Origin: Candidatus Sulfotelmatobacter sp.
GTDB lineage: Bacteria > Acidobacteriota > Terriglobia > Terriglobales > Acidobacteriaceae
Assembly: GCA_025928375.1 (NCBI GenBank)
Contig: JAICJP010000008.1
Location: 1-33,412, forward strand
Direction: 5' to 3'
DNA length: 33,412 nucleotides
Part shown: piece by piece, positions 1 through 33,412 of the stretch
Position numbering within the stretch: the stretch's first letter is position 1
Layout: every line of letters starts with the position of its first letter
Made by a program: the position numbers and the translations under genes
The notes under the pieces: model-generated
The model's input: only the letters and a program-made list of their open reading frames with translations
What the model was told of the DNA's origin: nothing
The model's database searches: none

Positions 1-458
1 ACTGTTGTGAACGAGAGCTCTTCGATTATGCCAACCAGTCGGCGCAGGCGCGCACCGACCACCCGCAAGACCTTCAGCGCCACCTGAGGATGGGCCAGGC
101 ACAATGCCTGAAAATCCTGCTTGCTAACAAAGAGCAGCGTGGCGTCGTCGATGGCCGTTACAGACGCGGGATAGTTCCCGCCATCAAAGACGGGCAGCTC
201 GGCGATGGAACTGCCCGGGCCATCAATACTTAGTACCTGTTCGCGTCCCTTGGACGAGCTCTTAAAGATCCGTACATGGCCGGACTCGACGACATAGAGT
301 CCGGAGCAAAGCTCCCCTTCGTCGAACACGCTCTCACCCGCTGCATACCGGCGCGGAACCGCGCGTTCCGCCAGAAAGACCAACTCGCCTTCCGTCAGGC
401 CAGAAAAAATCGGTACTTTTGCTAGTGTTTGGCCACATGTCAATTTCGATTCCGGCAC
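1..458 (-). CDS. CRP/FNR-family transcriptional regulator, N-terminal cNMP-binding domain (C-terminus outside window; start uncertain, GTG 458 or TTG 443)
   Basis: Minus-strand translation reads ...AKVPIFSGLTEGELVFLAERAVPRRYAAGERVFDEGELCSGLYVVESGHVRIFKSSSKGREQVLSIDGPGSSIAELPVFDGGNYPASVTAIDDATLLFVSKQDFQAL..., the typical CRP cNMP-binding fold. It is absent from the ORF track because it runs off the window edge. Confidence 0.85.
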   Translation of the reverse strand, partial: MPESKLTCGQTLAKVPIFSGLTEGELVFLAERAVPRRYAAGESVFDEGELCSGLYVVESGHVRIFKSSSKGREQVLSIDGPGSSIAELPVFDGGNYPASVTAIDDATLLFVSKQDFQALCLAHPQVALKVLRVVGARLRRLVGIIEELSFTT

Positions 459-1093
459 GCTCGTTATTGTACCGGACTGGCGCGCGCGACCTGCCGTACC
501 GGGAATGTGAGAACGATGCTGTGCGACGGTTCGTCTGTGACATAAGTCATCGCCTGATTCCTGCCGCTCGCCTGTCAGTGTTTAGCCGATCTGCATTCGG
601 GTCACCCCGAGTGGCGACCTTAAGGAAATCGTCTTCGACTACGCCAGACGGCGAATGACCTGATAGACCTCGACAAGCAGTGGCCGATGTGGAGCCGTTC
701 GTCGCACAAAGGCACCCATGCTGTGGATACACCGAGCCGCGTAGCTGCTTCCGGAGGATTGCATAAGCATTACCGGCGACTGGTTCTAAGTGCTGCTGAG
801 TACTTGTTTCGATGTAAGGTCAGTTTCTGTTCGGTAGTCTAGAATCCTTGAACGCCAGCCGTCTGTTCAAGAGTGAACACTCGCCGATTTCCAAAGTTAC
901 GGGCGACAATGGCAGCCTGTAATGAAGGTTATGAACTTGAGCCAAGGCGATGTCCCGGGCCCGAGCTTCTGCCATGATCCGCCCCTTGCGAGATGTTGTA
1001 GTGTCGATGATCTCTAGTTCGGTGATGGAACAGTCACGCTTGTCGCACCCAGACTGGCGCTTGGGTTGAGCGTACAACCTGAATCCCTGCGAG

Positions 1094-2227
1094 ATGTCGT
1101 TACCAGCAGACACCCGAGAGTTAGAATTGTCCGTGCGACAATCGGCAAACACGTGTTTCTTGTTCGCGCTTGCTGCCCTCGCGCTCTATCTCTCGTATCT
1201 TGTCGCGCACCCGTTTCTCGATGCCATTTTTGCCGCTGTGGTACTGGCGGTGATTTTTCATCCTCTTCATGCGAAAGTCGATCTTTCTGTTCGACGGCTA
1301 AACCTTGCCGCGGCCATCTCTACTGTCATGGTGATGCTAATCGTCGCGATTCCGGCCGTTGTGCTCGGCATCGTCGTCACCGGAGAACTGGGCGATCTCT
1401 ACAGGTCCCTCTGTGAAAAGAGTGCGACCCAGGGCGGTGTCGGCGCATACTTCATGCACCTGCTCGAAACGCCGCTCGGAACGCTGGGCAGGTATGTCGA
1501 TCTGTCGCGGCTTGACATGCGGGCGACTCTACTCGGATGAGTAAACGCAGCGAGCAGATATCTGGTGGGACTAAGCGGAAGAGCAGTGAGCAACTTGATG
1601 TCCCTAATGCTCGACACGATCGTGGTTTTCTTCACCTTGTTCTTTCTTTTCCGCGACGGACCAAAAATTCATCATGGGTTGGCGGAATCGATGCCTCTCA
1701 CTCACCAACAGGCAAAAAAGCTGATGGCGCGAATTAGTGAAATCATTGTGGCCAGTGCGTATGGCGGCATTGCTGTGGGGTTCGCGCAAGGGTCACTGAC
1801 GGGAGTTGCATTTTGGGTGCTGGGTTTATCCTCGCCGGTGGTGTGGGCTCTTCTGGCGTCACTGGCATCTTTAGTTCCGCTCGTCGGGACCGCGATCGTT
1901 TGGCTGCCCGGAGCGGTGGTTCTTCTGGCCAGCGGACATTGGATTAAGGCACTGCTTCTTTTCGGCTGGGGCGCAGCGGTGGTCGCACAGGTGGATGCCC
2001 TGGTAAGGCCTTATGTTGTGAGCGGACGCGCGAAGATGCACAACCTGCTCATATTCTTCGCACTATTGGGCGGCGTCAGAGCCTTCGGGTTCATAGGGAT
2101 TTTCATCGGACCTGTTGTTGTGTCGGTGACGGTCGTGCTTCTGGGCATGATCAGGGAAAGTAATGCATTGTCGCAGGAAGTAGATCGGCCTGAGGCGACT
2201 CACGAAGCTAAGCATTTCTCGGAATGA
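1094..2227 (+). pseudogene. AI-2E family (PerM/UPF0118-like) membrane permease interrupted by an in-frame TGA at 1538-1540
   Basis: ORFs 1094-1540 and 1565-2227 are in the same frame. The joined protein has the family layout (N-terminal TM pair, then LFFLFRDGP, GLAQ-like FAQGSLTGVAFWVLGL and FIGIFIGPVVVSV segments). Confidence 0.8.
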
Positions 2228-2745
2228 TGTGGCCGGTGATGACCCTTAGTAACGGCACGGGTGATTTCCACGACGGAAACGAGCGCGGAATCCCCTGCCC
2301 AGAAACCGCTGAAACGTTCGATCGCTCTCCCTGGTGGGCAAGACGGGTGAACGCACCGCCTGCTCTGGCGGTGGTTCATGGTTGCCGGCGCCGGTAAGTG
2401 CCGAATAGACATTTGTTGAGCATAGCTTTCCGCGGCCGACATCAGGCGCAATGCCGCGAGGCTGAAGGAGCCAAACTCCGAATCCGACGAACGCTGCGAT
2501 GACAGCAGCGCGTATGTAGGTTTTTAGAACTGACAAGAGACGCGGGGCAGCCAAAGGCAGTGCAAGTCATAACTGTCACGGTAGACGCCCTGCTGACGTT
2601 GAGCCTTTTGAGCCATGATCCCTCCTGAAAGAATCTTTGGCGCAGTTCAGTCAGTCCAGGCTTTTGACTCTTGAATCAAGTGTGTCGCTCGCCCAAAATG
2701 GTTCGTACGGGTGATACTCGGCATCTACAAAGGTGAGGTGAAATC

Positions 2746-3151
2746 ATGATGTCAGACGCAAAGCCACAAACCGGACGAGAACACGAAGTGGGGACTTTAG
2801 CCGCGCCGCTCCTGACTCTGGACCTCAAGCGCGAGATCGAGAAGCTACGATCCGAAGGACGCTGGCAGTCTGGGCACACGGCAAAGACGCTCGTCAAGTA
2901 TTCCGATTTCCGGCTCGTGTTAATCGTCATGAAAACTGGCGGGCGATTGGACAAACATCGAACCGAGGGACGAATTTCGGTTCAAACTCTCGACGGACGA
3001 ATTCGGTTCAGTACTGCCGAGCGGTCAGTTAGAGCTAGCAGCAGGGCAAATGCTGACACTAGAACACGATATTCCTCACGATGTGGAAGGCATCGTTGAC
3101 AGCGCTCTTCTACTGACCATTGCGTGGCCCGATCCAGCTTCCCTCCGGTAG
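2746..3151 (+). pseudogene. Cupin-domain protein with a frameshift near 3010
   Basis: Frame 1 gives LTLDLKREIEKLRSEGRWQSGHTAKTLVKYSDFRLVLIVMKTGGRLDKHRTEGRISVQTLDGRIRF. From 3014 frame 2 continues LPSGQLELAAGQMLTLEHDIPHDVEGIVDSALLLTIAWPDPASLR* (stop 3149-3151). Confidence 0.75.
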
Positions 3152-3161
3152 GAACTGAAAA

Positions 3162-3410
3162 ATGTCCAAAACGTTCAAGCGTGGCGATCATGTCGAATGG
3201 AACTCCGAAGCAGGAAGGGTGCGCGGAACGATCATCAAGCGAGTTGTATCGGACACTCGCTTCAAAGGCTACGTGCACCACGCTTCAAAGGACGAACCGC
3301 AATACCTCATCAAGAGCAATAAGACTGATCACATTGCGATTCATAAGGGGAAGGCGTTAAAACGAATTGCCACTCCGACTCACCGAAGGCGGGGTACGAG
3401 GAGCCGCTAG
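3162..3410 (+). CDS. DUF2945 / hypervirulence-associated Tudor-like domain protein
   Basis: MSKTFKRGDHVEWNSEAGRVRGTIIKRVVSDTRFKGYVHHASKDEPQYLIKSNKTDHIAIHKGKALKRI matches the DUF2945 pattern (GD.V.W....G...G.I...........Y.I.S..T...A.HKG..L). Confidence 0.85.
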   Translation: MSKTFKRGDHVEWNSEAGRVRGTIIKRVVSDTRFKGYVHHASKDEPQYLIKSNKTDHIAIHKGKALKRIATPTHRRRGTRSR

Positions 3411-3418
3411 AGCTTTCT

Positions 3419-4642
3419 CTATTTCCCTTCTCTTAGAGGGCGATTCTGATCCGCAAGGAGTTCCCTCGACATGCGTTGCTTGGATTTTATCCATTCCGGC
3501 GCAAGCTCCCGTTCCTCGTCAGGCCGGTTCATAGTAAAGGCGGCTACCAGCCGATCCCCATTAAGCCACCAAACACTGAAGCTTGGACTGTTCGCGTCGC
3601 CACGGACGACCGTTTCCCTCGCATCATGAGGATCGCCCCACAACTCGTAAGATAAATCGAAAACATCTGAAAAAAAGTAAGGGACGTGTACGAATGGTTG
3701 CCGATCTCCTCGAACGACGGATGCCCAATGCTGCCCTTGAGAAACGGCATTGTCCCAGTGCTCCACGCGTCGTCGCTTGTTAAAGATTTTGTCGAAGTAA
3801 CTAGCCACATCACCCGCCGCAAAAACGCCAGCCTGATTCGTTTCGAGGTACTCGTTGACCACAACGCCGTTTTCGATTTCCAGGCCGGTCTTGGCAAGGA
3901 CCTCCGTTACTGGAGCCGCACCCACGCCCGCGATAACCATGTCGCACGCGACTTGATTGCCACTCGACAACACCACCGCATTTACGCGTTCCTTGCCCTC
4001 GAACTGGACCACGTTTTCCTCTTTGAGAAGCCGTACTCCTCTCGAGGCATAGTAATGCTCAAAGAAGTTTGACATTGCAAGAGTGAAGACTCGGCTCCAA
4101 ACGCGATCTTCCCGAATGATCAACGTGGTCTCGATATTTTGTTGCGCGAGAACCGAAGCCACCTCCATGCCGATGAACCCCCCGCCGATGATGGCAGCGC
4201 GCTTAGCGGTTGCCGCGTTGTCCCGGATGTTCCTGGAGTCGTCCAAGGACCGCAGATAAAATACGTTGCGCAGATCATTTCCAGGGCAGTCAAGCTTTCT
4301 CGCGCGTGCGCCGGTGGCGATGAGCAGATGCTCAAACTCGAAAGATTCGCCCGAGCTTGCGCGAAGGGTACGCTTTTTCAAATCGATATTTTGAACAAGC
4401 GTTTTCAACTTGACGCCGATCTTCTTTTGCGCATACCACTCTTGAGCATTGATCAGAATATCGACTTCCTTGTCTTTGCCCGAAAGGAAGCTTTTTGACA
4501 GAGGTGGGCGCTCGTACGGGAATGCATCGTCGGCGGAAATGATCGTCAACTCGCCGGGACCGAGACCTCGTTTCGCCAGTTCCTTCGCGGCGTAGCCCGC
4601 GACCATGCCGCCGCCGAGGATAATGTATTTGCTTGAACTCAT
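3419..4642 (-). CDS. NAD(P)/FAD-dependent oxidoreductase, ferredoxin reductase / AIF-like
   Basis: N-terminal YIILGGGMVAGYAAKEL (GxGxxG-type), PYERPPLSKSFL, LLIATGARAR, AAIIGGGFIGMEVAS and GVFAAGDVA motifs. Confidence 0.9.
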   Translation of the reverse strand: MSSSKYIILGGGMVAGYAAKELAKRGLGPGELTIISADDAFPYERPPLSKSFLSGKDKEVDILINAQEWYAQKKIGVKLKTLVQNIDLKKRTLRASSGESFEFEHLLIATGARARKLDCPGNDLRNVFYLRSLDDSRNIRDNAATAKRAAIIGGGFIGMEVASVLAQQNIETTLIIREDRVWSRVFTLAMSNFFEHYYASRGVRLLKEENVVQFEGKERVNAVVLSSGNQVACDMVIAGVGAAPVTEVLAKTGLEIENGVVVNEYLETNQAGVFAAGDVASYFDKIFNKRRRVEHWDNAVSQGQHWASVVRGDRQPFVHVPYFFSDVFDLSYELWGDPHDARETVVRGDANSPSFSVWWLNGDRLVAAFTMNRPDEERELAPEWIKSKQRMSRELLADQNRPLREGK

Positions 4643-4654
4643 CGAGACAGACCT

Positions 4655-5536
4655 TCAGGCAGACTGCTTAAGCGTACTCTTGTAATCAGCCACAAACTGT
4701 TGGATCCCCTTTGTCGTCAGATCATGGCGAACGTCAAAACTTTCCCATTCGCGATTTAGATCGAGTGCTTTGTAGGCAATAGGCTTCAACTGAGTATCGG
4801 TACCCTGAACGACGAAGTCCTTACCAGGAAGCGGGAACGATGCACCGGCCCATTCTTCCCAAACCTTAGCCGGAGCCGTTACCAACTCTGCATCCAAGGT
4901 AAACGAGCCAAGCAGGTGCTTGAGATGGCGAATGCTTGCTGCAAGCACATGGACGTGTCCATCTCCTGCTTCATACATTTTCTTGATGTTTTTCACCAGA
5001 TCCATGCCGTTCTGACCGTGATCGTCCAGCCTACCTACGAAAGGCGAAACGTACACCGTGGCTTTTGATCCCTTTGTTGCTGCGTATACAGCAGCAGCCT
5101 GCTCCTGCGAAAAACACAAGGTCATATTGACGCGCAGTCCTTCACGAACGGAGATCTGCGCGGCGCGCAGCCCTTCGTGCGTACATGGATACTTGATATA
5201 TGCATTCGGAATCCAGGAAAACATCTGTCGGCCCTGGGCCAGCATGTCCTCGCCAGTGGTATCCAGATCGGCGAAGACCTCAATAGACACCCCCGCGCCG
5301 CCTACCAGCGGTGAAATTGCCTGTACGATCTTCTTGTACTCCTGCAGTTCTTCCTGGGAACTGAACTTCTGCCCGGAGGAGATTATCGTTCGAACTTCCG
5401 GGTTCTTGGCGACTAGTGTCGGATTCGTGGTTTGGCCGTCAACATAACCGACCACATTTCTGACCCTTAGCGTTTCCTGAGGATCGCCGCCGTCTACCAG
5501 CAACTGAGCTTTCGATTTCCTTGTGGCCGAATTCAT
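4655..5536 (-). CDS. tal: Transaldolase (start likely ATG 5536, internal to the 4655-5704 ORF)
   Basis: DGQTTNPTLVAKNP, VSIEVFADLDTT, YIKYPCTHEGLRA, VNMTLCFSQEQA and YVSPFVGRLDDHG are canonical transaldolase motifs. Confidence 0.9.
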   Translation of the reverse strand: MNSATRKSKAQLLVDGGDPQETLRVRNVVGYVDGQTTNPTLVAKNPEVRTIISSGQKFSSQEELQEYKKIVQAISPLVGGAGVSIEVFADLDTTGEDMLAQGRQMFSWIPNAYIKYPCTHEGLRAAQISVREGLRVNMTLCFSQEQAAAVYAATKGSKATVYVSPFVGRLDDHGQNGMDLVKNIKKMYEAGDGHVHVLAASIRHLKHLLGSFTLDAELVTAPAKVWEEWAGASFPLPGKDFVVQGTDTQLKPIAYKALDLNREWESFDVRHDLTTKGIQQFVADYKSTLKQSA

Positions 5537-5777
5537 GCTGCTTACCTCTCCATACCTGATTAGACGCGCACAACGTTCCGCGAGACACTTCTTATTGTGA
5601 CATTCGGGCTGAAGCTGGAACTTCACACTACGGAACAGCTCTACCGACACGACTTTGAGTGTGAACTCTTGTTGATTCGAGCTCTCTACGTGAGATCGCT
5701 TCAAATCAAGCAGTTAACAGCAAGAGCATTGAACCGTCTCGCCTAGCGCCCCTGTTTTGAGAGTCCTCATTCAGTCA

Positions 5778-6076
5778 TCACCTTCCCAGAATGAACGTGC
5801 CCACCCAGCGGAACAGCTGGGCGTGACCATGCGCCTGAATCCAAGCTGGGGAAATCGATTCGGCGGCTTCGCGGCTGCTGATATTTTGATGAGGTTCCAT
5901 ACACCAAGAAACGTGCCCGGCAAAAGCATGAATATAAGTCCGGTGACGATATACGTCATTAGCAGGCGCGAGAGAGATTGCTCACGAGCGATGGCGCGGT
6001 CCATGATGGATTTCGTCTGATCATCCCGCCGAACAGCTCGCGGATCGCCGCGGGTGGACATAGTGGTTTCCTTCAC
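5778..6076 (-). pseudogene. Frameshifted and truncated multi-spanning membrane protein remnant with an HAQLFGW-like motif (NnrS / cytochrome-oxidase-subunit-I-like)
   Basis: Frame 1: MSTRGDPRAVRRDDQTKSIMDRAIAREQSLSRLLMTYIVTGLIFMLLPGTFLGVWNLIKIS. After a C4 run (plus-strand GGGG, 5848-5851) another frame reads PAWIQAHGHAQLFRWVGTFILGR*. Confidence 0.5.
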
Positions 6077-6352
6077 CTTTCGGGCTGAGGTAGAGGCCTC
6101 CAGAAGGGATAGCGCAATCCTGCGAGTCGGTTGATCGCCAGAGCTTGAGCGACAAGCAAGAACACTGCCACCTCGATAATGACCAGTTCACGCAGTTTCG
6201 AAATGATGCCTAGAGAAACAATCAACGTAGTGGCTCCGGCTGGCGACCTCTTGGCAGGACCTCAAGCCCGCGAAACACCGTTTTCGGTCGGAAGAACGAG
6301 AAAATGTGGTCAACGCCAGCATGTTCATGGGCGAAAGGATCGCTGTTCCGCA

Positions 6353-8032
6353 TCAAATATTGGGCAGCAGGTCGAAATATTCATCGTCCTCATTCTTGCC
6401 GCCTTCTCCTTTGCCAAGCAATTTTTCAGATTCAACGAATTCGATACGCTCGATCCATTTCACCATCTTGTAGCCGAGCTGATTTTCGACTCGCAGACGC
6501 AGCGGTGCCCCGTACACCTGCGGAAGCCGTTCGCCGTTCATTCGCGAAGCCAGCAGACATTGCGGCTTTCGAACATTCTCAAGGCTCTGCGTGTCGTAGT
6601 AAGGTCCGCCATAGAGAGCTTCACCAAAGGAAAAGAAGGCCACAACCTTCGCTTCTGGTTTTGGCTGGACGAGCTCAATGAGCTTCTGCATAGGAATCCC
6701 GCCCCACTTCGCGATGCCGCTCCATCCCTGGATGCAATGATGCATGGTGATGTGCTCGACCTCACCCAGCCGCTCAAGATCGGCGAGAGAAAGCTCCACC
6801 GGCTTCTCGACGAGGCCGCCCACCTTCAAGTGGAAACTCTCAAACCCATTTTCTGCCAAACGCTTCCAATCCTCGCGAACTGGCATCTTTCCGTTAGGCC
6901 AGAAATACGAAGAGATCTCCTTCTCGGTGTACTTTTGTTGAGGTTGCAGCCGGTTCAGCGTAAGGATCTGCATGGGATAAGTCACGGACTTGAGCGCATG
7001 TTGAAGTCCGCGCGGATGGCGCCAAGAAAGGTAGTGCGCCACAATCCACGAGAGAACGACCACGCCGATTCCGACAAATCCGAGGTACATCCCGATCGGC
7101 TTCAGATCGTCCGTACCCATCACAATGTGGTTCATGTTGCGCGCAAATCCTGTCATCACGATCAGTGTCACATGCACGACCAAGAATGCGAGGAAGCTGA
7201 ACATGGTAAGGAAGTGGACAGAACGGGCTGATTGCCGGCCACCGAATATTCGCGCGTACCACGGAAACCGGTTGACCACAGCCGGCGACATCGCTATGCC
7301 GGTAGCAATTGCAAGGGGTCCGAATATAAACACCACGGTGAAATAGGCGATCTGTTGCAATGCGTTATAGCCATAAAACCCGTTTGGTTCCGGCGGCAAA
7401 TGAAAGGTCGCGTAATGCACGAACGTGTTCCATGCTTGCAAAAGCACGACAGGCGATGTTGGCACAATGCGCCGCCATTGCTCGGTATCGAACAGCATGA
7501 TGATGAAGACGATGCCCGTAATGATGAAGCCGTGCACGTCAATGAGGTGCCACACGCGAGCTATCCCAATTGTGTGCCGGTAGCCCGGGGTGCCAACCAG
7601 CGGCGAGATGTATCGCGCGTCATCCTTCGCGGTCCAGATGCGGTCGCGTGGAACTTTTAATGGCGTAAACCGAATCCATTCGCTCCCCGGTGTGCAGCCA
7701 TCATTGAAATAGAGACGCGGGTGATCCATTAGTATCGAAAGGCCGCTGCGAATCAGCATCATCACAAAAAGAAAATTGAAGAAGTGGCAGTAGCGCACCC
7801 ATACCGGAAAGCCGTGTGGCCCCGCGAAGTTGTTTGGGTATATCTGCGGAACAGCCGGAACCGGTGGCATCCCCGCTACCGCGACTTCAATCCAAGCGGC
7901 CACGATCACGGAAAGAATGGCGATGCCGAGGCCGATCAGGATGGATGGTCGAATCCAAATGCGAAAACGTCGATCAGGCGGGTAATGAACTGCTTTGTGC
8001 GCAGCATCGAACCGGACCATTCTCTCCTCCAC
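6353..8032 (-). CDS. Fusion of an N-terminal multi-TM cytochrome b-type domain and a C-terminal sulfite-oxidase-like molybdopterin domain
   Basis: N-terminal TM segments with conserved His (HFFNFLFVMMLIRSG, WHLIDVHGFIITG, HFLTMFSFLAFLVVHV). C-terminal HLKVGGLVEKPVELSLADL...MHHCIQGWSGIAKWGGIP...YGAPLRLRVENQLGYKMVKWIERIEFV is the oxidoreductase molybdopterin-binding domain. Confidence 0.9.
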   Translation of the reverse strand: MEERMVRFDAAHKAVHYPPDRRFRIWIRPSILIGLGIAILSVIVAAWIEVAVAGMPPVPAVPQIYPNNFAGPHGFPVWVRYCHFFNFLFVMMLIRSGLSILMDHPRLYFNDGCTPGSEWIRFTPLKVPRDRIWTAKDDARYISPLVGTPGYRHTIGIARVWHLIDVHGFIITGIVFIIMLFDTEQWRRIVPTSPVVLLQAWNTFVHYATFHLPPEPNGFYGYNALQQIAYFTVVFIFGPLAIATGIAMSPAVVNRFPWYARIFGGRQSARSVHFLTMFSFLAFLVVHVTLIVMTGFARNMNHIVMGTDDLKPIGMYLGFVGIGVVVLSWIVAHYLSWRHPRGLQHALKSVTYPMQILTLNRLQPQQKYTEKEISSYFWPNGKMPVREDWKRLAENGFESFHLKVGGLVEKPVELSLADLERLGEVEHITMHHCIQGWSGIAKWGGIPMQKLIELVQPKPEAKVVAFFSFGEALYGGPYYDTQSLENVRKPQCLLASRMNGERLPQVYGAPLRLRVENQLGYKMVKWIERIEFVESEKLLGKGEGGKNEDDEYFDLLPNI

Positions 8033-8249
8033 GAACTACGGTTGAATCGAATCTCTTTAGTCACAGTCCTTAATGTGCGGCTGAGGCTTCCAACTCCAGC
8101 GCACGGGGGAAAGGACATTATTTTCAAGGTGTACATTCTGATGAAGGTCGGCTTCAAATTCTCAGAGACCTTCCGCAGCATGGCATCTGTTTCTCCCGCG
8201 CCTTCCTTATGCGCACCGAGATACGATTTATCGCCATGGTGACTCCGCA

Positions 8250-8562
8250 CTATTTATCAGTACCCCTATTATCAGCAGTTGGCAGAAGCGCATCGCACGG
8301 ATCTGGCGCGGAAGAGCTTAGGCCTGCCAAACTCGCTTTACGTAGCGATAGCGGGGAAACGTGTACAAGGTAGAAGTCTTCCAGGAAGTGCTGCGCCTCC
8401 TGTACGGCCGACGTTACGCCTTCGATCTTGGTTTTGTTCAGCGTTTCCCAATGGACTAGCCCAGTGATGCCCTCATGCTCTAACTTTGGTGACCGGTACC
8501 AGCAGGTGCGTCCAGGTGTTGCGATAGTACTCACCTTGGTTTATGTCATACCCGTCCGACAT
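8250..8562 (-). pseudogene. Small protein of unknown function with a frameshift near 8481-8487
   Basis: A good SD (GGAGG) precedes ATG 8562: MSDGYDINQGEYYRNTWTHLLVPVTK; shifting one base at the AAA/TTT run continues LEHEGITGLVHWETLNKTKIEGVTSAVQEAQHFLEDFYLVHVSPL. Confidence 0.45.
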
Positions 8563-9020
8563 GATGACCTCCCTCGATTATTCCATGCCGCTGGACCCTA
8601 GCGTCTGTGCCGCTGCCATGTCTCTGGGGACCCTTGAGCTGTCGCCCTTTGCCCTGTTCAGCAAGCGGCTCTGATGTGCTCATCAATACCAATTCGCCGC
8701 CATCGGTGACGCCGAATGCGGGTCCTCGGCTTCGTCGTCCTCAGCACAATCCGCAGGTCAGGATAGTTCACCAATGTCTTGGCGCTTCGGCCCGTTTCCA
8801 TTTGCCAACACGGCATCTTCTCCCGAACGAACGCAATGCATCGATCTGGTCAAGCAAGGGCAATGTGGTGTTGCATCGTCCAGATCGGGCGAGTGAAGAA
8901 CAACGCGCTTCACGCAAAGCGACTGTCAGGGGCGGGCGGCTTGAAAACGGCGCTAACGATTTGTCAGATTTGCCGCACTAATTCATCCGAAGAGAGTAAC
9001 GATCAAAGGAGAATTCATTT

Positions 9021-9292
9021 ATGCAAAAACCAACGCGGACATTTACAGGAACCGTTACGGACACGATGTGTGGACAGAAGCATATGATTGCGGGAAGAGC
9101 GAGGCCGACTGCACCCGCGAGTGCATGAAGTCTAAAAGGGAACTGGACCTATGGTCTCGTAGTTGGGGAAAGGTATACGTACTGTCGGGAGACACCACGC
9201 AATTTGCCTCCTTTGCTGGGGAGCGCGTGAAAGTAATCGGCGAACAGACAGGCAATAGCGTTGCGGTGCAATCGATCACCTCTGCGCCATAA
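9021..9292 (+). pseudogene. Small Cys-containing protein (FTGTVTDTMCGQKHM...CTREC family), three apparent 1-nt indels
   Basis: SD AAAGGAG precedes ATG 9021. Stitching frames gives MQKPTRTFTGTVTDTMCGQKHMIAGKSEADCTRECMKSKRELDYGLVVGEKVYVLSGDTTQFASFAGERVKVIGEQTGNSVAVQSITSAP. Confidence 0.65.
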
Positions 9293-9311
9293 GGTGCGCT
9301 CGGGATTCAAA

Positions 9312-11415
9312 ATGGATCACATCACGCACCATGAGCACGAGCCCGCCGTGCCTCATAGCGGCCGTGGCATTTCGGGAGCACATGCAAGTCACGACCCTCA
9401 CGCGGGACACACCGTCGCCATGTTTCGCGACAAGTTTTGGCTGAGTTTCGCTCTGACTGTTCCTGTCGTCTTCTGGTCGTCCGACGTTCAACACTGGCTT
9501 GGATACAGAGCACCTTCTTTTCCTGGCTCGAAGTTTATCCCTGCCATTCTCGGAACCGTCGTCTTTGTCTATGGCGGGATGGTCTTCATCCGCGGGGCGT
9601 GGGGCGAACTTTCCGATCACAAGCCCGGCATGATGACTCTCATCAGCCTGGCGATCATAGTTGCCTTTGGTACGTCGCTCGCCGCAACACTCGGTCTCTT
9701 CGAGGTCGAAGTCTGGCGGGAACTCGCCTCTCTGATTACGATCATGGTCCTCGGCCATTGGCTTGAAATGCGAGCCATTTCCCAGGCTCGTGGTGCCCTC
9801 AACGCACTTGCCGCCCTGCTGCCGGACACGGCTGAACGTATAAGCGGAACCGAGAGTCAGAGCGCTCCAATTTCTGAGTTGAAAGTGGACGACATTGTCC
9901 TTGTACGGCCCGGAACGCGTGTTCCGGTGGATGGCATAGTCATTGAGGGTGCTGCCGATGTTGACGAGTCGATGATTACCGGCGAGTCCCGGACCGTTGC
10001 GAAAAGTGCAGGTGCCAAGGTCATCGCGGGAACGGTAGCCAGCGGCGGGAGTCTTCGAGTCCGCGTCACGGCCGTCGGCGAGGAGACGGCTCTGTCCGGC
10101 ATCGTGCGGCTCGTAGTGACTGCCCAGGCTTCTGGATCTCGCACGCAAGCTCTCGCCGACCGTGCCGCCGCAATCCTTTTCTACGTGGCTGTCGCGTCTG
10201 GCGCGATTACTTTGGCTTTGTGGTGGCTTTCAGGAGACAAAGAACATGCCCTGATCAGGACGGCAACCGTCCTTATCCGCCTGCCCGCACGCCTTGGGAC
10301 TGGCAATTCCACTCGTGATTGCAATCTCGACATCGCTCGGCGCCCAGAATGGACTCCTCATCAAGGACAGGCTCGCACTCGAACGTGCGCGCAATTTGGA
10401 CCTGGTGATTTTCGATAAGACCGGGACGCTCACGCGTGGAGCCCCCGCATTCTCGGGAGTGGTGGCGGCGTCTGGTGTCAATGAGAAAGACTTACTCGCC
10501 TTTGCTGCTGCCGTCGAAGCCAACTCCGAACACCCGCTCGCTGAAGCAGTCGTAGCCGAGGCCAAACGCCGAAACTTGCCCACGCTGCAGGCTGCCGACT
10601 TCGAGGCGCTGCCGGGTCGAGGCGCACAGGCGCGCGTGAACGGCCACAGCGTCATTGTCGGCGGACCGCGTTTGTTGACCGAGGGCAAGGTGACAGTGTC
10701 CCTCGAAGTTGAAAATGTGACGAGCCAGTGGGCATCCGAGGGAAAAACCGTTCTCTATATAGTGGCCGAAGCAGGACTGATAGGCGCTTTCGCCCTTGAG
10801 GATGAGATTCGGCCCGAATCCCATGAAGCCGTCAGGGAACTCCATGAGCTCGGTATTCGAGTCGCAATGATCACGGGAGACTCCAAGACGGTGGCCGGCT
10901 CAGTCGGCCAGCGGATCGGTATAGATGAAGTTGCCGCAGAGGTTCTTCCCGCTGACAAAGCATCGGCGGTCAAGCGCTTTCAGGCGGGCGGCACGAGAGT
11001 CGCAATAGTTGGTGACGGCGTAAACGACGCACCAGCGCTGGCAACTGCGGATGTTGGAATTGCGATTGGCGCGGGAACCGATGTGGCGATCGAATCGGCA
11101 GGCATTGTGCTTGTGCGCAGCGACCCGCGAGATGTTGTGGGAGCGATCAAACTATCGCGTGCTGCCTACCGAAAAATGATTCAGAATCTGGTTTGGGCTA
11201 CTGCTTATAACCTCGTCGCGATCCCTGTAGCAGGAGGCCTGCTCGTCCGATGGGGGTTCGATCTACCGATGAGTGTGGGTGCAGTCGCAATGAGCCTCTC
11301 CACCATCATCGTGGCTCTGAATGCTCAGTTGCTTCGCCGACTGAAGCTGCAGCCTACAGCCCCGTTATTAGGCAAAAACCTCTCATCATCAGCAAAAATG
11401 GGGAGTTTCGTTTAA
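9312..11415 (+). pseudogene. copB: P1B-type heavy-metal ATPase, CopB-like (His-rich N-terminus, CPH motif), frameshift near 10277
   Basis: MDHITHHEHEPAVPHSGRGISGAHASHDPHAGH N-terminus, DESMITGES, then after a +1 shift at CC 10277-10278 IACPHALGLAIPLVIAISTSLGAQNGLLIKDRLALERARNLDLVIFDKTGTLT and GDGVNDAPALATADVGIAIG. Confidence 0.85.
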
Positions 11416-11552
11416 TGCGGTCTCCGTGCCCCTATTTTGAGATGCTGCTGGAACGCCTCAAAACTCAAAGTCAATTGAGAACTGCGATTGCTGCGGAATG
11501 CCCGCTTTGTTCGGGTGCCCAAAGTTGGAAGCGGAAATCCTCCCGAGCCGGT

Positions 11553-12142
11553 TTAGCGCAGCGCTGCTTTCACAGCCGGCATGGCGAGCCTGCGAAAGAG
11601 TGCGTTGACTTCGTCCACGGAAAGCGAGAGTTTCCCAGAGGCCTACAACATTGCCAGACTAAAGAAGCCGCCGGTAACGAATTGGAAAACCGCTTCGGCA
11701 GGGACCGAGCCGTCGTCGCGTCGTCCCACCGTATCCTTGAGATCGTCGCGCACGAGATCCACCACGATTTCTGCAATAATTGCTGGACCAGTGCACCGCT
11801 ACGTCGTACCCACCATGGCTCGAAACACCTTTCTATACTCTGCGATGTGCGCAAACATCTCGTGACTGAACGCGAATAACTGTTCGTCCGACCTCGTCGC
11901 CTGCATTTGCGCCTGGCGTTGGAGCTCTTTCAGCGCGGCACGCAGCCCGTCGAAACCACTGACTAGGAAGTCTTCCTTGTTGTCGAAGTGGGCGTACAAT
12001 GTGGCGCGGCCAACGTTCGCGCGATCAATGATGTCCTGCACGTGAGTGCTTCAAAGCCCCTCTCCTCAATCAAGGACACCAAGGCCGTGCGGAGGAGTTG
12101 TTCTGTCCATCGTACACGGCGGTCATCCTTTGTTGTTCTCAT
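11553..12142 (-). pseudogene. TetR-family regulator remnant with several frameshifts and an in-frame TAG
   Basis: MRTTKDDRRVRWTEQLLRTALVSLIEERGFEALT / QDIIDRANVGRATLYAHFDNKEDFLVSGFDGLRAAL... / RSGALVQQLLQK / VVDLVRDDLKD...LAML*ASGKLSLSVDEVNALFRRLAMPAVKAALR* spread over frames. Confidence 0.75.
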
Positions 12143-12182
12143 CCCATCCTCACCGCCAGACTTGAGGACGCGCCGGACGCAC

Positions 12183-12665
12183 TTAGCGTTCTGCCTTTTC
12201 GTCGGGCGGCAAGTGGCGGAACATGAAAGACGAGAAGACACGGTCAAAGCTCGCCACGGCGTATGGGAGGTCGTTGCCGCGTCCAGCATGAACCGGCTCC
12301 TGTATGTTTGTTGGTTCAAGGGGCTTGGGCCCTTGCTGTTTCAGTTGCGCCTTTAGTTCGAAATTCCATTTCCAGATTGCGAAGACTGGCGGATAAATAA
12401 TGAGTTCCATCAGAAACGAGGTAATGATCCCGCCGATCATGGGGGTAGCGATGCGCTTCATCACGTCACCACCAGTACCGACAGACCACATGATTGGCAG
12501 CAGACCGAACAGCATGCAGGCCACCGTCATCACCTTAGGGCGGAGACGTTTGACGGCTCCCACCACGATGGCTTCTCTCAGATCATCCCAACTGTTCATC
12601 CGTCCCTTGCTGATGGCCTCGTGGTAGGCAAGATCCAGGTGTAAGAGGATGAAGACGGATCGCAG
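12183..12665 (-). pseudogene. C-terminal fragment of an RND heavy-metal efflux pump (CusA/CzcA family), 5' truncated next to the att-like junction
   Basis: DLAYHEAISKGRMNSWDDLREAIVVGAVKRLRPKVMTVACMLFGLLPIMWSVGTGGDVMKRIATPMIGGIITSFLMELIIYPPVFAIWKW is the terminal TM region of CusA-like pumps; the bulk of the gene (over 900 aa expected) is absent. Confidence 0.85.
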
Positions 12666-12680
12666 ATCAGTCCGGGTAGA

Positions 12681-12703
12681 ATTGTGGCTGTGATTGTGGC
12701 TGT
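12681..12703 (+). repeat. Direct repeat pair TGTGGCTGT (12683-12691, 12695-12703; 12-bp period), left of the tRNA half
   Basis: Read directly: attgtggctgtgattgtggctgt. Confidence 0.85.
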
Positions 12704-12825
12704 ACGCTGGTAAATGTCGACAGCATTTCAAGCACTTACGAATGGTTCTCTGTGCGCGCAAGACTTGTGTAAGCTAATGGTTAATCGTGAGTTAATGTAC
12801 GATCTGAACTTGTGGATTGGCGTGT

Positions 12826-12870
12826 CTCTTAATCAGTAGGTTGAAGGTTCGATTCCTTCCGCGCTCACCA
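12826..12870 (+). other. 3' half of a tRNA-Lys(CTT) gene including CCA; candidate att core
   Basis: CTCTTAA anticodon loop, TCAGT, variable AGGTT, T-arm GAAGG-TTCGATT-CCTTC, acceptor 3' strand CGCGCTC, A, CCA. No matching 5' half (GAGCGCG... or ACTGA) immediately upstream. Confidence 0.8.
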
Positions 12871-12903
12871 TATTTTGAACCACTTCGGGAGACCGCTGTC
12901 CAC

Positions 12904-12948
12904 AAAATCAGTTGCTGTGGCTGTTTTTGTGGCTGTGCAACTGATTTT
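12904..12948. repeat. 12-bp perfect inverted repeat AAAATCAGTTGC / GCAACTGATTTT enclosing a second TGTGGCTGT pair (12916-12924, 12928-12936)
   Basis: Read directly: aaaatcagttgc tgtggctgt ttt tgtggctgt gcaactgatttt. Confidence 0.9.
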
Positions 12949-13110
12949 TACATCAGGTATTTCTCCTCGATCCGTGGCTCGCGACCCTCTTCTTGGACCG
13001 CAGCGCCTTTGAGTTTCTGTTGATTGCGACGATCGATGACGGCTTTGATCGGCGCCGTTTCCGGGTGCAGATACCCCAGCGTTGTGGCCCGTCATCATGG
13101 AAAGCAGAGT
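12948..13110 (-). pseudogene. C-terminal remnant of a tyrosine recombinase/integrase
   Basis: Minus-strand frame: RATTLGYLHPETAPIKAVIDRRNQQKLKGAAVQEEGREPRIEEKYLM*; TTLxYLHP is the segment containing the catalytic Tyr in tyrosine recombinases. A possible preceding MMTGH lies in a different frame. Confidence 0.6.
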
Positions 13111-13560
13111 TGACGAGGCGCACATCGACGAGGAAATAAGCCGGGCGCTCGAGTCGTTGACGCCGAACGCCATCCTGGCAATGGCGGGAGATTAGTACAG
13201 CGGCGTTCCTTGAGCCGTTGTAGATGCACTGTACTCCTTCGCCAACAACATCCGCGTCTGCTTAGAGCTGAGCGCCACCCCCGGCACCGTTTCTCTTTGA
13301 GTGGCAATCTTACCAGAGATCAAACACCTGGTTTGCGGCCGCTTGATAGTTTGATCACTGCGTGAGTGGCTGCGCTGGAAGTCGCTGGAGATGCGAAATC
13401 CCAGCCCGAACGGCTGATCAGCGCGGTACCTCTCGTTTCCGGCAATACGGCCCGGACCTTCGACTGTCGCTCATGTTGGTTACAGGGTAAGGGAAGACAA
13501 GAAGGCAAACCATCTGGCCTGATATCCTGAAAGTTGAAGACCAATTTCGAGAGCGTGGAA

Positions 13561-13767
13561 ATGAACCCGGCCGACAAACCAGGATGGAAGACGCGGCTAG
13601 TGGAGCGTGAGTTCCCGGACCGTTCGTTTGACATTGAGTTTTGGCAGGACCAGGGCGATGAAGCCATCTTTGCCGCCGCATGGGAACTGGTGGAACTAGC
13701 GGAGGAAGTCAGCCATGGCAGAAAACCCACACTACAAAGAACTGCTACAACTCTTAAACGAATTTGA
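13561..13767 (+). CDS. Small protein overlapping a nucleotidyltransferase-like gene
   Basis: MNPADKPGWKTRLVEREFPDRSFDIEFWQDQGDEAIFAAAWELVELAEEVSHGRKP...; overlaps the next ORF by about 50 bp in another frame. Confidence 0.55.
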   Translation: MNPADKPGWKTRLVEREFPDRSFDIEFWQDQGDEAIFAAAWELVELAEEVSHGRKPTLQRTATTLKRI

Positions 13768-14182
13768 GGTCGAATATTTGATTGTGGGTGGCTTCGCAGT
13801 CATGAAGTACGGCGAGCCGCGTTATACCAAAGACCTCGATGTGTGGGTCCACAATTCCGCCCAGAATTCCGTCCGAGTAGTCGAAGCACTTCGGAAGTTC
13901 GGGGCCCCTCTCGATCATGATCGCATAACACCAAGCACATTCTCTGGAACCCAGGTCGTCTACCAGATCGGAATTGCTCCTGTGCGCATCGACATTCTTA
14001 CCGAGATCACTGGCGTGGAATTCCCGGAGGCCTGGAATAGAAGAGTCGCAGGCACTTTCTTCGGTGTTCCAGTGCATTTTATTTCACTGGACCACCTCCT
14101 CGCGAACAAAGGAGCTCTAGGCCGCAGCAGTGACCTCAAGGATCTGCGGCAAAAGCTAAAGAGTCCGGAGACAGAAGGATAA
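13715..14182 (+). CDS. Nucleotidyltransferase-fold protein (AbiEii/MNT-like)
   Basis: LLNEFEVEYLIVGGFAVMKYGEPRYTKDLDVWVHN: GG(F/S)...D.D.. minimal NTase motif, with a later VRIDILTEI segment. Confidence 0.8.
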   Translation: MAENPHYKELLQLLNEFEVEYLIVGGFAVMKYGEPRYTKDLDVWVHNSAQNSVRVVEALRKFGAPLDHDRITPSTFSGTQVVYQIGIAPVRIDILTEITGVEFPEAWNRRVAGTFFGVPVHFISLDHLLANKGALGRSSDLKDLRQKLKSPETEG

Positions 14183-14199
14183 GGTATTCCGTTCGGCGA

Positions 14200-14220
14200 C
14201 CTAGATGATCCTTATCTAGG
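14200..14220. terminator. Possible hairpin downstream of the nucleotidyltransferase gene
   Basis: CCTAGAT-GATCCTT-ATCTAGG, 7-bp perfect arms; no strong U tract. Confidence 0.3.
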
Positions 14221-14429
14221 ATCTTTGATGAGCGCTCCTGGATCTACTGGAATCTCCGTTGTCATCGTGAACCAATCCGCCGCTGCCGGCGCGGAGGAAC
14301 CCGTTTTGATTCCCGCCGACGCCAGCCTTTTCAGGTTTTCAATCAACAACATAACTCGTCGGAGCAGGCGATTTATTGTGACCACTCTGTGACCAGCGCC
14401 GATGTTCGCCTAAGAGCGCACATCATCAG

Positions 14430-16025
14430 TTAATCAGCAGCCTGAGCGCGCCTGAAATCCTGCACGCTTGAAGATGTGTGGGACGGCATCTTCCACCGCG
14501 CCACCACCGCACTCGCGATCGCGAGGACCGCGCAGAGTACAGCGATCAGCCGGAAACCGAACACGAATGCTTCGGCAATTCTGGAACGAATCGCCAAGGC
14601 AGTTGCCTTATCCGTGCCTGACGGAGCATCTAGGTTTCCGAGCATTGCCAGATTGGAATCGAGGTGGCGAACAATGTCGGCATTCAAATTCAGAGTGACA
14701 AGTGACTGGCGCAAAGAGTGAGCGAAAGCGGCTGTCATGAGCGCGCCTAGCACTGCCACTGCCAACACTCCAGCAACTCGGGCCACGGCATTGTTGATGC
14801 CAGATGCGGCGCCGGCCCGTTCCGGCCCGACAGAGTTCATGACAACGGTTGTTAGAGGCGCGACAGTAATGGCCATGCCGACGCCCAAAACAACGAAAGC
14901 TGGAAAGAAGGCAATCCAATATTGCGCACGTACTCCTGGCACTGCAAAAAGGAGAAATCCAACTGCAGCGATCAGCGGTCCAACGATGAGCGGTACCTTT
15001 GAACCATAGCGGCTGATGAGTCCTCCAGACCAACGCGATAACAGGAACATCAACAAAATCATGGGAAGCGCAGCGGCACCTGTCGCGGTTGCTGAGTACT
15101 TCTGAATCTGGATCAAGTTCAGCGGAAACATAAAGAAGAAGATTCCCAATGCGGCATAAAGAAACAGCGTTAGCAGATTCGCGCCGCTGAACGTAGAGAC
15201 CTGAAATAGCTTGAGCGGCACCATAGGTGCCGTTGCGTTCTTTTCGACAAGTATGAAAACGGCGAGCGCCCCCACACCGAAGATTAAGCTCGCGATTACT
15301 CGAAAGTGGACCCATCCGAGAGTCGACGACGACAGAAAGCCGTATATAAGTGCCGCCAAGCCAACTGTCGCAATTGAAGCACCCAACCAATCGATGCTCC
15401 GTGAGTCAGGATTGCGAGATTCAGGCACGTGCCAAAAAGAGATGACGAGAGCAAGTGCTGCGAGGGGAACATTGATGAAGAAGATCCAGTGCCACGAAAC
15501 ATGCTCAATCAACCATCCTCCGAGGACCGGACCTAGAGCAGTTGTGATGGTTGTGAATCCGGCCCACGTCCCGATTGCTTTGCCCCGGGATTGTTCGTCG
15601 AAGCATGCACTGATGATAGCCAGACTGCCCGGCACCAGAGCAGCCGCGGCAATCCCCTGAACTGAGCGCCATATCAACAGAGTTCTGATCGTCGAAGAAA
15701 AACCACAGCCAACGGAAGCGAGTGCGAAACCAACTATACCCAGCAGGAACATCGCCCGACGGCCAACTGAATCTCCAAGAGCACCGCCCACCAGGATCAG
15801 GGCAGAAAGGAACAGCCCGTACGATTCAATGACCCATTGCACGTCCACTACGGTCGCATGAAGCGTGGATTGCAGCGCAGGCATAGCCACGTTGACGATC
15901 GTGCTATCAATGAACGCCATGCTCGAACCGAGAATCGTGGCTGCAAGCACCCACGGTCGCGAGGCCGGTACACAGGGAGACTGCACTGCAGCTGTGGTGA
16001 ATACTTCGGTGCACGGGTGTTTCAT
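14430..16025 (-). CDS. MFS transporter, DHA2 (EmrB/QacA-like, 14 TM) drug exporter
   Basis: FIDSTIVNVAMPALQ, GDSVGRRAMFLLG, VQGIAAAALVPGSLAIISACF and GPVLGGWLIEHVSWHWIFFINVP motifs. Confidence 0.93.
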   Translation of the reverse strand: MKHPCTEVFTTAAVQSPCVPASRPWVLAATILGSSMAFIDSTIVNVAMPALQSTLHATVVDVQWVIESYGLFLSALILVGGALGDSVGRRAMFLLGIVGFALASVGCGFSSTIRTLLIWRSVQGIAAAALVPGSLAIISACFDEQSRGKAIGTWAGFTTITTALGPVLGGWLIEHVSWHWIFFINVPLAALALVISFWHVPESRNPDSRSIDWLGASIATVGLAALIYGFLSSSTLGWVHFRVIASLIFGVGALAVFILVEKNATAPMVPLKLFQVSTFSGANLLTLFLYAALGIFFFMFPLNLIQIQKYSATATGAAALPMILLMFLLSRWSGGLISRYGSKVPLIVGPLIAAVGFLLFAVPGVRAQYWIAFFPAFVVLGVGMAITVAPLTTVVMNSVGPERAGAASGINNAVARVAGVLAVAVLGALMTAAFAHSLRQSLVTLNLNADIVRHLDSNLAMLGNLDAPSGTDKATALAIRSRIAEAFVFGFRLIAVLCAVLAIASAVVARWKMPSHTSSSVQDFRRAQAAD

Positions 16026-16498
16026 CCTGATTCCGATGCTAACGGATCAAGAAGGGATTCCGTCATGGAACACAGGGATAGTCTCTTTTCTCGGAAGAAT
16101 GAATACGGAAATCGCCACTACCACTTCTTTCGTGGGCACCGCATTGGCGAAGCTCGGGAGGTTAACTTCGAGGGCGGCACGCATCTCCACATCCGAGTAG
16201 TCGGCAGTCGCGTCCCCAATCAGCTGCACTTCATTCGTACCTTTCCGCCGGATGCGACTAGTTGACCCTCACCAGCTTCCGCATAACATTCCCCCCCAAT
16301 GGCTGCAGGACGCATACACGGATGATTTGCTTCGTATCAGCCTGGCTCTGGCTGGCAGAGTTCCGTGACTTGGTGTTCTTCATCGGAGGCAACCTCCGGA
16401 AAATACTTACCCAAACGTAGACCTGGCGATCCCAATCCATTTCGTGGACACAAGCACCTCCAGAAGCGTTGCGGTGCTGCATAAAAAGGGAAAACGCC

Positions 16499-16526
16499 CG
16501 TCAACCCCTCCCCCGAAGTGTTGACG
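16499..16526. terminator. Possible hairpin CGTCAAC...GTTGACG
   Basis: 7-bp perfect arms around CCCTCCCCCGAAGT; function not established. Confidence 0.25.
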
Positions 16527-17071
16527 AGCGTCCGAAAAGCGTTTTGCGGTTTGCGATGTTAGTCGGTGAATATGCGCATAGTCAATAAGATTTTACGTTG
16601 TGTTTCCTTACGTTTCAGATCGGATAAACGTTTTTGCAATGCTTCTTTTGCACTGGTCGAAGGCACGCATGACCGATGGAAGGAATCTGGCATAGAAATT
16701 TGAGGTCACATGACGACTCACTACACAGGATTTCTTCCACGTGAGCGGCATCACTGACAAAGCGCGAGCCCGAAAGGCGGCGATTGTCCCGAACCAACAA
16801 TCTGATCCGCTCATTGGGGCGGGTCGCCCCCTTTTCAAAGCATGGTGAGAAGTAGGGCCCCGAGCCCGGCCAAGAGGCGGATAGGGATGGTCGTCAGCAT
16901 CTCAGGGCATCATAACAACAGAATGGTCCCAACAAGTGCGTTGCTGGCCAACCGTGGCTCATGCGTTTGTCATTCAAAGGCGAGTCAAATTTGTTTTGAC
17001 GTGCAGCAGAGAGCCGGCAATCATGGCTGTGGATTCCCGCCGCGAGCCGAGTGACAGGGGGAGCGCGTTGT

Positions 17072-17869
17072 TCACGACCCTGGCGTATGGGCGTTTTTGT
17101 GCTCGTACATTCTGCGATCCGCCCCGTCGAGCATCTCATCGAGGGTGTCTCCATCGTGCCACTCGGCCAAACCGATGCTCAAGCTGATCTGGAAGCTGTC
17201 GAGGTGTCCTGCATTGTTCCAATTGTGGAGCTCGTTCTTAATCCGTTCAATCACATTTTGAGCGCCAATCGCAGTCGTATCCGCTAGCAACACCAAGAAC
17301 TCGTCTCCTCCGTAACGTATCGCCGCATCTGAGCCCCTGATCGAAGCTCGCAGGATTGCAGCAATCTCGGCTAAGACGTAATCACCGGTCAGGTGCCCAA
17401 AGCGGGTGTTGACCTGCTTAAAATTATCGGCGTCGACCATCAGAAACGTGAGGGGGGCGTGCCTTCGCCGGGCATGGCTGATGAGCCGGCCTGCGATGTC
17501 ATCTAATGAGCGACGGTTGTATATCTCGGTAAGCGGATCGGTGAACGACTGCTGCTCAATAGCCTGCGCTTGTAAGGTGCTGGAGATCAACTGCTCGCGC
17601 AAACGACGAACCTCGAAGCGTTTGGTTACGAGGTAAGTATTGAGGAGTGCGAGCAAGACTGACAGCGCGATGACGAGCGGACGGGATACCGTAAACTCCA
17701 CATGGACAGTGTCATCCTGAAAGGCGACGCGGAAAAGGACAGCGAGCAGAACGGCGCTCACCAACACCCCTGTGAGGGAAACGATCGCCCAAAGTTCCCA
17801 ATCGCGCTTCTCCAGGGAGGAGAGTTGTTTGCTTACACGAGCGACCGTACTTTCAGGATGCTTCAACAT
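17072..17869 (-). CDS. Membrane-anchored diguanylate cyclase (GGDEF domain)
   Basis: Two TM segments, then DPLTEIYNRRSLDD...VDADNFKQVNTRFGHLTGDYVLAEIA...SDAAIRYGGDEFLVLL...SIGLAEW. Confidence 0.93.
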   Translation of the reverse strand: MLKHPESTVARVSKQLSSLEKRDWELWAIVSLTGVLVSAVLLAVLFRVAFQDDTVHVEFTVSRPLVIALSVLLALLNTYLVTKRFEVRRLREQLISSTLQAQAIEQQSFTDPLTEIYNRRSLDDIAGRLISHARRRHAPLTFLMVDADNFKQVNTRFGHLTGDYVLAEIAAILRASIRGSDAAIRYGGDEFLVLLADTTAIGAQNVIERIKNELHNWNNAGHLDSFQISLSIGLAEWHDGDTLDEMLDGADRRMYEHKNAHTPGS

Positions 17870-18088
17870 GAGGATACTCCCAGAGAGTTTATGCGTCAGG
17901 GTTAGGAGCGCGCATCGGTACTGAGGTAATGATCACCGCATCATCCCGATTAAAGCGATATACGTTTTCAAGCTGACGACTTCCTTGATTGGTTGGTTTG
18001 CACATAAGTCTGCATACTTCGTGGCGAATTGCCTTACGCCTGGTAAGAGCCACGTCTTTCATGTTCGTCGTGCTTGTTCTGATTTCGT

Positions 18089-18111
18089 AACAAGCCAGCT
18101 GGTGGCTTGTT
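18089..18111. promoter_or_regulatory. Perfect 9-bp inverted repeat (AACAAGCCA-GCTGG-TGGCTTGTT) between divergent GGDEF and GAF genes; candidate operator or hairpin
   Basis: Read directly; lies in the 17870-18176 divergent intergenic space. Confidence 0.5.
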
Positions 18112-18176
18112 GAAGTGAACCCTAGACATGCTACAACTGGGCGCAGCAGTGTACTTCATGTAGTACGTGAACGAAT

Positions 18177-18836
18177 ATGACTCTGGCATTACGAACGGCA
18201 CAGCGTTACAGAACGATACGCGAAGTCAACCGAGCGGTCATCAGCGAGCCCGACCTGACTGAAATCTTCCAGGGCACCTCGAGAACGCTGAACAAGGTGA
18301 TGTCCTTCGATCGAATAGCTTTAAGCCTTTATGCTCCCAAAGATGCATCGCTCAAAATGGCGGCGGCGATTGGGCAGCATCCGGGCAGCTATTATCACGT
18401 GGGTCTGTCGTTGGACCCCAAAGACAGCCATCACGGATGGGTATTTCAGAACCAGAAGCCAATTGTGCGGCGCGACCTTCGAAGGCAGTTTGAATTCCAG
18501 ATCGAGCAGCACAACATCGAAGAGGGGCTTCGATCATACTGCGCCGTGCCCCTGATCGTGCGAGGTGAGAGCCTGGGCGTAATGATCATTCTCAGTTCTC
18601 AATTGAATCAATATTCCGAACGACATGCTGAGTTCCTCCAAGAAGTGGCTGACCAGCTGGTGTTGGCGGTCAAATGCCTCCTGCCAATGTGTCCCCAACA
18701 CACAGGCTCAAAACTGATTTGTCCTCGCTGCATTGCGTCGAAGGGCGGGCAAACCACCGCTGGCAAGCACAAAACACGGCTTTCGGAATGGGGAAAACGA
18801 GGAGGCAGGGGAAGAAAAAGCCAGGCGGAGGCTTGA
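18177..18836 (+). CDS. GAF-domain protein with a C-terminal small basic Zn-ribbon-like module
   Basis: GAF: VISEPDLTEIFQGTSRTLNKVMSFDRIALSLYA...SYCAVPLIVRGESLGVMIILSS...FLQEVADQLVLAVK; tail MCPQHTGSKLICPRCIASKGGQTTAGKHKTRLSEWGKRGGRGRK. Confidence 0.8.
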   Translation: MTLALRTAQRYRTIREVNRAVISEPDLTEIFQGTSRTLNKVMSFDRIALSLYAPKDASLKMAAAIGQHPGSYYHVGLSLDPKDSHHGWVFQNQKPIVRRDLRRQFEFQIEQHNIEEGLRSYCAVPLIVRGESLGVMIILSSQLNQYSERHAEFLQEVADQLVLAVKCLLPMCPQHTGSKLICPRCIASKGGQTTAGKHKTRLSEWGKRGGRGRKSQAEA

Positions 18837-18877
18837 CAAAGCAAGTTCCAGGATAAGAGTATGCGGTTGCCATCGCT

Positions 18878-19018
18878 ATGTATTGCCCGCGCCATCCTCT
18901 CACGAAAATGATTTGCCCTCGATGTATTGGCAAAAAAGGCGGAAAAGCTACCACTCGAAAATATCGTAAGAAGCTCTCGCGTTGGGGCAGAAAGGGCGGA
19001 CGTCCCAAGAAAAACTGA
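18878..19018 (+). CDS. 46-aa basic CxxC protein, paralog of the tail of the preceding GAF protein
   Basis: MYCPRHPLTKMICPRCIGKKGGKATTRKYRKKLSRWGRKGGRPKKN*; below the ORF-track length cutoff. Confidence 0.65.
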   Translation: MYCPRHPLTKMICPRCIGKKGGKATTRKYRKKLSRWGRKGGRPKKN

Positions 19019-19024
19019 CGGGTA

Positions 19025-19675
19025 CTAGCTGAAACGACGGCTTTTCTGAGTTTCAGTCACATTCAACTCGCGAGTCCTGTTAAGCAGCCACTGATCGACC
19101 TCGTTCTTAAACGCGAGGACAACGGAGCCTTTACCCGGCTGCACTCGTCGCACCGGTAAATCGTAGGTACGCTCCCAACGCTGTACCGTCTTGACGCATG
19201 TCCCCATATACTGGGCAATACCCTTCCAGGATCGCAATACGTGATTTACAAACGCACTGTTGTCAGGCACCGGCTCTAGTCGCTGCTCCTTCTCCAATTC
19301 GACGACTACGGCGCCGACCCGTCTTACCCTTCCACTTGAGTCCGCGATGGGAAAAAAGCTATCAACCCAGTGGCCTCCGCCCGGTTTGGTCGGCAATGGT
19401 CCGGCAACCTCGCAATTCAGAACTGGCTGTCCGGTTGCGAATACCTGCTGAATCGCCAGTTCCACCGGAAGACTCACGCTTCCCAAAATCTCCCGCACAT
19501 GCTTTCCCATGTGAGACTCAATCGGGGTGCCATTGGAGGCGGCTAAATACGGATTGACCATCTGGTAGTACAACCGCTCATCAAATATTGCGAGACCCAC
19601 CATAGAGTCTTTGAAGAACTCAGCACCCATCCTCTCTGACCGAATCAATTCTTCCCAATTCGCCTTTCTCGGCAT
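19025..19675 (-). CDS. PAS-domain protein with a C-terminal HTH (Acidobacterial SWKxIAxYxG...KTVQRWE type)
   Basis: PAS: DSMVGLAIFDERLYYQMVNPYLAASNGTPIESHMGKHVREI...; HTH: RSWKGIAQYMGTCVKTVQRWERTYDLPVRRVQPGKGSVVLAFKNEVDQWL. Confidence 0.8.
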   Translation of the reverse strand: MPRKANWEELIRSERMGAEFFKDSMVGLAIFDERLYYQMVNPYLAASNGTPIESHMGKHVREILGSVSLPVELAIQQVFATGQPVLNCEVAGPLPTKPGGGHWVDSFFPIADSSGRVRRVGAVVVELEKEQRLEPVPDNSAFVNHVLRSWKGIAQYMGTCVKTVQRWERTYDLPVRRVQPGKGSVVLAFKNEVDQWLLNRTRELNVTETQKSRRFS

Positions 19676-19929
19676 CGCACCCCCTTCCGACGAGTGTTAG
19701 CGGATATTAGGGCCGGAACGGGCACGCTGGAACGCATTGTCAATCTTGTTCCAGAATCAGAACGAAATGGCAGCGGCTGGCTTTCGACTATTGGCCCTCA
19801 TTCTTGTGAGATCGTATCACGATGTAGTTACCTTTGTGGGCCTACTGTCGCTTCTTTACGTTACCCCCATGTGTAGGCCGTCAGCTACGTTGCTAGCAGA
19901 CAGTCAGGACGACGGGGAAAAGTCTTAAC

Positions 19930-21513
19930 GTGTTGTCAAATCCTTTGGCACTTACGGCAGCATTTATTGCAGGTTCGGGGTCAGGTGCGCTTTTAACTTA
20001 CCTCAGCGAGAAACACGGGCTAACCAAAGTTAGCAGATTGCCTAAGATAACCGTTCCTCCTGCCAATCAGCCAGCCGGTTGCGATGCGCGCTTTGTTATG
20101 AAAGCGCTGGTCATTGCCCGCGATCCGGAAATGGTCGGCATTCTCTCGGACGCATTTCGAAAGAAACGGATCTCAACCCAACAGTGCAGCTCCGAAAAAG
20201 CTGTGGAACAGCTTTCATCAGAAAAATTCGCAGCCGTGGTGCTGGACTTTGACCAGCTCCCCGGATGTGACCATGTTCTACAAAACCTTCCTGGAGCCAA
20301 CAAGCGTGTCGTCGTGATCGCTGTTGCCAGCGACACCGTGGCCAAGGCAATCGCTTCGCGTCTGGGAGCCAGCTTCATCCTTGAGCGTCCGCTAGATCCC
20401 GAGCGCCTGCGGAACTTGGTCACTTCAGCGTACGGACGGATGCTTCGTGACAGCCAGGTGTACTTCCGATTAGCGGTAGAACTTCGAGTGTCGTTACGGC
20501 GAAGTGATGGCAAACTGCTGCAATGCACCACCCTGAATGTAAGTCAGACCGGCATGGCCGTAAACACTCCCGCGGTGTTCACCGTCGGAGAAGCAATTCA
20601 GTTGGCCTTCGCAATTCCCAACACTGACATTTTTGTAAGCGCCGATGGCAAGGTGATCTGGGACGACAAGCATGGCAAAGCTGGAATCAGCTTCGAATGC
20701 GCCAGTTCGTCTGCAGACAAAGCTTTTCACGATTGGCTGCATGACCATTTCCACATGAATCTAGAAACCAAGTCTGCGTCTGATGCCCAGCAGGTTGCCT
20801 CGGATAATCCCCCAGACGTTGCACGGCTACTCTGGTCGCTCTTGTGCATTCTCTCGCTTAGCACCTGGTTGTGTGGCGCGACTTCTGCCGGTACCGAGAA
20901 CGCAGCTATCCATTTATCGGGTCACGTCAGAGACCGGCAGACAGGAAAAGCGATCGAAGCGGCTCGTGTCAAAGTGCTTCCGTCAACCGATAACGCCATT
21001 TGGGGAACAGACGGCAAAGGCGAATTTAGCTTCTGGCTGGCAAAACAGGAAGTCAATCGCGTTGAAATCGAAGCACCGGGCTATCGCACCGTGTCTCTGG
21101 CACCGATGACCGGCGCTTTGGGGGACGTGCAACTAATTCGCGAATCAGCCGATGGGTCTACTCCCTCATTTGTGAACGGAACGAACGCCTCTCCGCTCAT
21201 GCCGATTTCGCAAGCGGTCGCACCCGCAATTATGACCGCTGATTCCGGGCCGCGGCCGAGCGGACGAGGAAGCCGTTGGAGCCCCTGGTATCGCATTGGG
21301 GTGACCAGGGCTCCCGCTGGCTACGCGGTTAGCCGGGTTGAATTCTGGCTGAGTGGCGACGGCGCGTGTGGGCGTTCCGCAGAGTGCCGTCAGCTCGGCA
21401 GCAATGACGAGCAAGTCATGTGGGAGTTTCGCCTGCATGGCCACAAAGAGATAGGAGCCCCGTCCCAAACCTTTTCGGTAGCCCATATCCGAGTCATCTT
21501 TCGACCGCGATGA
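19930..21513 (+). CDS. Multi-domain protein: N-terminal TM, receiver-like domain, PilZ domain, TM, carboxypeptidase-regulatory-like beta-sandwich
   Basis: ALVIARDPEMVGILSDAFRKKRIS...VVLDFDQLP (receiver-like); YFRLAVELRVSLRRSDGKLLQCTTLNVSQTGMAV...GKAGISFEC (PilZ); LLWSLLCILSLSTWLCGA (TM); LSGHVRDRQTGKAIEAARVKV...DGKGEFSF (regulatory-like). Confidence 0.75.
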   Translation: MLSNPLALTAAFIAGSGSGALLTYLSEKHGLTKVSRLPKITVPPANQPAGCDARFVMKALVIARDPEMVGILSDAFRKKRISTQQCSSEKAVEQLSSEKFAAVVLDFDQLPGCDHVLQNLPGANKRVVVIAVASDTVAKAIASRLGASFILERPLDPERLRNLVTSAYGRMLRDSQVYFRLAVELRVSLRRSDGKLLQCTTLNVSQTGMAVNTPAVFTVGEAIQLAFAIPNTDIFVSADGKVIWDDKHGKAGISFECASSSADKAFHDWLHDHFHMNLETKSASDAQQVASDNPPDVARLLWSLLCILSLSTWLCGATSAGTENAAIHLSGHVRDRQTGKAIEAARVKVLPSTDNAIWGTDGKGEFSFWLAKQEVNRVEIEAPGYRTVSLAPMTGALGDVQLIRESADGSTPSFVNGTNASPLMPISQAVAPAIMTADSGPRPSGRGSRWSPWYRIGVTRAPAGYAVSRVEFWLSGDGACGRSAECRQLGSNDEQVMWEFRLHGHKEIGAPSQTFSVAHIRVIFRPR

Positions 21514-21574
21514 ACCGTTTTCATCGTTTTTCAAGTGCGCGTGTTGATTTGCTGGGGAGGGTGACCAAAGACTT

Positions 21575-22072
21575 ATGAAACTGTTGATGCTGCTTACAGT
21601 CGCTATGGCACTCAGAGCCGAAGCGTTGGCCCAACTGCCAGACGCTCCTGCACCATCCACGACGTGTGTAAGTCACGACCAGCCGTGCCCGGAGTGGCTG
21701 CACAAGCTCATCGGGCAATATCCGCCCGCGGCACCCCGTCAGGGCATGCCATCGGTCATGCCTGGGCCAGTGCACGTGTATACCTTTCGTAAACACTGGG
21801 ACGACCCTCCGCTTCGCACCTACCGCAAAACCTTCACCTCGCCGTGGTTTTTGGCTTCTCAGGGCGTGATGATCGCTTCAATGGTAATCGCGTGCCGGCG
21901 CTCTCGCTATACCGGGGAGGAGTTCCATAGCGAGGCTCCCTACACAGCCGGCGTGTTTGGTCTCAACCTCCTTGTGGACCGCTACTTAGACGAACTATAT
22001 GCGGTCGGCAGCGCTGCTCTGGTCTCGCAACACTATATTCGCGCGACTATCGAGGGCCCCATCAATTTCTAA
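21575..22072 (+). CDS. Hypothetical protein with signal peptide and TM segments
   Basis: MKLLMLLTVAMALRAEALAQLPDAPAP... signal-like N-terminus; FLASQGVMIASMVIACRRSRYTGEEF. Confidence 0.65.
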   Translation: MKLLMLLTVAMALRAEALAQLPDAPAPSTTCVSHDQPCPEWLHKLIGQYPPAAPRQGMPSVMPGPVHVYTFRKHWDDPPLRTYRKTFTSPWFLASQGVMIASMVIACRRSRYTGEEFHSEAPYTAGVFGLNLLVDRYLDELYAVGSAALVSQHYIRATIEGPINF

Positions 22073-22143
22073 GTTAGTAATGCCGCGTTAGCAGTGATAA
22101 GGAGCATGACCTGCGACCTGACGATACCTTGGGGGGAGGGCAA

Positions 22144-22290
22144 TCATTTGTATGCGTCCGTCGTGTCACTTTCTTCGACGCCCAATTGGTCTCTGAGTCG
22201 ACGAAGCTGTCCAGTTGTGGCGATCCGGCTTAGCAATGCTCCGGTCGCGGCACCGAGCATAAAAATTCCAATGCACAATGACACATCCAT
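22144..22290 (-). CDS. 48-aa single-TM protein
   Basis: MDVSLCIGIFMLGAATGALLSRIATTGQLRRLRDQLGVEESDTTDAYK*; N-terminal TM plus charged tail; below the ORF-track cutoff. Confidence 0.5.
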   Translation of the reverse strand: MDVSLCIGIFMLGAATGALLSRIATTGQLRRLRDQLGVEESDTTDAYK

Positions 22291-22633
22291 ATGAACTCCA
22301 TGTCAAAGGTAATCGGGATCGGGCTGCAACAGTAGCGTAAAGAAACGACATAGTTCTTAAATTTTAGTGTGAAGACAACACATGGGCAGTGAATACGGAT
22401 GCGGTGCACTAGTCAGCAAGAGCTATTACTGTCGTGATGCTTGTCTTTTCCTTGCGTTACCCGTTGCCATCGAACTTGAGATAGCTTCTGGAGCGATGCT
22501 GCGTAGATAACCTCAAAATGGGTCCCAAGCTAAAATCGCAGCCGACGTCGCCACTTGGCACTATGAAACCCCGCATCGGCGAGACCGTATTCAATATTGC
22601 TGCTCCCGCTCCGATTTTCGTGAGACCCAGACC

Positions 22634-23017
22634 ATGAAAAGCCCCTTCCCGCCTACGCAGATGACAGCGCTAGCATATTTATATGACCATGTGCGCGAGT
22701 TGCCTGCATGGTTCCACCGGCTCACAGCACGGCAACTGCAGGAAATTGCCGACCTGATGGTCCAATGGAATGTCATCAGCGACAACAAAAGCATGTTGAC
22801 GATGGAGCAGATTGAAAAACGGGAGGTGCTTCGGGTGCTGAAGTTGTGTGACGGGAATATCGCGAAAGCCGCCAACGTGCTGAAGATGGGCAAAACAACA
22901 ATTTATAGGAAGCTCGTGCAATGGGGCTATTCCGTTCAGAATCGAGTTCTGGTAGAAAACGCATCGGCGTTATCCAGAGAAGGTGAAGCACAGGCCGAGC
23001 ACTCTCAATCGCGATGA
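22634..23017 (+). CDS. Stand-alone Fis-type HTH protein
   Basis: IEKREVLRVLKLCDGNIAKAANVLKMGKTTIYRKLVQWGY matches the Fis/NtrC C-terminal HTH. Confidence 0.8.
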   Translation: MKSPFPPTQMTALAYLYDHVRELPAWFHRLTARQLQEIADLMVQWNVISDNKSMLTMEQIEKREVLRVLKLCDGNIAKAANVLKMGKTTIYRKLVQWGYSVQNRVLVENASALSREGEAQAEHSQSR

Positions 23018-23212
23018 GGCCACTGCACTGGTGCTTACATTCACGGCCGTAATGCTCCATCAAAGCGACAGCTATTCAGCATTGTTCAGGTGTTCCGTTT
23101 TGGTGCAAAGTGGATCACCTTCGTAACCGCTGATGCCTGTTCTCATCTCGCTCCGCTGTTCTTGGCTGGCAGAATCGAGCCATAGGTCAGACAAAGCCGT
23201 AGGTCAGATTAA

Positions 23213-24421
23213 ATGGTAGAACAGATCACCTCGAGCGAGAGTTCCGTTGCGCCGGTCTCACCCCCGGCTGTCGCTGTACCGCCGAAGCGCTCGCCCGCTG
23301 GTGCTCCTGTTTCGACTGCGGCACTCTTGCGAGCAATGCTGGCAAGCGCCCCGAAAATAAGCGATCTTTTCTTTTCTCCTGGGAAACCGCCGACGGTGGA
23401 GATCAATGGCCATCTTTCGTCAGTCGGGTCACGAGCCCTCGCGCCAGACCACACACGGCAGATTGCTACCGAACTGATTGGGAACAACAAGCACGCGCTC
23501 GGCAATCTTCGCGAGCACGGCTCATGTGATGTTTCCTACAGCTTGGCGGAAACATCTCGATTTCGAGTGAACATTTTCATGCAGCGCGGCAGTTGCGTTA
23601 TTGTCATGCGAGTGATTCCCAGTAAGGTTCCTGATCTCGCAGAGCTGAATCTGCCTGCCGAGCTGGAAAACATTGTCGCTCTGCGTAATGGCATTGTTCT
23701 AGTCACCGGACCGACAGGATCTGGAAAATCTTCCACCCTGGCAGCCATCATCGACCGCATCAACAAGCAACACGCATATCACATTTTGACGATTGAGGAT
23801 CCCATAGAGTTTCTTCATCCCCATCAAAAGTGTCTGGTTCACCAACGTGAGCTGCACAGCGACACCACCAGCTTTGCGTCCGCACTGCGAGCGGCACTAC
23901 GTCAGGCACCCAAGGTGATCTTGGTGGGCGAAATGCGCGATCGGGAAACCATCGAGATCGCGCTGGAGGCGGCAGAGACCGGACACTTGGTGATGTCAAC
24001 CCTGCACACCATTGATGCCTCGAAGACGGTGGAACGGATCGCGGGCGTGTTTCCCTTAGCCGAGCAGCACATAATTCGCAATCGTCTGGCAAAGAGTTTC
24101 CGCTACATCATTTCGCAGCGGCTGCTCCCTCTAAAGAGTGGAGCCGGACGAGTAGCGGCGCTCGAGATTCTGAAATCGACACTGCGCACACGGGAATACG
24201 TGGAAAAGGGTGAAGACGAAGGTAAAACCCTGCTCGATGCTATGCGCGTCGGCACGACTGAGGGAATGCAACACTTCGATGGCGAAATTGAAAAGCTGAT
24301 CCGCGCTGGAATGATTGACTTCGAAACGGGGATGGCCTATGCGACAAATGCAGGAAACCTACGCTTGGAGTTGGCAGACTTTGCAGAATCCACGCGGGCA
24401 GATGCAACGCCCGGCGCGTGA
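23213..24421 (+). CDS. pilT: PilT/PilU-like type IV pilus retraction ATPase
   Basis: Walker A GPTGSGKSS, HILTIEDPIEFLH, HQRELHSDTTSFASALRAALRQAPKVILVGEMRDRETIEIALEAAETGHLVMSTLHT. Confidence 0.93.
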   Translation: MVEQITSSESSVAPVSPPAVAVPPKRSPAGAPVSTAALLRAMLASAPKISDLFFSPGKPPTVEINGHLSSVGSRALAPDHTRQIATELIGNNKHALGNLREHGSCDVSYSLAETSRFRVNIFMQRGSCVIVMRVIPSKVPDLAELNLPAELENIVALRNGIVLVTGPTGSGKSSTLAAIIDRINKQHAYHILTIEDPIEFLHPHQKCLVHQRELHSDTTSFASALRAALRQAPKVILVGEMRDRETIEIALEAAETGHLVMSTLHTIDASKTVERIAGVFPLAEQHIIRNRLAKSFRYIISQRLLPLKSGAGRVAALEILKSTLRTREYVEKGEDEGKTLLDAMRVGTTEGMQHFDGEIEKLIRAGMIDFETGMAYATNAGNLRLELADFAESTRADATPGA

Positions 24422-24501
24422 TGGGGCCGGCCGGCATCGTCTGATGCTATGCCGTCCGCTCCAATAATCTCCAACCTCTGTCCGGCGGACTGGGAACACT
24501 G

Positions 24502-24906
24502 ATGCTGGTCAAAATATTCCAACCTAGGTCGATTTACGCCTGTTGTACCCTCGGGATTCTCATTGTCATCGCCGTGGCACTTAGGTTAAATCGCCCCCAT
24601 GTGCCTCGGGAAATTCGCAGGCCCAGAGCAAATTACCAGAGCCCGTCAAAGATTTTGGGTCCTCGCCCCCCTTTGCTCAATGTCGAGTCGATTACGCCGT
24701 ATGGTCACATTGTAGAAATCCAGGCCGAAACTGATCCGGGAACAACCGTTATGGTCAATGGCGAAAAGGCGGCGGTGATCTTCGCCGGGTCGCGGATCAG
24801 ACATTTTGTGGGACCCTTACCCGACGGAATCACCGTTGTAACGATCACGGCGCAAAACGATGAGGGCGGCGTGATCACCAAAAGATTGGCAGTAGTATTA
24901 CCGTAA
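24502..24906 (+). CDS. Membrane-anchored protein with an Ig-like / glucodextranase-B-like domain
   Basis: N-terminal TM CTLGILIVIAVALRL; VESITPYGHIVEIQAETDPGTTVMVNGEKAAVIFAGSRIRHFVGPLPDGITVVTITAQNDEGGVITKRLAVVLP. Confidence 0.6.
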   Translation: MLVKIFQPRSIYACCTLGILIVIAVALRLNRPHVPREIRRPRANYQSPSKILGPRPPLLNVESITPYGHIVEIQAETDPGTTVMVNGEKAAVIFAGSRIRHFVGPLPDGITVVTITAQNDEGGVITKRLAVVLP

Positions 24907-25119
24907 GCGGCGGCCGCTACTATTTCCGCCTGGAAGATCAAACTCCTGAGATCCCCCCTGGCGATGCAATCCAGATGCCGAACTGTGTGGCGCGAGTATT
25001 GCGCGCGTGGGCGAAAATGGCAGCGAATTTGGGTTATGGTACGTCAAGGAAAAAGTGCAATCTCGATGCAATTCTCGTTTCCGCTTGAACGAGGCTCGTT
25101 TGAGTAGTATTCATTTCAT

Positions 25120-25932
25120 ATGTTGCTGCGGCGCACAGAGAAGTCTCATGACGAAGAGCAGCTAGCCACGCACGGGTGGACCTCGCAGGGCATCGAACGT
25201 CAAGGCGTCGGTCCATACAAGAGGGAGACAGCGCGACTTGCCGAGCTTTCAAAGATTTCTGCAAAAATGGTCGACCTTTCGCTACAAGAAGCTCAACGCG
25301 ACCCGACTCTGCGAGGCACGGTTAAAAACAGGCTGGCTCCAGTCTCATCGCCCTTAGGTTGGCTTTTCACCGACGTTTCCAAGATCGTAGAGGCGCCGAG
25401 CGAGAACGCAGGAAGATCAGGAGCGGGAGCACCGGAGACGGCCGTTGCTCCCGCCACACCTCCGAATCTACCGAGGGCGCACGGGACGACTGATGAATTG
25501 AGATTCCCGAAGTTCGCGGTTTTGTACTCGTGGGCGAAGATCGTCGTACGAGAGATCACAAATTATTGGACTTCTTCGACCAGTCGCAAACGGATTCTTG
25601 GCGTCCTCACATCCGGGACGCAGCGAACCGTGTTCTTGATTGGACATTGGAGCCGGATTCTGACGGCGCGAGCGCCCGCGGTTTGTGCAGTGTTACGAAA
25701 AAGATTTGGGCTTGCCAAGCGGTATCGCTGCCGGGACTGCGGTAGAGAAGTTGGCGTGCGCTCACGCCCACGCAACTTGTCGGAGCGTTACATCCTTCCG
25801 CTGTTACTAATGCATCCTGTGCGCTGCCCGGCCTGTTTCCATCGCGATTACAGGCTAATTTTCACTCCGGTCGGCAACCATTCCCGCCGTTATGGTTCAA
25901 GCGTTGGCAACAACAATCGGAACGCTGCTTGA
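25120..25932 (+). CDS. Hypothetical protein with a C-terminal double-CxxC Zn-ribbon-like module
   Basis: YRCRDCGREVGVRSRPRNLSERYILPLLLMHPVRCPACFHRDYRLIF. Confidence 0.6.
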   Translation: MLLRRTEKSHDEEQLATHGWTSQGIERQGVGPYKRETARLAELSKISAKMVDLSLQEAQRDPTLRGTVKNRLAPVSSPLGWLFTDVSKIVEAPSENAGRSGAGAPETAVAPATPPNLPRAHGTTDELRFPKFAVLYSWAKIVVREITNYWTSSTSRKRILGVLTSGTQRTVFLIGHWSRILTARAPAVCAVLRKRFGLAKRYRCRDCGREVGVRSRPRNLSERYILPLLLMHPVRCPACFHRDYRLIFTPVGNHSRRYGSSVGNNNRNAA

Positions 25933-26086
25933 GAACTCGCCAGTTAGATTCAAGCCCTGGTTCGCTGCCGTGAGTGGAGCCATCTGAGAATTTCAGAGGG
26001 GAAATCAAATTGTTCACGAGATATAGTTTTGCGACAAAAGTACTAATTGTCGTCTCAAGGTGCTCTTGCGCTGCCCGGAGAATGTC

Positions 26087-27166
26087 ATGAGACGAATCTA
26101 CCTTCTGCTGTTTCTGTTTTTTGCCAATGTTCTGGTTGCGCAACAACCGGCGGTTCAGGAAATCCCATTTCAATCAGTTCCTGATCCCTTGAAACTTCCC
26201 ACGGATCTGTACCTGGGTGAAGCCGCTGGAGTGGCGGTCAATTCCAAGGGACACATTTTCGTTTTGTCGCGGGGGAACTCGACCGGCCCCGCTTACGGGG
26301 CCGGTGCGGCACAATTGCTGGAATTCAACGCTGAGGGCAAGTTCCTGCGAGAAATTGGTCACAACCTGTACGCCTGGTCTTATGGGCACTCCGTCAAGGT
26401 CGACCAACAGGACAATATCTGGGTGGCCGACAAGGGCTCGGACATGGTCATCAAGTTTAGTCCCGAGGGCCGTGTAGCCATGGTTTTCGGACGCAAGCAG
26501 GAGGCGTCTGACGAGAAGACCGGGCCTCTGCCGCACCCGAACCCGCCGCTGCCTCCCGTCGATGGACTGTTCCGCCAGGTAACCGACATGGCGTGGGACA
26601 AGGAGGGCAACACGTACATCAGCGATGGCTATGTTAATTCGCGCATCGCAAAAGTGAACAAAAACGGCAACTGGATTAAGTCGTGGGGAGAACCCGGAGA
26701 CCAACCGGGGCAGTTCAGCACTCCTCACAGCATTGCTGTCGATGCCGAAGACCACGTCTACGTGGCCGACCGCGGCAATCGCCGCATCCAGGTATTCGAC
26801 TCTGAAGGAAAGTTCCTTCGACAAATCGTAATTGATGTGCCATTTGATCCGAACACCAGCCCGGCTATAGGAAGCAAGCCACTGTTGCCGATCAAAGGAC
26901 CCCAGACAATGGCGCCGGGCTCGCCCTGGGCAATTTGCATCACGCCGCCACCGAACCAGGTGCTGTTTAGTTCTGACGCATACCCCGGTCGAATTTATAA
27001 GCTAAACCTCGAGGGTAGAGTTCTGGGAGTGCTAGGGGAATCGGGCAAACAGCTCAAGCAGTTCGGATGGATTCACGAAATTGCATGTCCGTCGGACAAT
27101 GAGCTCTATGTGAGCGAGTTGTTGAACTGGCGTGTACAAAAGCTCGTTCTCAAACAGCGGCACTGA
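26087..27166 (+). CDS. Secreted NHL-repeat 6-bladed beta-propeller protein
   Basis: Signal peptide MRRIYLLLFLFFANVLVAQ; repeats VKVDQQDNIWVADKGSDMVIKFSPEGRV, IAVDAEDHVYVADRGNRRIQVFDSEGKFLRQI, LYVSELLNWRVQKL. Confidence 0.9.
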   Translation: MRRIYLLLFLFFANVLVAQQPAVQEIPFQSVPDPLKLPTDLYLGEAAGVAVNSKGHIFVLSRGNSTGPAYGAGAAQLLEFNAEGKFLREIGHNLYAWSYGHSVKVDQQDNIWVADKGSDMVIKFSPEGRVAMVFGRKQEASDEKTGPLPHPNPPLPPVDGLFRQVTDMAWDKEGNTYISDGYVNSRIAKVNKNGNWIKSWGEPGDQPGQFSTPHSIAVDAEDHVYVADRGNRRIQVFDSEGKFLRQIVIDVPFDPNTSPAIGSKPLLPIKGPQTMAPGSPWAICITPPPNQVLFSSDAYPGRIYKLNLEGRVLGVLGESGKQLKQFGWIHEIACPSDNELYVSELLNWRVQKLVLKQRH

Positions 27167-27202
27167 GTCGCATCCCGCTGAGGATCGGATTCGCGATTCT
27201 AG

Positions 27203-27429
27203 AAGAACGAGTTCCACAATTGGAACAATGCAGGACACCTCGAGAGCTTCCGGATCAGCTTGAGCATCGGTTTGGCCGAGTGGCACGACGGAGACACCCT
27301 CGATGAGATGCTCGAGGGGGCGGATCGCAGAATGTACGAGCACAAGAACGCCCATACTCCAGGGTCGTGAACGACGCGCTCCCCCTGCCACGCGGCTCGG
27401 GGCGGGAATCCACAGCCATGATTGCCGGC
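27203..27429 (+). repeat. 227-bp inverted duplicate of 17013-17239 (GGDEF gene 3' end plus downstream DNA)
   Basis: Gap-free alignment to the reverse complement of 17013-17239 with about 11 mismatches counted by eye; encodes KNEFHNWNNAGHLESFRISLSIGLAEWHDGDTLDEMLEGADRRMYEHKNAHTPGS*. Confidence 0.93.
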
Positions 27430-27560
27430 GCGACCGCTTGCGTTGGGACTATCCGCCCGGCATGGACTTTGTCTTTTTACGCACATCCGCAACGACTGGA
27501 GTTCGACTTCATATCGCAAGCGAGAACTTCAGTGCGTCCCCGGTGAAAGCAATTCAGGCC

Positions 27561-27745
27561 CTAGCTTGGCCGCCGCGTTCGCATTTGCAACCAATCATTT
27601 ACCTCCGCTTCGAATGCAAACACGACAGCGCCTTTGCGGCGATCTAAGCGGCGAATCGGAAAGTCGTATTGACTTACCCAGCGCTGGACCGTTTTATCGC
27701 AAGCTCCAACGTAGTTGGTACCTTCTTTCCATGACCGCAGTATTT
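27561..27745 (-). pseudogene. HTH-domain fragment related to the C-terminus of the 19025-19675 protein
   Basis: ILRSWKEGTNYVGACDKTVQRWVSQYDFPIRRLDRRKGAVVFAFEAEVNDWLQ. Confidence 0.55.
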
Positions 27746-28239
27746 CAGTTCGTGTGTTTGGCCAGGGTATACCGCCCTCCGGAACGCCATTCGCCCACTC
27801 CGCCTTGGCGTTGGGCCGAAGTTCACAACGCCGCTCCGACCTGTTTTGGCAATTCTGGTGCTGACATCTTAGGCACGTTCCAAAGCTCTCGCAGACTGAC
27901 ATTCCGCTGTCAACCTCGTCAGCCTTTCTCCCTTATCACTTTCGTTCAAGAGCAGTGCGCCAACTTGTGCTCCAAGCGCGACACACTAACCAACAAAGAG
28001 CCGTGATCCGTTCCAGTCTCTGTAGCATACGAGACGCGACCGCCAAAATATCGCAATCACATACCTACCCCACCGAAGGAACCGCCAATGCCAACGAACG
28101 TCATCATGTCAGTTGTCTGACCGCCAGGCTGCATCATTAATAAAGTTGAGGCTGCCGTGATCGAAAATCGACAACACCTTGTGCCGATCAGCGGAATGGA
28201 TTGCGGGCAGACTAAGTTGTGAGCGTTTTGGCTACTCTG

Positions 28240-28800
28240 TCATGGCAGGAGACCATAAACCACAAGACTGTTCTGTGTTCCGATAAAAACCTTGCCGTCA
28301 GCCACCATGGGTGTGGCAAAATGCGCTAGCGGAGGCACCGTATCCCTTCTGTTCGCAGCTTGGTCACTTCTATAAAGCAGGCTTAAGGTCTTTGCATCCA
28401 ACGCAAACAGTACTCCGCCGCCGCCAAGATTCCAGAAAATTCCATCATTGCTCCCATTCGCGCTGATAACTGCATGCCCTCCGCCCGCACCCATGTGGAC
28501 AGAGTAGGACTGTCCAGCATTCCTTGATTCAGCGGATACATTTCCACCTTCGATTTAGAGGTAAAGTACAGTTTTCCATTCCAGTAGACAGGTGTACCAG
28601 TGCCGGGAACGACGCTGGCCAATTCCTGCACGATCTGCGTAGTTTTGGTCGTACAGCATGTACAAATATGTCCCAGGCCGGTTCGATCGAGGAGGTAAAT
28701 CGTTCGCTTCCCGACCGCTAGCGCTTCGTAGGGATGGCTCCCCGATTGTGTGGGCAAAATTACTACTGCGTTGTCCAGGTCCATGTCGTGGTTAGACAGA
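28240..28800 (-). pseudogene. PQQ-like beta-propeller gene fragment, 5' truncated and frameshifted near 28490-28510
   Basis: LSNHDMDLDNAVVILPTQSGSHPYEALAVGKRTIYLLDRTGLGHI...PVYWNGKLYFTSKSKVEMYPLNQG / HMGAGGGHAVISANGSNDGIFWNLGGGGVLFALDAKTLSLLYRSDQ...HFATPMVADGKVFIGTQNSLVVYGLLP*. Confidence 0.7.
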
Positions 28801-28830
28801 CGTTCTCCCAGAGCGCCTGTGCCGCGTGAT

Positions 28831-28844
28831 CGGTCTTAAGACCG
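28831..28844. promoter_or_regulatory. Perfect palindrome CGGTCTTAAGACCG; candidate operator
   Basis: Read directly; lies between the PQQ-like remnant and the histidine kinase gene. Confidence 0.35.
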
Positions 28845-29148
28845 GCCATCTCACTTATAACCTCGCCGCCTGCCTGTACCTCAGCCTATTGATCGGTTTA
28901 GACTGATGTTCGCTGTGAGGTTGTTAAGTATCCTGTGTGCGTGTTAAGTAACTTAATATGATTGCTTTACAGCTATTTTCCCCTTGCAATTGTTGGATGG
29001 CGCTGGCAAACTTTGGCTGGTCCCCCCCGAAAATAGCGAAGTGCTCGGCAAGAGTCGGTGTTTCGGTTATTCCGCAAGCTAGATCTCTTGGAGCAAACGG
29101 TCACCGCGAGCACCCTCAACCCTGATCGCTCGTGCTGCCTCGTCGACG

Positions 29149-31101
29149 ATGAAGAACTCATTCAACATTGCCTCGTCTAGTCGAACGTCCACCCGGATGT
29201 CGCACTTGATCTGGACCGCTGCGCTATTTGGTATCGCACTACTGTTGCTTGCCATCGCACTCCTTCAATATCGCTGGAATATGCAGATCCGGCGAGCCAC
29301 GGAGATCAGAGTGGGTGCCGATCTGGAGTCGGCCATGATGAAATGGCACCTGGACTTGTACGGGGAACTTTCAACGATCTGTATAGGGTTGCAGGTGGGG
29401 CCAGATTCGGGAGCTAATGACCGATGGGATGATTACCTGCGGCGGTATGTGGAATGGAGGCGAGTCGCGACTAGCTCCACCTTCGTCGAGAATATCTATT
29501 CCAACCCCGATGTTGTCAGCGATATTTACATTTGGGAAACCAGCCATGGGACAGACCCGCGCCTGCTGAGGCTCAATGCCGATAATGTGCGCATTGAACG
29601 CTCTGCGCTGCCCGCGGAACTGCGACCGCTGCTCGCCCATCTTGAGGGAAAGGCTTCAAACCTTCGCGTCGCGCTGCGCGCCTGGCAAACTGACGCTCCT
29701 CCGAGAGATGCGGACCCCAGCGCGGAACCTGAATCTTCGTTGGCCCACAAGTTGCGAAGCACGGCGATTACGGGCTGGCAATTCGACGAGAGCATTCCGG
29801 CCATAGTCCACCCAATCGTGCACCACGGCCAGAAATCTTTGGGCGCCGGTGGTCCGGTTGACTGGTTCGTAATTGTTCTGAATCGAAGCACGATTGAGCA
29901 AAGGATCTTTCCCGAATTAGCTCAGCGCTACTTCGGAGGCCGGCAAGGGCTGGAATATAAGCTGGCGGTGCTGTCGGTTGGCAAGACGTCACGGCTTCTC
30001 TATTCTTCAGACCCGGGTTTTGGAAGCGCTGATGTGAGCAACTCGGATTCCGTCATGAATATCTTTGGCCCGCCTCCGGAAAGCATGGAGGGAAGTTTCT
30101 GGCAAAGCGTGAAGAACAAAGAATCGCTGCGCGGGGAGGAATGGCACAGCTTTTCTGGGCCAGTCTGGTTTCCTGTCATTCAGCGCACGTCTGAAGGAGC
30201 CGCCTGGATGCTCTTTCTCCAGCATCGGACGGCTCCGCTGCAAGCCTCCATTACACGAGTCTGGCGTGGCAATCTCATCGTTGGCGGGGCAGTCCTTCTT
30301 CTGCTCGCGACCAGTATGTTTTTGCTCGTGATTGCGACCCAACGCGTACGTGCTGTAGCTGCGTTACAAATGGATTTCGTGGCATCGATTTCTCATGAGC
30401 TACGGACCCCTTTGGCGGCGATGCTTTCAGCTGGACAGAACATTGCAGATGGCTATGCGCCCGATCTGCGAAGATATGGATCGATCGTCACGAATCAGTC
30501 CCGTCAGTTAATGGATCTTGTAGATCAGATTCTGTTATTTGCAGCCATGAAAGACGGTAAGAAAGAGTACGTCATAGAACCGTTGGAAGTTGAAGGCATT
30601 CTAAAAACGCTGCAAAAAACAACTTTGCCACTCCTTGAACAGCAAGGATTCACGGTGCAAGTTGAAGTCCCGAAGGAAATCCCGGCGGCCTTAGGCGATA
30701 ACAAGGGCGTGCTTCGCTGCATGCGGAACTTGCTGGAGAACGCTGCTAAGTACAGCGGGGATCAGCGATGGATTGGCGTCCGAGTGGAAGTTAACGAGTT
30801 CGCGAAGGTGGGAAAGGAAGTTGCGATCAGTATCGCGGATCACGGAATTGGGGTTGATCCTGACGAAATAGAACACATATTTGATCCTTTCTATCGTGGT
30901 GCGCGTGTGGTGGCTGCGCAAATTCACGGCAGCGGTCTGGGACTCGCGGTTGTACGCCAGATCATGAACGCCATCGGGGGCAGGTTATCGGTGAAAAGCC
31001 AGCAGGGAAAAGGGAGCGTCTTTACATTACATCTGAGAGTCACAGGCAAGGCGCAGTCAACTACTCGTCAAAGAGCAGCGGAGGCAATGGCGTCGACATG
31101 A
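29149..31101 (+). CDS. Membrane sensor histidine kinase
   Basis: Two TM segments; FVASISHELRTPLAAML (H-box), NLLENAAKYSG (N-box), DHGIGVDPDEIEHIFDPFYRG, GSGLGLAVVRQI (G-box). Confidence 0.95.
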   Translation: MKNSFNIASSSRTSTRMSHLIWTAALFGIALLLLAIALLQYRWNMQIRRATEIRVGADLESAMMKWHLDLYGELSTICIGLQVGPDSGANDRWDDYLRRYVEWRRVATSSTFVENIYSNPDVVSDIYIWETSHGTDPRLLRLNADNVRIERSALPAELRPLLAHLEGKASNLRVALRAWQTDAPPRDADPSAEPESSLAHKLRSTAITGWQFDESIPAIVHPIVHHGQKSLGAGGPVDWFVIVLNRSTIEQRIFPELAQRYFGGRQGLEYKLAVLSVGKTSRLLYSSDPGFGSADVSNSDSVMNIFGPPPESMEGSFWQSVKNKESLRGEEWHSFSGPVWFPVIQRTSEGAAWMLFLQHRTAPLQASITRVWRGNLIVGGAVLLLLATSMFLLVIATQRVRAVAALQMDFVASISHELRTPLAAMLSAGQNIADGYAPDLRRYGSIVTNQSRQLMDLVDQILLFAAMKDGKKEYVIEPLEVEGILKTLQKTTLPLLEQQGFTVQVEVPKEIPAALGDNKGVLRCMRNLLENAAKYSGDQRWIGVRVEVNEFAKVGKEVAISIADHGIGVDPDEIEHIFDPFYRGARVVAAQIHGSGLGLAVVRQIMNAIGGRLSVKSQQGKGSVFTLHLRVTGKAQSTTRQRAAEAMAST

Positions 31102-31778
31102 GGGAAAAGATTTTATTGATAGAAGATGATGACAATCTTGTCACTACGCTGGGGGACCGGCTGCGCGGTGAGAGATATGTGGTCGACATTGCAAAGGATG
31201 CCGAAGAGGGCCTGGAGAAGATCAATGGGTCGCCTTTTGATCTGTTCATTATCGATGTCATGTTGCCGTACCGAAGTGGATTTGACCTTTGCCGCGACAT
31301 CCGGCAATCGGGTTTGGCGACGCCCATCCTCTTTCTAACGGCTCGCAGCAGCGTGATGGACAAAGTGGTTGGGCTCAAACTGGGCGGCGACGACTATTTG
31401 ACGAAGCCGTTTGAAGCGGACGAGTTAACAGTCCGCATTGAAGCGCTGTTGCGGCGCAAACCGCTGCAGACAGGAGCCCGAGTGCATCAACAGGGATCTC
31501 TGCGCGTGGACGTGCCTCGGCAAGAGGTAACCCGAGATGGAAAAGTCGTGTACCTCTCGGGCCAGGAGTTCGGCCTGCTGCATTATCTTATGGAGCGGCC
31601 TGGCCAAACCGTATCACGAGCGGAACTCTTGCGGGCAGTGTGGGGTTACAACGAGAGTACGTACAGTCGCACGGTGGATGTACACATCTTCTCTCTCCGC
31701 CAAAAGCTTGAAGATAATCCCAGTCGACCGGTCCTGATCACTACCGTCCAGGGACACGGGTATAAATTCAAAGCATAA
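31098..31778 (+). CDS. OmpR/PhoB-family response regulator
   Basis: LLIEDDDNLVTTLGDRL, FIIDVMLPYRSGFDLC, LTARSSVMDKVVGLKLGGDDYLTKPF; winged helix ...SRTVDVHIFSLRQKLEDNPSRPVLITTVQGHGYKF. Starts inside the kinase stop (ATGA overlap). Confidence 0.96.
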   Translation: MREKILLIEDDDNLVTTLGDRLRGERYVVDIAKDAEEGLEKINGSPFDLFIIDVMLPYRSGFDLCRDIRQSGLATPILFLTARSSVMDKVVGLKLGGDDYLTKPFEADELTVRIEALLRRKPLQTGARVHQQGSLRVDVPRQEVTRDGKVVYLSGQEFGLLHYLMERPGQTVSRAELLRAVWGYNESTYSRTVDVHIFSLRQKLEDNPSRPVLITTVQGHGYKFKA

Positions 31779-32226
31779 GATCAGTCACTATTGGCTGAAC
31801 TGATTACTTGCGCCGCTTCTGATCATCCTCACGCCGCATAGCTGCTGTTTATAATCTCCGTCCGTCAGCTGCATATTCCTCGAATCCCAGAGTGTCGGGC
31901 TCAGTCGTCGACGCTGATGATTGTTAAGAACGTAAAGCAAGTTGTTAAGTGTTGATAACAACTAGTGGCGGGACTCAGTGGCAAGTAACGCTGACTAAGC
32001 CGTATATATATGTACTACATGCTTAGATATATCATTTATATCAACACGCGTGCTGCAGTAAGTATGACAGCGTAACCCCAGATAGATGTTAATGAGATCA
32101 AATGTTGTGTAACCTGCTACGTTATTGACGCGGCGCAAACAGTTACGTCACGAAAAGCCCTACGCTCACCTCACCTCGCGCTCGGGGAAGCGGAGAAATG
32201 ATTTCGCTACCCGACGCAGATAACGA

Positions 32227-32454
32227 GTGAGGCTAATGACTATTCGTCCGCACAGCCACATCACTTCAAAGCAGGCGCGCAGACACCTTGCGGTGGGATA
32301 TCCCGAGCTGTCGATTGAATGTCCCGAGTGCCATTCGTCTGCCGGGCGTAAATGCTTCATGGTGCCGGGCTATATGGGAATCGCGCATCGCCTCCGGCGA
32401 GTTCTCTATCAACAGCTCCGCAGTCCCAGTTTGGCTACATCCTCTATCGCGTAA
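32227..32454 (+). CDS. Small zinc-finger-like protein
   Basis: LSIECPECHSSAGRKCFMVPGYMGIAHRLRRVL (CxxC...C...H pattern). Confidence 0.5.
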   Translation: MRLMTIRPHSHITSKQARRHLAVGYPELSIECPECHSSAGRKCFMVPGYMGIAHRLRRVLYQQLRSPSLATSSIA

Positions 32455-32570
32455 GGCCTAGCACCCCTCCCCCATCGTATCGATCCGAAATGATCGAAGT
32501 ACGTCAGCTTTCCAGGAACCTTCAAAGGACTAATGTCACGCCGCCTTTGGCGGAGAAGACGTGAGGACGT

Positions 32571-33412
32571 ATGGTGAATAGGAGAATCAGCGGGATTTGC
32601 TTCGTCATAGCATTGATGTCTTTTGCCAGCTTGACGGCAAGTGCTCAATCGTTCCAGGTGCAGTGTCCCACTTCGACCGTTACTCACCCGTCGACACTGC
32701 ACGATAACAATTCGGAACCCATCTACGCTGGGCCGACGAACCTCGCGCCCAACTCTCAGGGATTTCTGGCGCCAACGGCGAACGTGAATGGTGCCATTAA
32801 ATGCCAGCAGATTTCGGGCGGGGACGGTTTCGCGACAATGGCCGATGGTAGCCAGACTTATCTATTCGCGTTCGGTCCTTTGTCCGGATTGAAAGACATG
32901 GCTGATGGCAAGCCTGGCACTCAGTTTCCCAATGTGTTTAACACGGCTAGCACTGGACTGAAGCCGGGCGATCCGGCCACTGCCAACGGGATTGTCCCGG
33001 GTACGTGGCCAGGATTTCCGCTGCCGACGAATGCGCTTCCATACAACGGAGCGGTTGGACTAGCTCCTGACGCCGACGCAATCGCAGGCGGCCTTTGTAC
33101 CGCGCCGTGCTTGGATGGTCACGTTGACCCGCGCCAGGTTATGGATGTCGGCGTAATGAATGGCAACATCCCCGCTCCACTGATGGCAATCGATGAAGAT
33201 GACGAGTTCTTCCTTACTCTCACCAACGTCGGCATGGTGATGCGGCCTGACTTATTCGAGCAGCACACGGTTCACTTTCATGGTTATCCGAATGCGTCCG
33301 CCTTTTATGACGGCGTTCCAGATGCGTCGGTCGCAATCAATATTGGTGGCAGCTTCACTTATTACTATTTAGCGCCTGATGCCGGCACTTACTTCTGGCA
33401 TTGCCACATCAC
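32571..33412 (+). CDS. Multicopper oxidase, N-terminal part (runs off window)
   Basis: ATG 32571, signal peptide VNRRISGICFVIALMSFASLTASAQ; HTVHFHGYPNAS and GTYFWHCHI copper-ligand motifs. Absent from the ORF track because it is open at the edge. Confidence 0.9.
   Translation, partial: MVNRRISGICFVIALMSFASLTASAQSFQVQCPTSTVTHPSTLHDNNSEPIYAGPTNLAPNSQGFLAPTANVNGAIKCQQISGGDGFATMADGSQTYLFAFGPLSGLKDMADGKPGTQFPNVFNTASTGLKPGDPATANGIVPGTWPGFPLPTNALPYNGAVGLAPDADAIAGGLCTAPCLDGHVDPRQVMDVGVMNGNIPAPLMAIDEDDEFFLTLTNVGMVMRPDLFEQHTVHFHGYPNASAFYDGVPDASVAINIGGSFTYYYLAPDAGTYFWHCHI

What the first reader, a model, noticed from the sequence alone, without database searches (positions are those of the whole stretch)
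12681..13110. Att-like junction at a half tRNA-Lys(CTT), with paired arm-type repeats and an integrase tail
Only the 3' half of a tRNA-Lys is present (12826-12870), as expected for an att duplicate left by a tRNA-targeting integrative element. TGTGGCTGT occurs as two pairs, each with exact 12-bp period, one pair on each side of the core (12683/12695 and 12916/12928). This resembles arm-type integrase binding sites on both sides, i.e. an attP-like arrangement, which can arise between two tandem or accreted elements. A tyrosine recombinase C-terminus ends at 12948, within 80 bp of the core.
Basis: partly seen in the sequence, partly recalled or inferred. Interest (0 to 1): 0.78.

Follow-up and report, generated by a model that had tools for sequence, protein, structure and literature searches.

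The report
Fossil attachment site of mobile element
The sequence holds the decayed attachment site of a mobile DNA element that normally inserts into a lysine tRNA gene; the thing itself is ordinary, but it carries paired binding-site repeats that turn out to mark both ends of a whole family of such elements in this bacterial lineage.

Summary
Window 12683-12950 is a full attP-type site: P arm pair (TGTGGCTGT x2, 12-bp period), a 21-bp conserved block, the 3' part of tRNA-Lys(CTT), P' arm pair (TGTGGCTGT x2), then the last ~45 codons of a tyrosine integrase. Relatives show that both arm pairs are real. A complete 26.9-kb element in G454 has tRNA-Lys + P' pair + intact integrase at one end and P pair + half tRNA-Lys at the other. 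Six further genomes have a P-to-CCA segment alignable to window 12683-12870. In all 17 related integrases whose 3' end faces a tRNA 3' end (various tRNAs), a 12-bp-period pair lies between. The 'tandem or accreted elements' reading is possible but not shown. The contig is 99.9% identical to a contig of another genus (G092), so it is probably misbinned in G000. In G092 the intact tRNA-Lys lies in ordinary chromosome on another contig with no integrase beside it, and the outer ends of an array are missing. The rest of the element is gone on both sides, leaving a ~430-bp fossil. New member of a known kind; the conserved arm grammar is the useful part.

The parts
12316..12665 (-). 3' stub of an RND efflux pump gene, cut off ~15 bp from the P arm
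   Evidence: PF00873 positions 949-1019 only; no truncated partner elsewhere in G092. End at ~12665 read by eye from the translation
12683..12703 (+). P (distal) arm: two TGTGGCTGT, 12-bp period; left limit of the conserved element end
   Evidence: homologous segments of other genomes align from this pair onward, upstream sequences unrelated
12746..12766 (+). 21-bp block TTCTCTGTGCGCGCAAGACTT, invariant in 7 of 7 P regions; candidate directionality-factor or host-factor site (inferred)
12823..12870 (+). core: 3' part of tRNA-Lys(CTT) from the anticodon loop to CCA; identical to the intact gene from 12826
12904..12948 (.). 12-bp inverted repeat (AAAATCAGTTGC/GCAACTGATTTT) around the P' arms, next to the integrase stop; also present at C111
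12916..12936 (+). P' (integrase-proximal) arm: two TGTGGCTGT, 12-bp period
12948..13091 (-). open remnant of the tyrosine integrase C-terminus (homology reaches ~13103 with two in-frame stops)

Best explanation
A relic attP-type site of an integrative element that uses tRNA-Lys(CTT). In the living element (shown by comparison, not by experiment) the integrase gene sits 3' of the tRNA with its stop toward it. The integrase would bind the paired arm sites on P' (by the integrase) and P (far end) through its N-terminal domain and recombine the anticodon-loop-to-CCA core; excision joins P and P' around the core (inferred from known tyrosine integrases). Window 12683-12950 has exactly this joined order. 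It therefore came from an excised circle captured away from the tRNA, or from the junction of two same-type elements in tandem; the integrase and all other element genes were then lost, leaving ~430 bp. The site is almost certainly not self-mobile now.
For: Complete G454 element: tRNA-Lys, P' pair TGTGGCTGTTTTTGTGGCTGT, 368-aa integrase, then after ~26.9 kb P pair TGTGGCTGTAGTTGTGGCTGT and half tRNA-Lys. Six genomes besides the window share P-arm-to-CCA at 74-80%. Window P' side + integrase tail 77% to C111 attL. All 17 attL-arranged related integrases have the 12-bp pair; 18 of 19 regions score at least 7/9 versus 2.0 expected, maximum 7 in 1000 shuffles. Four other element types (Glu, Arg, Leu, Lys-TTT) have matching pairs at both ends with a 42-nt half-tRNA.
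Against: No excision circle, reads or integrase binding data. Cause (tandem versus capture) unresolved: no second attL or attR of this type in G092, and tRNA-Lys there is not adjacent. The integrase fragment is too short for Pfam.
Confidence: 0.85

Rival explanations
1. Junction of two elements integrated in tandem (accretion): left = far end of one, right = integrase end of another. (A sub-case of the best explanation: how the attP-type site came about.)
For: Accretion at tRNA-Lys occurs in this family: G100:C334 has P arm (TGTGCC type) - half tRNA-Lys - P' arm (TGTGCCC type) - integrase tail, and G100:C565 has P - half tRNA - another integrase. Known elsewhere, including tRNA-Lys in S. agalactiae (PMC5704250).
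Against: Arms on the two sides are of the same type here; no tRNA or outer att ends nearby or elsewhere in G092; tRNA-Lys on C119 is flanked by chromosome.
Confidence: 0.42
2. An excised circular form was captured at a non-tRNA site by another recombination route, then decayed around its attP. (The other sub-case.)
For: Same-type arms, continuous P-core-P'-int order, no cognate tRNA next to it, same core allele (GAAGG/CTTCC) as the G092 tRNA-Lys.
Against: No remaining element genes to left or right to show the circle; the insertion edges are not recognisable.
Confidence: 0.42
3. Assembly or binning artefact.
For: The contig matches another genus' genome end to end at 99.89%, so it is probably misbinned in G000; two further G000 contigs do the same.
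Against: Misbinning does not create the junction: both assemblies carry it, and they differ at ~0.1% of positions, so they are not copies of one assembly.
Confidence: 0.04
4. The left TGTGGCTGT pair is chance.
For: The single 9-mer is frequent.
Against: Homologous P ends in other genomes begin at the same pair; distance to core 140-150 bp as in most other element types.
Confidence: 0.01

Closest known systems
attI / accretion junctions of ICEs, IMEs and CIMEs (ICESt1-type; S. agalactiae tRNA-Lys island; PMC5704250)
   Same: P side of one att and P' side of another joined at a tRNA 3' end, decayed partner
   Different: no tRNA gene or outer att ends adjacent; both arms of one type; only ~430 bp left
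attP with arm-type sites of tRNA-targeting tyrosine integrases (lambda-like heterobivalent; ICEMlSymR7A, PMC11963761)
   Same: arm-type repeats on both sides of a core that is a tRNA 3' end
   Different: here two arm sites per side with fixed 12-bp period (11 on some P sides); ICEMlSymR7A has five sites of consensus TGKTGGTATC
SGI1 tandem and secondary-site integration (PMC2297512; PMC5704250)
   Same: tandem copies and off-site insertion are known for such elements
   Different: SGI1 uses thdF, not a tRNA, and is intact

Membership tests
attP-type site of a tRNA-Lys(CTT) tyrosine-integrase element | core identical to the 3' end of an intact tRNA gene | tested here: met
attP-type site of a tRNA-Lys(CTT) tyrosine-integrase element | integrase-proximal arm homologous to a real attL | tested here: met
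   C111 77%, G454 76-85%
attP-type site of a tRNA-Lys(CTT) tyrosine-integrase element | distal arm homologous to a real attR | tested here: met
   G454 and five more genomes
attP-type site of a tRNA-Lys(CTT) tyrosine-integrase element | functional integrase adjacent | tested here: not met
   only the C-terminal tail remains: a relic, not a working site
attP-type site of a tRNA-Lys(CTT) tyrosine-integrase element | integrase binds arms and recombines the core | not testable with these tools
   needs binding and recombination assays
Tandem accretion (attI) | intact tRNA plus outer attL and attR flanking the junction | tested here: not met
   not found in G092 or G000 for this site; assemblies are fragmented
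Tandem accretion (attI) | two distinct element arms around one core | tested here: inconclusive
   arms of the same type on both sides

The most novel reading that the evidence does not exclude
The paired arm sites with fixed 12-bp period define a distinct att architecture of one integrase group in this bacterial family: arm sequence changes with the integrase (TGTGGCTGT, TGTGACG, TGTGCCGTA, TGTGGGGAC, TGTGCCCA, GTACGCCC) while the spacing stays, so arm and N-terminal domain co-evolve and element ends can be predicted from sequence alone.
Probability: 0.5. Interest if true: 0.5.

Novelty: new member of a known kind. Interest (0 to 1): 0.38.

Why it matters
The relic itself is ordinary. It exposed a conserved end signature (12-bp arm pair, half tRNA, a 21-bp block in one subtype) that delimited one complete 26.9-kb element of the same type and four elements of other types in unannotated genomes. 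It gives a natural series for studying how an integrase's arm-binding domain tracks its arm sites. It also warns that a contig's bin may not be its genome.

Tried and rejected
A second half-tRNA or P copy to close a tandem in G092: none. Linking C2 to C119 by contig-end overlap: none. Synteny of C2 and C119 with G027:C11: for C119 only the tRNA and a stretch ~9 kb upstream of it, for C2 nothing convincing. Finding the other part of the RND gene: none truncated in G092. The search for related loci in genome contigs: one irrelevant Delftia hit. G056, G038, G093, G070, G034, G050 and G096: no full-length second half-tRNA in the DNA fetched; G040 has a half copy 62 kb away without a visible arm pair. 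A conserved inverted motif (TTTTCAATCACTTA after CCA, TAAGTnnTTGATT before the core) was seen by eye and only partly checked. The organism could not be named with the tools; the gene content suggests Acidobacteriota, from memory only.

Full report
Observation. All coordinates hold. The window is the whole contig G000:C365. The half tRNA (12826-12870 exact, 12823-12870 with one mismatch) matches an intact tRNA-Lys(CTT) on G000:C111:5512-5587. The 9-mer alone is at chance level genome-wide (36 copies), but 12-bp-spaced pairs (up to 2 mismatches) occur at only three places: the two in the window and one next to the C111 tRNA.

What stands at the intact tRNA. On C111 the tRNA is followed by the same AAAATCAGTTGC-arm-pair-CAACTGATTTT module and a complete 390-aa tyrosine recombinase (PF00589), then an HTH_17 protein, an AAA ATPase, a transglycosylase, and VirB9/CagX- and TrbI/VirB10-like proteins. 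Window 12823-13085 aligns to it at 77%, so the window's tail is a diverged, decayed relative of that integrase (51% over residues 340-390, two stops).

The contig is probably misbinned. The window matches G092:C2:36068-2654 end to end at 99.89%; G092 is a 99%-complete genome of another genus of the same family. G000:C457 (16.2 kb, 99.92%) and part of C258 (2.9 kb, 100%) do the same, and composition leans to G092. C111 does not match G092:C119 beyond the tRNA. So the relevant intact tRNA-Lys is G092:C119:~41.9 kb. It has no such integrase beside it. A tRNA synthetase (class I, W/Y type) and AsmA-type genes follow; an unrelated integrase with a TrwC relaxase lies ~22 kb away. The window site therefore does not sit at its cognate tRNA in the available assembly.

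Arms are real. Of the 20 nearest integrase loci (L007-L026) 17 have the integrase 3' end facing a tRNA 3' end (Lys-CTT, Lys-TTT, Thr, Met, Glu, Arg, Gln, Ser, Leu). In all 17 a direct-repeat pair of 12-bp period lies between. Over 19 regions shift 12 is the best or tied best in 16 and scores at least 7/9 in 18, against 2.0 expected and a maximum of 7 in 1000 Markov resamplings. Of the two tRNA loci in the other orientation, L026 lacks the pair, and in L018 the pair faces a second integrase found in the same contig.

Both ends. For elements at Glu, Arg, Leu and Lys-TTT tRNAs the distal 42-nt half tRNA was found 4.5-20 kb away, with a pair of the same arm type and orientation upstream of it, ~140-180 bp from the core (11-bp period at Glu). 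For the TGTGGCTGT type a complete element lies in G454:C8. It runs from tRNA-Lys and P' pair with a 368-aa integrase to a P pair and half tRNA-Lys ~26.9 kb on, with Fic, RepB-primase, c-di-GMP and TonB-receptor genes inside. Seven P regions (window, G105, G102, G600, G059, G454, G621) align from the arm pair to CCA with unrelated sequence outside (G621 keeps only the second repeat intact). They share an invariant 21-bp block (window 12746-12766), whose 3' 15 bp occur in nothing else held when searched.

Interpretation. The window thus has P-core-P'-int in one piece: the order of an excised attP, or of the joint between two same-type elements. Which of the two is unresolved. G100 shows that mixed-arm joints between different elements occur in this genus, and such accretion is well described (PMC5704250). 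But here the outer ends and the tRNA are missing, and the flanks (RND stub 15 bp to the left; unrelated genes to the right) show that nothing else recognisable of the element remains. Recombination function is inferred from the known chemistry of tyrosine integrases; nothing was tested at the bench.

Novelty. A relic att site is a known kind. I found no paper on this arm grammar in the open library, which does not prove it is undescribed.

Noticed in passing
window 1-33412: Whole contig is 99.89% identical to G092:C2 of another genus; G000:C457 and C258 also match G092 near-perfectly, so the G000 bin probably holds foreign contigs.
   Followed up: yes
window 17013-17239 and 27203-27429: A 227-bp segment repeated in inverted orientation at 95% identity, 10 kb apart; nature unknown.
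   Followed up: no
window 13359-13435: About 79 bp that recur at 87% on G092:C39; possible dispersed repeat right of the att relic.
   Followed up: no
window 23213-24421: PilT-family pilus ATPase; the stretch 23950-24911 recurs at 92% on G092:C114.
   Followed up: no
L142 (G100:C334) ~2850-3300: Mixed-type joint: TGTGCC P arms (11-bp period), half tRNA-Lys, TGTGCCC P' arms, integrase tail; an independent accretion junction.
   Followed up: partly
L040 (G027:C11) 9443-11661: 2.1-kb island between tRNA-Lys and a half tRNA with TTTGGGTT P arms and no integrase; the half copy has a different T-stem allele from the intact gene.
   Followed up: partly
L176/L177 (G454:C8 41793-68742): Complete 26.9-kb element of this type with Fic, RepB-primase, c-di-GMP and TonB-receptor genes.
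   Followed up: partly
L057/L058 (G092:C119 13172-19748): Separate element with TrwC relaxase and a 496-aa integrase ~22 kb from tRNA-Lys.
   Followed up: no
L143 (G105:C209) and L145 (G102:C194): A HigA-like antitoxin gene (recognised by eye) ends ~25 bp outside the P arm in two genomes, so it may be common cargo at the far end.
   Followed up: no
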